DNA from: Marinifilum sp. D737
GTDB lineage: Bacteria; Bacteroidota; Bacteroidia; Bacteroidales; Marinifilaceae
NCBI RefSeq assembly: GCF_026672275.1
Contig: NZ_JANQCD010000021.1
Coordinates: 1 to 64,000, forward strand
Reading direction: 5' to 3'
Length of the DNA stretch: 64,000 bases
In this document: piece after piece, positions 1 to 64,000 of the stretch
Layout: each line of letters starts with the position of its first letter
Numbering within the stretch: position 1 is the first letter of the stretch
Program-made: the position numbers and the translations under genes
Notes under the pieces: model-generated
Seen by the model: the letters and a program-made list of their open reading frames with translations, nothing else
What the model was told of the DNA's origin: nothing
Database searches by the model: none

Positions 1-1
1 T

Positions 2-115
2 CTTGAATGTAATCTTACAAAAAAACATTCTTGTCATTCCATCTTTCAGTCTTTCGAAGCTTCGATTACACAAGAGGATTACGACAAGGCCCTTGTTTTT
101 GATATGAATAAATAG
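2..115 (+). CDS. C-terminal tail of an unidentified protein (5' end outside window)
   Basis: One plus-strand frame is open from the window edge for 37 codons and ends in TAG at 113-115. It is immediately followed by a hairpin that can act as terminator, as expected for a real gene end. The tail reads ...SITQEDYDKALVFDMNK. It is too short to assign to a family. It could be a chance open frame, since nothing upstream is visible. Confidence 0.4.
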   Translation, partial: LECNLTKKHSCHSIFQSFEASITQEDYDKALVFDMNK

Positions 116-126
116 CTGATTATTAT

Positions 127-165
127 GAGGCTGTTTTCTATATTGAAAAGCTCGAAAACAGGCTC
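127..165. terminator. Hairpin between convergent genes
   Basis: Arms 127-138 (GAGGCTGTTTTC) and 154-165 (GAAAACAGGCTC) pair with one mismatch around a 15-nt loop. The hairpin lies between the end of the plus-strand tail and the end of the minus-strand gene at 185. It probably terminates one or both transcripts, although the T-runs are short. Confidence 0.5.
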
Positions 166-184
166 TTCATTAATATTTTCATCT

Positions 185-577
185 TTATTTTACCAGCATA
201 AAAACCACTTCGGACTTAATTGCTGATGGCAATTCTATTTTTCGAAGCTCCAAACTTCTCATCCAGCCAGCAATTTCCTTTTCTTTCAAGCTGTAAAGTA
301 CTTCGCGAAATTCATCAATCTGATCGTCGTTGTAATCATTCTCTTCGAAGTTTTTGTATGCATCCAATTCCTCATCTTCATAATAAATGATTTCCTCGGA
401 CATTTTATTCAGAATGTCGGTTTCGCAAATTTCATGCGCACCACAACACTCTTCCATTGGCTCCGCCACGGGCTCTTCTTCAACCTCCCCTTTACGCGCT
501 CTTAGCTTTTGTCCAATCCAGGTAGAAAGGAAAGCAATTGCGGCAATCACTACAAGCGATATCAATAAAACTTCCAT
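185..577 (-). CDS. Conserved small membrane-anchored acidic protein with CCGAHEIC motif
   Basis: 130 aa starting at ATG 577. Residues 4-22 are a single hydrophobic helix. A basic stretch (QKLRARKGE) and a very acidic linker (EVEEEPVAEPMEE) follow, then CCGAHEIC near residues 44-51. The C-terminal half is soluble (DEELDAYKNF...DDQIDEFREVLYSL...IAGWMRSLELRKIELP). From memory, similar proteins are widespread in Bacteroidota and are sometimes mislabelled phospholipase; their function is unknown. The cysteine/histidine cluster could bind a metal (inference). The gene stands alone, convergent with the tail at 2-115. Confidence 0.75.
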   Translation of the reverse strand: MEVLLISLVVIAAIAFLSTWIGQKLRARKGEVEEEPVAEPMEECCGAHEICETDILNKMSEEIIYYEDEELDAYKNFEENDYNDDQIDEFREVLYSLKEKEIAGWMRSLELRKIELPSAIKSEVVFMLVK

Positions 578-671
578 GAGTGCAAAACTAAAAATTAAGA
601 TCTATTAAATCAAAATATCTAGATATACTTTTTAACACAAGCTATGTCATTCTCTTCGTTTCATAGAACAA

Positions 672-710
672 AACCATGAATCACAAGATTATATCAGGTG
701 ATTCATGGTT
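672..710 (-). terminator. Terminator hairpin of the coiled-coil lipoprotein gene
   Basis: A perfect 13-bp inverted repeat: AACCATGAATCAC at 672-684 and its complement at 698-710, with a 13-nt loop. It lies 24 nt past the stop of the minus-strand gene ending at 734. The T-run is weak, so this may be an RNA 3'-end stabiliser as well as a terminator. Confidence 0.6.
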
Positions 711-733
711 TATATTTTTGAGAAGTTTACAGT

Positions 734-1423
734 CTATTTCTTTCCTGTTGCCTTTTCGTATTGCTTTTTGAAAAGATTTCTTTGATTGGTCATAAACTCA
801 AGTTCTTCTTCCAATCTCTTTTTCTCTTTTCTAAGCCAACCTAACTTGCCATCTTTATCTTTAATCTGCTTCATCAAAGCTGAAATTTCATTCTCTTTAC
901 GAGCTACAGCTTCATTTGATTTTTTCTTTTCTGTCTCAAGCTTCTTTTTATCCCATTCTGCCTCAACTCCTGCAGCTTTTAAATCTTGTGCCAATTTGGT
1001 TGAGTCTGATTTTAAAGTTTGAATTTGTTTCTTCAAGTCAGATATTGCACCTTCGTTATTGCTATTCTGATTAATCAGATCATTATATTTACCAAGCGTT
1101 TCTTGCAAACGGGTTTTTAAGGCTGTGGTATCTGATGCGAGTCCCATCAACTCGGTACTCAACTCATCAATTTCGGTATTCTTTTTGGCATTGCTTTCAG
1201 CCATACTGTTTTTCATCTCGTTATACTCTGCCAAAGTCTTGTCTAACTTTGAGTTTAACTGAGTGATTTGCTTTTTCTTTTTTGAGTTCTCCTTATCTAA
1301 GGCAGTTACTTTTGCATCGCTTCTTCGCTTTGCATATTCTAGTTCTTCGTATTTTTTCTTTGAAACAACACATGATGTTAGCATTAAGGATGCCAAAGAC
1401 AGAACAAGCAATTTAATTTTCAT
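734..1423 (-). CDS. Coiled-coil lipoprotein
   Basis: 229 aa, ATG at 1423. A lipoprotein signal peptide ends in the lipobox LTSC (Cys about residue 18). Nearly all the rest is charged heptad-type sequence (KKYEELEYAKRRSDAK..., LKKQIQTLKSDSTKLAQDL..., LRKEKKRLEEELEFM), predicting one long coiled coil. It resembles the N-terminal rod of Bacteroidota OmpA-like proteins, but no OmpA domain is present. It is probably anchored in the outer membrane facing the periplasm, with a structural role (inference). Monocistronic, with a terminator at 672-710. Confidence 0.75.
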   Translation of the reverse strand: MKIKLLVLSLASLMLTSCVVSKKKYEELEYAKRRSDAKVTALDKENSKKKKQITQLNSKLDKTLAEYNEMKNSMAESNAKKNTEIDELSTELMGLASDTTALKTRLQETLGKYNDLINQNSNNEGAISDLKKQIQTLKSDSTKLAQDLKAAGVEAEWDKKKLETEKKKSNEAVARKENEISALMKQIKDKDGKLGWLRKEKKRLEEELEFMTNQRNLFKKQYEKATGKK

Positions 1424-1462
1424 CTGTAATAATTTTAGTTTTTAGGTCAGATGGAACTCTCG

Positions 1463-1509
1463 ATGAATTTTAGTCACACTTTTGAATGGTTTAGTATGCT
1501 AAAATTCAT
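1463..1509. repeat. 11-bp inverted repeat between divergent genes
   Basis: ATGAATTTTAG (1463-1473) and its perfect complement (1499-1509) are separated by 25 nt. They lie 40-86 nt upstream of the lipoprotein ATG. This could be a 5'-UTR stem or an operator; no further evidence. Confidence 0.35.
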
Positions 1510-1679
1510 GTTCGTTTCAAAGGACTTATATTTTAATTTCGTAGTTGATTATCTATATCTATAACTGAAATACAAGCGAAGATATTTTTTATTCAACAAA
1601 AAATAAATATTTCTGACTAAAATTAACATTTTTTAAATGGATTCTCGTCAGAATCGCTTTTCTTGCTCTTATATTAACA

Positions 1680-1687
1680 TATCTTTG
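1680..1687 (+). promoter_or_regulatory. -7 box TATCTTTG for the gene at 1757
   Basis: TATCTTTG matches the Bacteroidota -7 consensus TAnnTTTG and lies 69 nt before the chosen ATG. The only upstream TTG (1663-1665) is too close (14 nt), so the -33 element is weak. Because the box lies inside the longest open frame, it argues against the more upstream start at 1637. Confidence 0.45.
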
Positions 1688-1756
1688 TATATCATGATTG
1701 CCAAATGCAAATTGGCAAAGAATTTGAACAACAGAAAAGAAACAATCCTACATATC

Positions 1757-2983
1757 ATGCAAAAATTTAGATTATTGCTTGTAATGCTATGTGCATTCTC
1801 ACTTACAGTTTTTTCGCAGGAAAACGAAAATAAAGAAGACAATTCAGATATCATCAGAATTGTTGGTAAACTAAGCAACAAACAAAATAACGAACCAATA
1901 CCATTTGCCAATGTTGGTGTTATTGGATCGTATATTGGTGCTGCTTCGAATTTAGACGGTATTTTTGAATTTAAAATCCCCGGGAAATATAGCGAAAGAA
2001 TGATTCAGGCTTCGGCTGTTGGTTTTTCAACTTTTACAGCAAAGGTTTCTGATTGCACTCAGGTAGATACTCTTGAGATTGTACTGACACCCAAAAACTA
2101 CAACATTGGCGAAGTGGAAGTGATGGCTGAATCGCTAGTTTTACAGAAAAGAATTAAAACTGCACTTGAAAGAATTCCTGAAAACTACCTTCAAACTCCT
2201 TTCAACTACGATGTTTACTATCGATCGGAAAAGTTTGAGAACGAAAAATTGAACCGACTTCGTGAAGCTGCTGTTAGAATTTATGACGACAAAGGATATC
2301 AGCGCGCAGATGCATACCAGGTTTTCAAAGAACGTGGTTACAAATTCCTGCAGGTGCGCAAAAACTTCGAACCAGCTTCTTTGGCCGATGGATCAACCTT
2401 TTTAGATGAGCTACTTGAAATGGATATTGTAAGAAGTCGTGGTAATGTTTTAAATGGAAATCACATCAGCTTCTACGATTTAAAATTGGATCAGATTACT
2501 GAATATGAGAATGATTCAATTTGGGTAATTAGCTATAAAAGCAAACGTCCGATGCTAAGTAATACAGGCGATTATTATGCAAAAAGTTACTCAGGCAAAT
2601 TGTACATTAAAACCAAAGATTACGCTGTAATTAAAAATGAAACTCATGTTGTTGCTACCAATTACTCGCCTCAAGGGAGAAGTTTTTATGTGAATGAGAA
2701 CAGACAAAAATGGCAAGCTCTAAAAATTGAGTATGACTTTAGTGTGACATACAAGCAACACTCTGGCAGATACTACCTAAGCTATGTGAATTACAAGCGC
2801 CACCATGAATTGAAAGAAAAAGAAACTGGCATTCCAAAATCACTTGATATCAATACGGAAATGCTGATTACAAAGATTAACACCGAAAATCCTGAGATCA
2901 TTGAAAAAAGAGCATACTACGAAAATATGCCTTTTGACAAAAAGTTCTGGGACTCCTATAATATTATTTTCGATGGAGAATAA
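1757..2983 (+). CDS. Carboxypeptidase-regulatory-like domain protein (secreted)
   Basis: 408 aa from ATG 1757. That start gives a clean signal peptide (MQKFRLLLVMLCAFSLTVFSQ); the frame stays open 40 codons further upstream, but those codons do not look like a leader and contain the -7 box. Residues about 33-110 form a CarboxypepD_reg-like beta-sandwich (IVGKLSNKQNNEPIPFANVGV...LDGIFEFKIP), as found at the N-terminus of TonB-dependent proteins. The remaining ~290 residues are an unassigned beta-rich region. No TonB plug or barrel follows, so this is not a SusC-type transporter. Likely periplasmic or outer-membrane associated. A strong terminator at 3006 isolates the gene. Confidence 0.75.
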   Translation: MQKFRLLLVMLCAFSLTVFSQENENKEDNSDIIRIVGKLSNKQNNEPIPFANVGVIGSYIGAASNLDGIFEFKIPGKYSERMIQASAVGFSTFTAKVSDCTQVDTLEIVLTPKNYNIGEVEVMAESLVLQKRIKTALERIPENYLQTPFNYDVYYRSEKFENEKLNRLREAAVRIYDDKGYQRADAYQVFKERGYKFLQVRKNFEPASLADGSTFLDELLEMDIVRSRGNVLNGNHISFYDLKLDQITEYENDSIWVISYKSKRPMLSNTGDYYAKSYSGKLYIKTKDYAVIKNETHVVATNYSPQGRSFYVNENRQKWQALKIEYDFSVTYKQHSGRYYLSYVNYKRHHELKEKETGIPKSLDINTEMLITKINTENPEIIEKRAYYENMPFDKKFWDSYNIIFDGE

Positions 2984-3005
2984 TGATTTAAATTGATAAA
3001 AATAC

Positions 3006-3041
3006 AAAACGCACAGGCAAATTGCTTTGTGCGTTTTTTTT
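3006..3041 (+). terminator. Intrinsic terminator
   Basis: AAAACGCACA (3006-3015) pairs perfectly with TGTGCGTTTT (3028-3037). An inner GCAA/TTGC pairing and a T-run to 3041 complete a textbook terminator 22 nt after the stop at 2983. The flanking A-run may also serve the convergent GNAT gene. Confidence 0.85.
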
Positions 3042-3061
3042 ATCGATTGACCAGAGTTCAA

Positions 3062-3586
3062 TTACATCCTCACAATGGCATAAACCATCTGATCCATAAA
3101 TTGTCCATTTTTATAAATTGCTGATTTTTGGATTGATTCCAATTGAAAACCTGCCTTTTCCAGAACTATCGTCGAGGCTTTATTCCCAGAAAATACATAT
3201 GCATACAATCGAACAATTGGAAAGTTTTGAAATGCCAATTCAACCATCTCTTTCACCACATTAGTCATTATCCCCCTATTCCAAAACTCCTCACCCAACC
3301 AATAACCCAATTCGGCTGATTTTCGATAAACATCCTTTTGTCTTTCTACCCCAATTGCACCAATTACTTCCTCGTTAATAGTTATTGCCAGGTTATAAGA
3401 ATCAATGGTTCTGTTCGCAAAACGCACCCAATTAAGGGCATCCGAATAAGTATATGGTTTTGGGAAGCTATCCTTTAAAAACTTAGCTATAGCGTCATTA
3501 TCAGCATATTTCACCAAACTATCTTCGTCACCTTTTTGCCATTTTCTTAGTACCACATTTTGCACTTCTACTTTAACTGATTTCAT
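3062..3586 (-). CDS. GNAT-family N-acetyltransferase, RimJ/RimL type
   Basis: 174 aa, ATG at 3586. The opening VVLRKWQKGDEDSLVKYADN is typical of the RimJ/RimL branch. The acetyl-CoA region (LGYWLGEEFWNRGIMTNVVKEMVELAF) is followed by RLYAYVFSGNKASTIVLEKAGFQLE, the usual C-terminal part. It probably transfers an acetyl group from acetyl-CoA to a protein N-terminus or a small amine; the substrate cannot be told. Full length. Monocistronic between a terminator and the inverted-repeat element at 3625. Confidence 0.85.
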   Translation of the reverse strand: MKSVKVEVQNVVLRKWQKGDEDSLVKYADNDAIAKFLKDSFPKPYTYSDALNWVRFANRTIDSYNLAITINEEVIGAIGVERQKDVYRKSAELGYWLGEEFWNRGIMTNVVKEMVELAFQNFPIVRLYAYVFSGNKASTIVLEKAGFQLESIQKSAIYKNGQFMDQMVYAIVRM

Positions 3587-3624
3587 AACGCGTGTATTTA
3601 AAATTGAGCCTCGATCGATTACTT

Positions 3625-3785
3625 ATACCAATTATACCATCAAATGAGCTTTATAAAGCTAATCTTTTCTTCTGTAACTGTACTAAAAATACAACGTAAC
3701 TCTGCTATGTTTTAATTTTTTAGATTTCGCTACAAAAGAAAATCTAAAAATTTCTAATTGGCTAATTTGATACAACAATTGGTAT
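3625..3785. repeat. MITE-like inverted-repeat element
   Basis: The 26-bp ends 3625-3650 and 3760-3785 are imperfect inverted repeats: both begin ATACCAATT and share ATCAAAT and AGC when one is reversed. Between them a second, perfect 11-bp inverted repeat (TTTTTAGATTT 3717-3727 / 3740-3750) is nested. There is no coding capacity. The size and nested palindromes suit a non-autonomous mobile element or a structured dispersed repeat. It fills most of the 3587-3884 gap. Confidence 0.5.
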
Positions 3786-3832
3786 TACAAACAAGTTCTT
3801 GAAAATATCGCTTCGACGCAATTTTCAGACAC

Positions 3833-3861
3833 AAAAAAACCGCCTTAAAACTAAGACGGTT
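3833..3861 (-). terminator. Intrinsic terminator of the DUF5606 gene
   Basis: AACCGCCTTA...TAAGACGGTT (3838-3861) forms a hairpin with a single mismatch. On the minus strand it is followed by a T-run (complement of the A-run from 3833). It sits 24 nt after the stop of the gene ending at 3885. Confidence 0.8.
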
Positions 3862-3884
3862 GGCAAATTATTTAGAACTAAAAA

Positions 3885-4301
3885 TTACTCTTCAGTATTT
3901 TCCACTTCTTCCTCTTTGTCAAGATCTTCAAGAAGATTGTTCTCTTGTAGCAAATTATACCACTGAAATATTTTCTTCATATCCGATACATACACTCTAT
4001 CTTCGTCGTAGTTAGGCAATACTTCACCCATGTATCCTTTTAATTCATTTCCTGAAGCTTTATGGCTAATTGCCTTTCCTCCGTTTTCTTTCTCTTTAAT
4101 GTTTTTGAAAACGTCAGCCAATGGCACATCTCCTTCATCTGTAAAAATTGCGATATCTTCCAATGCACTAATTTTTGAAGTTGCATAAGCTGGCATGCGT
4201 TTTTTATCAACCAACGATTCTACAATCAAAGCATTTTTTGCATTCGATACCATTTTAAAAAGACCCGAATGTCCTGATATAGCTAATATTCCTTTCAACA
4301 T
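3885..4301 (-). CDS. DUF5606 family protein
   Basis: 138 aa from ATG 4301. The frame extends 9 codons upstream, but MLKGILAISGHSGLFKMVS matches the family's usual N-terminus, so the internal ATG was chosen. The N-terminal half is a small beta-rich domain (NALIVESLVDKKRMPAYATSKISALEDIAIFTDEGDVPLADVF). The C-terminal half is helical and ends in an acidic tail (LDKEEEVENTEE). The family is restricted to Bacteroidota; function unknown. No signal peptide, so cytoplasmic. Confidence 0.8.
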   Translation of the reverse strand: MLKGILAISGHSGLFKMVSNAKNALIVESLVDKKRMPAYATSKISALEDIAIFTDEGDVPLADVFKNIKEKENGGKAISHKASGNELKGYMGEVLPNYDEDRVYVSDMKKIFQWYNLLQENNLLEDLDKEEEVENTEE

Positions 4302-4392
4302 ATTTTCAAATTTTAATTTTGGAAGCACAAATTTATAATTCCATAGTATTATACAAAACTATTTGGCAAAAAATAGTTTAAAAGCTTTTGTT

Positions 4393-5112
4393 TTATGCAA
4401 AGCCTCGCTCTTTCTTAATCTTCTCAAAAGCTTCGTTTACTTTCTGAAACTTCTCTTTTGCAGCCTCTTGAACATCTTCTCCAAGATAACTTACCTTATC
4501 GGGATGATATTTTACAGCCATTTTTTTGTAGGCTTTTTTCACATCTTCATCAGTTGCATCTTTTGTTAATCCAAGAATTTTATAACTCGAGTCAGTATCC
4601 TGCACAAACATGGACTTGATAGAGGAATAATCATTTCCTTGAATTCCCAAATAATATGATATCTTATCGATAATTGCCTGCTCTGAACTTGAAATTGATC
4701 CATCGGCCTGAGCTATTCCAAACAAGAAGTGCATCAACTGCAATCTCGAAGAATAATCAAGGTTAGCCTGAACCTGTCTGCAAACTTCTTCAACAGGAAT
4801 GTTTTGCTTTAAAATATCTTTGAGCATTCCAACAGCTTCAGTAGCACGCGCGGCCCCGAAACTTTTCACCAAATTGGCCTTTACGTAATCCAGTTCCGAA
4901 CGAAGCACCTTACCATCAGCTTTCATTACTGCGGCAACAAGAACCAGTAAACTCATAACGAAATCTCCCTGGCGAGTTTGGCCTGCTACCTTCCCTCCTT
5001 CTATTTCAATTGTATCAAAAGCAGAACCAACAAGATATCCCAAAATACCTCCAATTGGTCCAAGAAAAGCCCAACCTAAGCCTCCTGCTATCCATTTTCC
5101 ATATTTACCCAT
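4393..5112 (-). CDS. TerB-like and DnaJ domain co-chaperone (DjlA-like)
   Basis: 239 aa from ATG 5112 (a TTG three codons upstream was rejected). Residues 8-30 are glycine-rich and hydrophobic (WIAGGLGWAFLGPIGGILGYLVG), a likely membrane segment. A TerB-like helical domain spans about 48-150 (VMSLLVLVAAVMKADGKVLRSELDYVK...AQADGSISSSEQAIIDKI). A C-terminal J domain spans about 175-238 with the HPD motif (MAVKYHPDK). J domains stimulate Hsp70/DnaK ATPase, so this is probably a membrane-linked DnaK partner. Domain order matches DjlA-type proteins. Confidence 0.85.
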   Translation of the reverse strand: MGKYGKWIAGGLGWAFLGPIGGILGYLVGSAFDTIEIEGGKVAGQTRQGDFVMSLLVLVAAVMKADGKVLRSELDYVKANLVKSFGAARATEAVGMLKDILKQNIPVEEVCRQVQANLDYSSRLQLMHFLFGIAQADGSISSSEQAIIDKISYYLGIQGNDYSSIKSMFVQDTDSSYKILGLTKDATDEDVKKAYKKMAVKYHPDKVSYLGEDVQEAAKEKFQKVNEAFEKIKKERGFA

Positions 5113-5216
5113 ATGTGGCAATCAATTTTTAATGTATTATTATTATCTGGCCGAAAAAACCCGAAAGCATTAAAGATAGTATAATTAAGGTTTTTTCTCA
5201 GATTTATCGCAAAACC

Positions 5217-5807
5217 TTAACAAAGTTTAACACCCAATAGTTCCTTATGAATTTCCATGATTTGAGGCAGAATTAGATCAGAATTGTTATAAATCACGAA
5301 ATCTGATTTTTCAATTTTCAAGCTTTCGGCAAGTTGATTCTTCATACGTTTCTTAACTGCATACGCATCAACTCCATCACGGTCCATCACACGCTTAACT
5401 CTAAGCTCTTCACTTGCTGTAACACAAATAATCTTATCAAAATTCTTATACAAACCTGTATCGAATAATATTGCAGATTCCTGTATTACATATGGCGAGT
5501 GCTGTTTCTCGCTCCAGCATTCAAAATCATTTCTAACAACAGGGTGAACAATGGAGTTTATATCCTGTAAAGCCTTAGGATTGTTAAAAATAATATCAGA
5601 AAGGTATTTTCTATTAAGAGTTTTATTCTCAGCATACACATCAAGGCCAAATCTATCCGTTAAGCTGGTTCTGATTTCATCACTTTCTATCATTAAGCGT
5701 TTTGCTTCCTTATCGGAAACATACACTGGAATTCCCAATAATTTAAACACTTCGGCAACAATAGATTTTCCTGTACCAATTCCTCCTGTTAAACCTATTT
5801 TCAGCAT
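5217..5807 (-). CDS. coaE: Dephospho-CoA kinase
   Basis: 196 aa, ATG 5807. It catalyses the last step of coenzyme A synthesis, phosphorylating the ribose 3'-OH of dephospho-CoA with ATP. The P-loop GLTGGIGTGKS is at residues 5-15. The CoA-kinase segments VYVSDKEAKRLM and VHPVVRNDFECW follow, with RVMDRDG as lid. Length is normal for the family. The start lies 9 nt after the ybbR-like stop, so the two are co-transcribed with yajC and the DUF1573 gene. This order is common in Bacteroidota. Confidence 0.93.
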   Translation of the reverse strand: MLKIGLTGGIGTGKSIVAEVFKLLGIPVYVSDKEAKRLMIESDEIRTSLTDRFGLDVYAENKTLNRKYLSDIIFNNPKALQDINSIVHPVVRNDFECWSEKQHSPYVIQESAILFDTGLYKNFDKIICVTASEELRVKRVMDRDGVDAYAVKKRMKNQLAESLKIEKSDFVIYNNSDLILPQIMEIHKELLGVKLC

Positions 5808-5816
5808 GATAAATTG

Positions 5817-6830
5817 TTATTGAACCGACTTACGTTTCTCAATTAGGAAAGTAACGGTTTGAGGATAAAAACGAACATTTGAAACAAAATCAGGACTTCG
5901 CTTCAACTCAACCTTTAATTTGTTTCCATCGCCTTGAGCAGCTTCTAAATAATCTACTCTTACATCGAAATGACCTTCTGTAATATTTTCATATTTACTC
6001 ATTCCTACGAAATAGGAAAGCTTTACATCTCCTGGAAATAAACGCAGTAGAACCGAATCAGGCAGGTTATCAACCTTTATCGAAACATTTTTATTTGCCT
6101 CGGTAAATCGCTCAACTGGAATGTTAACGGTTAGCTTTTTAGGTGAGAAGCTAAGACCTTCAATTTTCTCAAAATCAACTTCCTTCTCTGTGCTTTTTTT
6201 TAAACCGGATAACTCCAATAATTCTGTTTTTGCCATATGTACAGAATCAAGCAATGATTTAGGTCCTTTTACCAAAACACTGTCTAATTCAGGAAGAATG
6301 GATCCTCCCTTCATAAACTGCTGCTCATAATTCAATTTCAAATCCAATACCACTGGCACCTTCTTCTCCAAAATAGGCGAAAACTGAAAACGAATGGTAT
6401 CCGGACTAATGGCTTCCAAACGAATGCCACCCGACAATTCTTTCTCAATCCTCTCTTTAATGTTTGAGGTTAGTAAATTGTAATTATTAAGTGAACTACC
6501 AGTAATTCTATTATTGGTATACTTATTAACATCAAATGGATTTGATAAAAAAGCTGTACTCAATTTGTAACGAAGCAACTCGAAACCATAAGCTTTTACA
6601 CGTAAGTTTAATTTCTTGGGAAGATCATTGGTAAGCACCTTATCTTCCGGAAAGTTCATGTAATATACAGGGTAATTGATACTCGTTGTATATTCTTTAC
6701 TCAGTGCATTCAAAAACCAAAAAATTGTTGATAAACCAACAAAGAATAAATAAACCAATAGTTTTTTATTCGATGTTATTTTTTCTTTGTTAAAATATCC
6801 TTTTAGTTTCTGAAGATCGAGATTATTCAA
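5817..6830 (-). CDS. YbbR-like domain protein
   Basis: 337 aa. One N-terminal membrane helix (about residues 24-42, LLVYLFFVGLSTIFWFLNAL) is followed by extracytoplasmic YbbR-type beta repeats (PVVLDLKLNYEQQF...; NVSIKVDNLPDSVLLRL...). In Firmicutes the family (CdaR) regulates the diadenylate cyclase; no cyclase gene lies nearby here. The only in-frame start options before an upstream TAA are TTG at 6830 and CTG at 6839, and the next ATG would delete the membrane helix, so translation probably starts at TTG. Member of the yajC-coaE operon. Confidence 0.8.
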   Translation of the reverse strand: MNNLDLQKLKGYFNKEKITSNKKLLVYLFFVGLSTIFWFLNALSKEYTTSINYPVYYMNFPEDKVLTNDLPKKLNLRVKAYGFELLRYKLSTAFLSNPFDVNKYTNNRITGSSLNNYNLLTSNIKERIEKELSGGIRLEAISPDTIRFQFSPILEKKVPVVLDLKLNYEQQFMKGGSILPELDSVLVKGPKSLLDSVHMAKTELLELSGLKKSTEKEVDFEKIEGLSFSPKKLTVNIPVERFTEANKNVSIKVDNLPDSVLLRLFPGDVKLSYFVGMSKYENITEGHFDVRVDYLEAAQGDGNKLKVELKRSPDFVSNVRFYPQTVTFLIEKRKSVQ

Positions 6831-6880
6831 GGTACACAGTATTTAGAAAAGCTGTGCCTTGGTAGGCACAGCCTGATAAA

Positions 6881-7198
6881 TTATTTTTGAGCAACGTCAC
6901 TCATGTCTTTTACAACCGCAGCTTTATCAATTTTCAAACGGTTTTGTCCTTCTACTTCCATAATAATTGCACGCTCCTGGATTTCCAGTACTTTTCCGTA
7001 AATACCACCAGTTGTTACAACTTTATCACCTTTCTTCAATTCATCACGGAATTTTCTTAATTCCTTCTGCTTTTTCATCTGAGGACGAATCATGAAGAAA
7101 TAGAATACTACGACAATTAAAATTAAAGGAATAAAAGAAGTTAAACCTCCCTGACCTTCTGCAGGCTGAGTCATCAATAAGATGTTTAGCATATTCAT
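6881..7198 (-). CDS. yajC: Preprotein translocase accessory subunit YajC
   Basis: 105 aa, ATG 7198. A single membrane helix (about 22-40, [18 protein letters not shown]) is followed by the highly conserved [35 protein letters not shown] and a small beta domain. YajC associates with SecDF at the inner-membrane Sec translocon. secDF is not in the window. It sits 50 nt upstream of ybbR and 61 nt downstream of the DUF1573 lipoprotein on the same strand. Confidence 0.92.
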
Positions 7199-7259
7199 TT
7201 CAATCCAAATTTAATGGTCTTTCGACCGATTTATTATAAAATTACAAATCATTTAATTA

Positions 7260-7715
7260 CTATTCCACACTAGCTGTAATAATCAGCTTTTTCTTTTTCT
7301 GCAAAGTATTACTAAAAATGGTAATTACTTTGTATTGCTTACCATGTCGCCCTTTGGAATTAAACTCAATGGTAATTTTCGATTCTTCTCCCACCTTAAT
7401 GGGCTTCTTGGTCCATTTAAAGTTTGCACAACCACAATCACTTTCTACACTTTTAATAATTAGGTTGCCTCCGCCGACATTTTTAAAGTAGAAATCACAA
7501 ACTCCAATTTCTCCTTCCGAAATCTTTCCAAATTTATGTATTTCTTTACTAAACTCAAACTTAGGATACTTGCCTGATTTCACTGATTCTAATCGATCAA
7601 CACCAACTGTCTTATTTTCTTTAGATGCATTTCCCGTGCAGCCTAATATCAACAAAAACATCAACAGTTGAGCCAAAATCACCCACTTTTTATATCTAAA
7701 TTTTAATGTGCTCAT
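7260..7715 (-). CDS. DUF1573 domain lipoprotein
   Basis: 151 aa, ATG 7715. The signal peptide ends in lipobox LILGC (Cys about residue 26). One DUF1573 immunoglobulin-like domain follows (FSKEIHKFGKISEGEIGVCDFYFKNVGGGNLIIKSVESDCGC...ITIEFNSKGRHGKQYKVITIFSN), including the family's SDCGCA motif. Such proteins precede yajC in many Bacteroidota; the role is unknown. Probably periplasm-facing and membrane anchored. First gene of the yajC-ybbR-coaE unit, separated from nusB by the hairpin at 7785. Confidence 0.82.
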   Translation of the reverse strand: MSTLKFRYKKWVILAQLLMFLLILGCTGNASKENKTVGVDRLESVKSGKYPKFEFSKEIHKFGKISEGEIGVCDFYFKNVGGGNLIIKSVESDCGCANFKWTKKPIKVGEESKITIEFNSKGRHGKQYKVITIFSNTLQKKKKLIITASVE

Positions 7716-7784
7716 ACTTTAATTTTCGGATTTCGAAAGTACAAAAATTTCAATGAATCCATTCACATCAGTTCATATAAAACA

Positions 7785-7817
7785 AAAATGCGCATAATCC
7801 ATTGATTAGCGCATTTT
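7785..7817 (-). terminator. Hairpin between nusB and the DUF1573 gene
   Basis: ATTAGCGCATTTT (7805-7817) pairs with 7785-7798 apart from one bulged A, followed on the minus strand by TTTTGTTTTAT. It lies 23 nt after the nusB stop and indicates that nusB ends before the yajC operon. Confidence 0.75.
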
Positions 7818-7839
7818 AATTATCTGTTAAAAGTTAGGA

Positions 7840-8790
7840 CTATACTTCTCCTACAAGTCCTCTACCTACTTTCTTAACTTTTCCATTTTCTTTTAACTCT
7901 TTAACTAACTTATCAAGTATACCATTAATAAAGTTGCTTGAGTTTGAAGTACTATAAAATTTTGCAATTTCAAGATACTCATTAAAGCTTACCTTTACGG
8001 GAACATTCGGAAATTCCTTCAATTCGGTAAGAGCTAATTCCATTATAAGAATATCCATAAAAGCAATTCGCTCCAAATCCCAGTTCTTGGTATTTTTCTG
8101 AATCATCTCAACGTGCTCGGTATGATTCACAACAGCTTTTCGGAACAATGTTTTCACATAATCTTCATCTTCATCATCCTTAAACAAAGACATAATGGAA
8201 GTATGCTGATCATCATTCTCGTTAAATCCTTTAATGGTTTTAATCACCATGCTAATGATAAACTCAATTTCATCATTCCAATAAATACTTTTTTCTTCCA
8301 TTAAAGAATAAAAGTCTTCATCTGCTGCAACTAAAGTCAAGAAGAATTTCTCTACAAACTTTTTATCATCTTGATAAGAATTCTTCTCAGCATTCATATA
8401 ATTAATATACAAATCTGATTTCACCAACTTATCAAATAACATTCGAATGTAATCTTCCTGATCCATCCAATTAATCGTATTCGATTCAGCATAGCTATTC
8501 AACTGAATATTTTCTGCCAATTGCCTAATTACTTTATTGTCTATGAATCTGGTGTTAGGATTAAGATCCTCTTGGGTAGGGATAATCTTAGCTTTCGCAG
8601 TTTCAATCTTTTTTTCTGAAACAAAAGCTAGCTCTACAATCAGCAGAAGCAAATAATGGTACAAATCGTAAGCTTTTCCAATGCTGAAAAACAATTCTTT
8701 TTCAGCTTTTGCAATTGTGCGATCCTGGTTTTTATAGTACGCATACAGCAATTGCAATACTTTCACTCGAAGTAATCTTCTACTAATCAT
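7840..8790 (-). CDS. nusB: Transcription antitermination factor NusB, long Bacteroidota form
   Basis: 316 aa, ATG 8790; about twice the length of E. coli NusB. The N-terminus MISRRLLRVKVLQLLYAYY carries the RNA-binding arginine patch. Residues about 215-300 (YVKTLFRKAVVNHTEHVEMIQKNTKNWDLERIAFMDILIMELALTEL...VKVSFNEYLEIAKFYSTSNSSNFINGILDKL) are the conserved NusB helical core. The middle ~190 residues are the extension seen in this phylum. NusB binds boxA with NusE to promote rRNA antitermination. A good promoter sits at 8829-8858. Confidence 0.9.
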   Translation of the reverse strand: MISRRLLRVKVLQLLYAYYKNQDRTIAKAEKELFFSIGKAYDLYHYLLLLIVELAFVSEKKIETAKAKIIPTQEDLNPNTRFIDNKVIRQLAENIQLNSYAESNTINWMDQEDYIRMLFDKLVKSDLYINYMNAEKNSYQDDKKFVEKFFLTLVAADEDFYSLMEEKSIYWNDEIEFIISMVIKTIKGFNENDDQHTSIMSLFKDDEDEDYVKTLFRKAVVNHTEHVEMIQKNTKNWDLERIAFMDILIMELALTELKEFPNVPVKVSFNEYLEIAKFYSTSNSSNFINGILDKLVKELKENGKVKKVGRGLVGEV

Positions 8791-8828
8791 ATCCTTAAAG
8801 AACTTTTACAAAATTGTTATTGTGGCTG

Positions 8829-8858
8829 CAAAATTAGACTTTTTTTATAACTCAACAA
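8829..8858 (-). promoter_or_regulatory. Promoter of nusB
   Basis: Read on the minus strand, TAATTTTG (8836-8829) fits TAnnTTTG. A TTG at 8858-8856 lies 19 nt upstream, the usual Bacteroidota spacing. The -7 box is about 39 nt from the ATG. Confidence 0.6.
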
Positions 8859-9076
8859 GTATTTTTAAAAAAAACACTAAAAAGAATTAAAGATCAGACT
8901 ACCCTACACTTTACATATAACAAAATCCTGTAAGTCAATCAAAGCCAATTGAAAAGGTTTGCATACTGAATTTAAATTACTTTTTTACGATAATAAATTA
9001 CTAACACATAGCAATTAGTACGTAGATTTTTTTATTTTTGAAGACAATAAACAGAATAAATTAAAATTTATTTGAA

Positions 9077-9472
9077 ATGGAAGGTTACGACAATAAAGAT
9101 GGGTATAGAAAAAAGAATCGCGATGAAATTTTTTCGAATGCGGTTAGGGCTGGAAAAAGGACATACTTCTTTGATGTAAAAGCAACAAGGAAAGACGACT
9201 ATTATCTTACGATTACAGAAAGTAAAAAGCGCTACGACAAGGAAGGAAACTATACCTTCGAGAAACACAAAGTATTTTTATACAAAGAAGATTTTGACAA
9301 ATTTTCCGAAGGCTTATTGGAAGCTTTGGATTTTATCAGATCATCGAATAAGGAAACCAATGAAGTAGAAGAACTGTTCGTAACCGAAGAACAAAATACA
9401 AACTCAGAACTAATTGAAGGATTAGAAGCGGAGGCCTATTCAAACGTTGAATTTGAAGATTTATCGGAATAA
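9077..9472 (+). CDS. PUR-alpha-like DNA/RNA-binding protein (DUF3276)
   Basis: 131 aa, ATG 9077. The core about 15-92 (EIFSNAVRAGKRTYFFDVKATRKDDYYLTITESKKRYD...HKVFLYKEDFDKFSEGLLEALDFI) is the single PUR repeat of the bacterial PUR-alpha family. Characterised members such as Borrelia BpuR bind single-stranded nucleic acid and act as regulators. The C-terminal ~35 residues are acidic and unstructured. A -7-like box TATTTTTG is at 9033-9040, with no clear -33. A terminator at 9492 makes the gene monocistronic. Confidence 0.85.
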   Translation: MEGYDNKDGYRKKNRDEIFSNAVRAGKRTYFFDVKATRKDDYYLTITESKKRYDKEGNYTFEKHKVFLYKEDFDKFSEGLLEALDFIRSSNKETNEVEELFVTEEQNTNSELIEGLEAEAYSNVEFEDLSE

Positions 9473-9491
9473 ATATCATTTTATAAAACTT

Positions 9492-9520
9492 AAAGCTGCT
9501 TTTAACGAGCAGCTTTTTTT
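9492..9520 (+). terminator. Intrinsic terminator of the PUR-alpha gene
   Basis: AAAGCTGCT (9492-9500) and AGCAGCTTT (9508-9516) pair perfectly around 7 nt, followed by a T-run to 9520. Confidence 0.88.
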
Positions 9521-9560
9521 GTTTCTTGCACACTAGTATCAAAAAATAACGCAAAACTGT

Positions 9561-9568
9561 TACATTTG
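9561..9568 (+). promoter_or_regulatory. -7 box TACATTTG, likely feoAB promoter
   Basis: TACATTTG matches TAnnTTTG, but no TTG stands at the expected distance upstream. If used, it gives feoAB a 5' leader of about 215 nt containing three stem-loops. Confidence 0.35.
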
Positions 9569-9630
9569 CATTGGGCATATTTTTATTAAGTCCAAATATA
9601 TCGCCAAACACTTTTAAAAGAGTAAGCAAA

Positions 9631-9760
9631 AATCCCTATTAATAGGGATTGTAATTATTGAATTTTTCCTATACGTTTGACCAACTTTAGGAAGAACAGT
9701 GATGCTCAGTGTAAAAACACCATCACCTAATGAATGCTAAATTACCTGAAGAATCAGGCA
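9631..9760 (+). promoter_or_regulatory. Structured leader upstream of feoAB
   Basis: Three foldable elements lie in the 318-bp gap before feoB. (1) A perfect 20-bp palindrome AATCCCTATTAATAGGGATT at 9631-9650. (2) A bulged hairpin 9687-9730, in which TTAG, GTGATG and GTGT pair in order with ACAC, CATCAC and CTAA around an AAAA loop. (3) CCTGA-AGAA-TCAGG at 9745-9758. The palindrome could be a repressor operator; the set could instead be a cis-acting RNA. It fits no riboswitch class recognised here. Confidence 0.45.
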
Positions 9761-9790
9761 ACAATACACAACAAGGAAATTTAAAAACGA

Positions 9791-12295
9791 ATGAAGCTAT
9801 CTGAGTTAACAGATAATCAAGAAGGAATAATTACCAAAGTTTTAGGACATGGTGCATTTCGAAAGAGAATTACCGAAATGGGCTTTGTTAAGGGGAAAAA
9901 AGTTACTGTTATCAAAAATGCTCCTTTAAAAGATCCTGTAGAGTATGAAATTATGGGGTATGAAGTTTCTTTGCGAAGAAGCGAAGCTGCACTAATAGAA
10001 GTAATCACCCAAACAGAAGCGAATCGCATTAAATTATCCGATTTTGAAGGAACCATTAGTGATGAAATCCTGAAAACTTCAGCAAAGGAAAAAGGAAAAA
10101 AAATAAATGTAGCTCTTGTTGGAAACCCTAACGCCGGAAAAACAACATTATTCAACTATGCATCTGGTTCTAAAGAGCACGTAGGAAACTATAGTGGTGT
10201 CACCGTTGACTCCAAACAAGCTCAAGTAAAGCAAAATGGATATCAGTTTGATGTAACAGATCTACCAGGAACTTATTCTCTAACTGCTTACACTCCTGAA
10301 GAATTATTCGTTAGAAAGTACATCATGAATGAAAGTCCTGATGTTGTTATCAACGTTGTGGATGCTTCAAACTTAGAGAGAAATCTTTACCTGACAACTC
10401 AACTTATCGACATGGATATTAAGGTGATATTAGCTTTAAACATGTATGATGAACTGGAAAAAAAAGGGGCAACTTTCAACTATAAAGAACTTTCAAAAAT
10501 GTTGGGAATTCCTATTGTTCCAACTGTTAGCTCAAAAGGTAAAGGTGTAAAAGAATTATTCGACAAGGCGATTGAAGTTTATGAGGACAAAGATCCAATC
10601 GTTCGACACATTCATATCAATTACGGTAAAATTGTAGAAAGTGCAATTTCCAAAATACAAAGCGTAATCAAGAAAGATCGAAAACTATCATCTAGCATGT
10701 CGCCCAGATATCTATCGATAAAGCTTTTGGAAGATGATGAGAGTGCTCGTCATATTATTCACGAAAGCGATCTTCATTTTGAGATAAAATCGGTAGCAAA
10801 AGAACAAATTGCAAAGATTGAAAAAGAGTTTAGTGAAGTCTGCGAAACGGTTATAACAGATGCCAAATATGGTTTTATCGATGGTGCTTTAAAAGAAACC
10901 TACAAGGAAAGTCCTATTAAGAGAAGGAGAAATACCACATTGATTGACACATTTATCACTCATAAATTATTTGGTTTTCCAATCTTCTTAAGCTTTATGT
11001 TTTTAACATTCTATGCTACATTCAATTTGGGAGAATACCCAATGAGTTGGATAGAAATTGGCGTAGAGGGTTTAAGCAATCTAATTGATAATTTAATGGC
11101 AGAAGGTCCATTAAAAGATCTACTTATTGATGGAATTATTGGAGGTGTTGGTGGAGTAATTGTATTTCTCCCTAACATTCTTATCCTATTCTTCTTTATT
11201 TCATTTATGGAGGATACGGGTTATATGGCACGTGCTGCTTTCATCATGGATAAATTGATGCACAAAATAGGCCTACATGGAAAGTCATTTATTCCTTTGG
11301 TTATGGGATTTGGATGTAATGTACCTGCAATGATGGCTACCAGAACACTGGAAAACAGAAGCGACAGGATACTTACCATGATGATTATTCCATTCATGTC
11401 GTGTAGTGCTCGACTGCCTGTGTACATTCTAATCATTGGAACTTTTTTCCCTGACAACGCCAGTGTAATGCTTTTTGGCATATACATGCTTGGCATTGTA
11501 TTAGCAGTTTTGTTTGCCAAGATTTTTAAAGCCAGCTTTTTTAAATCAAAAGATGCGCCATTTGTAATGGAATTGCCTCCATATCGAATACCAACTCTAA
11601 AAGCAACCACAAGGCACATGTGGAGCAAAGGAGTACAGTATTTAAAGAAAATGGGTGGTGTTATTTTGGTTGCCTCTGTAATAATATGGGCTTTGGGGTA
11701 TTTCCCATTAGACGTAGATTACTCTAAGGATTATAATAGCTTAATAGCACAAAACGAAGCCAGCACTAAAGAAAAACTAATAAATGCAAATGAAGCTGAT
11801 AAAGGTTTAATTCAAGAACAAAGCGATGCTGAAATAGCTATTCTACGCAATGATATGCTTGAAGAAAAGCAGGAAAATTCATACATCGGCAGAATTGGAC
11901 ATTTTGTTGCTCCTGCAATGCACCCTTTGGGTTTCGACTGGAAAATGTCGGTAAGTATGCTTACAGGTATTGCAGCAAAAGAAGTAGTTGTTAGCACAAT
12001 GGGTGTCTTATATCAGGAAGGAGAAGGTAGCGATGAATCGAGCGAAAGCTTGAGAAGCAAATTAAGAGAACAGGAATTCACAGGGAGTCACAGAACAGGT
12101 GAAAAGGTATTTAGCGCCTTAACTGCCTTATCATTCTTGATTTTTACTTTGATTTATTTTCCTTGTGTAGCTGTAGTTGCAGCATTAGTTAAAGAAGCAA
12201 ATTGGAAGTGGGCTGCATTTGTTGTATTTTATACAACCGGACTTGCATGGCTGGTTTCATTCATTGTATACCAGGTAGGAAACTTAATAATTTAA
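9791..12295 (+). CDS. feoB: Ferrous iron transporter, fused FeoA-FeoB
   Basis: 834 aa, ATG 9791. Residues 1-75 are a FeoA SH3-like domain (MKLSELTDNQEGIITKVLGHGAFRKRITEMGFVKGKKV...). A GTPase domain follows with G1 GNPNAGKT (about 112-119), G3 DLPGTYS and G4 NMYD. After the helical spacer come the FeoB membrane helices with the conserved GFGCNVPAMMATRTLENRSDR gate region and a second Gate repeat (SMLTGIAAKEVVVSTMGVLYQ). It imports Fe2+ across the inner membrane. The FeoA fusion is usual in Bacteroidota. The next gene starts 3 nt later, forming one operon. Confidence 0.95.
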   Translation: MKLSELTDNQEGIITKVLGHGAFRKRITEMGFVKGKKVTVIKNAPLKDPVEYEIMGYEVSLRRSEAALIEVITQTEANRIKLSDFEGTISDEILKTSAKEKGKKINVALVGNPNAGKTTLFNYASGSKEHVGNYSGVTVDSKQAQVKQNGYQFDVTDLPGTYSLTAYTPEELFVRKYIMNESPDVVINVVDASNLERNLYLTTQLIDMDIKVILALNMYDELEKKGATFNYKELSKMLGIPIVPTVSSKGKGVKELFDKAIEVYEDKDPIVRHIHINYGKIVESAISKIQSVIKKDRKLSSSMSPRYLSIKLLEDDESARHIIHESDLHFEIKSVAKEQIAKIEKEFSEVCETVITDAKYGFIDGALKETYKESPIKRRRNTTLIDTFITHKLFGFPIFLSFMFLTFYATFNLGEYPMSWIEIGVEGLSNLIDNLMAEGPLKDLLIDGIIGGVGGVIVFLPNILILFFFISFMEDTGYMARAAFIMDKLMHKIGLHGKSFIPLVMGFGCNVPAMMATRTLENRSDRILTMMIIPFMSCSARLPVYILIIGTFFPDNASVMLFGIYMLGIVLAVLFAKIFKASFFKSKDAPFVMELPPYRIPTLKATTRHMWSKGVQYLKKMGGVILVASVIIWALGYFPLDVDYSKDYNSLIAQNEASTKEKLINANEADKGLIQEQSDAEIAILRNDMLEEKQENSYIGRIGHFVAPAMHPLGFDWKMSVSMLTGIAAKEVVVSTMGVLYQEGEGSDESSESLRSKLREQEFTGSHRTGEKVFSALTALSFLIFTLIYFPCVAVVAALVKEANWKWAAFVVFYTTGLAWLVSFIVYQVGNLII

Positions 12296-12298
12296 ATC

Positions 12299-12508
12299 AT
12301 GAGCATACAACTTGCACTTACATACCTAATTATCATTTATGCAGTTGGATATACATTCTACCACCTGTTTAAATTGATAAAAAATCAAAAAGAATCTGCT
12401 TGTGGTGGCGGATGCAGTGGATGTGATTTTAAGAATGAACTTAAAAGCAAGGGGATTCATACAATTTCAATTGACAAGAACAATAAATTTACATATCTTA
12501 AAAACTAA
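12299..12508 (+). CDS. FeoB-associated Cys-rich membrane protein
   Basis: 69 aa. One membrane helix (about residues 4-24) is followed by CGGGCSGCDFKNELKSK. Small proteins of this type, with a glycine/cysteine cluster after a helix, commonly follow feoB (FeoC-like position) in Bacteroidota and Firmicutes. The cysteines may bind iron or sense its redox state (inference). Translationally close-coupled to feoB, 3 nt apart. Confidence 0.82.
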   Translation: MSIQLALTYLIIIYAVGYTFYHLFKLIKNQKESACGGGCSGCDFKNELKSKGIHTISIDKNNKFTYLKN

Positions 12509-12574
12509 CTAACTCTCAAGCTTCTGTATGCAAGCATTTTAAGATGTACAATACAATCATAACTACAACAAAAA

Positions 12575-12602
12575 AAAAGGGATAACAATTGTTATCCCTT
12601 TT
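12575..12602. terminator. Bidirectional terminator between feoB operon and otc
   Basis: A perfect palindrome whose arms begin AAAAGGGATAACAA and end in the complement (centre 12588/12589). It has A-runs before and T-runs after, so it can stop both the plus-strand feoB transcript and the minus-strand otc transcript. Confidence 0.85.
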
Positions 12603-12627
12603 CATTTATCTTATGCCTTAAGCTTAA

Positions 12628-13629
12628 TTATGCTCCTAAAGTAGCAACCATTACAGCTTTAATAGTATGAAGACGGTTTTCAGCTTCATCAAATACGATA
12701 GATGCCGGAGATTCGAATACTTCTTCAGTTACTTCGATTCCATCTAAACCAAACTTCTGGAAAACTTCTTCACCCACCTTAGTTTCTCTGTTGTGATAAG
12801 CAGGAAGGCAGTGCATAAATTTACACTTATCGTTACCTGTCATAGCCATAGTCTCTTTGTTCACCTGGAAAGGTTTCAACATATCGATTCTTTCTTTCCA
12901 TACCTCATCTGGCTCACCCATTGATACCCAAACATCAGTATAAAGGAAATCACAACCTTTAACACCTTCTTCAGTGTTATCAGTAACAGTTACCTTAGCA
13001 CCTGTTTCTTTAGCAATTTCAAGACACTGAGCTACCAATTCTTCTTCTGGTTGAAGATTCTTAGGACCAACGATTCTTACATCCATACCCATTTTAGCAG
13101 CACCTACCATTAATGAGTTAGCCATGTTGTTTCTAGCATCACCTAAGTAAGCAAAAGAAACTTGGTGTAATGGCTTATCGCAGTGCTCCATCATAGTAAG
13201 GAAGTCAGCCAAAATTTGAGTTGGGTGGAATTCGTCAGTTAAACCATTCCATACTGGTACACCAGCGTGCTTAGCCAACTCTTCAACCACAGTCTGACCA
13301 AAACCACGGTACTCAATACCATCATACATACGACCTAGTACGCGTGCAGTATCAGCCATAGATTCCTTAACACCAATCTGAGATCCTGAAGGTCCCAAAT
13401 AAGTTACGTGAGCTCCCTGATCGTAAGCAGCTGTTTCAAAAGCACAACGCGTACGAGTAGAAGACTTCTCGAAAATTAAAGCGATGTTCTTACCCTTAAG
13501 AGTTTGAACTTCGTTACCAGCATATTTAGCTCTTTTTAAATCTCTTGCAAGATCTAACATGTACTGAATTTCTTTTGGAGAAAAATCCAAAAGCTTCAAA
13601 AAACTTCTGTTTCTAAGATTGAAAGCCAT
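12628..13629 (-). CDS. argF/arcB: Ornithine carbamoyltransferase
   Basis: 333 aa, ATG 13629. It interconverts carbamoyl phosphate + ornithine and citrulline + phosphate. The carbamoyl-phosphate motif STRTRC is near residue 56, [11 protein letters not shown] near 135, and the ornithine-site HCLPAYH near 270. Length and sequence resemble the catabolic arcB-type enzymes as much as the biosynthetic ArgF of other bacteria. Carbamate kinase lies directly upstream, which favours citrulline breakdown to ATP, but no arginine deiminase gene is present here. Many Bacteroidota make arginine with an N-succinyl-ornithine enzyme; this one keeps standard OTC motifs. Confidence 0.88.
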
Positions 13630-13663
13630 TGTTATAATTTTAATAGGATAAACAAATATTTGT

Positions 13664-13693
13664 CAAAAATAGAGTCTTGTGCCAACATAACAA
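13664..13693 (-). promoter_or_regulatory. Promoter of the ornithine carbamoyltransferase gene
   Basis: Minus-strand TATTTTTG (13671-13664) fits TAnnTTTG, with TTG at 13693-13691 exactly 19 nt upstream. It lies inside the arcC-otc intergenic gap and overlaps the hairpin at 13673-13710. Confidence 0.55.
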
Positions 13694-13710
13694 AACGAAG
13701 ACACAAGATT
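13673..13710 (-). terminator. Hairpin after carbamate kinase gene
   Basis: AGTCTTGTG (13673-13681) and CACAAGATT (13702-13710) pair with one G-U. On the minus strand they are followed by CTATTTTTG, which has a T-run. Probably a partial terminator of the carbamate kinase transcript; the otc -33 box falls in its loop. Confidence 0.5.
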
Positions 13711-13721
13711 CTTATTTAATT

Positions 13722-14678
13722 TTAGTTTTCGTATTCCATAGTAATTTTACTACCATACTTTCTGTCCTCAAGTTTAGTAGCTTCGGTAATTACCGATTTC
13801 TTACCACCATTCTGAACAAACTCCAGACATGCTCTAATTTTTGGAGCCATACTACCCTCAGCAAATTGACCATCTTTCATCAATTCCATAGTATCTTTAT
13901 AGTCCAGGAATTCCAAAATCTCTTCGTTTGGCTGCTTAAAGTTCTTGTAAATGTATGGCACATCAGTTAAGATATAGAATTCATCAGCTTTAATTCTTGC
14001 ACCAATTAAGGCAGAAGCTAAATCTTTGTCGATAACACCTTCCACTGGACAAATCTGACCTTCAGCATCCTCGTATACAGGAACACCACCACCACCAACA
14101 GTGATAACAATATTTCCTTCACGAGCCAATTTTGAAACGATTTCTTCGTTCATTACTCGCATTGGTCTTGGCGAAGGAACTACTCTTCTCCAACCACCAT
14201 CTGCTTTTACCTCTTCTTTAAAAATCCATCCTTTATCAGCAGCCAATGCATCAGCTTCTTCTTTAGTATAAATTTTACCTACACGTTTTGTTGGATTTTC
14301 AAATGCAGGATCATCCTTATCTACTACCACTTGAGTAACTAAAGTAATAACATCTTTTTTGATGCCATGTTTCTTTAGAATATTTCTCAAGTTACGTTCA
14401 ATCATGTAACCAATACCACCCTGAGAATCGGCAACATCAATATCCAATGGCATTTGAGGAATATTATACATTTGCTCACCTGCATCATTTCTCATCAAAA
14501 TGTTTCCAACCTGTGGACCATTACCATGAGCTAATACAATATCATATCCTTCCTTAATAAGGAAAATCAAATTTTCAAGAGTGTCTGTTGTATTTGCATT
14601 TTGCTCTTCAACAGTACCTTTCTGGTTGCCTCGAAGCAACGCATTACCTCCTAAGGCTACAACTGCTAATTTATTCAT
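13722..14678 (-). CDS. arcC: Carbamate kinase
   Basis: 318 aa, ATG 14678. Carbamoyl phosphate + ADP gives ATP + carbamate (ammonia + CO2), the energy-yielding end of citrulline/arginine catabolism. Family motifs: VVALGGNALL at the start, AHGNGPQVGNIL near 50, VITVGGGGVPVY near 208 and the C-terminal GSMAPKIRACLEFVQNGG. Full length. Upstream lies a clear promoter at 14713-14741; downstream is ornithine carbamoyltransferase on the same strand, 92 nt away. Confidence 0.93.
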   Translation of the reverse strand: MNKLAVVALGGNALLRGNQKGTVEEQNANTTDTLENLIFLIKEGYDIVLAHGNGPQVGNILMRNDAGEQMYNIPQMPLDIDVADSQGGIGYMIERNLRNILKKHGIKKDVITLVTQVVVDKDDPAFENPTKRVGKIYTKEEADALAADKGWIFKEEVKADGGWRRVVPSPRPMRVMNEEIVSKLAREGNIVITVGGGGVPVYEDAEGQICPVEGVIDKDLASALIGARIKADEFYILTDVPYIYKNFKQPNEEILEFLDYKDTMELMKDGQFAEGSMAPKIRACLEFVQNGGKKSVITEATKLEDRKYGSKITMEYEN

Positions 14679-14712
14679 TACTTTTCGCTTTATGTTTTTC
14701 TTGTTAGTTTTG

Positions 14713-14741
14713 CAAAACTAAAAAAATAAATTACAAAACAA
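14713..14741 (-). promoter_or_regulatory. Promoter of arcC
   Basis: Minus-strand TAGTTTTG (14720-14713) as -7 box, and TTG at 14741-14739 with an 18-nt spacer. The box is 35 nt from the ATG. Confidence 0.55.
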
Positions 14742-15114
14742 GAAATTTTGCATTTTTTTGAAAACTTTTTCACACACTGTTTTTCAACACATTACAGAGT
14801 TTTATTTTTTACTGTTCAGTAGTTATTCTTGTAAAATAATGAAATTCAAAGCAAACTGAAAACTTCATATCACTCGTTTGCACAGACTAAATTAAACAAT
14901 GCTGTTATGTTTATATTTTTTAATTTTGTATTCAAATCAATTATATTCATATTATCAGCATATTTAAAAACCAAAAACCAAATTAATCGTAGAAACTTTA
15001 GATTCTTTGAGAAAGAAGATTAGTTTTAACATTTATTCTAGTATGTTTTTATACATTTAAGGAGTATTTTAAAAGATAATATACCTAACTAATTTACCAA
15101 CTAACTCGAAATTT
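14742..15114. other. AT-rich intergenic region, no gene
   Basis: About 370 bp without a coding frame, between divergent arcC and the lipoprotein gene at 15115. A possible plus-strand -7 box TAATTTTG is at 14921-14928 without a recognisable -33 element. No repeats or hairpins of note. Confidence 0.5.
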
Positions 15115-15795
15115 ATGAGGCTACCCATTTTCCTTTTTTTAATTGCAGTCATCTTAAGTTCTTGCAAGAATAAATCAGAAAATAAGATCAATGCCGACGA
15201 AGGACTTATTGTTTACGATGTTAGTTATTACGCCTCAGAGAAAGAAAATCCTATTGTAGCACTTCTGCCAAACAAAGTGGAATTAAGGTTCAAACAAAAT
15301 AACATCAGTTTAACTTCTGAAGGATACCTTGGTTTTTTCAGTACAAAGTTTATTTCGAATTTCGATTGTGATAAAAGCCATATTCTCCTAAAAGTACTAA
15401 ACAACAAGTTCAACTATGAATTTCCGAAAGGTGAGATTGCTTTTATCTACAACCAACTATCTCCCAGAAAAATAAAATACTTAGATGAAAGTAAAATAAT
15501 AGCGGGGTACAAATGTAAAGTTGCCCAGCTTTTTTTTGAAGATGAGACAATAAATTTTATTAAGGTTGCGTATACAGAAGAAATTGGTCTTGCAAATCCA
15601 AACAGAAACACACCATTAAATGAAATTGAAGGAGTTCTTATGGAGTTTGAAACTACAATGAATAAAATAAGAACAAAATTTACTGCAAAAAGTGTAAGCT
15701 TAGAAAAAATAGCTCCAGATGAATTTACAGTTCCTGCAGACTATGTTCTTTCTGATAAGGCAACTTTGAAGAAATATATTTTAGGTTTCAACTAG
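15115..15795 (+). CDS. Lipoprotein, DUF4412-like
   Basis: 226 aa, ATG 15115. Signal peptide with lipobox LSSC (Cys about residue 18). The mature part starts LIVYDVSYYASEKENPIVALLPNKVELRFKQNN, a pattern seen in DUF4412-type periplasmic proteins (assignment by resemblance, moderate). It has only three further cysteines and no catalytic motif. Function unknown. It precedes ftsK by 127 nt on the same strand, but co-transcription is uncertain. Confidence 0.65.
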   Translation: MRLPIFLFLIAVILSSCKNKSENKINADEGLIVYDVSYYASEKENPIVALLPNKVELRFKQNNISLTSEGYLGFFSTKFISNFDCDKSHILLKVLNNKFNYEFPKGEIAFIYNQLSPRKIKYLDESKIIAGYKCKVAQLFFEDETINFIKVAYTEEIGLANPNRNTPLNEIEGVLMEFETTMNKIRTKFTAKSVSLEKIAPDEFTVPADYVLSDKATLKKYILGFN

Positions 15796-15922
15796 TTAAA
15801 GATTTTAGGCAAAAATTAATCTTCTGTACACTGGTAAAACTGTGGATTTCCAAGCCATTTTTATTACTTTTACATAAATTTCGCAACAGCGTGACATCAG
15901 CAACACACTGAAAAATAATCGA

Positions 15923-18319
15923 ATGGCTACAAAAAAGAAATCAAAACCTAAATCCAGAAGAAAGATATTCACAAAACCCAATTTTTTAAATGACGAAAGA
16001 GCTCGTTTTATTTTGGGAGTTACTCTTTCGCTTTTTACCATATACACATGTCTGGCATTTGTATCTTTCTTTTTTACAGGAGGTGCAGATCAAAGCAAAC
16101 TGGATATTAAATGGCTCGAATTAATTACAGATTCGGAAATAAGAGTAGAAAACTGGACGGGTAAAACCGGGGCTTATCTTTCAAATTTATTCATCAACAA
16201 AGGTTTTGGAATTGCATCATTTTCTTTTCTGTATGTAATGGTGGTGCTATCTTTACGTTCTTGGGGATTAAAGATTCAATCCATCAAAAGAAGTATTCTT
16301 TACACTTTACTGTTTAGCATTTGGTTTTCAATAGGAATGGCTTTTGTTTTTGTGGATTCAACCAGCGACTCGTTTCTATTTTTGGGTGGTATTCATGGAT
16401 TCTTTATTAGCGAATGGCTAATTTCCATTATTGGTAACGTAGGAACTTTATTCCTACTAATATTAAGTCTTCTTTGCCTTTTAACATTCGGTTTTCAAAA
16501 CACTGTAGGATTCTTTAAAGGCTTGGTAAAGAAAAAAGAAAAAGCCGTAGATGCTACTTTAGAAGATGATATTTTTGAAGAAGAACTTGATGAAGACGTT
16601 ACAGAACAATCAGAAGCCATTGAAAAAATAGAACAAGAAACTCCAAGCTTCGAATCTGAAATTCTATTAACAGAAGAGTCGGAAAATCCTATCTCCGCAG
16701 CAGAAGAACCTATAGCAAAGCAAGCTGAAAGTGAAGATGGCGTAGAGTTGAAAATTGAAACTGTAAGAGAACAGGAAGAGACGGTTCCGATTAATCAAGA
16801 GCCTTTAGAAGACTTTGATCCAACCTTGGATTTATCAAGATATAAATTCCCTACCATCGACTTGTTGGAAGATCACCAAATCAACAATTCGGTGGTGAGC
16901 AAGGAAGAGCTGGAAAGTAATAAGAATAAGATTGTTGAAACTCTTCGACATTATAAAATTGAAATTGTACAAATTAAAGCAACCATAGGACCTACGGTTA
17001 CTCTTTACGAAATTGTTCCCGCACCAGGTGTTCGAATTTCCAAGATTAAAAACCTTGAAGATGACATTGCACTAAGTTTGTCAGCATTAGGAATTCGTAT
17101 TATTGCTCCTATTCCAGGAAAAGGTACAATTGGGATTGAAGTTCCGAACCGTACTCCTGAAATTGTTTCGATGAAAAACATTATCGCATCCAAGAAGTTT
17201 CAGGAATCAAAATTTGCATTACCTGTTGCATTGGGTAGAACCATTTCCAATGAAACATACACACTTGACTTAACCAAAATGCCTCACCTTTTGGTGGCTG
17301 GAGCTACTGGTCAAGGTAAATCGGTTGGCTTGAACGCCATTATTACATCTCTTTTGTATAAAAAGCATCCATCGCAACTAAAGTTCGTTTTGATTGACCC
17401 TAAAAAGGTAGAGTTAAGTATTTATTCTACCATCGAAAAACACTTTCTAGCAAAACTTCCCGACGAAGAAGAGCCTATTATTACCGATATCCATAAGGTA
17501 ATTGCTACGTTGAATTCCTTGTGTATCGAAATGGATTCTCGTTACGATTTGTTAAAAAAAGCGCATGCAAGAAATATAAAAGAATACAATACCAAGTTTG
17601 TAAAACGTAAATTAAATCCGGAAAATGGACACAGATATTTGCCATACATTGTGGTAATAATTGATGAGTTTGCCGATTTGATTATGACTGCAGGTAAGGA
17701 GGTTGAAGCTCCAATTGCCAGAATTGCCCAACTGGCTCGTGCAATTGGGATTCACATGATTATTGCAACACAACGACCTTCAACAAATATCATTACCGGT
17801 GTAATTAAGGCAAACTTCCCTGCCCGAATTGCATTTAAAGTAGCATCTATGATTGACTCGAGAACCATTTTGGACAGCCCTGGAGCCAATCAGTTAATTG
17901 GACGAGGTGATATGCTGATATCAACCAGTAGCGATTTGGTTCGTGTACAATGTGCATTTGTTGATACCCCAGAGGTTGAGGCAATTACAGATTATATTAT
18001 GGAGCAACAATCCTACCCTTCTGCACTGATGTTACCTGAATATGTTGGAGAATCATCGGAAAGTGGTGCTGGAGAAATTGATTTGCAAAAACGTGATGCT
18101 TTATTCGAAGAAGCTGCTCGCCTGGTAGTTACTTCTCAACAAGGATCAACATCGGGAATTCAACGCCGTTTTTCTATTGGTTATAACCGTGCTGGTAGAA
18201 TTGTAGATCAGTTGGAAGCTGCGGGAATTGTAGGACCTTTTGAAGGAAGTAAGGCCCGTCAGGTACTTATTCAAGACGAATATTCGCTGGAACAACTATT
18301 AAACAACATTGCGAATTAG
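15923..18319 (+). CDS. ftsK: DNA translocase FtsK
   Basis: 798 aa, ATG 15923. N-terminal membrane domain with about four helices (residues 30-195), an acidic linker (about 205-300), then the FtsK alpha/beta motor. The motor has Walker A GATGQGKSVG (about 458-467), Walker B YIVVIIDEFADLIM and ATQRPSTNIITGVIKANFPARIAFKV. The C-terminal gamma winged helix (RRFSIGYNRAGRIVDQLEAAGIVGPFEGSKARQVLI) reads KOPS-like polarity signals. It pumps chromosome ends to the septum and activates XerCD; xerD is 6 kb downstream. lolA follows 52 nt later. Confidence 0.95.
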   Translation: MATKKKSKPKSRRKIFTKPNFLNDERARFILGVTLSLFTIYTCLAFVSFFFTGGADQSKLDIKWLELITDSEIRVENWTGKTGAYLSNLFINKGFGIASFSFLYVMVVLSLRSWGLKIQSIKRSILYTLLFSIWFSIGMAFVFVDSTSDSFLFLGGIHGFFISEWLISIIGNVGTLFLLILSLLCLLTFGFQNTVGFFKGLVKKKEKAVDATLEDDIFEEELDEDVTEQSEAIEKIEQETPSFESEILLTEESENPISAAEEPIAKQAESEDGVELKIETVREQEETVPINQEPLEDFDPTLDLSRYKFPTIDLLEDHQINNSVVSKEELESNKNKIVETLRHYKIEIVQIKATIGPTVTLYEIVPAPGVRISKIKNLEDDIALSLSALGIRIIAPIPGKGTIGIEVPNRTPEIVSMKNIIASKKFQESKFALPVALGRTISNETYTLDLTKMPHLLVAGATGQGKSVGLNAIITSLLYKKHPSQLKFVLIDPKKVELSIYSTIEKHFLAKLPDEEEPIITDIHKVIATLNSLCIEMDSRYDLLKKAHARNIKEYNTKFVKRKLNPENGHRYLPYIVVIIDEFADLIMTAGKEVEAPIARIAQLARAIGIHMIIATQRPSTNIITGVIKANFPARIAFKVASMIDSRTILDSPGANQLIGRGDMLISTSSDLVRVQCAFVDTPEVEAITDYIMEQQSYPSALMLPEYVGESSESGAGEIDLQKRDALFEEAARLVVTSQQGSTSGIQRRFSIGYNRAGRIVDQLEAAGIVGPFEGSKARQVLIQDEYSLEQLLNNIAN

Positions 18320-18371
18320 GTCTGGCACAATAATTGAACTAAAAATCGAACAAATTATAAAATCATAACAA

Positions 18372-19013
18372 ATGAAAAACTTTTTTTGTTTCCTTTTACT
18401 TGGACTTATTAGTCTAAATGTATCGGCACAAGATGCTAAAGCAAAAGCTATTCTAGATAAAGTATCAGAAATTAACAAACAATACAAGAGCATTAAAGCT
18501 GAATTTACCTTTTCTATGGACAACGCGGAAGAGGACATTCACGAAATATCTGATGGAAGTATTCTTTTAAAAGAAAACAAATACAAACTAAAGTTAATGG
18601 GTGTTGATACCTATTTTGATGGTACAACTCAATATTCTCACATTATTGATGCCGAAGAAGTAAGCATTAAAGAACCAGATGAAGACGAAGATGAAGCATT
18701 AAACCCTGCTAAAATATTTTCGATTTACGAAAATGGTTTTACTTATAAGTATGTAAACGAAGTAAGTGAAAACGGGAAAAAGCTTCATGTAATTGATTTA
18801 TTTCCAACTGATGAAGAACGTGGTTTCACTCACATACGACTAAAAATCGATCAGGCTACAAACCAAATCAGTGCTCTTAAATCAGTTGGTAAAGATGGAA
18901 ACGATGTTAGCATTGTTCTTAAAAAGTTAACGCCTAATGTTAGCTTAACCGATAAGGATTTTGTATTTGATACTGCTGCCAATCCCGATGTGGATGTTAA
19001 CGATATGAGATAA
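18372..19013 (+). CDS. lolA: LolA-like outer-membrane lipoprotein carrier
   Basis: 213 aa, ATG 18372. Signal peptide MKNFFCFLLLGLISLNVSAQ. The LolA half-barrel follows (AILDKVSEINKQYKSIKAEFTFSM...DGSILLKENKYKLKLMGVDTYFDGTTQYSHIIDAEEVSIKEP). In Bacteroidota this gene regularly follows ftsK, as in Gammaproteobacteria. It shuttles lipoproteins through the periplasm. A terminator at 19037 closes the ftsK-lolA unit. Confidence 0.88.
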   Translation: MKNFFCFLLLGLISLNVSAQDAKAKAILDKVSEINKQYKSIKAEFTFSMDNAEEDIHEISDGSILLKENKYKLKLMGVDTYFDGTTQYSHIIDAEEVSIKEPDEDEDEALNPAKIFSIYENGFTYKYVNEVSENGKKLHVIDLFPTDEERGFTHIRLKIDQATNQISALKSVGKDGNDVSIVLKKLTPNVSLTDKDFVFDTAANPDVDVNDMR

Positions 19014-19036
19014 GATAGTTCTAAAATCTATATTAC

Positions 19037-19066
19037 AATCCTCTGTTTTCGCAGGGGATTTTTTTT
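19037..19066 (+). terminator. Intrinsic terminator after lolA
   Basis: AATCCTCTG (19037-19045) and CAGGGGATT (19052-19060) pair with one G-U around TTTTCG, then a T-run to 19066. Confidence 0.85.
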
Positions 19067-19270
19067 GCACCTAAGAAATATCGGGATTCCACACCCATTT
19101 TATTTTAAAGTTGACTATTTGCAAAAAGAAAATAGAGTGAAATTTTTGACACAAAGTCGTTTTTCCATCTTCCAAAGTAAACTGTTTAAAAGAGAGCTCT
19201 GCCTTTATTCATTAAAGCTGTCATTTCCTTTAATATATCTGAAATATGAACGTTTTATAAGATCAACACC

Positions 19271-19300
19271 ATACAAAATATTGGTATTTTGTATATCTTC
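19271..19300 (+). promoter_or_regulatory. Perfect inverted repeat overlapping a putative -7 box
   Basis: ATACAAAATA (19271-19280), TTGG spacer and TATTTTGTAT (19285-19294) form a perfect 10-bp inverted repeat. A TATCTTCG box (one mismatch to TAnnTTTG) runs from 19293 to 19300, 23 nt before the ATG at 19323. Candidate operator for the downstream three-gene operon. The rest of the 309-bp gap is the lolA terminator and featureless AT-rich DNA. Confidence 0.4.
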
Positions 19301-19322
19301 GATCAGATAAATATTCATACTT

Positions 19323-20507
19323 ATGAAAAGATTCAAATTCTTGGCAAGCCTAATCTTAATTGGCATTCTATCATTCTCTAACTCATATGCAAAGCAACTT
19401 TCAGAACAATCAGAAGTAAGTCTTCTAACCTGTTCGCCAGGCGAAGATATTTACCGACATTGGGGACACTCGGCATTGCGATTTCATGATCCATTAAACA
19501 AAATTGACCTGGTTTTTAATTATGGAACATTCAATTTTAACACGCCAAACTTTTACACGAAGTTTGCCAGAGGTAAATTAAAGTACCGATTGGCATTTGA
19601 ATCTTATCGTGATTTTTTACCTGAGTATATGAGATCCGGGCAAGGAGTTACTGAACAGAAGTTAAATTTAGACCTGGAAACAAAAAGAAAACTATTTGCC
19701 GCAATAGTAGAAAATTACAGACCTGAAAACAGGTATTATCATTACGATTTCTTATTTGATAATTGTTCAACTCGAATACGAGATATTATTGAGGACAATG
19801 TAGGTGGAAAAATCATCTATAAAGAAAATACTGAGGAGCCTAAAAACTTCTGGAATTTACTGGATCATTTTATGGAACGAAGTCGATGGGTTTACCTTGG
19901 CATTCATTTAATTCTAGGTTCGCCATGTGATGTTGAAGCCACACCATACCAGTATATGTTTTTACCTGACAATATGATGTTTGCCTTTGCCGATGCTACC
20001 GTGTTAAATAATGGAGAAAGAGTTCCCTTAGTTAGCCACACCAAGGAAGTATTAAAACCAGCTTTGGATTACAAGATGACAGAATGGTACAAGCGTCCTG
20101 GTTTTATATTCGGGATACTTTCACTAATCGTTTTATTCGTAAGCATTCGCACACTAAAAAACAAACGCGATTATTTTATTATCGATCATGTTTTATTCGG
20201 AGCAACTGGTTTAGTTGGATGGGTAATAATTTTCCTTTGGTTTTTTACCGATCATCAGGCAACCGGACCAAACTGGAATATTCTTTGGGCCTTACCATTT
20301 TATTTTCCATTGGCAAACATCTTGCTGAGCATGAAAAATAAAGCATCATACTTTTTCTTCTTTGCAAGCTCGGTACTATTATTAATTGTTTTGGCCGCAT
20401 GGTCTATCATTCCACAATCATTGCCAAATGAAATTTTACCGATTGTGGCCTTATTATTTATACGATCAATCTATATCGTTAAAAAATTAAAACTTAAGTT
20501 GATTTAA
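19323..20507 (+). CDS. Lnb-like N-terminal (DUF4105) membrane protein
   Basis: 394 aa, ATG 19323. Signal peptide, then a DUF4105/Lnb-N-terminal periplasmic domain (LLTCSPGEDIYRHWGHSALRFHDP...VFNYGTFNF...YRDFLPEY...YHYDFLFDNCSTRIRDIIEDN). This domain has the conserved Cys/His/Asn set of an NlpC/P60-like fold (family knowledge). From about residue 260 there are four to five membrane helices. Possibly an envelope hydrolase or sensor; substrate unknown. Its TAA overlaps the ATG of the next gene by 1 nt (TAATG), so translation is coupled. Confidence 0.8.
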   Translation: MKRFKFLASLILIGILSFSNSYAKQLSEQSEVSLLTCSPGEDIYRHWGHSALRFHDPLNKIDLVFNYGTFNFNTPNFYTKFARGKLKYRLAFESYRDFLPEYMRSGQGVTEQKLNLDLETKRKLFAAIVENYRPENRYYHYDFLFDNCSTRIRDIIEDNVGGKIIYKENTEEPKNFWNLLDHFMERSRWVYLGIHLILGSPCDVEATPYQYMFLPDNMMFAFADATVLNNGERVPLVSHTKEVLKPALDYKMTEWYKRPGFIFGILSLIVLFVSIRTLKNKRDYFIIDHVLFGATGLVGWVIIFLWFFTDHQATGPNWNILWALPFYFPLANILLSMKNKASYFFFFASSVLLLIVLAAWSIIPQSLPNEILPIVALLFIRSIYIVKKLKLKLI

Positions 20508-21265
20508 TGGATACTTTAGAAATTAATCAAACAAAATTTACAAAAACATTCAGAATTGGCTCTTTCGACACTGATTTTAACGGAAGAGTTAAACTTACAT
20601 CCATATGCAATTACCTGCAAGAAATTGCGGGTATGCATGCCGATGCCTTAAATTGGGGAATCGATAAATTAATGCAACAAAATTTATCGTGGGTTTTAAC
20701 ACGATTAAAAGTTAAAGTAATCGATTATCCAAAATGGATGGATGAGATTACTATTGAAACCTGGCCTACCGGAATTGAAGGATTGTTTGGGAATCGAGAT
20801 TTTAGAATTCTAGATAAGCATGGCAATACAATCATTCTGGCAAGTTCGTCATGGTTAATCATTAATATCAAGAGTAAAAGACCAACTCGTCCCCACTCCA
20901 TTATAGATGGTGACAAGTATGGCAATGCTGAAAAAGTATTTGAAACGCCATTGCAAAAATTAAATACTGATGTTCCTGAAAATCCAACCTTAAGTATTGA
21001 TGTACATTTCAGCGATATTGACATTAACCAGCATGTTAATAATGTGAAATACATCAAATGGATTATAGATTCGTGTCCTATCGAAAAATTACGTTCGGGG
21101 CTGATTGATGAATTAGAAGTTAATTTTCTGCACGAGGCCAAGTTCAGCGATCAATTAAACATTTATAATAATTGCAATAACAGTAATGACCGCGAATCTC
21201 ATTTTGTAATTAGAAACAACAAAAGCAATGTAGAAAATTGCAGGTCAATTATTAAATGGAAATAA
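20507..21265 (+). CDS. Acyl-ACP thioesterase
   Basis: 252 aa, ATG 20507. Two hotdog repeats: FRIGSFDTDFNGRVKLTSICNYLQEIAGMHADALNWG and a second with the acyl-ACP thioesterase signature DIDINQHVNNVKYIKW (N-x-H-x-N). It releases free fatty acids from acyl carrier protein in the cytoplasm. Length matches bacterial FatA-like enzymes. It is translationally coupled to the DUF4105 gene and followed 12 nt later by a membrane protein, suggesting envelope lipid remodelling (inference). Confidence 0.88.
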   Translation: MDTLEINQTKFTKTFRIGSFDTDFNGRVKLTSICNYLQEIAGMHADALNWGIDKLMQQNLSWVLTRLKVKVIDYPKWMDEITIETWPTGIEGLFGNRDFRILDKHGNTIILASSSWLIINIKSKRPTRPHSIIDGDKYGNAEKVFETPLQKLNTDVPENPTLSIDVHFSDIDINQHVNNVKYIKWIIDSCPIEKLRSGLIDELEVNFLHEAKFSDQLNIYNNCNNSNDRESHFVIRNNKSNVENCRSIIKWK

Positions 21266-21277
21266 CTTAAGAACAAT

Positions 21278-21841
21278 ATGCAACAATTTTTATCCGGATT
21301 CGAATCCGCTTTTTCATACTTAATTTCACTATCTCTTTTTGATCATCTTTTAATCCTATTGCTTTTCGGCATTGTTTTTCAGCTAAAAGAATGGAAAAAT
21401 TTATTTTCACTTTTCCTTGCCCTTGGTATTGGTTCTCTTGTGGGATTACTATTAGCATGTTTTAAAATCACACATTTCTCTTATTCAACCATCAGGTTGG
21501 CAACAGCAATTTCAATATTGGCTGTTGGAGTTCACCATATGATTTCAAACAACTTATCGGCAAATGCAATTCGATACAATTTTTTCGCATTAATCGGATT
21601 GGTAGTTGGCACCAGTATTAGCTTACATTACCTGAAAGCATTTGGCAGTAACTTAAAATTCATTCACTTATCAGGATACAGCCTTGGAGTATTGGCAGCA
21701 TTCCTATTAATTATATTGGTAGGATTGTTGATTTCTGCTATAATTATTGCTGTATTCAAAACCGACAGGAAAAGTTTTAAGCTTTCCATATCGGGAATTG
21801 GCATTGGAATAGCACTGGTTCTAATATATTTAAGGTATTAA
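21278..21841 (+). CDS. HupE/UreJ-like polytopic membrane protein
   Basis: 187 aa, ATG 21278. Six hydrophobic helices. The opening LSLFDHLLILLLFGIVFQLKEWKNLFSLFLALGIGSLVGLLL resembles the GxDHILF...KKW...FTIGHS region of HupE/UreJ-type permeases, but the glycine and second histidine are altered, so metal transport is uncertain. No urease or hydrogenase genes are nearby. Last gene of the 19323-21841 operon, with a terminator 15 nt after the stop. Confidence 0.55.
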   Translation: MQQFLSGFESAFSYLISLSLFDHLLILLLFGIVFQLKEWKNLFSLFLALGIGSLVGLLLACFKITHFSYSTIRLATAISILAVGVHHMISNNLSANAIRYNFFALIGLVVGTSISLHYLKAFGSNLKFIHLSGYSLGVLAAFLLIILVGLLISAIIIAVFKTDRKSFKLSISGIGIGIALVLIYLRY

Positions 21842-21856
21842 TCCAGTAGGATTTAA

Positions 21857-21890
21857 AAAAAATGCGAATCGAGATGATTCGCATTTTTTT
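21857..21890. terminator. Bidirectional terminator between the HupE-like gene and pyk
   Basis: AAAAAATGCGAATC (21857-21870) and GATTCGCATTTTTT (21876-21889) are perfectly complementary with a 5-nt loop, A-run before and T-run after. Serves both convergent transcripts. Confidence 0.9.
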
Positions 21891-21908
21891 TGCTTCAATA
21901 TTATCTTG

Positions 21909-23324
21909 TTACACTTTATGTGTCAACTGATCTACTTTACTGATCTCCATAAAAGAAACACCCTTAGATGGACCAAAACTACCTCCAATGATAATCACCA
22001 TATCATCACCTGTGAAGTATTTCTTTTCCATTAAAGTATACATCGATTGTTTCACGTACTCATCTCTACTAGCTAATAATTTTCTATAACCAGCTTCAAC
22101 TCCATATGAAAGAGCCAATTCTCGCATAACTCTTTTTGAATAACACAATGCATAAACCGGAGAAGTTCCTCTATAAGCTGAAAGATAACGGCCTGTTCTT
22201 CCTGTTAAGGTATCGGTTACAATTGCTTTTACAGGAAGTAATTGAGATGATTTTACTGCTGATCGAGCCAAAATTGCTGTTAACTCCTGGTTACTAGGCA
22301 CAAAATTCTTTCTTGTATCAGGATACAATTCTTTCTCAACCTCAATGGCAACCTCTTTCATTGTACGAACCGACTCAACCGGATAATCACCATAAGCAGT
22401 TTCTCCACTTAGCATGATAGCATCAGTTCTATTATATATTGCATTTGCAATATCACTAACCTCTGCACGTGTTGGTCTAGGACTTTTAATCATTGAATGG
22501 AGCATCTGGGTTGCAATAATCACAGGTTTTTTACGCTCCATACATTTTCTAATGATTTTTCGTTGAATAACAGGTAATTTTTGTGCAGGTATTTCAATAG
22601 CCAAATCGCCTCTTGCAACCATTATACCATACGCATGATCAAGAATTTCGTCAATATTATCAACACCTTCCTGATTTTCTATTTTTGCTATGATTTTAAC
22701 TTTGGAATCATATTTATCCAGGATTTTTTGAATTTCAATAACATCCTCTTTGTTTCTAACAAAGGAATGAGCGATAAAATCAATATCCTGTTCGATAGCA
22801 AAGTCGATAAAAGTTCTATCTTTTTTAGTAAGTGAAGGTAGTTTGATAGAAACTCCAGGTACATTTACACTCTTTCGATTTTTAATTGGACCTTCGTTTC
22901 TAGCCTCTACAAGCAAGAAGTCATCATGCTTTTCAATAACTAATAACTCAAGTTCTCCATCATCAATCAAGATCTTCTTACCTACTTCTACATCATTTAC
23001 AAAATCTTCGTAGCTAACCAACAAGCAGTCACCTGCCTCTTCATCCTCCTTCTTTCCCTTAATTTTAATCTTATCACCACTATTAAGGAATAAATCATCT
23101 TCAACATCTACTGTTCTGATTTCAGGACCTTTTGTATCCACAAGTAAAGCTATTCTGTCTGAAACAGCTCTTACATTATCAATTACTTTTTGGGCATCGG
23201 CATGTGTTTGATGTGCTGTATTAAGCCTTACAACGTTCATACCCTCTTCAAAAAGTTGTGTAAGAAATTCGACATCACACCTCTTGTCAGAAATCGTTGC
23301 AATAATTTTCGTATGCTTCTTCAT
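21909..23324 (-). CDS. pyk: Pyruvate kinase
   Basis: 471 aa, ATG 23324. PEP + ADP to pyruvate + ATP. Motifs: TKIIATISDKRCD at the start, VRLNTAHQTH, VDTKGPEIRT, then KIIAKIENQEGVDNIDEIL (catalytic lysine region), VARGDLAIEIP, and MLSGETAYGDYPVESVRTM with the C-terminal domain. Full length. A -7-like TATCTTTG lies on the minus strand at 23365-23358. Opposes pckA in carbon flow at the PEP node, 2 kb away. Confidence 0.95.
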   Translation of the reverse strand: MKKHTKIIATISDKRCDVEFLTQLFEEGMNVVRLNTAHQTHADAQKVIDNVRAVSDRIALLVDTKGPEIRTVDVEDDLFLNSGDKIKIKGKKEDEEAGDCLLVSYEDFVNDVEVGKKILIDDGELELLVIEKHDDFLLVEARNEGPIKNRKSVNVPGVSIKLPSLTKKDRTFIDFAIEQDIDFIAHSFVRNKEDVIEIQKILDKYDSKVKIIAKIENQEGVDNIDEILDHAYGIMVARGDLAIEIPAQKLPVIQRKIIRKCMERKKPVIIATQMLHSMIKSPRPTRAEVSDIANAIYNRTDAIMLSGETAYGDYPVESVRTMKEVAIEVEKELYPDTRKNFVPSNQELTAILARSAVKSSQLLPVKAIVTDTLTGRTGRYLSAYRGTSPVYALCYSKRVMRELALSYGVEAGYRKLLASRDEYVKQSMYTLMEKKYFTGDDMVIIIGGSFGPSKGVSFMEISKVDQLTHKV

Positions 23325-23454
23325 AGAAAAACTCTTTCATTATTAGTTTTGGCGATACAAAGATAGTCAATATTACCACAAGGATATAGGCAAATATTCT
23401 ATAGCATAAATTGCAAACGATGTAAAAAAAACTTTTATCACAAAAAAATAAACG

Positions 23455-23880
23455 TTAATCCAAACGAGATAAAAGAGCTTCTACCGCCAGGCGATAAGAA
23501 TCCAAGCCAAATCCTGCAATTGTGCCAATACAATCTTTTCCAATCATGGTTTTTCCCCGGAAAGATTCTCTTTTATGGATATTTGATATATGCACCTCAA
23601 TAACAGGCGCATTCACAGCAGAAATCGCATCTCCAAGAGCTACAGAAGTGTGAGTATAAGCACCAGCATTTAGAATAATACCATCATAATCGAAACCTAC
23701 ACGATGTATTTCATTTATCAATTCTCCTTCTATATTGGATTGGTAATATTCGAGTTGAATTTTTCCGTACATCTTCTTTAACTCCTCAAAATAAGTTTCA
23801 AACGAAACCTCTCCATATATAGATTTTTCGCGTACTCCAAGCAAATTTAGGTTAGGGCCATTTATTATCAAAAAATTCAT
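23455..23880 (-). CDS. aroQ: 3-dehydroquinate dehydratase, type II
   Basis: 141 aa, ATG 23880. It dehydrates 3-dehydroquinate in the shikimate pathway. Type II signature: MNFLIINGPNLNLLGVRE, active-site tyrosine in KSIYG, YYQSNIEGELINEIH, ILNAGAYTHTSVALGDAI and VIEVHISNIHKRESFR. Normal length for the dodecameric enzyme. Same strand as pyk but 130 nt apart; divergent from xerD. It supplies chorismate, which the menaquinone genes of this window consume. Confidence 0.95.
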   Translation of the reverse strand: MNFLIINGPNLNLLGVREKSIYGEVSFETYFEELKKMYGKIQLEYYQSNIEGELINEIHRVGFDYDGIILNAGAYTHTSVALGDAISAVNAPVIEVHISNIHKRESFRGKTMIGKDCIGTIAGFGLDSYRLAVEALLSRLD

Positions 23881-24066
23881 CTTATCAAAAATAATTAAGG
23901 TTAAACATAAATAGTATATGAAAAATTTGTCAGCTTACGTAATATTTTTTTAAATTGCACACAAGAATTATCATAAACATTTCGTATATTTAAACGACTG
24001 AGTAAAACTACAAATTATAAAGCAAATTATTTACAACTATAACTACATACTAAAAACTGGATAAAA

Positions 24067-24972
24067 ATGAAATGGACAACAACAATTGAAAATTTTAAGA
24101 CCTACCTCACCTTAGAGAAGTCACTCTCTAAGAACTCGGTAGATGCTTACATTAATGACATTACTAAGTTAACTACTTTCTTTAGAGAAAAGAATATTGA
24201 GGTAACTCCTGAAGAAGTAGTACTTCAGCATTTAAAGGATTTTGTTGCTTGGATTAATGATGCAGGTACTAGCCCTCGCACACAAGCACGTGTAATTTCT
24301 GGTATTAAAGCTTTCTTTAAGTATTTATTATTGGAAGAAATTATCGAAAAAAATCCAACTGCTTTATTAGAAGCTCCAAAAATTGGACGTAAACTTCCTG
24401 ACACTTTAACTACTGACGAAATTGACGTTTTGGTAAAAGCTGTTGACATGAACAAGTCAGAAGGTCAAAGAAACCGAGCAATTCTTGAAACTTTATATTC
24501 TTGTGGATTGAGAGTATCAGAGTTAATCGATTTAAGAGTTTCTAACCTTCACTTCCGTATGGGATTCATTAAAATTCATGGAAAAGGAAACAAAGAGCGT
24601 TTAATTCCAATTGGAAAGAAAGCTAAAAAAGAAATCAAATTGTATCTTAAAAACTATCGCGGTAAATTAAATATCGATAAGGATAGTGAAGACATTTTGT
24701 TCTTGAACAGAAGAGGTCGTAAGTTATCACGTGTAATGATCTTTACTATCATTAAGAACTTATCTAAGAAAGTTGGCTTGAAGAAAAATGTTTCTCCTCA
24801 CACTTTCCGTCACTCTTTTGCATCTCATCTGGTAGAAGGTGGTGCTGATTTAAGAGCTGTACAAGAAATGTTAGGTCACGAGTCAATTTTAACAACTGAA
24901 ATTTACACTCATTTGGATAGAGAGTATTTGAAAGAAACAATCAAAAATTTCCATCCAAGATCTAAAGACTAA
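24067..24972 (+). CDS. xerD: Tyrosine recombinase XerD
   Basis: 301 aa, ATG 24067. N-terminal SAM-like core-binding domain (FKTYLTLEKSLSKNSVDAYINDITKL). The catalytic domain has Arg in LYSCGLRVSELIDLR, Lys in KIHGKGNKERLIPIG, HTFRHSFASHLVEGGADLRAVQEMLGHESILTTEIYTHLD carrying His, Arg, His and the nucleophilic Tyr. Length and divergent placement next to aroQ fit the chromosomal dimer-resolution recombinase acting at dif, activated by FtsK, rather than a mobile-element integrase. No dif site or att repeats were seen here. Confidence 0.93.
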   Translation: MKWTTTIENFKTYLTLEKSLSKNSVDAYINDITKLTTFFREKNIEVTPEEVVLQHLKDFVAWINDAGTSPRTQARVISGIKAFFKYLLLEEIIEKNPTALLEAPKIGRKLPDTLTTDEIDVLVKAVDMNKSEGQRNRAILETLYSCGLRVSELIDLRVSNLHFRMGFIKIHGKGNKERLIPIGKKAKKEIKLYLKNYRGKLNIDKDSEDILFLNRRGRKLSRVMIFTIIKNLSKKVGLKKNVSPHTFRHSFASHLVEGGADLRAVQEMLGHESILTTEIYTHLDREYLKETIKNFHPRSKD

Positions 24973-25026
24973 TTGAATTTTCTTTCCATTTTATAATGGA
25001 ATTTTGAAATAAATGTCACTTTTTAC

Positions 25027-25059
25027 ACCTCCAAGGCGGTTGCTTTGGAGGTTTTTTTA
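25027..25059 (+). terminator. Intrinsic terminator of xerD
   Basis: ACCTCCAA (25027-25034) and TTGGAGGT (25045-25052) pair around 10 nt, then a T-run. Starts 55 nt after the xerD stop. Confidence 0.82.
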
Positions 25060-25153
25060 TAACTTTTAGTTAGAATTCTTCCTGCTACTCTATCTCTCAA
25101 GCGTACTCTATACTTAATCATAATTTTTAATCATTTAGAACTAGTAATATTTA

Positions 25154-25167
25154 CGCAAACGTTTGTA
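25154..25167. promoter_or_regulatory. LacI-type operator-like palindrome
   Basis: CAAACGTTTG (25156-25165), a perfect palindrome centred on CG in an AT-rich context, of the kind bound by LacI/GalR/CcpA-like regulators. It is 220 nt upstream of the pckA start in the 412-bp xerD-pckA gap. Apart from this, the xerD terminator and the site at 25349, the gap shows no gene. Confidence 0.35.
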
Positions 25168-25348
25168 TTTCAAAGAAAAGATGGGATTATTTTAAACAAA
25201 AAAAGAAGGGAAAACTGAAAAAAAGAAGCGTTTTCAACGTCCCTAGATCAATTTTCCCCACGGTAAAAGTAGTAAAACTTACTGAGAAATAATACATTAA
25301 AAATTACAAAAAAATATATACATAGTAGGATTTATGCATATATAGTCA

Positions 25349-25366
25349 TACTTTTGGAGCTCCAAA
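25349..25366 (+). promoter_or_regulatory. pckA -7 box with overlapping 14-bp palindrome
   Basis: TACTTTTG (25349-25356) fits TAnnTTTG, 28 nt before the ATG. TTTGGAGCTCCAAA (25353-25366) is a perfect palindrome covering the end of the -7 box and the presumed transcription start. A protein bound there would block initiation. No clear -33 TTG. Confidence 0.45.
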
Positions 25367-25384
25367 CCAAATATTAAATGTCAC

Positions 25385-27043
25385 ATGAACGCTATTGAAG
25401 TTAATATGATTACAGAATTACAAGAATCATTAAAAAAGCATTCTAACATTCAAGAGAATCTTTCAAGAGAATCTCTAATTACTCAAGCAGTAGAAAACAA
25501 AGAAGCTGTTTTAACAAAGAACGGCTCACTTGCAACATGGACACCTCCTCATTCTACAGGTAGAAGTCCTAAGGATACTTATATTGTAAGAAATCCTGAA
25601 AGTGAATTAAATATAGACTGGTCATCAGCCAATAATATTGCTATGAATCCGCAAACGTTTTCGATGATTTTTGAAGACGCTTTAAAGATGATTGATGAGA
25701 AAGAAACAGTTTATACTACAGATAGAGTAATTGGTGCCGATTCTAAATATGCATTACCAGTAAAAACCATTACTGATAAAAGTTTAAGTCAGGTTTTTAT
25801 TGACAACATGTTTAGACCAGTACCTAATGATCTTCACAAATCGATTTTTGTAAATGATGAATTTCATTTGATCGCTTTACCAAACAACAAGTTGAATAAA
25901 GAGCGCTACAAAGGCTTGGTAAGAGAACTTCCTAATGGGGAAACATCTGACATTTGCGTTGTTGTTGATTTCGATCAAAAAATCGGTATCGTTATTGGTT
26001 CTTCGTACATGGGTGCGATGAAGAAATTGATGTTTACAGTAATGAACTACTATTTACCATTTAAAGGTGTTCTTCCTTTACACTGTTCGGCAAACGAAGG
26101 TAAAAATGGGGATTCAGCACTTCTATTAGGACTTTCTGGTACTGGTAAAACAACTTTATCGGCAGATCCTAACAGAGCACTTTTAGGTGATGATGAGCAT
26201 GGATGGAGTGACGATGGTATTTTCAACTTTGAAAATGGTTGTTACGCTAAAATGATCGACATCAAGCCTGAAAACGAACCTGAAATTTACGAAGCTGTAA
26301 TGCACGAAGATGATTATACCAAACATGGTGCAATTATTGAAAATGCAATGATTTATCCTAATGGTGAATTAGATTTCTTTGACGATAGATTTACGCCTAA
26401 CTCAAGAGCGAGCTATCCACTTAATTTCTTAAAGAACATCAAAGAAAGTTCAACATCTGGAAATCCAAACACCATTTTATTCCTTACTGCTGATGCATAT
26501 GGCGTATTGCCTCCAATCTCAAAACTAACCAAAGAACAAGCAATGCTTTGGTTCCTAATGGGATACACCTCTAAATTAGCTGGAACCGAAACCGGAGTAA
26601 CAGAGCCACAGGCAACTTTCTCACGTTTCTTTGGACAACCATTTATGCCTTGTAATCCAAACATCTATGCTGAAATGTTAGGTGAAAAAATGGAGAAACA
26701 CAATACCAATGTTTTCTTGATTAACACTGGTTGGAGCGGTGGTTCATACGGAACTGGTTCTCGTATCAAGTTAAAGTATACAAGAGCAATGGTAGATGCA
26801 GCTTTAAATGGAAAATTAAATGATGTAGAATATACTGAAGACAAGTTGTTCCATGTAAATATTCCTGCTGTTTGTGAAAATGTTCCAACTGAAATCTTAA
26901 ATCCTATTAATACTTGGGAAAACAAAGAAGATTACAATAAAACGGCAGAAAAGCTTGCAAAAAAATTCTCCGTTGATTTTGACAAATCATATGGTAATCA
27001 AAACATTCCACAGGATATCCTTTCACAATGTCCAGGAAAATAA
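25385..27043 (+). CDS. pckA: Phosphoenolpyruvate carboxykinase (ATP)
   Basis: 552 aa, ATG 25385 (an ATG 7 codons later is a possible alternative). It interconverts oxaloacetate + ATP and PEP + CO2 + ADP. The P-loop GLSGTGKTTLSADPNR lies near residue 250, followed by LLGDDEHGWSDDGIFNFENGCYAK (metal and PEP-carboxykinase signature) and FLTADAYGVLPPISKLTKEQA. In anaerobic Bacteroidota the enzyme usually runs toward oxaloacetate for succinate fermentation. A terminator follows at 27080. Confidence 0.95.
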   Translation: MNAIEVNMITELQESLKKHSNIQENLSRESLITQAVENKEAVLTKNGSLATWTPPHSTGRSPKDTYIVRNPESELNIDWSSANNIAMNPQTFSMIFEDALKMIDEKETVYTTDRVIGADSKYALPVKTITDKSLSQVFIDNMFRPVPNDLHKSIFVNDEFHLIALPNNKLNKERYKGLVRELPNGETSDICVVVDFDQKIGIVIGSSYMGAMKKLMFTVMNYYLPFKGVLPLHCSANEGKNGDSALLLGLSGTGKTTLSADPNRALLGDDEHGWSDDGIFNFENGCYAKMIDIKPENEPEIYEAVMHEDDYTKHGAIIENAMIYPNGELDFFDDRFTPNSRASYPLNFLKNIKESSTSGNPNTILFLTADAYGVLPPISKLTKEQAMLWFLMGYTSKLAGTETGVTEPQATFSRFFGQPFMPCNPNIYAEMLGEKMEKHNTNVFLINTGWSGGSYGTGSRIKLKYTRAMVDAALNGKLNDVEYTEDKLFHVNIPAVCENVPTEILNPINTWENKEDYNKTAEKLAKKFSVDFDKSYGNQNIPQDILSQCPGK

Positions 27044-27073
27044 TTAACTCTACTTGTTATTTTATTTCTTATA

Positions 27074-27105
27074 TAAAAAAAAAGAGTCTCAATCGAGACT
27101 CTTTT
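27074..27105. terminator. Bidirectional terminator, shared with the TANGO2-like coding end
   Basis: AAAAGAGTCTC (27080-27090) and GAGACTCTTTT (27095-27105), perfect, 4-nt loop, flanked by A-run and T-run. The right arm encodes the last codons of the minus-strand gene, whose stop (27089-27091) lies at the loop edge. Confidence 0.88.
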
Positions 27106-27814
27106 CTTTTGTCAAATATCTTTCTGTCACTTCTTCCGAACGAAGATCTTCATATCTCATTCTCACTCCTAATCTATCATGTACAATTTGAGTAATACTA
27201 GTGGTTTTTACCACCTCTTTTCTGTTCATTATCAACCCATTATGCAAATCATCACAACCGGCATTTTTATGAAAATTAAGAACATTTGAGCATGATAATT
27301 CATCCATAATTTTCCAATCTGCAAACCATGCTTTTCTCATTTCTCTTGCAGTTTCATCATACAAAGTGGATGATGACCAAATCTCAGCTCTTTTCGGATC
27401 AAGTTGCTTATAATGAACAGAACTACCATCCCATCTAATTTCCTCTAACGAAACTTTGTTTTCATATCTTACAACAATCATTGTAAATGGTTCAATATCC
27501 ATGAAATCAAAATTCAATATAAAATCGAGTGAATTTTTAAACCGTTCATATTCCAATACAACAAGTCCCCTACTCTTTTTATAGGGTGGTTCATGCTTAT
27601 GCTTTATAAAAGCTCCATTTAATAAACAAACACTGAAATATTTATTACACAACATCCAGGTTCCATTTCCTTCGGGATCTTTAGGGTATAAGCTTTCAAT
27701 ATTATTAGCAATATAATTACCTGGTGGCAAGGCTACTCTATTTGGATCTTCATCTCTATTAGTCGTGAAAATGAAATTCGTTCCCCCTACTGGTATGTAT
27801 GTTAATGTGCACAT
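27089..27814 (-). CDS. NRDE/TANGO2-family protein
   Basis: 241 aa, ATG 27814. It starts MCTLTYIPVGGTNFIFTTNRDEDPNR: the invariant Cys2 and the NRDE motif that define the TANGO2/NRDE family, which has an Ntn-hydrolase-like fold. Later NGTWMLCNKYFSVCLLNG is also typical. Eukaryotic TANGO2 is linked to haem/lipid handling; bacterial function is unknown. Its start overlaps the end of the upstream DinB-like gene by 13 nt, so the two are coupled. Confidence 0.85.
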   Translation of the reverse strand: MCTLTYIPVGGTNFIFTTNRDEDPNRVALPPGNYIANNIESLYPKDPEGNGTWMLCNKYFSVCLLNGAFIKHKHEPPYKKSRGLVVLEYERFKNSLDFILNFDFMDIEPFTMIVVRYENKVSLEEIRWDGSSVHYKQLDPKRAEIWSSSTLYDETAREMRKAWFADWKIMDELSCSNVLNFHKNAGCDDLHNGLIMNRKEVVKTTSITQIVHDRLGVRMRYEDLRSEEVTERYLTKEKSLD

Positions 27815-28323
27815 AAATCGTCTCTATACCTAATTGTCGAGTAAGCTATCCCAAAATTCTTATGCAATTTAAGATCTGGAAACTCTTTTTCGATAGCAAT
27901 ACGAATAATTGCCATATGATGAATTGCATGCTCAATATTGTATACCAATTCTCGTTCTATACTGGAAGGAATGGAAATGTTATTTTTACCTTCACTATCG
28001 TAACTAACAACCAGCATTAATTCCTTAGCTGGCTCTTCACTTTCCACCCAATTAAGAGCTTTTCTTAATCTTTGCAAGGTCAACTCCAGGCTTGTTTCTG
28101 TTTTGCTGCAATGCACTCTATTATCATAGCTTATTGGTTTATTCTCATTGTAAGCTTCAATTAAAATATCATAAAATTCAATAATATGCCGCATATGTTT
28201 ACCTATCGTATTTTGAGACAAGAGGCTTAATCTCATACAATATTGCGCAGGAGTTATATTTTCACACAAATGAATTAATTGGTTTAAAATTTCTCTATTC
28301 GCTAATAATATTTGATTCTGCAT
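27802..28323 (-). CDS. DinB-like four-helix protein
   Basis: 173 aa, ATG 28323. Helical throughout, with histidines spaced as in DinB/YfiT metal-dependent proteins: TIGKHMRHIIEFYDILIEA and ELVYNIEHAIHHMAIIRIAIEKEF. It may be a metal- and thiol-dependent transferase (family inference; no substrate known). It overlaps the TANGO2-like gene by 13 nt, a conserved-looking pairing. Confidence 0.65.
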   Translation of the reverse strand: MQNQILLANREILNQLIHLCENITPAQYCMRLSLLSQNTIGKHMRHIIEFYDILIEAYNENKPISYDNRVHCSKTETSLELTLQRLRKALNWVESEEPAKELMLVVSYDSEGKNNISIPSSIERELVYNIEHAIHHMAIIRIAIEKEFPDLKLHKNFGIAYSTIRYRDDLCAH

Positions 28324-28595
28324 AGGTATGATTCAAATGGTTATAAGTACAAGATATCAAATTATCAAAATATTTCATAGTTCTTTGAAATTTTAACAAA
28401 TACTTACATGATTTCGTTCCAATCAACTTTTAATAAAAACCTGGGTTCAATTATAAATATGGTCACCGTTTGAATAGATTTTGAGCAGAAATTCTCAAAT
28501 AAATCTGACTTTCTGTGGTATATATTTTTAATCGAACTCAAGTTAAAAGATAAATTACTACCTTAAAAGATCATTTTAATCATTATAAAAAAACT

Positions 28596-29636
28596 ATGAG
28601 TAGAAAAATAAAAATCCCATTCATAATTTATAAGTGGTTTCATTTCGAGTTTTGGCCATTCTGGTTTTTCTATATCCCAATGTTTTTTTACGGATTTTAC
28701 CTTGCTATTAAAGCTAATGCATTTGCTTATTTTACACCTGCCAATCCTGCAATGAAATTTGGAGGTGCATTTGGAATGGATAAAATGAAAATTCTTAGTC
28801 AGCTTGACAGGAAGTATATACCTCAAGGATTTGTAGCAAACTCCTCCCTACCAATATCTGAAATAAAGGGATTAATGAATGAACACGAAATAGATTTTCC
28901 AATAGTGTGCAAACCTAATGTTGGAGAAAGAGGTGTTGGGGTCGAAAAAATTGATTCCGAATCTGACCTTCTTCCTTTTTTAAAAAACAAACATGAAGAC
29001 ATCCTTTTTCAGGAATTTATCGATTATCCCATTGAATTAGGCGTATTCTATCATCGTTTCCCAATTTCAAAAAAAGATGGAATTACTTCCATTGTAAGAA
29101 AAGAATTTCTAACAATCACAGGTAATGGAAAATTAAAATTTTCGGAATTGGTAAAGGCAAATATCAGGGCTACGAGCAGAATATCCTATCTAAAAAACAA
29201 ATACAATTCGAAATGGAATCAAATTGTTCCAGCTGGCATTAGTTACAAGTTAGAACCCATTGGAAATCATAATCGAGGAACCAAATTTCTGGATGGAAGC
29301 AAGCTAATTAACGATCAACTAATTTCTGTTTTTAGGAAGATTTCAGAACCGCTAGATGGATATTACTATGGTCGATTTGATATGAAGGTAAACAGCATTG
29401 AAGACTTGTACAAAGGAAGAAATATCAAAATTATAGAATTAAATGGTACCAATTCTGAACCAGCACATATCTATGATCCTGACTTTCCTTTACTAAAAGC
29501 ATATAAAGTGATAATACAACACATGAGATTGGTATATGAAATCAGCATGGAAAACAGGAAACTTGGTTACGAACCTGATTCTTTTAAAGAAATTATGAGT
29601 GCTTTATACAAGCGAACTTTTACCCAAAAAGCATAA
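28596..29636 (+). CDS. Membrane-anchored ATP-grasp protein
   Basis: 346 aa, ATG 28596. The N-terminus (about 8-45) is aromatic and hydrophobic (WFHFEFWPFWFFYIPMFFYGFYLAI), one or two membrane segments. The rest is an ATP-grasp fold: FPIVCKPNVGERGVGVEKI (ATP-binding lysine and glycine loop), DILFQEFIDYPIELGVFYHRFP, and metal-binding IKIIELNGTNSEPAHIYDPDFPLL. It resembles proteins annotated as D-Ala-D-Ala-ligase-like, but is fused to a membrane anchor and has no partner genes. It would join a carboxylate to an amine using ATP; substrate unknown. Confidence 0.7.
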   Translation: MSRKIKIPFIIYKWFHFEFWPFWFFYIPMFFYGFYLAIKANAFAYFTPANPAMKFGGAFGMDKMKILSQLDRKYIPQGFVANSSLPISEIKGLMNEHEIDFPIVCKPNVGERGVGVEKIDSESDLLPFLKNKHEDILFQEFIDYPIELGVFYHRFPISKKDGITSIVRKEFLTITGNGKLKFSELVKANIRATSRISYLKNKYNSKWNQIVPAGISYKLEPIGNHNRGTKFLDGSKLINDQLISVFRKISEPLDGYYYGRFDMKVNSIEDLYKGRNIKIIELNGTNSEPAHIYDPDFPLLKAYKVIIQHMRLVYEISMENRKLGYEPDSFKEIMSALYKRTFTQKA

Positions 29637-29637
29637 A

Positions 29638-29674
29638 AAAAGAGAGGATTTATCAGTAAAATCCTCTCTTTTTT
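29638..29674. terminator. Bidirectional terminator between the ATP-grasp gene and the FadL gene
   Basis: AAAAGAGAGGATTT (29638-29651) pairs with AAATCCTCTCTTTT (29659-29672), 7-nt loop, then T's. The A-run overlaps the region right after the ATP-grasp stop. Confidence 0.88.
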
Positions 29675-29688
29675 AGAATAAAGTTCTG

Positions 29689-31074
29689 TTAAAATGTGAA
29701 TGCTATATCAATTTCCAACTGATTCATATCCAAATTAATGGTTTGATTATGACCGGTAGGCATACCTGTATTTGTATCAAACTCATAATCCATTGGATTA
29801 TATCCTTTAACTGATGCTGGTAATGCATAACAGAAGGCTACATGTATTGCTTTTCCAGAATCTCCAATATTCTTACTAAATCCAAATGTAACATGATCTT
29901 CAATCACACCAGGAGCAAGAATATTAAACAATACTTCTGAGCTTTGAATTGGTTGTTCGGTATGAGAATATCCTGCACGCAATGTCCAGTCTTTAATACC
30001 TGAATATTCCATACCAAATTTCAATATGTTGATATCTTCCCAACCAAAACCAGCTCCATTGTCCGCTCCAAGTGGTACATGATTTGGATTTGGAGTATAA
30101 TCTGATGGATTATTTGGATTTCCACCTGGATTTAAAAATGCAGGTGGCAATGCCATTGGATCCATTGGATTTGAAACAGAAGCAACATCAGTATAATTAA
30201 TTCTCTTGAAATCTGCCATCACAGCCCAGTCTTCATTAATTTCATAAGCCAAACCAATGGTCCAAGTTGAAGGAATATTAAAGTCACCTTGCTCAGCAAA
30301 CAATCCAGCATAATCATCAAATTCACTCATATATAACATGGTCTGATAACTAGCTCCAAGAGTTAGACCTTTGGCCAATTTACCCATGTAACCAAGTTTG
30401 AATCCAAAACCAGTAGCATTATCCATACCATTATCAGTTAACTTATCAGGAGCACTTGAAAATGGTGCAAAAGCTCCCAAGCCTTTAGCTTCAAACATCT
30501 GGTATGCTATTAAACCTGTTATACCAAAGCTATGGTTTTTAGCAATATTTCTAGAATAAGATACTCCAAGAAACATCTGCATTAGATTTACTCCAGTAGA
30601 CCCAGTACTACCAAAAGTTCCCATCTTACTTCCATCCGGTAATGTTGTAGGCGGATAATCCGTGTTCATTCCACCATTTCCAAACAAAGCAATAGAGAAA
30701 CTACTTTTATCATTTAACATCCAGTTTGCACCAATTGAAGGAATAACAAACATCTTGCTATCACTTTTAACAGTCCCTGGAAGTAAACCAAAAGTACCAG
30801 GCATCATAGAAGGGTTACCTGTAACAGTATATTCTCTATTCGGATTAAACAATCCAACACTAATAGAATATTGCTTTCCTAAAGAAACCAAACCTGCTGG
30901 GTTTCCATTGATTAAAGAATTTTTATACCATGCGATACCAACACCACCCATACCTTTACTTTGAGTACCGTACCCACAACTAAAGTATCCATCGGTTGCC
31001 ATTGCCGGATTTGTTACAAACATTCCAGAAAGCACCACCACCGCTGCAATAATAATTTTAATAGTTTGTTTCAT
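29689..31074 (-). CDS. Outer-membrane transport protein, OmpP1/FadL/TodX family
   Basis: 461 aa, ATG 31074. Signal peptide MKQTIKIIIAAVVVLSGMFVTNPAMA, then the FadL-type start (TDGYFSCGYGTQSKGMGGVGIAWYKNSLINGNPAGLVSLGKQYSISVGLF), with the NPAG motif of the hatch domain. Alternating beta strands continue to a C-terminus ending in Phe (LEIDIAFTF), as in outer-membrane barrels. It carries hydrophobic compounds such as fatty acids or aromatics. Own unit: a terminator at 29638 follows, and a 334-bp gap separates it from the sulfur operon. Confidence 0.88.
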   Translation of the reverse strand: MKQTIKIIIAAVVVLSGMFVTNPAMATDGYFSCGYGTQSKGMGGVGIAWYKNSLINGNPAGLVSLGKQYSISVGLFNPNREYTVTGNPSMMPGTFGLLPGTVKSDSKMFVIPSIGANWMLNDKSSFSIALFGNGGMNTDYPPTTLPDGSKMGTFGSTGSTGVNLMQMFLGVSYSRNIAKNHSFGITGLIAYQMFEAKGLGAFAPFSSAPDKLTDNGMDNATGFGFKLGYMGKLAKGLTLGASYQTMLYMSEFDDYAGLFAEQGDFNIPSTWTIGLAYEINEDWAVMADFKRINYTDVASVSNPMDPMALPPAFLNPGGNPNNPSDYTPNPNHVPLGADNGAGFGWEDINILKFGMEYSGIKDWTLRAGYSHTEQPIQSSEVLFNILAPGVIEDHVTFGFSKNIGDSGKAIHVAFCYALPASVKGYNPMDYEFDTNTGMPTGHNQTINLDMNQLEIDIAFTF

Positions 31075-31355
31075 ATTCTTAATGAATTAGTTTTAATTAA
31101 TTAGGATTTGAACACAAAATAGAAAGTCTAATCACATCCATATATGTTGTATATCATATATCTATATATTAATCCTATAACATTTTTAACTATCTATATT
31201 TCAATACTTTATTTTTTTGATTTTTCACACAATCGGCTAATTTTTATTCAATGTAAATAAACAGAGTATCAATCACTTGCATAATTGAAAATTCAAGAAG
31301 ATATATATCATTGATGTTTCCGATTTTTATCTATCTAATTCACAACAGGTATCAA
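31075..31355. other. AT-rich intergenic region upstream of the FadL gene
   Basis: About 280 bp without a gene, including a TA-rich stretch (31138-31175) with several CATATAT/ATATATG words. No clear TAnnTTTG promoter was found for the FadL gene. Confidence 0.45.
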
Positions 31356-31393
31356 AAAAAGCCTTTTCGAAATTTATTGAAAAGGCTTTTTTT
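31356..31393 (-). terminator. Terminator of the sulfur-respiration operon
   Basis: AAAAAGCCTTTTC (31356-31368) and GAAAAGGCTTTTT (31379-31391), perfect, 10-nt loop, with the complementary T-run on the minus strand. Lies 16 nt past the rhodanese-like stop. Confidence 0.88.
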
Positions 31394-31408
31394 ATATTAA
31401 TTGTTATA

Positions 31409-32029
31409 CTAACAACCTCCTGCAGCACGTTTTTTCTTTTTGCGCTTTTTAATAGTAGGCTTTGGTTTTTTCACAGTATTGGTATTCGTTACCACAGCAT
31501 TTCCACCTCCCAAGGCAGCACTTGCACCTTTTCTAAAATCATATTTTGCAATTTCATCATCTGCCATAACAGATTTTGGTGCCTGAGGATTTAAAATGGT
31601 TTCTGCCCAATAGTTTAATCCGCCTTGCAATACAAAATTGTTTTCGTATCCCAATTGTCTGGTCAACATCCAGGCTTCGTTAGCCTTTAGGTTCCCATTC
31701 GAATAAAAAACATTCATCTTCACACCTTGATCGATATACTCTTCATATTCATCAGATAGAATCTGGGTTAAAGGAATATTGATTGCTCCTGGCAAGCTAT
31801 ATTTTTCAAACTCTGCCTGGCTACGAACATCGATAAGCTGAAGACTAGGGTCTTTTAGAACCAACATGTCTGCTATCTCATCAGTACTAACGAATTGTGT
31901 TCCATCCTTGACTTCATCAAGCAATTCTTCTGCCGTTAGTTTAAAAGGTTTCGTTGTATTTTCGGGTATCGCTGCAATAATTATCCCTAAAGGAATAAAT
32001 ACCGAAGCTAATATTAATCTCATTTTCAT
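31409..32029 (-). CDS. Periplasmic rhodanese-like protein without catalytic cysteine
   Basis: 206 aa, ATG 32029. Signal peptide, then a rhodanese domain (about 50-145): LQLIDVRSQAEFEKYSLPGAINIPLTQIL and FVLQGGLNYWAE. The active-site loop, normally CxxGxR, reads FYSNGNLKA, with Ser replacing Cys. The C-terminus is an unusual basic tail (KKPKPTIKKRKKKKRAAGGC) ending in Cys. It is the last gene of the Psr/YeeE operon. Likely a sulfane-sulfur or polysulfide binder or scaffold rather than a sulfurtransferase (inference). Confidence 0.78.
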   Translation of the reverse strand: MKMRLILASVFIPLGIIIAAIPENTTKPFKLTAEELLDEVKDGTQFVSTDEIADMLVLKDPSLQLIDVRSQAEFEKYSLPGAINIPLTQILSDEYEEYIDQGVKMNVFYSNGNLKANEAWMLTRQLGYENNFVLQGGLNYWAETILNPQAPKSVMADDEIAKYDFRKGASAALGGGNAVVTNTNTVKKPKPTIKKRKKKKRAAGGC

Positions 32030-32055
32030 GATCGTGATTTTTTGGTAATTAATAA

Positions 32056-32646
32056 TTAGTACTCTTCACGTGGGAATTTCTTTTCTGCCCATTCGCCAAC
32101 CCAAAACATGGCAAATGCCATTAGAATAAGCCCAAGAGCAAATACACCTCGTGGAATATCAAGCAGTTCATTCATTGTTGGAGTACCAAGGTAATTGGCT
32201 TTGTACATCTCTTCAAATAATGGATATCCCTCAGTAAAGAAAACAATACCCAAAGTTAATCCTCCAATAAATGCCAAAGCATCCAATTTACCAATTGAGA
32301 TGGCACAAAAAGCAGTTCCCGGGCAAAATCCCCCCATAATGAAACCAACACCCATTACAACTCCACCAACAATTGCTGATGTTATATAGGTTGGATTGAT
32401 GTATACAAAATCCAAATCGATCCAACCAAAAAGACTAAAAAATAACATTCCTACCATTGCTGTAATTGCAGCAGTAAAGAATACTTTTAAAACCGTTGTG
32501 TCGTAACCATAGAACATTCCTGCCAATTTACGACTTGAAGAAAAACCACTTCCTTCCAACACAAATCCAAATCCGATTCCAATTAAAAATGCAATTAACA
32601 AATTGGTATCCGGTGAAATTATTTCATTAACAATTAATGGTGCCAT
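32056..32646 (-). CDS. YeeE/YedE-type sulfur transporter, half 2
   Basis: 196 aa, ATG 32646. Several membrane helices. The conserved motif GGFCPGTAFCAISIGKLDALAFIGG carries the cysteine used by YeeE/TsuA thiosulfate channels. Its length is about half of E. coli YeeE, and the companion half is the next gene upstream. Together they probably form a split thiosulfate (or sulfane) importer feeding the Psr-type reductase or sulfur assimilation. Confidence 0.82.
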   Translation of the reverse strand: MAPLIVNEIISPDTNLLIAFLIGIGFGFVLEGSGFSSSRKLAGMFYGYDTTVLKVFFTAAITAMVGMLFFSLFGWIDLDFVYINPTYITSAIVGGVVMGVGFIMGGFCPGTAFCAISIGKLDALAFIGGLTLGIVFFTEGYPLFEEMYKANYLGTPTMNELLDIPRGVFALGLILMAFAMFWVGEWAEKKFPREEY

Positions 32647-32671
32647 AATCTATTTGTTTATACATTTAAAA

Positions 32672-33193
32672 TTAAATCCAATTCTTTCTAAAAAAGTAAG
32701 CCAAGGCAAAAGCAGTTCCGAATATACAAGCCATGGTTAAAAAACCTCCAACTGATAAAACTGCCATTCCGCTTAGTGCAGAACCACTGGTACATCCGCG
32801 CCCCAGTTGTGAGCCAAATCCGAAAAACATCCCACCAAGGATGGCAAAAATAATTCTTCTTTTAGATGTAATTTTTGGTGAATGCTCAACCTTAAATTTT
32901 AATCGTTTCGCAAAAGCTCCCGATAAAAATCCACCTACTAAAACTCCCATCATTTGGAATACCAACCACGATTTCATTGGGTTTTCGTGAGTTTCATTAT
33001 AGTTTTTATAGAATGCTGAATTTTCAGCATGGGTAGGAGCAACAGTATTTACTGTAGATACCACTGCACTTTTAATTGCCCCACTTGCTCCCAATCCACG
33101 ACCGGATACAAAATTTGCCGCCAAAAGCACAAGTCCTAACAATACTCCTCCGATATACGGATTAAAGTATTTTGTTTTTTTCACTTCGCTCAT
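32672..33193 (-). CDS. YeeE/YedE-type sulfur transporter, half 1
   Basis: 173 aa, ATG 33193. Four to five helices, with the conserved FGFGSQLGRGCTSGSALSGMAVLSVGGF containing the GRGCTSG cysteine motif, the N-terminal counterpart of the following gene. An insertion after helix 1 (about 40-70) is polar, probably periplasmic. 25 nt separates it from half 2. In the family, cysteines relay thiosulfate across the membrane. Confidence 0.82.
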   Translation of the reverse strand: MSEVKKTKYFNPYIGGVLLGLVLLAANFVSGRGLGASGAIKSAVVSTVNTVAPTHAENSAFYKNYNETHENPMKSWLVFQMMGVLVGGFLSGAFAKRLKFKVEHSPKITSKRRIIFAILGGMFFGFGSQLGRGCTSGSALSGMAVLSVGGFLTMACIFGTAFALAYFFRKNWI

Positions 33194-33226
33194 TTTATAG
33201 TGTTTTTAAGTTTTTCAATAATTAGA

Positions 33227-34168
33227 TTAGTAAAGCCATCTGCTAGCCTGTCCTGCATAAGCTATAATAAATCGAAGCATAACACTTCCGAAAAGTACTA
33301 GAACAACTGGGATTGCAACCGGAATTTTAAATCCTTTCAACTCCATTCCTTCAAGGATTGCAGGAACAATCATTCCCAGGAATACAACGAAAATCCAGAA
33401 TGGTGCAGTATATGCTCCTCCTAAAAATAAATTGGCAGCATCAATCTGCACCTGAGTACTTGCCAGGAATCCCATAAACATATGGATGATCAAGAACAAT
33501 TCAATTCCAATAATCATTAGATCCAATTGCGCAAATCTCTTACGTTCTGCATGGTTTTTCGACATCCAAATTACAAGCGCTGCTCCTGCAGATAATCCCG
33601 AAGCAAGGAACAAAGGTCCAAGTATTGAAGTATTCCAAAGTGGACGAGCGTTAAATGCAGAAAATAATATTCCTGTATAAATTCCCAAAATCGCAGATGA
33701 AATCAGCATGATCCACGCAAGCGTTTTTTTATGCTTCTTGAAAAATTCAATCAATTCTTCGATTACTTCAAATTTCCAATTCCATTTTGGGAATATGTCC
33801 TTCATGTGTATTGCCGTCCAAATCATTGACAATGGTGTTACTACCATTAAAGTCCATGCTCCCCAAGACATTGGTGATTCCAGGCGAATGGTGGTATACA
33901 ATCTCCAGAAATACAATTTGTGATGCAAATCTAAAAACAAAGCAATTAGGCCCAAAACCAAAGCAATTGGTGCAATAATAGGAGCAATTTTAACCGCGGT
34001 TTTGTATTCGTTTTCTTTGTTGCGAATGGTATAAAGGGCTGCAAAAAACATTAAACCAGCAGCCAAACCTCCCAAAAACAAGTAAGTTGGAATTTCCCAA
34101 TGCCAAACATGTAATTGAGGGTCGATTAGAGGATTGTTTCTCCCGCTTACAATAATTTCTTCTCTCAT
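33227..34168 (-). CDS. psrC: NrfD/PsrC-type membrane subunit
   Basis: 313 aa, ATG 34168. Eight membrane helices of the NrfD family (HVWHWEIPTYLFLGGLAAGLMFFAALYTI is the typical first helix). It anchors the catalytic dimer and exchanges electrons with the menaquinone pool; the window also carries the menaquinone genes. It follows the FeS subunit by 12 nt. The family does not fix the substrate; the context indicates sulfur-compound reduction. Confidence 0.88.
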   Translation of the reverse strand: MREEIIVSGRNNPLIDPQLHVWHWEIPTYLFLGGLAAGLMFFAALYTIRNKENEYKTAVKIAPIIAPIALVLGLIALFLDLHHKLYFWRLYTTIRLESPMSWGAWTLMVVTPLSMIWTAIHMKDIFPKWNWKFEVIEELIEFFKKHKKTLAWIMLISSAILGIYTGILFSAFNARPLWNTSILGPLFLASGLSAGAALVIWMSKNHAERKRFAQLDLMIIGIELFLIIHMFMGFLASTQVQIDAANLFLGGAYTAPFWIFVVFLGMIVPAILEGMELKGFKIPVAIPVVLVLFGSVMLRFIIAYAGQASRWLY

Positions 34169-34180
34169 TTTTTAACAGTT

Positions 34181-34714
34181 TTAGATTAGGAAATACAAAT
34201 GAGGTTTTGTACCAGCCTCAGGAATTAAAGTTTTATATTTTCTCTTTTTTAGAATTTGAGATACCTCACTTCTTGGATCATCCAAATCGCCAAAGTACAT
34301 ACATTTGGTTGGACAAACTGCCACACAAGCTGGCTGCATTCCTTTTTTTACCCTATGCAAACAGAATGTACACTTGTCTACATATCCTTCCGGGTGAACA
34401 AAACGCGCATCGTATGGACAAGAAGTTATACAGGCACTACAACCAATACATTCATTCTTGCTTACAAGAACAGTACCTCCTTCTGAGTAATGACTTGCAC
34501 CTGTTGGACAACAACGCACACAAGGAGAATTCTCACAGTGATTGCATCGTTCCGAGCGCAATTCCATTTCCAATTGAGGATAAGTTCCATCCATTACTTC
34601 CACCACCCAATCGCGGCAATACCCGATTGGCACATCGTTTTCGGTTTGGCAAGCTACTACACAGTCGCTGCAACCTACACACTTTTTAGTATCAATAGCC
34701 ATTGCATATCTCAT
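34181..34714 (-). CDS. psrB: Four-cluster ferredoxin-like subunit (PsrB/NrfC type)
   Basis: 177 aa, ATG 34714. Four cysteine sets for [4Fe-4S] clusters: CVGCSDCVVAC (about 12-22), CNHCENSPCVRCC (about 57-69), CIGCSACITSC and CTFCLHR...CVAVCP. It passes electrons between the NrfD-type quinone subunit and the molybdenum subunit. Starts 3 nt after the catalytic gene's stop, so it is co-translated. No signal peptide; as in PsrB it would be exported with the Tat substrate. Confidence 0.92.
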   Translation of the reverse strand: MRYAMAIDTKKCVGCSDCVVACQTENDVPIGYCRDWVVEVMDGTYPQLEMELRSERCNHCENSPCVRCCPTGASHYSEGGTVLVSKNECIGCSACITSCPYDARFVHPEGYVDKCTFCLHRVKKGMQPACVAVCPTKCMYFGDLDDPRSEVSQILKKRKYKTLIPEAGTKPHLYFLI

Positions 34715-34717
34715 AGC

Positions 34718-36955
34718 TTACACCTCCGATTTTTTAATATCAGTTCTAAATGTTACAAAGTTTCCTCTCATTCCGGTACCACCCATAATCGGATCGGTCA
34801 TTACATTGGTAATTAGCTGAGTGTCGCTAACTCCTTTACCAAAGCATCTTTTCATTCTCTTATCGGCATGACCGAAACCATGTACCATATATATTGAATC
34901 GAATCTTATTCTTTCGGTTACTCTTACTTTTATTGGAAACTCAGAAATAACTCCATCTTGATTTTCCAGGAAAACATACTGTCCGCTGCTTAAATCCCAT
35001 TCTTTGGCAACTTTTGGGTTCACCCAACAGGTATTCTCATCCATCAAATCAGTCAAATTTGGATTATTGGCAGTTCTACTGAAAGTGTGCATAGGAGCTC
35101 TTCCGTATATTAGTCTATAAAATCCTTCTTCTGGTTCTGGATGTGGAGTATAAACCGGCATTGGATCGAATCCTTCTTCTTCAAGGGCAGTAGAATACAA
35201 CTCTATTTTTCCTGTATTAGTATTGAACTCCACATCTTCTCCATCAGCAAAGTACAAATCATCGAATTCTCGTTCCAATTTCTTAACTCCAACTCGTTGC
35301 ATTTCCTCTAAGGATGTTCCAACTTGCTTCAATTCCCAGTCAATTTCTTCCTCGATGGTTTCGAAAGGGAAATAATCCTGAAGATCTAATTTCTTCGCCA
35401 ATTCTCTAGCCATCCAATATGCAGGCTTGGTATTGTAAAGTGGATCAACAGCTGGCATTCTTAAGGCAATACTTGGTTCTCTTCCCTGTGATATTCTAAG
35501 TGCATCATATCTTTCCAAATAAGTACACTCTGGTAAAACCACATCGGCATAACCCGTAATTTCCATAGGCATGGTATCCACAACTGCAATTAAGTCAAGT
35601 TCCTGAATAGCCTGAATGGTTTTCTTTTGATTTGGTAAGGTATTGATTAGGTTCGTTCCATTTACAATCCATCCCTTAATGGCATAATCCATATCCGGAC
35701 CAGGAATGGATGCATCGCAAACACCAGAAGCTAAAGCTAAGTCCGCCAAATTGTATTTGCCATCCATTGCATCACGCCAGTTTTTCTTTGGTTTTGGAAA
35801 TGCTGGTAATTTATAATGTGGTACTTCTGCCTTTTCAGGATTGTAGAATCCACCACGTCTTCCCCAACTTCCTAGTAATGCATTCAAAATAGCAACAGCA
35901 CGTAATCTTTGCGTATCATCTCCGTACCAGGTTACATGACGACCTGGATGTACAATTACAGCAGGAGCTGCATTGGCCATTTCTCTGGCTGTTTCTCTAA
36001 TTTGCTGTGGCTCAATGGTAGTTACACCATAGGCCCACTCTGGTGTATATCTTTGAACGTGATCTTTTAATTGATCAAATCCAAAAGTGTATTTTTCAAC
36101 GTATTCTTTGTCGTATAATCCTTCATTGATGATTACATTCATCCATGCAAGTAAAAGAGCATTATCAGTAGCAGGTTTAATTGGCAACCAATGTTTAGAT
36201 TTTCCTGCAACTGTTGAAAATCTTGGATCCACAGTAATAATATTGGCTCCTTTATCAATGGCATCAGACATTTCCTGTACCTGACCATTGTGCATATTTT
36301 CACCCAAATGCGAACCTATTAACACCAAACATTTGGTATCTCTAATATCAGTATTCTCTGGAGAATTAATTCCTTGTCCAAAAGTTGAAATAAATGCAAC
36401 TTCTCTTGGTCCACGACACTGAGCATATGAAGGAGCTGCAATATTGTTTGATCCAAATGCTTTTAAAAGTTTTCCGAAGTATTTACCTCCTGAACCATGT
36501 GTAAATAAAGCTGTACTCTCAGGCCCATACTCCTTTTTAATTTGTTTCATTTTAGAGGCAATGTATTCAAAAGCCTCATCCCAAGAGGCCTCTCTAAATG
36601 TTTGCTTACCTCTTTCTTCGGTACGAATTAATGGTGTTTTCAAACGATCTTCATCGTAATACATACCTACTCCACCTGTACCTCTCGGACAGAATCGCCC
36701 ATTACAATTGGGATCCAAATCATTTCCAATGATCTTCTTTATCTTACCATTCTCATCCTTATAAACCCATCCTGCACACTTCCAAAAGCACACTTCGCAA
36801 TAGGTAGGAGTTCTGGTAAAATCATATGGTCCTTTAAAAAAAGATTTGTTATTATTGACTAAGTTATTAGCTATAGAATCTAATATTCCACCTCCAAATA
36901 TTAAGCCTGCTGCACTCAGGGAGCTGATTTTTAAAAACTCTCTTCTGCTCTTCAT
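34718..36955 (-). CDS. psrA: Molybdopterin oxidoreductase, polysulfide/thiosulfate reductase catalytic subunit type
   Basis: 745 aa from ATG 36955 (a start 11 codons upstream lacks leader character). Tat signal KSRREFLKISS at the N-terminus. [4Fe-4S] motif CEVCFWKCAGWVY...CNGRFCPRG (about 43-80). The Mo ligand is probably the Cys in SYAQCRGPREVAF. The Mo-bis-MGD domains continue to the C-terminal IRVTERIRFDSIYMVHGFGH. It reduces polysulfide, thiosulfate or a related compound in the periplasm; tetrathionate or other oxyanion use cannot be excluded. First gene of the six-gene operon, with mobA just upstream. Confidence 0.88.
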   Translation of the reverse strand: MKSRREFLKISSLSAAGLIFGGGILDSIANNLVNNNKSFFKGPYDFTRTPTYCEVCFWKCAGWVYKDENGKIKKIIGNDLDPNCNGRFCPRGTGGVGMYYDEDRLKTPLIRTEERGKQTFREASWDEAFEYIASKMKQIKKEYGPESTALFTHGSGGKYFGKLLKAFGSNNIAAPSYAQCRGPREVAFISTFGQGINSPENTDIRDTKCLVLIGSHLGENMHNGQVQEMSDAIDKGANIITVDPRFSTVAGKSKHWLPIKPATDNALLLAWMNVIINEGLYDKEYVEKYTFGFDQLKDHVQRYTPEWAYGVTTIEPQQIRETAREMANAAPAVIVHPGRHVTWYGDDTQRLRAVAILNALLGSWGRRGGFYNPEKAEVPHYKLPAFPKPKKNWRDAMDGKYNLADLALASGVCDASIPGPDMDYAIKGWIVNGTNLINTLPNQKKTIQAIQELDLIAVVDTMPMEITGYADVVLPECTYLERYDALRISQGREPSIALRMPAVDPLYNTKPAYWMARELAKKLDLQDYFPFETIEEEIDWELKQVGTSLEEMQRVGVKKLEREFDDLYFADGEDVEFNTNTGKIELYSTALEEEGFDPMPVYTPHPEPEEGFYRLIYGRAPMHTFSRTANNPNLTDLMDENTCWVNPKVAKEWDLSSGQYVFLENQDGVISEFPIKVRVTERIRFDSIYMVHGFGHADKRMKRCFGKGVSDTQLITNVMTDPIMGGTGMRGNFVTFRTDIKKSEV

Positions 36956-37263
36956 ATTGTGATTTTTTATTTTAACACATGAACACATCTAGAAAACTAC
37001 ATCTCTGCATGTAAACATATATCAAATCAAGAACAGACAACATGCTCTACAACATATTTTAGGGATTTGTAATTGATCTAAACAAAGTAAAATGTCGAAA
37101 TCCTCTGATTTAAACATATATGCAACTATTTAGATCTTTACTAAATTACATTTGATACATTATTTCTTTAATAAGAGAGTTTTACATCCTTTATTTAAAG
37201 ATATATCAATACCTATAAAGATTTATCTGCTCTCAGATTTAGCGATAAAAATCCATAAAGACA
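36956..37263. other. Promoter region of the sulfur operon, no gene
   Basis: 308 bp between mobA and psrA (both minus strand). The 11-mer TAAACATATAT occurs twice in direct orientation, at 37012-37022 and 37111-37121. No perfect TAnnTTTG box was found; TTACTTTG (minus strand, 37089-37082) is one base off. Confidence 0.4.
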
Positions 37264-37842
37264 CTACAGTTTTTTCAAATCTTCCGGGCTATTCGCATTT
37301 GTTAAAATATTATCATGATAATATTTTAAATCTCTAGTCACGAGGTACTCCTTGTGTTTAATCTTATCAATCAATTTCATCATCTTGTAATTCCCATTAA
37401 GAAGTTCAGCCTTGATAATTGAGAAACATGACCTTTTATAGATTGCCACCAGAGGTTGCTTTTTACCTTTATTGTCAACGGCATAAATTAAATCGGCCTC
37501 ACCTATATTTTTCAATAAGTCTTTAAAAAGTTCAGTCGGAACATTAGGAACATCACAGGAAATTACAAAGTAATAATCAGCTTGGAAATTCTTCATACAT
37601 GAATAGATTCCTCCTATTGGGCCACAATTGGCAATTTCATCCTTAATAACAGGAAGATTCAAATAGTTGTAATCCTCATTATTAGAACTAATCACAATAT
37701 CATTGCAAATGGAATTTAGACAATTTACTGAGTATTCTATTAAAGCTTTACTTTGCCACTTTACCAATCCCTTCTCTGTTCCCATTCTTGAACTCTTGCC
37801 ACCAGAAAGAACTATTCCTATTGATTTTTTTTCCTGAATCAT
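37264..37842 (-). CDS. mobA: Molybdenum cofactor guanylyltransferase
   Basis: 192 aa from ATG 37842 (a TTG two codons earlier was rejected). Nucleotidyltransferase fold with the signature GIVLSGGKSSRMGTEKGLVKW (about 9-29) and VISCDVPNVPTELF (metal aspartate). MobA attaches GMP to molybdopterin to make the MGD form of Mo cofactor, which the PsrA-type enzyme next door requires. Same strand as psrA, 308 bp upstream. The end (...NANSPEDLKKL) is typical. Confidence 0.9.
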   Translation of the reverse strand: MIQEKKSIGIVLSGGKSSRMGTEKGLVKWQSKALIEYSVNCLNSICNDIVISSNNEDYNYLNLPVIKDEIANCGPIGGIYSCMKNFQADYYFVISCDVPNVPTELFKDLLKNIGEADLIYAVDNKGKKQPLVAIYKRSCFSIIKAELLNGNYKMMKLIDKIKHKEYLVTRDLKYYHDNILTNANSPEDLKKL

Positions 37843-37956
37843 ATCCAAATATAGATAAGATTAGGAAAGATCACCACTTTAAGAACTTTTAACTTTTATA
37901 TGAAAAAACCAAACACTATCTTTAGAATCATTATAAATAACTTAAAGCCGGAAAGA

Positions 37957-38574
37957 ATGAAAAAGTCAATAGTTTTAATTTTCATGTTAGTTTCCGGAGT
38001 AATATTCGGTAAAACAAATATGAATACGGAAAATCAATCAAAAAAAATAGAGATAGCGAGTTTTGGTGCTGGATGTTTTTGGTGTGTGGAAGCAATTTTT
38101 CAAGAGCTAAATGGAGTTGTGAAAGTAGAATCGGGATATATGGGTGGTGATACAAAGAATCCAACTTATAAAGAAGTTTGTTCTGGGGAAACCGGACATG
38201 CAGAGATTTGTCAAATCACCTATGATGCAAATTTAATTAGCTTTGAGGAACTTCTCGAGGTATTTTGGCAAACACATAATCCGACAACTTTAAACAGACA
38301 AGGAGCAGATGTTGGGACACAATACAGATCGGCGATATTTTATCATTCTGACGAACAAAAAGAACTTGCTTTGAAGTATAAAGAAAAACTAAGTGATTCT
38401 GGAGCCTGGGATGATCCTATTGTTACAGAAATTACTCCTGCTTCGAAGTTTTATATTGCAGAAAACTACCATCAGGATTATTTCAATAACAATTCGAACC
38501 AACCTTACTGTAGTTTTGTAATCAAACCCAAGATGGAAAAGTTTAAAAAGGTATTTAAAAACAAGCTGAAATAA
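37957..38574 (+). CDS. msrA: Peptide-methionine (S)-S-oxide reductase MsrA, exported
   Basis: 205 aa from ATG 37957, which follows a GGAAAG ribosome site and yields a signal peptide (MKKSIVLIFMLVSGVIFGK). The frame extends 19 codons further up without such features. Catalytic motif GAGCFWCVEAIFQ; GYMGG, TGHAEICQITYD, FWQTHNPTTLNRQGADVGTQYRSAIFYH and YHQDYF complete the MsrA fold. It repairs methionine S-sulfoxide, here probably in the periplasm. No MsrB domain is fused. Confidence 0.93.
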   Translation: MKKSIVLIFMLVSGVIFGKTNMNTENQSKKIEIASFGAGCFWCVEAIFQELNGVVKVESGYMGGDTKNPTYKEVCSGETGHAEICQITYDANLISFEELLEVFWQTHNPTTLNRQGADVGTQYRSAIFYHSDEQKELALKYKEKLSDSGAWDDPIVTEITPASKFYIAENYHQDYFNNNSNQPYCSFVIKPKMEKFKKVFKNKLK

Positions 38575-38577
38575 TTG

Positions 38578-38604
38578 AAAGCACCATTAAGGTGCTTTTT
38601 TTTT
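38578..38604 (+). terminator. Intrinsic terminator of msrA
   Basis: AAAGCACC (38578-38585), loop ATTAA, GGTGCTTT (38591-38598), T-run to 38604; 3 nt after the stop. Confidence 0.9.
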
Positions 38605-38739
38605 ATTCCCAAACCCCGCAAACGTGTGCGAAGCCTAAAAAGTAATCATCAATCAAATCCTACAAATCCTTAATACATTCATTAATAATACTTTTAGTTT
38701 TTGTTTCTATATTTAGAATGGATAACTTAAATTAATTCT

Positions 38740-39393
38740 ATGAAAAAACTTTTACCCCTATTGTTAATTTTAACAATTAACATCCCTTTGGGATTTTGCA
38801 CAGACAATTCTATTCAAACCCAACAGTTTCCAAACTATGGCATATTTCAGTATTTCGTTCCCTCTCAAGATTTAACTTGTAAAAGCTTTCTCCCTGGAAA
38901 AATAATTACTCTTGATAAGAATATCATTACTCCACAAGGTGTACGATATAATATTGTAGAAGATGAAATTGAATGTCAAATTAACACACAATACAGTAGG
39001 ATTTCATCTCCTCAAAAAATTAGTGAAGTAGAAATTAATGGAGATCTGTATGTTTATAAGAAATATCTTTATAGAGGAGACTCTGTTAAAGGCTATCTGC
39101 AAAAAATCCACACAGGGCAGCAAAACTTGTATGTAAAGCAATTTTTAAAAGAATCTCAAAACCCACATTTAAAATGGGATACTAAGAATGTATTTTTTGT
39201 AGAGATACCGGGTAGTTTACCTAGAAAGGTAAATTCTTTAAGATCAGAAATTCTAAGTATTTATAAAAATCAAGCGAGCTATGCTAATTCGTTTATGAAG
39301 AAGAACAACTATCACTGGAATGATTCAAAAGCATTAGTTCTGCTGGTTAATTACCTGGAAAAACTAACTGCATCCAGTGTAGCATCACGTTGA
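38740..39393 (+). CDS. Secreted protein of unknown function
   Basis: 217 aa, ATG 38740. Signal peptide MKKLLPLLLILTINIPLGFC. The mature part is a mixed beta-rich sequence with no motif I recognise (QFPNYGIFQYFVPSQDLTCKSFLPGKIITLDKNIITPQGVRYNIVEDEIECQ...). Three cysteines remain after the signal. Its last 43 nt overlap the 3' end of menE on the other strand, so the two transcripts converge without a dedicated terminator. I would not assign a function. Confidence 0.65.
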   Translation: MKKLLPLLLILTINIPLGFCTDNSIQTQQFPNYGIFQYFVPSQDLTCKSFLPGKIITLDKNIITPQGVRYNIVEDEIECQINTQYSRISSPQKISEVEINGDLYVYKKYLYRGDSVKGYLQKIHTGQQNLYVKQFLKESQNPHLKWDTKNVFFVEIPGSLPRKVNSLRSEILSIYKNQASYANSFMKKNNYHWNDSKALVLLVNYLEKLTASSVASR

Positions 39394-40427
39394 ACCTTAC
39401 CGGTTGATGTTCGTTTAAATTCGGAAACATAAAATATTTCACGAGCCTGTTCATATTTATTGAGCAGGCTTTTAATTTTATATTTCAATTCCCTTTTATA
39501 ATTTTCATCAACATCATTCCATTCAATCAAAAGAACCACTTTTTGTCCCAAATGCTCATCAGGCAATCCGGAAATGAAAAAAGGCTGATTGATTATGGTT
39601 TCAAGCTTCTTTTCGATTTGCTCCGGAAACAATTTTATACCGCCAGAATTAATCACATTATCGAACCTTCCTTTCCATTCAAATTGGCTTTCATCAAGCA
39701 ACTCTACAACATCATTGGTAAGCAAAGGTTTATCTAAAATTGCTGGCGCATTTATACTCAAACAATTTCTTCTGTCGATAGAAAACTTCGCATTCCCCAT
39801 TGCCTGGTACGATTGAGATCTATTTTTCCCATTCAATGCACGAATGGCAACATGCGAAACTGTTTCAGTCATTCCATAGCCAATAAAACATTCGGCAGAT
39901 AAATCCTGTAAATCATTCTCAAGAACCTGATCGACAGCTCCACCCCCTATTAACAACTTCTTGATTTGCTGAATGCCTTTCTCTAATTTCAAACTGTTCT
40001 TTACCTGCAGAGGAATCATTGCTGCAAAATCAATATCCGAACTGATATTTTCTAAAGGGTGCCCATCAGGGGCAACCGGCATCAAATTCAATTGCCACTC
40101 GAAAGCACGCACAATCATCATTTTGCCAGCAATATAATTAGCAGACAAGCAAAAAAGCGCATTCTGTCCTGCTTTAAAATTGAAAAACTCCCCTGTGAGT
40201 TTGGCCGAATTTCTCATTTTTTGCTTCGACAAGTACATTGCCTTTGGTACACCTGTTGAGCCCGAAGTTTTCGCTTTTACCTGATCAGCATCATCCAACC
40301 ACTCCAAAATAAACTTACAATAGTCTTTTTCCCATTCGTGATCCGAATTTGAAATAATATCGCTACAATAGCTTAAAAGCTCTATTTCTCTGTAGTTTTT
40401 ACCGTTTATTGTAAGTTCTTTGTTCAT
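39351..40427 (-). CDS. menE: o-Succinylbenzoate-CoA ligase, short form
   Basis: 358 aa, ATG 40427. AMP-binding enzyme with phosphate loop KTSGSTGVPKAMYLSKQK (about 54-71), CFIGYGMTETVSHVAIR and the C-terminal catalytic lysine region FKRTSTGKVQRD. Shorter than typical MenE (about 450-490 aa), as is usual in Bacteroidota. It activates o-succinylbenzoate with CoA. Its start overlaps the menC stop by 1 nt, and its end overlaps the convergent gene at 38740. Confidence 0.9.
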   Translation of the reverse strand: MNKELTINGKNYREIELLSYCSDIISNSDHEWEKDYCKFILEWLDDADQVKAKTSGSTGVPKAMYLSKQKMRNSAKLTGEFFNFKAGQNALFCLSANYIAGKMMIVRAFEWQLNLMPVAPDGHPLENISSDIDFAAMIPLQVKNSLKLEKGIQQIKKLLIGGGAVDQVLENDLQDLSAECFIGYGMTETVSHVAIRALNGKNRSQSYQAMGNAKFSIDRRNCLSINAPAILDKPLLTNDVVELLDESQFEWKGRFDNVINSGGIKLFPEQIEKKLETIINQPFFISGLPDEHLGQKVVLLIEWNDVDENYKRELKYKIKSLLNKYEQAREIFYVSEFKRTSTGKVQRDATLDAVSFSR

Positions 40428-41470
40428 TATATTTTATCCCAGTCTAAATTCGTATCGTACTTTAAAAACCCATTATCGATAATCAATGGAGAAGCAATAT
40501 TGTTGGTATATAGCTGCCCTGTTCCCAATCCTTGCGGCATGGAGTTGTTCAAAGTATAAGTCCATTGGGCTATTGCATTCAATCCAATATTCGATTCCAA
40601 AGCTGAGGTAATCCACCAAGGAATATTTCTATCATTGGCAAGATCAATCCACTCTTGTGATCCTTTAATTCCGCCAACCAAGCTTGGCTTTAAAATGATA
40701 TACTGCGGAGCTATTTTTTCCAATAATTCAGCTTTGGCGGGTGTATCGTAAACTCCTATTAACTCCTCATCCAAAGCAATTGGCAGAGGAGTATTGGCAC
40801 ACAGATCAGCCATTTCTTTTACCTGACCTTGCTTTATGGGTTGCTCAATTGAATGCAAATCGAATTGAGCCAAAGCCTTCAATTTTTCCATGGCAGAATT
40901 GGGAGAAAAAGCACCATTGGCATCCACACGCAATTCAATTTTATCTTTGTCGAAGTCTTTACGGATAGATTTCAACAGTCTTAATTCTTCCTTAAAATCG
41001 ATGGCGCCAATTTTCATCTTGATGCAATCAAATCCGGTCTCTAACTTTTGTTCGATCTGTTCTTTCATAAAAACAGGATCGCCCATCCATATCAATCCAT
41101 TAATAGGAATTTTATCGGCACCATTGCTAAAATCAGAAGGAAATAAAATTTTAGAACCTTTGGCTTTAAAATCCAGAAATGCAGTTTCCAAACCAAAATA
41201 AATGGATGGCCATTCTCTCAAGCCTCCTTCCATATAGTACCAGTAATCGCCAATCTGATGGCAAAGCTCTTGTAGTTTCTCTTCATACTCGTCTCGATCA
41301 TCCGGGCTTAAGCCTTTTATGATAGAGCACTCGCCTATTCCAATTATTTCAGGTTGTTGGTCGTCCCACAAACGAATAAACCAAGAATCTTTTTCAGTTA
41401 AAACCCCACGTGATGTTCCACTCGGACGTTTAAAATTTAGAGGGTAATGTACGTAATCTGCTTTAAGCAT
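40427..41470 (-). CDS. menC: o-Succinylbenzoate synthase
   Basis: 347 aa from ATG 41470 (a TTG three codons upstream is possible). Enolase-superfamily enzyme that dehydrates SHCHC to o-succinylbenzoate. Catalytic Lys in CIKMKIGAIDF, metal ligands in LRVDANGAFSP, SIEQPI and ALDEELIG, and the second Lys in YIILKPSLVGG. It sits between menA (27 nt upstream) and menE (1-nt overlap), so all three form one transcript. Confidence 0.93.
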   Translation of the reverse strand: MLKADYVHYPLNFKRPSGTSRGVLTEKDSWFIRLWDDQQPEIIGIGECSIIKGLSPDDRDEYEEKLQELCHQIGDYWYYMEGGLREWPSIYFGLETAFLDFKAKGSKILFPSDFSNGADKIPINGLIWMGDPVFMKEQIEQKLETGFDCIKMKIGAIDFKEELRLLKSIRKDFDKDKIELRVDANGAFSPNSAMEKLKALAQFDLHSIEQPIKQGQVKEMADLCANTPLPIALDEELIGVYDTPAKAELLEKIAPQYIILKPSLVGGIKGSQEWIDLANDRNIPWWITSALESNIGLNAIAQWTYTLNNSMPQGLGTGQLYTNNIASPLIIDNGFLKYDTNLDWDKI

Positions 41471-41497
41471 CTTTTTCAATGATCAGTTATCAGTAAT

Positions 41498-42400
41498 CTA
41501 AAGTAGTAAGCCTATTCCAAAACTCAAACTAAACAAAAGAGTTGACAAGGCCAGTTTTTTCAATTCAGGATCTAATTCTCTTGCTACCTTGTTTTTTATT
41601 ACCACCGCAGTATGTTTAATCAACAAGGGTAAGCTAATCACAAATAGAAGCTGATAAAATGAATTCCAGTGGACATACATGTATGCGCAAGCCGAAAGCA
41701 CTGCAAATCCAATCAAGAACAAATGGTATTTCTTAGCTGTTTCAGAACCAATTTTCACCACCAAAGTTCGTTTTCCTGAAAGAGAATCATTTTCGATATC
41801 ACGCATGTTATTCAAATTCAAAACCCCTACACTTAGCAATCCAACCGATGTTGCCGGCAAGAAAATGGTCCAATTTAAATCTCCGGTATGCAAAAAATAA
41901 GTACCCATAACTCCGGCCAATCCAAAAAACAGGAATACAAACAAATCTCCAAAGCCACTATATCCGTATGGATTCTTTCCCATCGTATAATTTATGGCCG
42001 CTCCTATGGCCAGCAAACCAACTCCTAACATGATTAATGCCTGGGTATAATTCAACAATTGCAATGCTTCCCACAACAACCAAAGTCCTGATACCAGTGA
42101 TAACAAAACAAATACAATTACCATTCTGGTCATCTCTTTCTTGGTAATCACACCACTCTGAACTGCTCTTTCCGGACCAACTCTATTCTCATTATCAGCA
42201 CCCGAAATGGAATCTCCCAAATCGTTGGCCAAATTAGACAATATCTGTAAAAACAAGGTTGTTAAGGTTGCCAGTAAGAATATTTTAAGGCTAAACTTGT
42301 GATCGGATGCAGCCAGCAAACTGCCAAGAAAAATATTAGAAAGTGCTAAAGGCAAAGTCCTTAGTCTAAATGCATGAATCCATGCTTTTGTTTTACTCAT
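41498..42400 (-). CDS. menA: 1,4-Dihydroxy-2-naphthoate polyprenyltransferase
   Basis: 300 aa, ATG 42400. UbiA-family membrane enzyme with eight or nine helices. First aspartate motif NLANDLGDSISGADNENRVGPERAVQSG (about 57-84); second NLNNMRDIENDSLSGKRTLVVKIG. It attaches the isoprenoid tail to 1,4-dihydroxy-2-naphthoate, giving demethylmenaquinone in the inner membrane. First gene of the menA-menC-menE block. Confidence 0.93.
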   Translation of the reverse strand: MSKTKAWIHAFRLRTLPLALSNIFLGSLLAASDHKFSLKIFLLATLTTLFLQILSNLANDLGDSISGADNENRVGPERAVQSGVITKKEMTRMVIVFVLLSLVSGLWLLWEALQLLNYTQALIMLGVGLLAIGAAINYTMGKNPYGYSGFGDLFVFLFFGLAGVMGTYFLHTGDLNWTIFLPATSVGLLSVGVLNLNNMRDIENDSLSGKRTLVVKIGSETAKKYHLFLIGFAVLSACAYMYVHWNSFYQLLFVISLPLLIKHTAVVIKNKVARELDPELKKLALSTLLFSLSFGIGLLL

Positions 42401-42546
42401 CGGTGTTATAGAATTGATCAGGCTGTAAATTTAATAATTTTGCAAAGACAAGGCATTACCATGACCGCTGAAGTACAATTAGAATTGCCTTATCATTCTT
42501 AATTCCTTGAGCTTTTTCACGATTCTAAGCATTCAAGAACTTTCAT

Positions 42547-42571
42547 AAAAAAAAGCGGTGCAATGCACCGC
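42547..42571 (-). terminator. Terminator of the small Tat-signal protein gene
   Basis: GCGGTGC (42555-42561), loop AAT, GCACCGC (42565-42571); on the minus strand followed by a run of eight T's (A-run 42547-42554). 34 nt past the stop at 42605. Confidence 0.88.
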
Positions 42572-42604
42572 CCTAATTATTGACTAAATAATTGATATGA
42601 AAGG

Positions 42605-42973
42605 TTATGCTTCTAATTCGGGAGTTATGGAATTGGCAAATCTTTTCGATACTTCAATATATTTGGATTTAAAATCATCATGCTTGATGTATTCTTTAAT
42701 CTCTTCTTGCCATCCGTTGGCCTCTTCCGATAGCTCCATTATTCTTTTCTTGTTGGCAATATTCTCTTTGTTTTTCTTCTCCTCCTCAACAACATCAATG
42801 TACTGGTCTACCCATTTTTCGTATCGTGTAAGGAAAGCTTCTCGATCTTCAACATTCGAATATTTATTCGGATTAACTTCAGCTAACACCTCAGTATCAA
42901 TTAAAGCAGCAGCTCCAACCGTTAATCCTAATTTCTGTAAAAAACCTCTTCGTGTACTATTTTGATTACTCAT
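42605..42973 (-). CDS. Small exported protein with Tat signal
   Basis: 122 aa, ATG 42973. N-terminus NSTRRGFLQKLGLTVGAAALI, a twin-arginine signal. The mature part (about 90 aa) is charged and helical (DREAFLTRYEKWVDQYIDVVEEEKKNKENIANKKRIMELSEEANGWQEEIKEYIK). It has no cofactor motif. It might be a small subunit or chaperone of an exported redox enzyme, but no partner is adjacent. Function not recognised. Confidence 0.7.
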   Translation of the reverse strand: MSNQNSTRRGFLQKLGLTVGAAALIDTEVLAEVNPNKYSNVEDREAFLTRYEKWVDQYIDVVEEEKKNKENIANKKRIMELSEEANGWQEEIKEYIKHDDFKSKYIEVSKRFANSITPELEA

Positions 42974-43148
42974 AAGTGCAATTTTAATTCCAACAACATC
43001 TTTTGATTTCCACTCTTTAAAAGTTTTAAGAGTTTAATAAAAGACTTTCGGGTCTTAAAACTACTATTTAAATTCAGTTTAAACAATAGGCAAACGCAGA
43101 TTAATATTTTTATCCACAAATGAATTCAAATGATAATGTCACCGCTCT

Positions 43149-43230
43149 TTTCATTTGTGCTAATTTGTGTCCATTCGTGGACCTAGTTTTTCATTTTGGT
43201 GCATTTGCGGACCTATTTTTTATAAATTTG
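43149..43230. repeat. Degenerate intergenic repeat with embedded -7 box
   Basis: The plus strand reads TTTGTGCTAATTTGTGTCC, then ATTCGTGGACCTAG and again ATTTGCGGACCTAT. These are degenerate short units of the type found dispersed between genes in many bacterial genomes. The last unit ends in TAAATTTG (43223-43230), a match to TAnnTTTG 28 nt before the HD-domain gene, so the repeat may have supplied a promoter. Confidence 0.45.
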
Positions 43231-43257
43231 GAAATCGTAATTAATAATTTGTAATTC

Positions 43258-43833
43258 ATGTCACATATTCCCAAAAGAGAAGAAGCGCTGGAACTGCTTA
43301 CTACATACATCAAAAATCCAAGTTTAATTATTCATGCCAAAGCCGTTGAAGCCTGCATGCGATACTACGCACGCAAACATGGCGAGGACGAAGAAAAATG
43401 GGGAATTATTGGTCTGGTTCACGATATGGATTGGGAACTGTTTCCTGAGGAGCACACCCAAAAGACCCGTGAGATACTGGAGGCAGCCAATTGGCCCGAG
43501 GAATACATTCGTGCGGTGGAAGCTCATGCCTACCTCACCTGTACCGAGGTTGTTCCTGAAAGCCTAATGGAGAAAACCATTTATGCCGTTGATGAATTAA
43601 CAGGACTGATTCGTACCACAGCTTTAATTCGCCCATCGAAATCGGTATTGGATGTGAAGGTAAAATCGGTAAAGCGCAACTGGAAGAACAAACGATTTGC
43701 AGCCGGAGTAGACCGCACGGTGATTGAACGTGGCGCCGAAATGCTGGGCATGGAAATTCCTGATTTGATTCACGATTGCATAGAGGCCATGAAAGAGGTA
43801 GCTGAAGAATTGGAGCTGAAGGGGAACTTATAA
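43258..43833 (+). CDS. HD-domain hydrolase
   Basis: 191 aa, ATG 43258. HD-superfamily metal phosphohydrolase: His in LIIHAKAVEACMRYYA, the HD pair in GIIGLVHDMDWELFPEEH, and further His in AVEAHAYLTC. The C-terminal half (ELTGLIRTTALIRPSKSVLDVKVKSVKRNWKNKRFAAGV) matches the hydrolase often annotated HDIG in Bacteroidota. Cytoplasmic; substrate unknown, probably a nucleotide. Its codons look less AT-rich than most neighbours. It lies in the repeat-rich patch that separates the two men blocks. Confidence 0.82.
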   Translation: MSHIPKREEALELLTTYIKNPSLIIHAKAVEACMRYYARKHGEDEEKWGIIGLVHDMDWELFPEEHTQKTREILEAANWPEEYIRAVEAHAYLTCTEVVPESLMEKTIYAVDELTGLIRTTALIRPSKSVLDVKVKSVKRNWKNKRFAAGVDRTVIERGAEMLGMEIPDLIHDCIEAMKEVAEELELKGNL

Positions 43834-43839
43834 AAGTCT

Positions 43840-43880
43840 AACCACAAAGTACACGAAGGTTTTTCACAAAGGACACAAAG
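43840..43880. repeat. Dispersed ACCACAAAG-type repeat, copy 1
   Basis: A 41-bp unit starting AACCACAAAGTACACGAAGG and ending CACAAAG, directly after the HD gene. Related copies occur at 48585-48625 and 49896-49939. Confidence 0.55.
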
Positions 43881-44101
43881 TTAGAAACCACAAGTTGATC
43901 CCTTCAGAATGATTGATTTTTGACGCAGAAAGGTATGATTCTATATAATTTACCTGGAATAAATCGACTTCCAATCGCAGTACCCAGTCGAGATAATTCA
44001 CAAATTATCTCGACACAGGATTTATCCCTCCTGCTGACTGTCTTCGCGAGGATGAAGAATGAGGACTTGGCGATCTGTTAAAATACGCAGGTAGTAATTT
44101 T

Positions 44102-44231
44102 GAACAGATTCCTTCGTTGTACCTCCTCGGAATGACAGCTTTGTTTGCATTAGGGATAGAAACGGTTACCCCACAGCGAGGTACGAGCGAGGAGTATAAG
44201 TGAATAGCCCGACCCGCAGGGGAATGCCCAA
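44102..44231. repeat. Structured dispersed repeats (two modules)
   Basis: Module A, 44102-44137, reads GAACAGATTCCTTCGTTGTA...CCTCGGAATGACA, the CATTCCGAGG..GAATCTGTT type of intergenic repeat. Module B, 44149-44231, begins ATTAGGGATAGAAACGG and ends TGAATAGCCCGACCCGCAGG-GGAATGCCC. I recall similar GGGATAGAA...ATAGCCCGACCC elements between genes in other Bacteroidota genomes. The whole 43834-44284 gap is non-coding; GC is higher than its surroundings. Confidence 0.55.
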
Positions 44232-44284
44232 GTAGAGAAAATCGAATTAAGAAGCCATAGGTTATACAGATATATTTCAATTAA

Positions 44285-44755
44285 ATGAAAACACCTAGAA
44301 TCATATTAATTCTTACCCTTATACTTTGGATACTTTCCACAGGAATTATCATTCTGGATAAAACCACCCCATTGGTAATTACCAGTATCAAAATCTATTA
44401 TTCTCTCTTGATTACTTCCTTTGCCTTATTGGCAATCATCATCCTAAGATTCTGGCTAAAAATAAAAGGGGAAACATTGGTCATGTCATTCTCAATGAGT
44501 GTAGCATTACTTTTTGCCATTGCATATGTGTTTACCTGGCGATTAGAATGGAAAACTGAAACAATCCTCTACAAAAATCTTCATCTTCGAAACCGAACCA
44601 TTGAATTTCAAAAAATGGACTTGGGCGCTTTTGGTACTAAATCAAGAACAATCGACCGAACGAAAATTTTTCCCTACTTTGAATGGAACAAAGAAATAAG
44701 AGTAAATGAAATTGACCCTTTAACATGGAAAAAGGCAGATATAGATCAAACTTAA
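44285..44755 (+). CDS. Small membrane protein of unknown function
   Basis: 156 aa, ATG 44285. Three predicted membrane helices (about 6-24, 34-56, 67-86), then a soluble tail (TETILYKNLHLRNRTIEFQKMDLGAFGTKSRTIDRTKIFPYFEWNKEIRVNEIDPLTWKKADI). No family recognised. It follows the repeat cluster and stands alone; a 271-bp gap with no feature follows. Confidence 0.6.
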   Translation: MKTPRIILILTLILWILSTGIIILDKTTPLVITSIKIYYSLLITSFALLAIIILRFWLKIKGETLVMSFSMSVALLFAIAYVFTWRLEWKTETILYKNLHLRNRTIEFQKMDLGAFGTKSRTIDRTKIFPYFEWNKEIRVNEIDPLTWKKADIDQT

Positions 44756-45026
44756 CGATCTTAACCTATCAAATCAATCAGCACCTTCTTTTTCCCACCT
44801 CAAACCTTCAATTTACAGCCTCCTGACAGTACAAACATAAACGACCAATACAGTTTATCAATATTTTTTGACTTTTGTCAACAATTTGATGAGAAATACT
44901 ACTATTTTTACACTGATTTTGACATTAAAAATCAAACAATTCTCAAATACAAATGAAACATATGAAACAAGCATGATTCTTTTAAGATTTCAGTTTCCAT
45001 ATGACAAATAGAAAGAAATTAAACCG

Positions 45027-45398
45027 ATGAAAAGATTTGCACTTATTTTTGTAAGCATTGCTGCAACCGTACTATCCATGACTTCATGTTCGAGTGATGA
45101 CGATGATTTTAATCCAAATTTTGATGAAAGCTTAATTATCGGAAAGTGGAAAAGTGGTACCATATATGAAAGATACGACCTTGATTATTCAGGAGCCACC
45201 TGGGATACCGCCGATGATGTAACAGAGGAAGAAGCACAGAATTTTACCTGGACAATTACCAAAGATCAGTTGGAACAAATTCATATCATCGAAAATGGTG
45301 GAAAAGTTCCTAAAGTATACACCATTACCAATCTAACAGCAACTACTTTAGAGTACGAAGATGCTTACGGAAAATCTAAATCATTCAGCAAAATATAA
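45027..45398 (+). CDS. Lipocalin-like lipoprotein
   Basis: 123 aa, ATG 45027. Signal peptide with lipobox MTSC (Cys about residue 21) followed by SSDDDD, the acidic start typical of Bacteroidota surface-exported lipoproteins (LES-like). The body resembles small lipocalin-like domains: LIIGKWKSGTIYERYDLDY...FTWTITKDQLEQIHII...YTITNLTATTLEYEDAYGKSKSF. Ends 4 nt before the AsmA-like gene, suggesting one operon. Confidence 0.7.
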   Translation: MKRFALIFVSIAATVLSMTSCSSDDDDFNPNFDESLIIGKWKSGTIYERYDLDYSGATWDTADDVTEEEAQNFTWTITKDQLEQIHIIENGGKVPKVYTITNLTATTLEYEDAYGKSKSFSKI

Positions 45399-45402
45399 TA
45401 CA

Positions 45403-48400
45403 ATGCGAATATTGAAAAAAGTTGGGCTGGCTTTTCTGGTATTGGTTGTTGTATTGACAATAGCTGCGGCTATATCGCTGTGGTATCTTTTTACACCGGA
45501 AAAAATAACTCCATTAGCCAATAAGCAGGCAAAAAATTATTTGACGTGTACTACTACTATCGAAAAAGTTGAGCCAACTTTTTTTAGTACCTATCCGTTT
45601 TTTGGACTAGAGCTTACAAATCTTTGTTTGAGTGAGAGTCCTAAGGATACCATCTTGTACTCTGGCAAATGCTTTACCTCGGTAGATGTAATGTCCTACC
45701 TTTTCGACGACAAAATCATTCTTAGTCCCTTTCTTGTGGATGGAGGTAATGTGAATGTGAAAATAGACGCTCAGGGGCGGATGAATCTGGATGTTTACAA
45801 AGGCAGCTCCGATTCAGAAGAAACGGATTCTGAACCTATGTCTCTTGGCGATATGGATATCAGCAATGTGGAACTGAAGAATTTCAATGCGACATTTACC
45901 GATGATTCTGCAAAGAGAAAAGCTAAAGTTCAGAACCTGAATGCCAAACTGGCATTGATATACACCGGAAAGAAACAGTTGGTCGATTTGGACATGCATG
46001 CAAACAGCCTGCTTTTTGAAACTGCCAACTCCATGGCTCTTCATGTGGATGCTCAAGGCTGCGATCTAAAAATTAAATCCGATGGTAAAGACAAAAACCT
46101 GTACCATTCCGATATCGTGCTTGCGTGCAAGGAAATTTCTCTTGCTATGGCCGGTGATGAACTTTTATCGCAGATGAAAATCGACAGTCACTTGCCATTT
46201 GACTTGAATATCTCGAAAAATTCTTGCGATTTACAGAAGGCAAAACTCACAATTAAGGATAATCAGGAAATCACTTGCAATGGTACTGTCAGCATCCTGA
46301 AGGATGAATCCCTGGCAACAGATCTGCAGTATGCTACCAATGAATTGGATGTTGAAAAGATTCTGGCCCTTGTTCCCAAAACATATGCAGAACCGCTAGA
46401 AGATATCAAGGCAAAAGGGCTTGCTAAAATATCAGGATCGGTAAAAGGTCAGCTATCCGATACCAGTATGCCACTGGTAAAAGCCAAGCTAGACTACTCC
46501 AGGGGAGAGGTGAAATACACAGGTTATCCTAGAGTGAAAGATCTTCAATGCTCATTGGTCACCAATGTGGATTTGAATGGAAAACAGCCTTCTGTTATCA
46601 GTATCAGCAACAGCTATGCTCGTATTGCGAACAGCTCGGTTTCTGTGAAAGGAAACATTTCGAATATACTCGAAAGCCCGGTGTATGATTTGTATACCAA
46701 AGGCAATTTTACTCTGGCAGATTTGAAACCCTTCATTCCAAAAGATCAGAATGTAGTTCTAAAGGGATCGCTGCAGGGAAATGCACATGCGCAATTTTCT
46801 CAGGGCGATGTGCTCAAAGAGAAGTATCATCGCATTAAATTAAGTGGGGATTTTAAGGCTCAGGATTTTCATACCATCTATAATGACAGCATAAACCTGA
46901 ATCTGGACACAGCTAATATTAAGCTGAAATTGCCGGGACACAACAAGGTCGACAAGGATCTTTTGTTTGCAAATATTGAACTTGATGCGGCAAATATGGA
47001 TGTGGAGTTGTCACCCGATATGAATGCGGCAACTGAAAACTTACAGCTTTCTGTGAAGCTTAACAATCTTGCAAAAGGCTTATCTGCTCCAATCAGCTCA
47101 TGTGCCTTTGCATTTGCCAGCCTGCGTGCTAAAAGCGATACCTTATCGGTTTATGCCGGCAATGGGAATGGAGAACTTGCCTACATTCCAACTCTGACAG
47201 GAAAACAGGAGATTGCCCTTATCAATTCAACAATTAATAGCGAAAAGCTAGCTGTTTCGGGCAAGGATACTGTTCTTTTCGATACCAAAGGGCTATATGC
47301 CAAAACCAATCTGAAGTACGACGAATCGCAAAAAAATGTGATGCTAAAATGGCAGCCCGAAGTGGACATTCGTTTCTCTCAGGCAATGTTTAATTTGAAT
47401 GAAAAGCTGAAGGGACAAATTCCTAATATTTCATTTGCCCTTAACAGGGATAACATGAAAATTGAGAAGGCAAGTTTAATTTTGGGAGATTCCGACTTTA
47501 GCCTTGATGGTGAACTTACCGATATCAGCAAGTACCTGAAGAAGGAAGCATTGCTGAAAGGGAAATTTAACCTGGCTTCAAAAAATACCGATGTTTACCA
47601 ACTGATGGATATTTTTAATGGCATGGGAAGCGAAGAAACTGCCTCTGATAATAAAGAAGCAGAAAACGATCCTTTTATGGTACCCAAAGGTGTAGAAATT
47701 TGTTTGAATACAAATATTGACAAGACCATTGTAAGCAACAATGTGATTGAAAATATCAAAGGAGGATTAACCGTAAAGGATGGTACCTTGATTCTGGATC
47801 AGATGGGTTTTACAAGCAAGGCAGCCAATATGCAGCTAACGGCAATTTACCGATCGGATAGAAAAAATCACCTCTTTACCGGTATCGATTTTCACCTTTT
47901 AGATATTGATATCGCCGAATTGATTGATTTGATTCCTACAGTTGATACCATGATTCCGATGCTTAAATCCTTTAAGGGAAAAGGCGAATTTCACCTGGCG
48001 GGAGAAACCTACCTAAAAAGCGATTACTCTCTTAAAAATTCAACCATTAGAGGTGCAGCAGCATTTCAGGGTGAGGAGCTAACACTAATGGATAGCGAAA
48101 CCTTCGACATGATTGCCAGCAAACTAATGTTTAAGAAAAAAACAGAGAACGTGATCGATCGATTAAGTGTTGAAATGACGCTTTACAAGGATGAAATAGA
48201 CCTCTACCCTTTCTTGATTGAAATGGACAATTACAAGGCTGTGCTTTCAGGACGTCATAACCTGGATAATCATTTTAACTATCACATTTCGGTAACCGAT
48301 ACGCCTCTGCCAGTTCGACTGGGATTGAATGTAAGCGGTACCCTGGAAGATTTGGATTACAAGCTGGTACCATGTAAGTACAAACACCTTTACAATCCTG

Positions 48401-48489
48401 AAAAGCAAGGAAAATTAGAGCAACAAACCTTACGTTTGAAAAATCTGATTTCTACCTCGCTTAAAGAAAATGTGAAGGATTACAAATAG
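45403..48489 (+). CDS. AsmA-family envelope protein
   Basis: 1028 aa from ATG 45403, which places the membrane helix (MRILKKVGLAFLVLVVVLTIAAAISLWYLF) at the N-terminus. The frame runs 14 codons upstream into the lipoprotein gene, so the inner ATG was preferred. Long beta-rich AsmA/TamB-like region with repeated blocks (LAKISGSVKGQLSDTSMPLVKAKLDYSRGEVKY...; VILKGSLQGNAHAQF) and a C-terminal AsmA segment (DRLSVEMTLYKDEIDLYPFLIEM...LDYKLVPCKYKHLYNPE). AsmA-like proteins are thought to carry phospholipids between membranes. Noticeably less AT-rich than its neighbours. Confidence 0.85.
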   Translation: MRILKKVGLAFLVLVVVLTIAAAISLWYLFTPEKITPLANKQAKNYLTCTTTIEKVEPTFFSTYPFFGLELTNLCLSESPKDTILYSGKCFTSVDVMSYLFDDKIILSPFLVDGGNVNVKIDAQGRMNLDVYKGSSDSEETDSEPMSLGDMDISNVELKNFNATFTDDSAKRKAKVQNLNAKLALIYTGKKQLVDLDMHANSLLFETANSMALHVDAQGCDLKIKSDGKDKNLYHSDIVLACKEISLAMAGDELLSQMKIDSHLPFDLNISKNSCDLQKAKLTIKDNQEITCNGTVSILKDESLATDLQYATNELDVEKILALVPKTYAEPLEDIKAKGLAKISGSVKGQLSDTSMPLVKAKLDYSRGEVKYTGYPRVKDLQCSLVTNVDLNGKQPSVISISNSYARIANSSVSVKGNISNILESPVYDLYTKGNFTLADLKPFIPKDQNVVLKGSLQGNAHAQFSQGDVLKEKYHRIKLSGDFKAQDFHTIYNDSINLNLDTANIKLKLPGHNKVDKDLLFANIELDAANMDVELSPDMNAATENLQLSVKLNNLAKGLSAPISSCAFAFASLRAKSDTLSVYAGNGNGELAYIPTLTGKQEIALINSTINSEKLAVSGKDTVLFDTKGLYAKTNLKYDESQKNVMLKWQPEVDIRFSQAMFNLNEKLKGQIPNISFALNRDNMKIEKASLILGDSDFSLDGELTDISKYLKKEALLKGKFNLASKNTDVYQLMDIFNGMGSEETASDNKEAENDPFMVPKGVEICLNTNIDKTIVSNNVIENIKGGLTVKDGTLILDQMGFTSKAANMQLTAIYRSDRKNHLFTGIDFHLLDIDIAELIDLIPTVDTMIPMLKSFKGKGEFHLAGETYLKSDYSLKNSTIRGAAAFQGEELTLMDSETFDMIASKLMFKKKTENVIDRLSVEMTLYKDEIDLYPFLIEMDNYKAVLSGRHNLDNHFNYHISVTDTPLPVRLGLNVSGTLEDLDYKLVPCKYKHLYNPEKQGKLEQQTLRLKNLISTSLKENVKDYK

Positions 48490-48518
48490 AAGGTGAAGCT
48501 TATACAACGAAATAAAAG

Positions 48519-48548
48519 ATCCTGGTAAGTCTGTTGCCGGGATTTTTT
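48519..48548 (+). terminator. Intrinsic terminator of the AsmA-like gene
   Basis: ATCCTGG (48520-48526) pairs with CCGGGAT (48537-48543), one G-U, followed by T's to 48548. Confidence 0.7.
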
Positions 48549-48584
48549 ATATCCATAAATTACCCAAGTCAATACAAATAAATT

Positions 48585-48625
48585 AACCAATAAGGACACG
48601 AAGGGGATTCACAAAATCCACAAAG
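48585..48625. repeat. Dispersed ACCACAAAG-type repeat, copy 2
   Basis: Begins AACCAATAAGGACACGAAGG and ends CCACAAAG; same layout and length as the copy at 43840. Confidence 0.5.
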
Positions 48626-48637
48626 GTTTTGATAGCA

Positions 48638-48668
48638 TTGATACTCTCGCTTGGAATGAGAGCATCAA
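48638..48668. terminator. Hairpin repeat, copy 1
   Basis: TTGATACTCTC (48638-48648), 9-nt loop, GAGAGCATCAA (48658-48668). It lies 19 nt beyond the 3' end of the minus-strand META lipoprotein gene. A near-identical hairpin occurs at 49994-50024, downstream of menB. Confidence 0.6.
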
Positions 48669-48687
48669 TGTAAAAATGGTTTAATTA

Positions 48688-49362
48688 TTAGTCTGCTTTT
48701 TTAAACTGCAAGAGTACATTGCCTGTTTCATCTAAAAGAAATAATTTCAATTCATCAAGCTTGTATTTCCTTGTATTTACAATAGCAAGGTCAAACTTAT
48801 CCGGCACATCCATATCCTGACACATCCTTCTCGTACTGGCAATAGGACCAAATTCAAGCCTATCATTGTCAACATGTATAATTTTTCCACCATAGCTATT
48901 ACAAGCATTATTGCCTCCTACCATCATTGTTGAAAGATTAATTTCCAGGCTTGGTCTCTTTCCTTTTATATTGATCGACTCCCCATTAATGGATTCCAAC
49001 ACCCATATATCATGTAACCTGAAAATTGGATCGGCCTTTTTCTCCAATATTTTCACAAGTGTATATTTTATTGAAGAAGCATCGGCAGGTACTTGATCGG
49101 AACTTAATTTTTCTTCTTTTACCGATAATTTGTAAAAGTAACCGTGCTCAAAATTAAAGCCTTCAATTTCCGAATAGAAGTTCTCCCATTTTGCATCATC
49201 AGGACTTTCTCCTTTTTGCACCAGCAAACATTTCGTTGGAGCTACACCTTCGCAGTTAACTTTTCTACTATTTACCCAATACGTATATTCACTACTTGCT
49301 TTTTGTATATTGCACGATGACAAAAAAAATACGATTCCAATTAGACTTAAAACACTTTTCAT
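48688..49362 (-). CDS. Lipoprotein with DUF4377 and META domains
   Basis: 224 aa, ATG 49362. Lipobox LSSC (Cys about residue 17). Residues about 25-115 are DUF4377 (YTYWVNSRKVNCEGVAPTKCLLVQKGESPDDAKWENFYSEIEGFNFEHGYFYKLSVKEEKL). Residues about 117-222 are a META/HslJ-like domain (DIWVLESINGESINIKGKRPSLEINLSTMMVGGNNACNSYGGKI...FGPIASTRRMCQD) with its conserved Cys pair. META proteins are linked to heat-shock and envelope stress; the exact role is unknown. Confidence 0.85.
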   Translation of the reverse strand: MKSVLSLIGIVFFLSSCNIQKASSEYTYWVNSRKVNCEGVAPTKCLLVQKGESPDDAKWENFYSEIEGFNFEHGYFYKLSVKEEKLSSDQVPADASSIKYTLVKILEKKADPIFRLHDIWVLESINGESINIKGKRPSLEINLSTMMVGGNNACNSYGGKIIHVDNDRLEFGPIASTRRMCQDMDVPDKFDLAIVNTRKYKLDELKLFLLDETGNVLLQFKKAD

Positions 49363-49387
49363 ACGATTTCGTTTATTTATTTACTTG

Positions 49388-49882
49388 TTAATTGATTTCT
49401 CTACCATAGTACACATGACTGCACCACTCTCCATCAATATTGGCAATATTGGGCAGGCATGCCCAGCGTTCGAATCCGAATTTTTCCAGTAGTTTAATGC
49501 TTGCCGTATTGGGTTCCAGCAGAATGGCAAAAAGGTGTTTGATATGGTATTGAGGTGCTTGTCTGATGGCGAAATCCATTAACTGGCTGCCAATGCCTTT
49601 GCCCTGGTGATCATCATGCAGGTAGTAGCTTACCTCAACTGCGGTTTGCAGGGCTCTTCTTCCTTGTCGGTAGGGTGAGTAACACATCCAGCCAATAATT
49701 TCATTATTCTCCTCAGCCACAAAAACGGGATGAGTATCGGGATTGTGAGAGGTAAACCATTTTTTACGTTCCTGCATGGAGATTTCTTCCAAATCGGCAG
49801 TGCAGAATCGATTGCGTACGGCTTGGTTGTAAATCTCGTTTATGGCTTTTAAGTCTGTATGGGTAGCAAGTCGGATTTGCAT
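49388..49882 (-). CDS. GNAT N-acetyltransferase, phosphinothricin-acetyltransferase-like
   Basis: 164 aa, ATG 49882. MQIRLATHTDLKAINEIYNQAVRN start, VEVSYYLHDDHQGKGIGSQLMDFAI acetyl-CoA loop (Q-x-x-G-x-G) and FAILLEPNTASIKLLEKFGFERWACLPNIANIDGEWCSHVYYGR, all typical of the PAT/YncA group that acetylates amino-acid-like amines. Stands alone within the repeat-rich patch. Confidence 0.85.
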   Translation of the reverse strand: MQIRLATHTDLKAINEIYNQAVRNRFCTADLEEISMQERKKWFTSHNPDTHPVFVAEENNEIIGWMCYSPYRQGRRALQTAVEVSYYLHDDHQGKGIGSQLMDFAIRQAPQYHIKHLFAILLEPNTASIKLLEKFGFERWACLPNIANIDGEWCSHVYYGREIN

Positions 49883-49895
49883 ATTGTAAAGGGCT

Positions 49896-49939
49896 TAACC
49901 ACAAAGATAAACGAAGGGAGTCACTAAGTAAACACAAAA
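49896..49939. repeat. Dispersed ACCACAAAG-type repeat, copy 3
   Basis: Begins AACCACAAAGATAAACGAAGG and ends AACACAAAAG, with a few indels relative to copies 1 and 2. Lies immediately upstream of the GNAT start. Confidence 0.5.
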
Positions 49940-49966
49940 GAAATTATCAGAAAACACTCCCCTTAA

Positions 49967-49984
49967 CCCCCTCTCAAGAGGGGG
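49967..49984. repeat. CCCCCTCT/AGAGGGGG hairpin repeat
   Basis: An 8-bp perfect palindrome with 2-nt centre in a GC-rich island (CTCCCCTTAACCCCCTCTC...). The sequence style matches a common intergenic repeat of Bacteroidota rather than a unique terminator. Confidence 0.45.
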
Positions 49985-49993
49985 ATGTTGATA

Positions 49994-50024
49994 TTGATAC
50001 CCTCACTTAAAGTGAGAGCATCAA
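49994..50024. terminator. Hairpin repeat, copy 2, after menB
   Basis: TTGATACCCTC (49994-50004), 9-nt loop, GAGAGCATCAA (50014-50024). Same stem as 48638-48668 with one base changed. It probably marks the end of the menB transcript. Confidence 0.55.
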
Positions 50025-50066
50025 TTTATAATTTATCATTTATAATTTATCATTAATAATTCATCA
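50025..50066. repeat. Three 14-bp tandem repeats
   Basis: TTTATAATTTATCA occurs twice exactly (50025-50038, 50039-50052), then TTAATAATTCATCA (50053-50066). They lie between the hairpin and the menB stop; non-coding. Confidence 0.65.
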
Positions 50067-50074
50067 TTGAATCA

Positions 50075-50899
50075 CTATCCTGGGAATTTCGGGAACTTCT
50101 GGAATTCAGGATCACGCTTTTCAAGGAATGCATTCTTACCTTCCTGCGCTTCTTCCATTAGGTAATACATCATGGTTGCATCACCGGCAAATTCCATTAA
50201 TCCGCGCTGTCCGTCTAATTCAGCGTTCAAACCACGCTTGATCATACGAATTGCCATTGGGCTACGCATCATGATTGTCTTACACCACTCAACAGTTTCG
50301 TCTTCCAATCTTTCCAAAGGTACCACAGTGTTTACCATACCCATGTCCTCAGCTTCTTTGGCAGTGTACTGCTTACAAAGGAACCAGATCTCACGAGCTT
50401 TCTTCTGGCCTACGTGGCGAGCCAAATAGTTCGAACCAAAACCAGCATCGAAACTACCCACTTTAGGACCAGTCTGTCCAAATTTTGCATTTTCAGAAGC
50501 AATGGTCAAGTCACAAACCACGTGAAGTACGTGCCCACCACCAATTGCATATCCGTTAACCATAGCAATTACAGGCTTAGGCATAGAACGGATAGCCTTG
50601 TGCAGATCCAATACATTCAAACGAGGCACACCGTGCTCATCGATGTATCCACCAACACCTTTTACATTCTGATCACCACCTGAACAGAAAGCCTTATCGC
50701 CAGTTCCGGTCAACACAATTACACCAATATCACTTCGCTCGCGGCAGATATCCATAGCATCCAACATATCGAAGTTGGTTTGCGGACGAAATGCATTGTA
50801 CACCTCAGGACGATTGATGGTGATTTTTGCGATTCCTTCGAAAAATTCGAATTTAATATCTTCGTATTCCTTAATGGTAGTCCAGTTTCTAGTTGTCAT
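50075..50899 (-). CDS. menB: 1,4-Dihydroxy-2-naphthoyl-CoA synthase
   Basis: 274 aa, ATG 50899. Crotonase-fold enzyme that closes the second ring of menaquinone from o-succinylbenzoyl-CoA. Motifs: [87 protein letters not shown], all diagnostic of MenB. Overlaps the menD stop by 4 nt (ATGA), so co-translated. A hairpin follows. Confidence 0.96.
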
Positions 50900-52593
50900 A
50901 CCTTCTCTTTTATAGTTTTAAAATAATTTATTAGCACTTGATCGTTTATCGTTCTTGGCGTTTTAATCTCCAGAACGGCAGCTCTTTCGTTTGCTGCATA
51001 GAATTCAGGCAGAACGTTTTCTACCTCTGTTTCATTTTCGGCGTAAAAGTAATCCAATCCGTAGGTTTCTGCCAGCTTATCGGCACGGTATTCCTGTACC
51101 GTCTCAAAATATTCTTCCAACTCATCCACACCCGATGGTCCAGATATGAATCGGAAAATTCCTCCTCCTCCATTGTTGATGAGAATAATTTTCAGATTTG
51201 GCTGCAGGTATTTGTTCCACAATCCATTCGAATCATAGAAAAAGCTGATATCTCCTGTAATCAGCGTAGTAGTTCTGCCATTCACCAAGGAAGCACCTGC
51301 CGCTGTTGATGTGCAGCCATCTATTCCACTGGTTCCTCGGTTCGAGTTATATGTAATTTGATCGGATGTCTTGAACAATTGCGCATATCGAACTACCGAG
51401 CTGTTCGCCAACTGTAGATTTCCCCCCTCAGGAATAGCATCTAAAATCTTCTCGAAAGCTTTCATATCACTCCATTGTAAATTATCCAGATAAGTATCAT
51501 GAATTTCGCCTACTACTGAATCTTTCTCTCTCCAGAGATTTGCATATCCACTTTGCGTATGATTCAATGCTGGCAACAACTGACGGAAAAAGGCAAGTGG
51601 AGACACATCAATTTGAGAAGTCAGGTTCTTAAAAGTATCAATAAAATGATCCTCTTGCCCTACAAACCAATGTTCCTTTGGACGATAATCACGTAAGAAA
51701 GATTTGATCATTTTTGACACCAAAGGTCCACCAAAATTAATCAGCAAATCAGGCTGAAAATTCTTTTTCTCTTCCTCCTTCACCGAACAGATTACCCTGT
51801 CAATGCAGGGCAAGAATTTTTCTCCATGCAAATTGGCAACCGATTCGGTCATTACCGCCACATTTGGTTTTTGAGCCAATTGTCTCAGCAATTCATTCAG
51901 TTCTGGCTGCTGATGAAGCAAACCTGCCAATATCAAAATCTTTTTATTCGAATTGAAAGCTGTAGCCAAATCTTCCACACTTTCCTTGCTCAATTCATCT
52001 ACCGAACTCACTTTACGGATTACCCTTTCATCCGTATCAGGATATTGTTTTACACCATACAAAGGCTCTCGCAAAGGAAAATTGATATGAACCGGTCCCA
52101 TTCTACCCGATTGCGCCTTTGTTAAGGCCTCGTTAGCCATGCGATTCAAATACCAGCAATCATCAGGATTATTGGCATCCAAAGGCAATTGGTAACTGTC
52201 TTTCACAAAACCTTTGAAAACATCAGGCTGTGGAATGGCCTGGCTATCATCCTGACCGATCCATTCCGTTGGGCGATCGGCCGAGATTACCACCAAAGGC
52301 AATCGTTGATAGAAAGCCTCGGCAACAGCAGGTCCGTAATTCAACAGCGCCGTTCCCGATGTACAAACCAAACCCACGGGTTTTCTGGTTTGTTGTGCAA
52401 TCCCCAAAGCAAAATAAGCAGCACTGCGCTCATCCACAATCACCAAACTTTTAATTCGCTGATCTTTTGCAAAAGAGATGCTTAGCGGAGCATTTCTGGA
52501 ACCTGGCGATACGATAACATACTCCATTCCTTTGGCCCAGCAGATATCAATCAGTTCTTTCACACCTTTGATATCTGAATAATTGCGCTCCAT
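50896..52593 (-). CDS. menD: SEPHCHC synthase (2-succinyl-5-enolpyruvyl-6-hydroxy-3-cyclohexene-1-carboxylate synthase)
   Basis: 565 aa from ATG 52593, chosen because [38 protein letters not shown] aligns with the usual MenD start. The frame extends to 52692, but only through a non-typical segment; an ATG at 52638 is an alternative. ThDP enzyme: [41 protein letters not shown], and the ThDP/Mg region [19 protein letters not shown]...[14 protein letters not shown]. It adds a succinyl unit from 2-oxoglutarate to isochorismate. Coupled to menB. Confidence 0.95.
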
Positions 52594-52714
52594 GTATTTT
52601 GTATTTTCTTTTATTATTGTGGTACTTTCTGAATTCATTCGCTTTCTATTGACCTTATTGGTAGAATACTTTAATACTTCTACCTTTCGCAATCCAAATT
52701 TAAAACAAATTCGC

Positions 52715-53818
52715 TTATTTAATCACTTTAAGCAAAGTTTGCGCTTTAAAACAGGTTTCCATCCATTCTTTTTCAGGATCAGAATCAGCAGTGATTCCTC
52801 CACCTACAAATAGTGCCATACTTTCCTGAAGCACCTTCATACTTCTCAAATTCACAAACAAAGCCAAACCGCCATCAGCATGAATAGGGCCTAAAAATCC
52901 AGCATAATATTCTCTCTTATGTTTCTCCACTTTTCGGATTAAATCCATTGCCTTATTTTTTGGCAAGCCACAAACCGCTGGTGTTGGATGCAAGGCTTGA
53001 GCAAAACTGGAGATCTGATCGAAACTTAATGCTGTGTTTGCTTTATAGGTAGTTTTTAGATGAACAACATTACCCGCTTGCACTGTAAAAGGACCTTGCT
53101 TCTGATAATCATCAATCTGATAATTGGAAAGAAGCTCTTCGATATATTTACTCACGTATGCTTGCTCTTCTATCTCTTTTTTCTCCCATTCAACAGATTG
53201 AACTGCACTATCACCTAACTTCTGTGTTCCTGCTAAAGCTACTGTTTCTATGGTTTTTCCATCCGAATTTAAAAACCTCTCCGGACTAGCACCTATCCAC
53301 AATCCTTCACTTGGTATATCTATCATGGAAACAAAAGCATTGGGATAAGTTTTATTCAACCGAAGAAAAATTGATGCTGCATCTTTACGTCCTTTGCCAT
53401 TCAACACATGTACTCTGGAAAGAATCACTTTATCAAGCTTTTTACTCTTTAAATCGGCAAGCATTTCCTTGATTTGCTCCAGGTAATCCTCCTTCGAACT
53501 TTCGTAAACTTCCGAATCCTCATCCTTTTGATCAGGTAAGTCTGAAAAATCTACAAACTGTGTTGATTTTGAACTAAACTCGAATTCTGGATCTATGAAA
53601 TAAGCAGACTGTTCTTCATCCAAATCGAAAGGCGCAAATAAAAAACCTTCCTTCCCTTTCAAATCCAATAAATTAATAACCCTAGATGGACTTGTTTGAA
53701 TTCCGATTTTAATTTCGTGATCTCCCGGCAAGGAATAAGCATAAAACGAAAGCCTTTTTTGTAAGCACTGCTCTAAAAAATATTGTATTGATTTTTCTCT
53801 GTCCTCCAATTGGCTCAT
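52715..53818 (-). CDS. menF: Isochorismate synthase
   Basis: 367 aa, ATG 53818. Chorismate-utilising fold: KLDKVILSRVHVL, FVSMIDIPSEGLWIGASPERFL, ETVALAGTQ, then SALHPTPAVCGLPKNKA-type motif (QALHPTPAVCGLPK) and YYAGFLGPIHADGGLALFVNLRSM. Within a men operon it is the menaquinone-specific isochorismate synthase rather than a siderophore EntC or anthranilate synthase. 3 nt downstream of the hotdog thioesterase. Confidence 0.93.
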   Translation of the reverse strand: MSQLEDREKSIQYFLEQCLQKRLSFYAYSLPGDHEIKIGIQTSPSRVINLLDLKGKEGFLFAPFDLDEEQSAYFIDPEFEFSSKSTQFVDFSDLPDQKDEDSEVYESSKEDYLEQIKEMLADLKSKKLDKVILSRVHVLNGKGRKDAASIFLRLNKTYPNAFVSMIDIPSEGLWIGASPERFLNSDGKTIETVALAGTQKLGDSAVQSVEWEKKEIEEQAYVSKYIEELLSNYQIDDYQKQGPFTVQAGNVVHLKTTYKANTALSFDQISSFAQALHPTPAVCGLPKNKAMDLIRKVEKHKREYYAGFLGPIHADGGLALFVNLRSMKVLQESMALFVGGGITADSDPEKEWMETCFKAQTLLKVIK

Positions 53819-53821
53819 TCT

Positions 53822-54238
53822 CTATTTTTTAATGATCACATTGGTAATTCTGCAAATCGATACAAGTTTCTCCTGTTCATTTAGCACATTCACTTCAACA
53901 ATATGAGTCATTTTGCCTTTATGAACAAACTTAGCCTTGGCGATAACCTTTCCTTTTCGCAGGCTTCTGATATGATTGGCATTAATCTCCATACCTTTCA
54001 CATCGTAGTTCTTTAAATCGGTATGAATTACAGAAAGTGCACTTCCTACTGACTCCGCCAATGCCAAAGTAGCTCCTCCATGCAATATCTTCATGGGTTG
54101 CCAATGGTTTGAAGTCACCTCCATTTCTGCTACCAAATAATCTTCACCTACTTCTGTATATATAATGCCCAAATGCTCCATTAAAGTTTCGGAGCACATC
54201 TTATTTAAAGATTCTAATGCCTCAGTATTTTTAATCAT
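53822..54238 (-). CDS. PaaI-type hotdog thioesterase, likely DHNA-CoA thioesterase
   Basis: 138 aa, ATG 54238. Single hotdog domain: MEVTSNHWQPMKILHGGATLALAESVGSALSVIHTDLKNYDVKGMEINANHIRSLRKGKVIAKAKFVHKGKMTHIVEVNV, with the HGGA..ALAES active-site helix. First gene of the menF-menD-menB block. A thioesterase is needed to release 1,4-dihydroxy-2-naphthoate from its CoA ester, and position makes that the likely job; the fold alone does not prove substrate. Confidence 0.85.
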   Translation of the reverse strand: MIKNTEALESLNKMCSETLMEHLGIIYTEVGEDYLVAEMEVTSNHWQPMKILHGGATLALAESVGSALSVIHTDLKNYDVKGMEINANHIRSLRKGKVIAKAKFVHKGKMTHIVEVNVLNEQEKLVSICRITNVIIKK

Positions 54239-54292
54239 TCTACAAAAATAATGTTTTCGTTAAGACTACATTCATTACTTGCTTATAGAGCC

Positions 54293-54319
54293 AAAAAAAG
54301 CTCAATTAAATTGAGCTTT
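54293..54319 (-). terminator. Terminator of the cold-shock gene
   Basis: AAAGCTCAATT (54297-54307) and AATTGAGCTTT (54309-54319) are perfectly complementary; on the minus strand a T-run (A-run 54293-54299) follows. 28 nt past the stop of the gene ending at 54348. Confidence 0.88.
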
Positions 54320-54347
54320 ACCTTTAGGAAAAATATTTTAATAAAAA

Positions 54348-54539
54348 TTAGTCAATTTTTACATTAACTGCATTTAATCCTTTTTTTCCTTCTACAACAT
54401 CGTAAGTTACGTTATCACCTTGATCAACTTTATCAATCAAACCTGTAACATGAACAAAAATGTCTTCTTGTGTTTCATTGTTTTTAATAAAACCAAAACC
54501 TTTGGTTTCATTAAAGAATTTTACTGTACCTGTAGGCAT
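54348..54539 (-). CDS. csp: Cold-shock domain protein
   Basis: 63 aa, ATG 54539. Complete cold-shock OB fold: MPTGTVKFFNETKGFGFI (RNP1 KGFGFI) and EDIFVHVTGL (RNP2-like), then NVTYDVVEGKKGLNAVNVKI. An RNA chaperone that melts mRNA secondary structure; whether it is cold-induced is unknown. An inverted repeat in the 5' UTR (54561-54581) could form a regulatory stem. It is the only gene between the men operon and asnA. Confidence 0.93.
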   Translation of the reverse strand: MPTGTVKFFNETKGFGFIKNNETQEDIFVHVTGLIDKVDQGDNVTYDVVEGKKGLNAVNVKID

Positions 54540-54560
54540 TATTTAAAAATTTTAAAATTA

Positions 54561-54581
54561 TTACGTAGTAAATGTACGTAA
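54561..54581 (-). promoter_or_regulatory. Inverted repeat upstream of the cold-shock gene
   Basis: TTACGTA (54561-54567), 7-nt spacer, TACGTAA (54575-54581), perfect arms, 22 nt before the ATG. Either an operator or an RNA stem; csp mRNAs often carry structured 5' UTRs. Confidence 0.4.
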
Positions 54582-54742
54582 ATTGATTTAATAACTAAAC
54601 AATTATCTGATTATTTTCAATTTTCTTAACAAAGAATTACCATTAAGCATACAACACCTGATTTTCAATATGATATTAAGAAAAGCCAGGGAATTAAACA
54701 TACCAAAATGATGAACAGAAAATAAAAATCTGTAAAAATGAC

Positions 54743-54774
54743 TTTTGGTAGTTTAAATTTTAATCCTACATTTG
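54743..54774 (+). promoter_or_regulatory. Promoter of the asnA leader transcript
   Basis: TTTTG (54743-54747), 19-nt spacer, TACATTTG (54767-54774): both elements and the spacing match the Bacteroidota vegetative promoter. Transcription would start near 54780, just upstream of the first leader ORF. Confidence 0.75.
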
Positions 54775-54794
54775 TAAGCAAGAAAGACAAGGAA

Positions 54795-54869
54795 ATGAGA
54801 CAATTCAACAACAATAATAATCTTTTCAATAATTTGATGAATAATTCATCAGAAGTGGGAAGGCTATAG
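54795..54869 (+). CDS. Asparagine-rich leader peptide 1 of asnA attenuator
   Basis: 24 codons plus TAG (54867-54869), preceded by AAGGAA as ribosome-binding site directly at the ATG. Nine of 24 residues are Asn: a block of five (54807-54821, AAC AAC AAT AAT AAT), two pairs (54828-54833; 54840-54845). The peptide starts MRQFNNNNNLF and ends SSEVGRL. Its last codons contain TGGGAAGGCT, the antiterminator strand. Design and position are those of a classical amino-acid-operon leader peptide that senses charged tRNA-Asn. Confidence 0.88.
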   Translation: MRQFNNNNNLFNNLMNNSSEVGRL

Positions 54870-54905
54870 TTGTTATCGAAAAAATATTTTACACGAGCCT
54901 TCCCA
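54856..54905 (+). promoter_or_regulatory. Antiterminator pairing, attenuator 1
   Basis: TGGGAAGGCT at 54856-54865 (end of leader ORF 1) is identical to the terminator's 3' arm and is perfectly complementary to AGCCTTCCCA at 54896-54905, the terminator's 5' arm. A ribosome stalled on the Asn codons leaves 54856-54865 free to pair and block the terminator. A ribosome reaching the stop codon covers it. Confidence 0.85.
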
Positions 54906-54923
54906 AATTGGGAAGGCTTTTTT
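54896..54923 (+). terminator. Terminator of attenuator 1
   Basis: AGCCTTCCCA (54896-54905), loop AAT, TGGGAAGGCT (54909-54918), T-run to 54923. Perfect 10-bp stem, 27 nt after the leader stop. Confidence 0.92.
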
Positions 54924-54934
54924 ATTTATATCAA

Positions 54935-54991
54935 ATGGTACAATTTTTCAACAACAATAATAATAACACTAATAATTCTCCCCCAAGGTGA
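54935..54991 (+). CDS. Asparagine-rich leader peptide 2 of asnA attenuator
   Basis: 18 codons plus TGA (54989-54991), starting 11 nt after the first terminator. Eight of 18 residues are Asn: six in a row (54950-54967) and a pair (54971-54976). It begins MVQFFNNNNNN and ends NNSPPR. It shares the stretch CAACAACAATAATAAT with leader 1, pointing to duplication. No clear Shine-Dalgarno; an AT-rich unstructured start is normal in this phylum. Confidence 0.85.
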   Translation: MVQFFNNNNNNTNNSPPR

Positions 54992-55032
54992 GGAAGTAGC
55001 ATTGTTATACCATATTACAAGCCTTTCTCACC
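54987..55032 (+). promoter_or_regulatory. Antiterminator pairing, attenuator 2
   Basis: GGTGAGGAAG (54987-54996), spanning the leader-2 stop codon, pairs with CTTTCTCACC (55023-55032) over 10 bp with one G-U. This disrupts the second terminator's 5' arm. The geometry is the same as attenuator 1, but the sequence is different. Confidence 0.8.
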
Positions 55033-55050
55033 ACAGAGAAAGGCTTTTTT
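55019..55050 (+). terminator. Terminator of attenuator 2
   Basis: AAGCCTTTCTC (55019-55029), loop ACCACA, GAGAAAGGCTT (55036-55046), T-run to 55050. It lies 40 nt before the asnA ATG, so no coding sequence separates it from asnA. Confidence 0.92.
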
Positions 55051-55089
55051 ATTATCAACTTATTTCTATTAATTAAAATTTTAAAAATC

Positions 55090-56127
55090 ATGAAAAACTT
55101 AATTATTCCTAAGGCTTACAAAAGCATCTTATGTCCTGATGCAACTGAAAAAGCAATTAAATTTATTAAAGATCAGTTTCAACTACAGCTCTCTTCGGAA
55201 CTGAAACTACGTAGAGTAACTGCACCTATGATTGTTCTAAAAGGTACTGGTTTAAACGATGATTTGAACGGAATTGAACGCCCTGTAGCATTTCCAATTA
55301 AAGGACTGGGAGAACAAACTGCAGAAGTTGTACATTCTTTGGCAAAATGGAAAAGATACATGCTTGGCGAACTTCAAATCCCTGAAGGTAAAGGACTTTA
55401 TACCGACATGAACGCCCTTCGCCCTGACGAAGATTTTACCAACCTTCACTCCATTTATGTGGATCAATGGGATTGGGAAAAATCAATCAGTAAAGAAGAA
55501 CGAAGCATTGATTTTCTAGTGAAAACTGTAAAGCAGGTTTATGCATCAATTAAAAGAACAGAATACATTTTAAGTGAATATTACCCGGCATTAAGCCCTC
55601 AATTGCCGGAAAAAATTACTTTTATTCACTCTGAAGAATTATTGGAAAAGTATCCTGATTTAAGTCCAAAAGAAAGAGAAACTGAAGCTGTAAAAGAGTT
55701 TGGCGCAATCTTTATCATTGGTATTGGAGGTGAATTGAAAAACGGTGAACCACATGATGGTCGCGCCCCTGACTATGACGATTGGACTACTCCATCGGTT
55801 AACGGATACAAAGGCTTAAACGGAGATATTATTCTTTGGAACCCTGTTCTTGAACAAGCTTTCGAGATATCATCAATGGGAATTCGTGTAGACGAAAAAG
55901 CATTGTTGGAGCAACTTGAGATTAAGGGAGAAGAAAAGCGAAAAGAACTAATGTTCCACAAAAAATTATTGTCTGGAGAATTACCTTACTCTGTTGGTGG
56001 AGGAATTGGTCAATCGAGATTGTGCATGTTCTTATTGCGCAAAGCACACATTGGAGAAGTCCAATCGAGTATCTGGCCAGATGAACTGAGAGACACTTGT
56101 AAAAAAGCAGGAATTATTTTCTTGTAA
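55090..56127 (+). CDS. asnA: Aspartate-ammonia ligase (asparagine synthetase A)
   Basis: 345 aa, ATG 55090. Makes asparagine from aspartate, ammonia and ATP via aspartyl-AMP; the fold is related to class II aspartyl-tRNA synthetase. Diagnostic segments: LKGTGLNDDLNGIERPVAFPI, EVVHSLAKWKR, GLYTDMNALRPDEDFTNLHSIYVDQWDWE, RAPDYDDWTTP...GLNGDIILWNP and SVGGGIGQSRLCMFLLRKAHIGEVQSSIWP. Regulated, by all appearances, by the two consecutive Asn-codon attenuators upstream. Single-gene transcript ending at the 56150 terminator. Confidence 0.96.
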   Translation: MKNLIIPKAYKSILCPDATEKAIKFIKDQFQLQLSSELKLRRVTAPMIVLKGTGLNDDLNGIERPVAFPIKGLGEQTAEVVHSLAKWKRYMLGELQIPEGKGLYTDMNALRPDEDFTNLHSIYVDQWDWEKSISKEERSIDFLVKTVKQVYASIKRTEYILSEYYPALSPQLPEKITFIHSEELLEKYPDLSPKERETEAVKEFGAIFIIGIGGELKNGEPHDGRAPDYDDWTTPSVNGYKGLNGDIILWNPVLEQAFEISSMGIRVDEKALLEQLEIKGEEKRKELMFHKKLLSGELPYSVGGGIGQSRLCMFLLRKAHIGEVQSSIWPDELRDTCKKAGIIFL

Positions 56128-56149
56128 TGATTGTAGTCCCCCTACAAAA

Positions 56150-56175
56150 AAGAGGCTGTCAACCGACAGCCTCTT
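56150..56175. terminator. Bidirectional terminator between asnA and the subtilase gene
   Basis: AAGAGGCTGTC (56150-56160), loop AACC, GACAGCCTCTT (56165-56175), perfect; A-run before, so good for the minus-strand subtilase as well. Confidence 0.85.
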
Positions 56176-56193
56176 AAAATTTATAAAAAAAAT

Positions 56194-57417
56194 CTATCTG
56201 TGTGCGATAGGATCTGCATTTCCATCAGGATCATTATTCACATATCCATCGGTATGGATAGGACCTAATAACAATAAACCACAAACGTGAGGTGCAGCCA
56301 TTGAAGTTCCACTCATAGTACCATACCCTCCATTCAAATAGCATGACTTAATATCTACACCAGGAGCACAAACATCAACAGGTGTTCCATAATTTGAGAA
56401 TGAAGCAAAATTGTCATTGATATCAGAAGCTGATACAGTATAAACATTTGGATGGTTAGCTCTAGCTGGAGAATAATATAAAGCATCATCAGATGAGTTA
56501 CCTGCAGCAATTGAAATCAAAATTCCCAAATCAGCAACAGACTTTACAGTCTCATCGTAAGCATCGTAAGTATAACGAGATTTTGGTCCTAAACTCATAT
56601 TAACAGCATCGCCAGGCTGACCTTCAGCAGCAATATAATCCAATGCAGCCATCGACCAAGACATATTACCATTACCTCTTCTGTCAAGAACACGGCAAGA
56701 AACAACTTTTGCATTTGGAGCTACACCAATAACACCAATAGAGTTGTTTAAAGCTGCAACAGTACCAGCAACGTGAGTACCATGTCCATGCTGATCATCT
56801 GGAGTAGTTTTACCTTGAGTAATGAAAGTTTTACTTCTTGCAACATCAACGTTCAAGTCTGGGTGATCCATATCAATACCAGAATCAATAATCCAGGCTG
56901 TTTTTCCAGTACCATCACCAGCACCACCTACGCGTGTAATTCCCCATGGAGTTTCTTGTGCAGGTTGAGTACTTCCACCTCCTGGTTTTCCCAATGAGAT
57001 TTGAATATCCTTCTCAACACGCTTTACTCTTGGATCAAGTAACAATTTTGCTACCTGATTTTCATTTAGTTTTACAGAGAAACCTTGAATTGCAGTACTG
57101 TAAGTATGCTCAACATTTTCTTCTGAGATTCCATTGCCTTTTAGGAACTTAACTACGTGCGACTTCATGCGAACTGCTTTCTTTTCGTAGCCTTTTAATC
57201 CTTTTAATTCACTCTTTAAAACAACATCATCATTAAATTGAACAACATAGGTACTCTTACCGCCTTTATTATCAGCAAATCCCGATTTCACATTTAAGGT
57301 AGCTTCTGAGCTTTCATTCAACATTTCATCCTCAATAGAATTATCACAGGATGTTACTAAAGAACCAATTAGCGCTAATAATAGCATGGCTTTCATAGAA
57401 TTTAAAAAATTCTTCAT
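56194..57417 (-). CDS. Subtilisin-family (S8) serine peptidase, lipoprotein
   Basis: 407 aa, ATG 57417. Lipobox VTSC (Cys about residue 24). An inhibitor-I9-type propeptide (about 55-145: YVVQFNDDVVLKSELKGL...HTYSTAIQGFSVKLNENQVAKLLLDPRVKRVEKD) precedes the catalytic domain. Catalytic residues: Asp in AWIIDSGIDMDHPDL, His in HGHGTHVAGTVAAL, Asn in SIAAGNSSD and Ser in GTMSGTSMAAPHV. All are intact, so an active, self-processing extracytoplasmic protease is expected. No sorting domain at the C-terminus (ends GNADPIAHR). Confidence 0.92.
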   Translation of the reverse strand: MKNFLNSMKAMLLLALIGSLVTSCDNSIEDEMLNESSEATLNVKSGFADNKGGKSTYVVQFNDDVVLKSELKGLKGYEKKAVRMKSHVVKFLKGNGISEENVEHTYSTAIQGFSVKLNENQVAKLLLDPRVKRVEKDIQISLGKPGGGSTQPAQETPWGITRVGGAGDGTGKTAWIIDSGIDMDHPDLNVDVARSKTFITQGKTTPDDQHGHGTHVAGTVAALNNSIGVIGVAPNAKVVSCRVLDRRGNGNMSWSMAALDYIAAEGQPGDAVNMSLGPKSRYTYDAYDETVKSVADLGILISIAAGNSSDDALYYSPARANHPNVYTVSASDINDNFASFSNYGTPVDVCAPGVDIKSCYLNGGYGTMSGTSMAAPHVCGLLLLGPIHTDGYVNNDPDGNADPIAHR

Positions 57418-57690
57418 AAAAATTAAATTTTTATTAGTTAGTGATTAAGTGGTTAATTACAATACCCTTACACAAAATGCTTGTTTTACATTGTCAAGTG
57501 CATTGTAAATTTGATATACACCTATATATTCTCCTTTTTCCAAAAAGGTAACCCAAAAAATGAAGTTTTTTTTCAAAAAAATTACCACACAAAACACAAC
57601 AGATTGATATTTCGCGCTTTAGTCTTATTAATTATTTTTCTTATTATTTCTTTCTGCTTATATTTAGACTTAACCATCAAAATACTCCCT

Positions 57691-58215
57691 ATGAAAATTT
57701 TACTATACATTGTTGGAGCTTTTGCTCTTATTGTAGGAATACTCCATTTTATGGCTCCAAAAACTTATCAGGTAGAAAGAAAAATTGTTGTATCAGAAGA
57801 TATTGACACAGTTTTCAAAAGCCTATGTTCGTTAAAAGAGCAACAAATTTGGTCTCCCTGGGCCGAAAAAGATCCAGATATGAAAATAACTTATAGTGGT
57901 ACTGATGGCACCATTGGTTCATTTACACATTGGACGGGAAATAAAGATGTAGGTGAAGGACAGCAAGAAATTAAAAAAATGGAACCAAATTCTTACATCG
58001 AAACTGAACTGCGATTTTTGAAACCATGGGAATCTACTAGTACTGGATTTTTTGAAATTAAACCTGTTACCGAAGGAACTGAAATAACCTGGGGCTTTAA
58101 GGGTAAAAACACTTTCCCCAGTACAATTCTGATGGTTTTTATGGATATGGATAAAGCCATTGGTCCTGATTTTGAAAAAGGACTGGCAAAATTTAAAACT
58201 TATATCGAAAAATAA
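57691..58215 (+). CDS. SRPBCC-family protein with membrane anchor
   Basis: 174 aa from ATG 57691. The frame is open for 70 more codons upstream but encodes AT-driven hydrophobic sequence, and the chosen start gives a normal leader (MKILLYIVGAFALIVGILHFMAP). The SRPBCC/polyketide-cyclase-like domain follows: YQVERKIVVSEDIDTVFKSLCSLKEQQIWSPWAEKDPDMKITYSGTDGTIGSFTHWTGN...EGTEITWGFKG. Members bind hydrophobic ligands. A DUF2892 gene follows after 6 nt. Confidence 0.82.
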   Translation: MKILLYIVGAFALIVGILHFMAPKTYQVERKIVVSEDIDTVFKSLCSLKEQQIWSPWAEKDPDMKITYSGTDGTIGSFTHWTGNKDVGEGQQEIKKMEPNSYIETELRFLKPWESTSTGFFEIKPVTEGTEITWGFKGKNTFPSTILMVFMDMDKAIGPDFEKGLAKFKTYIEK

Positions 58216-58221
58216 ACAGCT

Positions 58222-58437
58222 ATGAAGAAAAATATGGGAACTTTAGATCGCATCTTAAGAGTAATTGTATCAATAACTCTTGCGATTCTTTATTTTACAA
58301 ATATCCTAACTGGAACCTTTGGTTTAATTGTATTCATTTTTGCCTGTGTAATGTTTCTTACAAGTGTAATTGGCAATTGTCCACCCTATACATTAATGGG
58401 AATTAACACATGCAAGCTTAAACCAGAAAAAGAATAA
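58222..58437 (+). CDS. DUF2892 (YgaP-type) small membrane protein
   Basis: 71 aa, ATG 58222. MGTLDRILRVIVSITLAILYFTNILTG...IVFIFACVMFLTSVIGNCPPYTLMGINTCK: two membrane helices with the family's conserved N-terminal GTLDRILR and the C-terminal GNCPPYTLMGINTC, as in the membrane half of YgaP-like proteins without the rhodanese part. Co-transcribed with the SRPBCC gene; terminator follows. Confidence 0.88.
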   Translation: MKKNMGTLDRILRVIVSITLAILYFTNILTGTFGLIVFIFACVMFLTSVIGNCPPYTLMGINTCKLKPEKE

Positions 58438-58457
58438 AAAAATTCGTGCCAAAAATG

Positions 58458-58489
58458 AACCTCGAAGAGTTTTTCTTCGAGGTTTTTTT
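58458..58489 (+). terminator. Intrinsic terminator
   Basis: AACCTCGAAGA (58458-58468) and TCTTCGAGGTT (58474-58484), perfect, then T's to 58489; ends the SRPBCC-DUF2892 unit. Confidence 0.9.
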
Positions 58490-58601
58490 GTATTATAAAA
58501 CATCTTGAAAACTCTGATTTTCTTAGCTATATTTAAACAATTCATGATGCATTTTGCAAAAGAATACGGCATGCTTAAGTATCATAAAAAACCAGCGACC
58601 T

Positions 58602-58973
58602 ATGAACAGAATTCAAGACAAAGATCGGATTGCCTATTGTGGAGTTAACTGCTCAACATGTCCGGCATATGTTGCTACCCAAAGGCAACAGGAGAAGGTA
58701 AAGGTTAGAATTGCCAAACTGTGGTCTGATGAAGATTACAAATACGAAGCCTGCGAAATTACTTGTAAAGGATGTCATGAACCTTGGGGTAAAAAATTTC
58801 GCCATTGCACCGAGTGTGCCGTAAGAGAATGTGCAAGACAAAAACTATGCAACACTTGTGCTGAATGTGACGAGTATCCATGTAACAAGTTAGTAGAGCT
58901 GCATAATACTCTGGATAAGAAAATTGCCAGAATTAATTTAGATGACTTAAGACAAAACAATAAAGCTGGTTAA
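58602..58973 (+). CDS. DUF3795 cysteine-rich protein
   Basis: 123 aa from ATG 58602 (the upstream extension lacks family sequence). Eleven cysteines in the DUF3795 pattern: IAYCGVNCSTCPAYVAT, EACEITCKGCHE, HCTECAVRECARQKLCNTCAECDEYPCNKL. Likely binds zinc or an FeS cluster; function unknown. The stop codon (58971-58973) lies in the loop of the terminator at 58962, so the gene ends inside its own terminator. Confidence 0.82.
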   Translation: MNRIQDKDRIAYCGVNCSTCPAYVATQRQQEKVKVRIAKLWSDEDYKYEACEITCKGCHEPWGKKFRHCTECAVRECARQKLCNTCAECDEYPCNKLVELHNTLDKKIARINLDDLRQNNKAG

Positions 58974-58988
58974 TTCCAGCTTTTTTTT
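58962..58988 (+). terminator. Terminator overlapping the end of the DUF3795 gene
   Basis: AAAGCTGG (58962-58969, encoding the last residues) and CCAGCTTT (58976-58983) with the TAA in the loop, then T-run to 58988. Confidence 0.85.
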
Positions 58989-59499
58989 AGAATATTGGCA
59001 GATTAATGGCCAATCTCCGAATTTGAAAAGCAAGAGTAAGACACTTCTCAACAGATCGATAATTTTCTATTGGTTGTAGTATTACTGCTTCTACATTCTG
59101 ATTTTTATTATTAAAATACCAGGATCGATGATGCCCGTCGTGAACGATATAACGGATTCTCTTTTCCTGATACAAATCCCAAACGATAATAGGAGGAAAC
59201 TCCTCTCCCTTTTCTGCAATATAATCATGAGCTGCATCAACCATATGCAATTTTTCTTGCTCTAAACGAACCTGACTGGCCCACAACACTTTTGGATTCA
59301 TAATTTTAGGTGGTAAAATTTTAATATGCTCAGGTTTCAATTGAAACTGCACACTTGCCAACTTGCACAAGTTTGCCGTGGTATTTCCTTTTACCCAATG
59401 CGTTCTCCCCAGAAAGGCATTGTAACCTCTCTCCCTTTCTGCCGGATTCGTAGAAAGTAATAATTTGGTTATCTCGAATGGGGATTTGATCTGCATCAT
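58987..59499 (-). CDS. ParB/Srx-like domain protein
   Basis: 170 aa, ATG 59499. The middle region (about 55-130) VWASQVRLEQEKLHMVDAAHDYIAEKGEEFPPIIVWDLYQEKRIRYIVHDGHHRSWYFNNKNQNVEAVIL has the layout of ParB-like nuclease/sulfiredoxin folds, with DGHHR taking the place of the usual GxxR/DGHHR loop. No HTH domain, so not a partition protein. No signal peptide. Function unknown; perhaps a small-molecule or nucleotide hydrolase or kinase of the ParB superfamily (inference). Confidence 0.6.
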   Translation of the reverse strand: MMQIKSPFEITKLLLSTNPAERERGYNAFLGRTHWVKGNTTANLCKLASVQFQLKPEHIKILPPKIMNPKVLWASQVRLEQEKLHMVDAAHDYIAEKGEEFPPIIVWDLYQEKRIRYIVHDGHHRSWYFNNKNQNVEAVILQPIENYRSVEKCLTLAFQIRRLAINLPIF

Positions 59500-59573
59500 A
59501 TATCCTCAAGTTACAAATATCTGCAGACAATGAGATACTATAGTGCTGGGTATTTACAATACCTCACACTCCA

Positions 59574-59665
59574 TTAGCCTAACTATGGATTGTACATTAG
59601 CATAAGGATAGATACTTTATTAGCTTAAGGATAGACACTGTATTAGCTTAAGGATGTAGAGTCTA
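59574..59665. repeat. Four degenerate 23-bp tandem repeats
   Basis: Units start at 59574, 59597, 59620 and 59643, each opening TTAGC. Units 2-4 share TTAGC(A/T)TAAGGAT; unit 1 is the most diverged. They occupy the middle of the 329-bp gap between the ParB-like gene and the sensor kinase; the flanks hold nothing else except the terminator at 59759. Non-coding; no CRISPR-like spacers. Confidence 0.7.
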
Positions 59666-59758
59666 TTCATCTACCTACTTTCAGAACCAAAGTATCTGCA
59701 GCATATTCTCGAATTTCCAATATCTGCAAAAAAAACAATAATACAAGATATTACAAAA

Positions 59759-59806
59759 AGTCAGGGGGTGACTATTTACGTTTTGTAAGTTAGTCACCCC
59801 TTGACT
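59759..59806 (-). terminator. Strong terminator of the two-component operon
   Basis: Arms 59759-59774 and 59791-59806 pair over 16 bp with a single G-U (AGTCA-GGGGGTGACTA and its complement), 16-nt loop, followed on the minus strand by CTTTTTG. 22 nt past the kinase stop. Confidence 0.88.
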
Positions 59807-59828
59807 GAATTCCATAAAGCAAGTCCAA

Positions 59829-61178
59829 TCAAAACTGCAAGGTAAATTCAGTAAGGCAATTGGGCTTGGAACGAACGGCAATGGTACCACTATGCAATCT
59901 CATGATCTGTCTCGACAAGTTTAATCCAATGCCAGAACCTTTTTCTTTTGTAGTAAAAAAAGGTGTAAAAACATTGTCAATTACATCTTCCGGAATACCG
60001 ATTCCATTATCTCGAATAATAATAAAATTAACTGGATTCGCTTCTCCCGTGGAAATGAACAAAGTTTTATTTTCAGTTTCTTTCAGTGCATCAATCGCGT
60101 TTCGAACCAAATTAATCAACACTTGAGTAATTAATTTCTCATCGGCAATTAATTCCTGATTCTTATCCTGAAGATGATATGTAAACTCTATTTGCTCAGC
60201 TTTGAATTCTTCTTTAAACAGCGTTTCAATTTGGAAGAAAAGTTTCTCCATCGGAACCAGTTTAAAATGCGGCTTAGGCAAATGGGTTAGATTTTTGTAT
60301 TCATCAACAAAAGCTAAAAGTCCCTTACTTCGTTTTCGAATGGTAGTTAAGCCCATAATGGTATTGGAAATCGTTCCCTCATCAACAAATTTATCTTTTG
60401 ATTTTTCCTTATCATTCTGATACAATTCAATCAAACTACCTGATAACATAGAAATTGGACTAACCGAATTGGTAATTTCATGTGCAAAAACACGAATCAA
60501 CTTGTGCATGGCATCCATTTCTCCTTTGTCAACTGCATTTTTAATATCCTGGAAAGCAACCACTTTCAACTGTTCATCTTCCAGTCTAAAACTTGTGGCT
60601 TTAACTGCCAATTTTAAAATTCTGTTTTTAACCAAGTAATTCCGCAATTTTTGCTTGCCTGATTTTGTTCTTTCCAAAAAATCAGGAAACTCCTTATCGA
60701 TACATTCCAATTCGGATATATTCAAAAAATCCTCCACCAAAAACAACTCTTTAAAAGCAGGATTGCACAATTTCACATTTCCTTCTTTATCAAAGGCCAG
60801 AAGTCCGATCCCAACCAATTCCAAAGTATGCTGAAAAAAAATAAAATCCTTTTCCTTCTCTATTTTAACCTTTCCAAATGCATTGATAATATGGTTAAAA
60901 CTTTGGTGTAGATTTTTAAAGGCCTTGTCCTTTTTTTGCTCATTAAAAACCAGTGTTGCATCCTGATATTGAAAGGCATCAAAAAAGCGAGACAAATCTC
61001 TATTGGTTTTATTCACATAGTGCAATAAATAAACAATTTGTAACACCCATAATACAACCAAACTATAGGTTGTAACCACCATATATTCTTTCGAATGAAC
61101 ATATAAAAACAACACCGGGGTAAGCGATATTAAAATCACCTGTATTATTATTCCAATATAGAATCGCCTATAAATCAT
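59829..61178 (-). CDS. Sensor histidine kinase (NtrY-like)
   Basis: 449 aa, ATG 61178. Two membrane helices (about 7-26, 34-53) with almost no periplasmic loop. A PAS domain (about 115-200, LELVGIGLLAFDKEGNVKLCNPAFKELF) follows, then HisKA with the phospho-His in RVFAHEITNSVSPISMLSGS, and HATPase with N box INLVRNAIDAL, G1 DNGIGIP and G2 GSGIGLNLSRQIM. It likely senses an intramembrane or cytoplasmic cue. Overlaps the regulator gene by 11 nt; it phosphorylates that regulator (inference from pairing). Confidence 0.92.
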   Translation of the reverse strand: MIYRRFYIGIIIQVILISLTPVLFLYVHSKEYMVVTTYSLVVLWVLQIVYLLHYVNKTNRDLSRFFDAFQYQDATLVFNEQKKDKAFKNLHQSFNHIINAFGKVKIEKEKDFIFFQHTLELVGIGLLAFDKEGNVKLCNPAFKELFLVEDFLNISELECIDKEFPDFLERTKSGKQKLRNYLVKNRILKLAVKATSFRLEDEQLKVVAFQDIKNAVDKGEMDAMHKLIRVFAHEITNSVSPISMLSGSLIELYQNDKEKSKDKFVDEGTISNTIMGLTTIRKRSKGLLAFVDEYKNLTHLPKPHFKLVPMEKLFFQIETLFKEEFKAEQIEFTYHLQDKNQELIADEKLITQVLINLVRNAIDALKETENKTLFISTGEANPVNFIIIRDNGIGIPEDVIDNVFTPFFTTKEKGSGIGLNLSRQIMRLHSGTIAVRSKPNCLTEFTLQF

Positions 61179-62538
61179 ACTTTTTGATTTTGTCGTACAA
61201 GGTTGAACGATTAATTCCTAACTCTTTTGCTGCCATACTCATATTTCCTCCCGTAAACTGAATGGCTTTTTTTATCAACACCCGTTCATTTTCTATTAGG
61301 TTAAAACTATCAGGCATTACATCAGTTTTTTTAAGCGCTTCCACAATCATTATATCCTCAGCATTCAGTTTAGCCGAATCATTTAAGATTACAGTTTTCT
61401 CGATGATATGTTGCAACTCTCTAATATTTCCTGGCCATGCATGTTTCTCCAGCTTTACTATGGCTGATTTATTCATCTGCATGCTTTCCTTAGCATATTG
61501 TTTTGTAAATTTTTCCAGATAAAATTGCGATAGTTCTGCAATATCTTCCGATCGTTCTCTTAAAGATGGTAATTCCAATGATATGGTATTTATGCGATAC
61601 AACAAATCCTCTCGAAATAATCCATCAGCAACCATTTTATGCAAGTTGCAATTGGTTGCTGCAACTATTCTAACATCAATTTGTACAGGAGTACTACCGC
61701 CTACAGGAATTACTTCCTTTCGTTGAATCACAGTCAACAACTTCGTCTGTAAATGCAAAGGAACATTTCCAATTTCATCTAAAAACAAGGTTCCTCCTGA
61801 TGCCAGCTCAAATCTTCCCATTCGGTCTTCTTTAGCATCTGTAAAAGCTCCTTTCTTGTGTCCAAACAATTCACTTTCGAACAATGATTCCGTAATTGCA
61901 CCCAAATCAACATGAACAAAAATTTGATCACTCCTGCTCGAACGCAAATGAACTTCACGTGCAACTACCTCCTTCCCTGTTCCATTCTCTCCTGTAATCA
62001 GAACATTGGCATCGGTAGCAGCAACTTTGTCCACTGTGTGAAAAACCTCCTTCATTCTGGCAGATTTTCCGATTACAAAACTTTTATTTTTGTTGATTTC
62101 CTGATTTAACCTCTTCTGCTTCGACTTCAAACTCTTTATTTCCATTTTAGAACAACGAAGTTGATAAGCAGCCAAAAGTGTTGATAGAATATGCTTCTCA
62201 TCCCAGGACTTTTGCACAAAATCAACAGCACCCTCCTTCATAGCTCTTACTGCCAATTCGATATCTCCATATGCTGTAATAAATACTACACAGGCATTTT
62301 TATCAAAATCCAGGATTTGCTTTAACCAATAAAGTCCTTCGTTTCCGGAATTGATTCCTGCTTTAAAATTCATATCCAGCAGGATAACATCATATTCCTT
62401 CTCTCTTAGTTTTGATACAAGAACATTAGGATTCTTAATGGTATCAATCAATTCAAAGTGTGATTTTAAAAATAGTTGAAAAGCAAACAGCAACTCTTCA
62501 TTATCATCTACAATTAGAAGTCGTCCTTTTTGTGGCAT
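61168..62538 (-). CDS. Sigma-54-dependent response regulator (NtrC family)
   Basis: 456 aa, ATG 62538. Receiver (1-125) with acidic pair in LLIVDDNEELL and phospho-Asp in YDVILLDMNF. AAA+ domain with Walker A GENGTGKEVVAREVH (about 177-191), the sigma-54 contact loop as GAFTDA (common variant of GAFTGA), GGTLFLDEIGNVPLHLQ (Walker B) and the R-finger region LLYRINTISLELPSLRER. C-terminal Fis-type HTH GNMSMAAKELGINRSTLYDKIKKY. Divergent from the ABC transporter; twin palindromes in the gap are its probable binding sites. Confidence 0.95.
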   Translation of the reverse strand: MPQKGRLLIVDDNEELLFAFQLFLKSHFELIDTIKNPNVLVSKLREKEYDVILLDMNFKAGINSGNEGLYWLKQILDFDKNACVVFITAYGDIELAVRAMKEGAVDFVQKSWDEKHILSTLLAAYQLRCSKMEIKSLKSKQKRLNQEINKNKSFVIGKSARMKEVFHTVDKVAATDANVLITGENGTGKEVVAREVHLRSSRSDQIFVHVDLGAITESLFESELFGHKKGAFTDAKEDRMGRFELASGGTLFLDEIGNVPLHLQTKLLTVIQRKEVIPVGGSTPVQIDVRIVAATNCNLHKMVADGLFREDLLYRINTISLELPSLRERSEDIAELSQFYLEKFTKQYAKESMQMNKSAIVKLEKHAWPGNIRELQHIIEKTVILNDSAKLNAEDIMIVEALKKTDVMPDSFNLIENERVLIKKAIQFTGGNMSMAAKELGINRSTLYDKIKKYDL

Positions 62539-62566
62539 AAAAAAATGTATCGATTGGTTTTATTTT

Positions 62567-62595
62567 CAAAGTTAACAGATTGTTGTAATTCACAA
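62567..62595 (-). promoter_or_regulatory. Promoter of the response regulator-kinase operon
   Basis: Minus-strand TAACTTTG (62574-62567) fits TAnnTTTG; TTG (62595-62593) lies 18 nt upstream. The -33 element is inside the first palindromic site (62581-62597), so a bound regulator should affect this promoter. Confidence 0.55.
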
Positions 62596-62619
62596 CATGA
62601 GGTGTTGGAAATTCCAACA
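62581..62619. promoter_or_regulatory. Twin upstream activator sites TGTTG-N7-CAACA
   Basis: Site 1 is 62581-62597 (TGTTG TAATTCA CAACA). Site 2 is 62603-62619 (TGTTG GAAATTC CAACA), the core of the perfect palindrome GTGTTGGAAATTCCAACAC (62602-62620). Their centres are 22 bp apart, two helical turns, as expected for cooperative NtrC-type dimers. They lie about 80-120 bp upstream of the ABC-transporter start of transcription. Confidence 0.72.
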
Positions 62620-62670
62620 CAAAATATTTTACCAAAACACTAACTATTTGATTTTCTGATGCGATTTTAT

Positions 62671-62688
62671 TTGGCACGCCAATTGGCA
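62671..62688 (+). promoter_or_regulatory. Sigma-54 (-24/-12) promoter-like box
   Basis: TTGGCACGCCAATTGGCA compares with the consensus TTGGCACG-N4-TTGCW. The -24 part (TTGGCACG) is perfect and TTG is at the right distance, but an extra G shifts the -12 GC by one (GC at 62686-62687). It lies 31 nt before the ABC ATPase ATG. Strongly supported by the neighbouring regulator. Confidence 0.65.
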
Positions 62689-62718
62689 TTACAAAAGCGA
62701 ACCTTTAAATTGAAAATA

Positions 62719-63429
62719 ATGATAATTACAAAAGACCTTTGCAAAGTTTTTAGAACTGAAGAAGTAGAAACCTCAGCATTACATGATGTTAACCTTCATA
62801 TTGAGAGAGGAGAGTTTGCAGCCATTATGGGACCATCGGGATGTGGTAAATCAACCCTTTTAAATATTATCGGATTATTAGATAATCCCAGCAATGGAAA
62901 CTACATTTTTAACAATACTGACGTTACTAAAAAATCAGAAAAGCAAAGAACCCATTTCAGAAAAGGCAATATTGGTTTTATTTTCCAGAGTTTCAACCTA
63001 ATTGATGAATTAACCGTTTTTGAAAATGTTGAGCTTCCTCTGATCTATATGGGGTTGACAACATCAAAAAGAAAAGTCAAAGTGAACGAAGTTCTTGAGA
63101 GAATGAATATTTCACATAGAGCCAAACATTATCCCCAACAATTATCGGGCGGACAGCAGCAACGTGTTGCCATTGCAAGAGCTGTTGTTACCAGTCCAAA
63201 ATTAATATTGGCAGATGAGCCTACTGGTAACCTTGATTCGAGCAATGGTACGGAAGTAATGGAATTGCTAAAGGAACTAAATCACTCAGGAACCACTGTT
63301 GTAATGGTAACTCACTCGGTAAGAGATTCTGAATATGCTGATAGAGTTATTCATTTGTTTGACGGGAAAGTGGTATCTGAAAACAAACACAGGCAGAATA
63401 CGAAAGAACTTATCAAAGAAGAATTATAA
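62719..63429 (+). CDS. ABC transporter ATP-binding protein (MacB/LolD type)
   Basis: 236 aa from ATG 62719 (the frame extends 20 codons upstream across the sigma-54 box, so the inner ATG was chosen). Walker [12 protein letters not shown] (about 38-48), Q-loop [20 protein letters not shown], signature [16 protein letters not shown], Walker [15 protein letters not shown]-loop VTHS. Belongs to the class paired with FtsX-like permeases (efflux or envelope stress). The permease gene starts 32 nt downstream. Confidence 0.93.
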
Positions 63430-63461
63430 TTCTTACTTTTAATCCAAACAAACTTTACAAT

Positions 63462-64000
63462 ATGTTTTTCTACAAACTTAAACTTGCCATAAGAAGTCTT
63501 GCAAAAGGCAAGCTTAACTCTTTTATCAATATTTTCGGTCTTGCAGTTGGTATGGCTGCGGTCATACTAATTTCCATATTCATTCAATACGAGTTGAGCT
63601 ACGATAAATTCAACTCCAAATATGATAGAATTCACCGTTTGATTTCTCAACTAGGGAAAGAAACAACAAATGATCATGCCATTTGTCGAAGAATAAACCA
63701 CGAGGAATACAAGGAAAATATTCCAGGACTAGAAGAAATAACCCAATTGTACAGAGGGTGGGAATGTGAAATCCACCATAAAGATAAAAGATTCTTTGGG
63801 TTCAAGTTTCATTTTGTAGATGACAATTTCACCAAGATTTTTGATATTGATTTCCTGCATGGTAATCCTGAGACTGCATTGGAAGACTCTAAAAGTGTTG
63901 TTCTGTCAGAAAAAGCAGCTAAAACTATTTTTGGTAAAACTGATGTGCTTGGAACCTTAATCAATCTTAACGGAGTTGACTGCACCATTTCCGGAGTTAC
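63462..64000 (+). CDS. ABC transporter permease, MacB/FtsX family (3' end outside window)
   Basis: 179 codons from ATG 63462, open to the window edge. MFFYKLKLAIRSLAKGKLNS, a membrane helix (FINIFGLAVGMAAVILISIFI), then a periplasmic MacB core region (YDKFNSKYDRIHRLI...VVLSEKAAKTIFGKTDVLGTLINLNGVDCTISGV). This is the Bacteroidota form with the FNxxxDRIYR-type motif. Partner of the ATPase just upstream, so under the same sigma-54 promoter. Confidence 0.92.
   Translation, partial: MFFYKLKLAIRSLAKGKLNSFINIFGLAVGMAAVILISIFIQYELSYDKFNSKYDRIHRLISQLGKETTNDHAICRRINHEEYKENIPGLEEITQLYRGWECEIHHKDKRFFGFKFHFVDDNFTKIFDIDFLHGNPETALEDSKSVVLSEKAAKTIFGKTDVLGTLINLNGVDCTISGV

Follow-up and report, generated by a model that had tools for sequence, protein, structure and literature searches.

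Two putative asparagine attenuators in series upstream of asnA in the Bacteroidota

Why should a single asparagine biosynthesis gene be preceded by two short, asparagine-rich reading frames, each with its own terminator? The gene, at 55090-56127 on the forward strand of the window (the whole 64 kb stretch that was analysed), is asnA, encoding aspartate-ammonia ligase (Pfam AsnA PF03590, E = 1.6e-103); similar plasmid genes carry the asnA annotation. The features upstream are all on the same strand. A predicted Bacteroidota-type promoter at 54743-54774, identified by its sequence, has TTTTG at 54743-54747, a 19-base spacer and TACATTTG at 54767-54774. Leader ORF 1 (54795-54869; MRQFNNNNNLFNNLMNNSSEVGRL) has Asn at 9 of 24 codons, and near its end, just before the stop codon, lies strand 2, the 5' strand of the antiterminator (TGGGAAGGCT, 54856-54865). 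Terminator 1, made of strands 3 and 4 with a U tract, spans 54895-54925 (hairpin part 54895-54919, -16.5 kcal/mol). Leader ORF 2 follows at 54935-54991 (MVQFFNNNNNNTNNSPPR; Asn at 8 of 18 codons), its stop codon overlapped by the strand 2 of unit 2 (GGTGAGGAAG, 54987-54996), and terminator 2 spans 55019-55052 with its U tract (hairpin part 55019-55046, -16.1 kcal/mol). In unit 1, strand 2 pairs without mismatch with AGCCTTCCCA (54896-54905), and in unit 2 it pairs with CTTTCTCACC (55023-55032) with one G-U; the predicted strand 2:strand 3 duplexes reach -19.7 kcal/mol and -17.4 to -17.8 kcal/mol, respectively. A preliminary description of the locus had given these coordinates, Asn counts, terminators and complementary strands, the latter as what would dismantle each terminator, and all of them hold, as does the promoter sequence that it placed before both units, which remains a promoter by prediction. 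Terminators 1 and 2 are two of four terminator-like sites in 54300-55400, where shuffles lead one to expect 0.4.

We consider it very probable, judging from the sequence, that two ribosome-mediated Asn attenuators stand in series before asnA, both reading charged tRNA-Asn; the pair is most likely a two-step gate that opens only on asparagine shortage. We infer the translation, stalling, termination, read-through, folding order and multiplicative effect that this scheme involves. In each unit, a ribosome would translate the leader ORF behind RNA polymerase. With Asn-tRNA plentiful, it would reach the end of the ORF and cover strand 2, and terminator 3:4 would form; with Asn-tRNA scarce, it would stall on the Asn codons, and strand 2, left free, would pair with strand 3 and allow read-through. 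Unit 1 has a further option: its Asn codons, together with the Leu-Phe codons that follow, can serve as strand 1 of a long 1:2 hairpin. A ribosome occupying the Asn codons would open this hairpin; were 1:2 to form before strand 3 is made, it would favor termination in the absence of a translating ribosome, as in trp and his. Transcription of asnA would require both gates to be passed (an AND gate), and the two read-through probabilities would multiply, giving a tighter shut-off with asparagine and a steeper response.

Tandem units occur in several genera, not in one genome alone. We examined the upstream regions of 214 asnA genes and counted 94 units in 69 of them: 44 loci have a single unit and 25 have two, with 21 of the tandem loci in the window's family (f1), three in a second family and one in a third (f1, f40 and f28 are the tandem families). 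An asnA match is present in 29 of the 56 genomes from the window's family, in one case only as a fragment; 21 of these 29 have both units and five have one, so the Asn runs, whose absence from close relatives would have counted against the preliminary description, are conserved there. A single subtree of the 118-row AsnA tree holds all 54 rows with units; the tree has 6 state changes, compared with 47.5 in shuffles. The tandem state itself needs three changes on the tree, of which the starred branches force only one, so the tandem may be one ancestral state or may have arisen more than once. Individual Asn positions are not under strict conservation: among pairwise single-base differences at Asn codons, Asn is retained in 25 of 74 counts for leader 1 and in 51 of 115 for leader 2.

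The second units of L009 and L011 were overlooked by the first automatic terminator search. The second leader of L011 continues into the terminator arm, an oddity that may be a sequence error, as that draft genome is 80% complete. L161 was excluded from the 69, its asnA being of another class and its leader different, though it has an Asn-rich ORF, a terminator and an antiterminator. Five further loci with an Asn-rich ORF by a simple criterion were not counted: L057 has no terminator that we could find, L053, L076 and L159 have a TTG start, and the ORF of L125 lies 550-592 bases upstream. In the f56 loci, a second element was guessed to be a two-strand switch, for which support is weak.

Could these be plain premature terminators without regulation, with Asn codons arising by chance? 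AT-rich DNA commonly yields AAT and AAC, and GC is 34% in the f1 tandem loci. However, none of 1000 dinucleotide shuffles of 54743-55089 produced an ATG ORF reaching both 8 Asn and 30% Asn, and in two the best ORF had 8 or more Asn irrespective of density. Among ATG ORFs of 10-60 amino acids on both strands of the window, no ORF other than ORFs 1 and 2 reaches 7 Asn and 30% Asn. The layout also recurs in 69 loci, of which 37 belong to f56, where GC averages 57%, and the trait clusters within a single AsnA subtree. Together with strand complementarity beyond dinucleotide shuffles in most units (below), this makes the chance reading very improbable.

In each of the 94 units, strands 2 and 3 can form an antiterminator duplex at least as stable as -8.6 kcal/mol. 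Against dinucleotide shuffles, 87/94 duplexes reach p<=0.05 and 59/94 reach p<=0.01 (90/94 and 78/94 against simple shuffles); the seven that are no better than dinucleotide shuffles at 0.05 are those of L012 unit 1, L042 unit 2, L046, L009 unit 2, L028, L020 unit 2 and L025. An earlier version of the test, confined to a fixed segment at the end of the ORF, had given p<=0.05 in 74/91, many of the misses being ORFs that run past strand 2. Unit sequences vary between lineages, yet in 87 of 94 units strand 2 forms a stronger duplex with its own strand 3 than, on average, with those of other groups (mean -15.4 as opposed to -11.8 kcal/mol). In the 25 tandem loci, duplexes within a unit average -13.8 kcal/mol for unit 1 and -15.6 kcal/mol for unit 2, compared with -9.8 and -7.7 kcal/mol across units. 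The matching is imperfect: strand 2 of f40 unit 1, f47 and f56 pairs better on average with the strand 3 of another group. Within the window's family, antiterminator covariation amounts to no cells in unit 1 and one cell in unit 2, not beyond shuffles, because strands 2 and 3 hardly vary. The comparative folding that the preliminary description suggested for the two antiterminators has borne out conservation and mostly unit-specific matching but not covariation, and its proposal of tandem attenuator control over asnA gains from the conserved layout and from strands mostly matched within units, the regulation itself being what the arrangement suggests. With the RNA deleted through base 13, counting from where the last Asn codon begins, to mimic a ribosome stalled on that codon, at least six pairs of 2:3 were present in 84 of 93 MFE folds. 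Both units combine a leader ORF with control codons, an intrinsic terminator and a 2:3 pairing exclusive with 3:4, and in this model a stalled ribosome would free strand 2, while one at the stop codon would cover it.

A control-codon leader lies between promoter and gene for both units, in the window as in the 24 other tandem loci. The TAnnTTTG box, which with TTTTG forms what we take to be the Bacteroidota promoter consensus, was sought (TTAG and TTCG allowed) with its start 24-33 bases before the leader 1 ATG and was listed in 24 of 31 upstream regions scanned; in the window the distance from its start to that ATG is 28 bases. Five of the seven regions without a listed box come from the window's genus, where an upstream in-frame ATG was taken as the leader start and the box fell outside the scan; the other two are L027 and L041. 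None of the 25 tandem loci has a TAnnTTTG between its two units. Sigma-70-type promoter sites in 54300-55400 show no excess (7 against 5.6 expected), in a scan that omits the Bacteroidota type.

The two units differ most in the hairpin that would precede the antiterminator. In unit 1, RNAalifold predicts hairpin 1:2 at 54823-54862 (54823-54827 with 54858-54862), including an apical stem within ORF 1 (54833-54839 with 54847-54853), and the predicted hairpin reaches into the Asn codons. It is paired in 98.3% of 240 cells; both-side changes occur in 6 cells, a number that 2 of 500 shuffles reach, and its covariation score is reached by none of 500 and lies above all slid versions, while pairs with both-side changes (69/500) and pair types (73/500) are not clearly above shuffles. 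The region 54795-54894 has a z of -3.49, and none of 200 dinucleotide shuffles is as stable; mean z values for the unit 1 region are -2.5, -2.9 and -3.7 in f1, f40 and f28, and those for single units are -2.0, -2.9 and -3.6 in f1, f56 and f9. The 1:2 hairpin of unit 2 (54976-54994; 54976-54983 with 54987-54994) is weak: it is paired in 98.6% of 140 cells, but its stability is not clearly above shuffles, it shows no covariation beyond them, and mean z for the region is -0.8, +0.4 and +0.2 in the three tandem families. As for the terminators, terminator 1 has no pair with both-side changes among relatives; terminator 2 is paired in 95% of 200 cells, with both-side changes in 3 cells (reached by 9/500 shuffles) and a covariation score that 1/500 reach. 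Of the full trp/his logic that the preliminary description saw in both units, the four-strand layout with a stable 1:2 hairpin is thus present in unit 1, while unit 2 has a weak 1:2 hairpin. Leader 2 also contains Pro-Pro, which we rejected as a stalling motif: SPP or PP recur, but so do PT, PL, PS and RP. The RNA pairs at these columns are kept, partly as G-U, and since the residues vary while the pairs persist, we take the columns as strand 1 RNA.

This difference permits a more specific reading, which we offer tentatively as a possibility well short of even odds. Unit 1 would terminate unless a ribosome is stalled on Asn, and unit 2 would read through unless a ribosome reaches the stop codon, making a two-key gate for true Asn-tRNA shortage rather than general translation failure, whose ratios multiply to a switch-like response; the device would have been kept or re-made in three Bacteroidia families. 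If this is so, general translation failure would not open the asnA gate. The odds are lowered because the unit 1 hairpin must form before strand 3, whereas static energies favor 2:3. Before strand 4 is included, 2:3 is predicted lower than 1:2 in the majority of units of both types (in f1, 20/21 and 18/21; -24.5 against -20.1 for window unit 1), and a ribosome-free leader would on these energies read through, so the outcome with no ribosome would depend on kinetics.

The same difference could mean that only the widespread unit 1 is regulatory, unit 2 being a decaying or lineage-specific copy and mainly a constitutive partial terminator. A stable 1:2 hairpin with covariation is found in unit 1, whose position and layout are like those of the single units elsewhere; unit 2 has a weak 1:2 region, and the second units of L009 and L011 are odd. 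Yet unit 2 retains 6-9 Asn codons per leader in 21 loci, its antiterminator is on average the stronger of the two in the tandem loci, and two-unit layouts occur in three families. We regard a regulatory role for unit 1 only as unlikely and prefer two working attenuators in series.

It is also necessary to ask whether a ribosome is the sensor. The leader RNA could sense asparagine or tRNA-Asn directly, as a T-box or riboswitch, with the Asn-rich ORFs incidental; two-strand switching would look alike, and T-boxes serve amino acid genes in this way in Firmicutes. However, the Asn ORFs are common to the families while the apical stem sequences differ in the units inspected, and strand 2 sits at the ORF end, where a ribosome would be. 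Neither the window nor 18 f56 loci contain a match to any Rfam family at its gathering score, and a T-box or other known RNA family was rejected. Direct sensing seems to us very unlikely. Even less can be said for the short ORFs being functional small proteins, or acting through re-initiation or Rho polarity instead of the terminators. According to PMC4833913, a leader ORF may, through re-initiation, increase translation of the gene that follows it, but here 98 bases, terminator included, separate ORF 2 from asnA, and the peptides are of low complexity and variable length. We hold this highly improbable, and translation-coupled termination at both units remains our preferred explanation.

Among known systems, the closest in logic are attenuators of the trp/his/leu type (E. 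coli trpL and hisL), with a short leader ORF carrying a run of end-product codons, a biosynthesis gene downstream, an antiterminator 2:3 opposed to an intrinsic terminator 3:4, and a 1:2 hairpin (here in unit 1). Here, by contrast, asparagine would be sensed, the host belongs to the Bacteroidota, strand 2 lies at the ORF end, and the device is built twice for one signal. To our knowledge, amino-acid attenuators are normally single. The trp/his scheme is summarized in a section of PMC3641672, which also treats Salmonella mgtCBR (mgtM, mgtP), with two leader ORFs and two serial attenuation steps ahead of one operon. As that section describes them, the mgtCBR steps read ATP and proline and act independently and additively, and their stem-loops are unlike intrinsic terminators, whereas here each unit has one. 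We rejected membership in the mgtCBR kind (two attenuators, different signals): both leaders here are Asn-rich, and the pair would work like a tandem attenuator. The B. clausii metE riboswitches (SAM and B12), cited in the same section, likewise place two cis switches and two intrinsic terminators in one leader, but bind two different metabolites with no ribosome. In several Gammaproteobacteria, the rimP-leader has another terminator in tandem, located upstream and accompanied by a potential antiterminator; the passage on it in PMC2965389 mentions no control-codon leader peptide. Within the Bacteroidota, PMC9723704 sees "strong clues" for attenuation by leader peptides before amino acid operons of Flavobacterium psychrophilum, but asn and asparagine are absent from its main text; short ORFs in long 5' UTRs are reported for Bacteroides thetaiotaomicron (PMC7366714), where asparagine and asnA are absent from the main text.

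Searches of an open literature library gave no account of such a tandem Asn attenuator on asnA. If read correctly from sequence, it would extend leader-peptide attenuation to asparagine and asnA in Bacteroidota. A conserved same-amino-acid pair would let the gain from two serial like sensors be measured (leak, steepness, timing), and 94 natural units with known relatives are available for such comparisons. An asnB gene is also present in the window genome, and asnA is not its sole route to Asn. Before asnB, an Asn leader occurs in none of 29 readable loci (30 were fetched, the window genome's own having only 339 bases upstream). A covariance model of unit 2, run against the 56 family genomes, gave no place away from asnA upstream regions among its matches: all 32 places at E<=0.1 lie, by coordinates, upstream of asnA.

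In the window, asnA (55090-56127, forward strand; Pfam AsnA, E 1.6e-103) is preceded on the same strand by a promoter-like site (54743-54774), leader ORF 1 (54795-54869; Asn 9/24) with terminator 1 (54895-54925), and leader ORF 2 (54935-54991; Asn 8/18) with terminator 2 (55019-55052); we call each Asn-rich ORF and its terminator a unit. The coordinates of the preliminary description were exact to the single base on re-check, and the strands it had named as able to dismantle the terminators, TGGGAAGGCT and GGTGAGGAAG at the two ORF ends, are each complementary to the 5' arm of their own terminator. A scan returned four terminator-like sites, terminators 1 and 2 included, against 0.4 expected. 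Asn ORFs resembling the leaders arose in 0 of 1000 dinucleotide shuffles, and by the same criterion the 64-kb window holds none besides these two; no Rfam family matched in the window. Diverging from the leader is a 63-aa ORF (54348-54539, reverse strand) whose product, judged from its sequence, is presumably cold-shock-protein-like.

We compared 214 asnA upstream regions. Matches to asnA were present in 29/56 genomes of the window's family (f1), 159/393 of its order (loci taken from the best 30 places), 23/395 of its class, 21/395 of its phylum, and 5/46, 1/36 and 46/150 genomes of three further families; 15 more stretches and the best 80 named asnA loci among the matches listed were added. 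As the preliminary description had expected, the Asn-rich leaders are conserved in relatives: units occur in 69 of the 214 regions. They are tandem at 25 loci (L001 and L004-L023 in f1; L042, L197 and L198 in f40; L047 in f28) and single at 44 (L024-L028 in f1; L041 in f9; L046 in f47, which is weak; 37 in f56). The 145 regions lacking units include all 80 named loci, three of which have fewer than 350 bases upstream, as well as L002 and L003 of f1 and nine f56 loci (L201-L209). At L011 (genome G038), leader ORF 2 passes the usual stop and reads on into the terminator arm, with a C run longer than in its relatives; this could be a draft-genome sequencing error or a real change.

On an AsnA protein tree of 118 rows, all 54 unit-bearing rows group in a single 62-row subtree (SH-aLRT 94, not starred), which comprises 29 rows with a single unit, 25 with a tandem and 8 without units. 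The three states need 6 changes on this tree versus 47.5 with shuffled labels; for the tandem state by itself the number is 3, and no more than 1 is forced by starred branches. Most simply, units would have been gained once with this AsnA lineage, with later loss or transfer.

The antiterminator pairs strand 2, near the end of the leader ORF, with strand 3 (2:3), the terminator being 3:4 and the leader hairpin 1:2. A 2:3 duplex was found in 94/94 units (mean -15.4 kcal/mol), and it beat dinucleotide shuffles of the strand-2 region at p<=0.05 in 87 and at p<=0.01 in 59 of the 94 (simple shuffles: 90 and 78); an earlier version, in which the strand-2 window was fixed at the end of the ORF, reached p<=0.05 in 74/91 units. 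The strands vary by lineage yet match inside each unit: unit 1 of the window pairs GGGAAGGCT with AGCCTTCCC, while at L047 unit 1 pairs GAGAGGCT with AGCCTCTC and unit 2 pairs GGCGA with TCGCC. The cognate duplex was stronger than the mean non-cognate one in 87/94 units, and at the 25 tandem loci strand 2 averaged -13.8 and -15.6 kcal/mol with its own terminator in the two units, against -9.8 and -7.7 with that of the other. The matching is not absolute, however, and strand 2 of f40 unit 1, f47 and f56 on average favours the strand 3 of another group. The comparison of antiterminators proposed in the preliminary description comes out in favour, with unit-matched pairing across lineages in most units, but no antiterminator covariation is visible within f1, because the strands vary too little there. 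Among the f1 relatives, terminator 2 showed some covariation and terminator 1 none.

The preliminary description had seen the full trp/his logic in each unit. The corresponding layout is present in unit 1, which has four strands, but in unit 2 the 1:2 hairpin is short and weak. RNAalifold finds a 1:2 hairpin in leader 1, its apical stem lying inside the coding sequence; pairing of this hairpin is kept in 98.3% of 240 cells, with both sides changed in 6. Its covariation score is reached by 0/500 shuffles and exceeds all slid versions, while neither the number of pairs that covary nor that of pair types is clearly above shuffles. Window positions 54795-54894 fold more stably than 200/200 shuffles (z -3.5), with Asn codons AACAAC predicted to pair with GTTGTT at the stop codon and beyond. 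Folds of L024, L025, L042, L197, L198, L047 and L048 have the apical stem at the same place with different sequences, and there the Asn codons and following bases pair around strand 2. Across the lineages tested, f47 excluded, the unit-1 or single-unit region is on average more stable than shuffles (mean z -2.0 to -3.7). In unit 2 the final codons form a short hairpin with strand 2. Of 140 cells, 98.6% retain the pairing, some of them by G-U, but its covariation is no better than in shuffles and the region has low stability (mean z -0.8, +0.4 and +0.2 in the three tandem families). After the ORF 2 stop, ATTGTTAT (55001-55008; in 13/20 aligned f1 rows) shows complementarity to the Asn codons ATAACAAT and may act as an additional clamp joining Asn codons and spacer.

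Before strand 4 is made, 2:3 is predicted to lie below 1:2 in both unit types (f1 means 3.7 and 5.5 kcal/mol; 4.4 in unit 1 of the window), and therefore the outcome for an untranslated leader would depend on folding order. With a ribosome simulated as stalled on the last Asn codon, 84/93 units adopt the 2:3 fold. The parts, their conservation and the mostly matched pairing were observed directly; by analogy with established trp/his attenuation, the leader ORFs would be translated, with ribosome stalling, termination and antitermination as in those systems, and the read-through probabilities of the two units would multiply. The window's genome also carries asnB, so asnA may be an ammonia-dependent route under demand control.

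A unit-2 covariance model, run on the 56 family genomes with the stricter Infernal filters, matched in 23; by their coordinates, all 32 places listed are asnA unit 2, more weakly asnA unit 1, or the single unit of genome G045 or G016. The weak scores on unit 1 (36-44 bits) would fit kinship of the two units. Asn leaders precede 0 of 29 readable asnB loci. None of the 25 tandem loci has a TAnnTTTG box between its two units, so these should be co-transcribed unless a promoter of another type is at work. Amino-acid attenuation is known; the tandem Asn version on asnA, which the preliminary description did not regard as a standard described example, is apparently undescribed in the open PMC literature: among the matches listed there, no title or abstract opening describes an Asn attenuator on asnA.

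In 20 f56 loci (within L210-L244), the place that unit 2 occupies in tandem loci, from the Asn terminator to the asnA ATG, is taken by ~165 bases of a different RNA (for example L221:2236-2398 and L219:2236-2399, both reverse strand). It starts with TGTGCC or TATGCC, ends mostly with GTGTGCC or GCGTGCC and a T run, and contains a covarying ACTCCC..GGGAG-like hairpin (both sides changed in 3/5 pairs). A middle strand might pair with either end, but this pairing beats shuffles in no more than 9/19 and 7/19 loci. Rfam gave no match in 18 f56 loci; the element may be a second asnA switch of a different kind. In another f56 genus (L226, L229-L233, L235, L238), the same gap has a hairpin like CCGAAAAAAC..GTTTTTTCGG and, after it, bases resembling GCCTTGCC; this differs from what the neighbouring genus has there. 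Finally, L161, an asnA locus from another class of the phylum, has an Asn-rich ORF (NANLNSNLNLNANNN) and a terminator, and its antiterminator is strong (-23.4 kcal/mol, equalled by 0/200 shuffles); this leader differs from the others and is possibly of independent origin.
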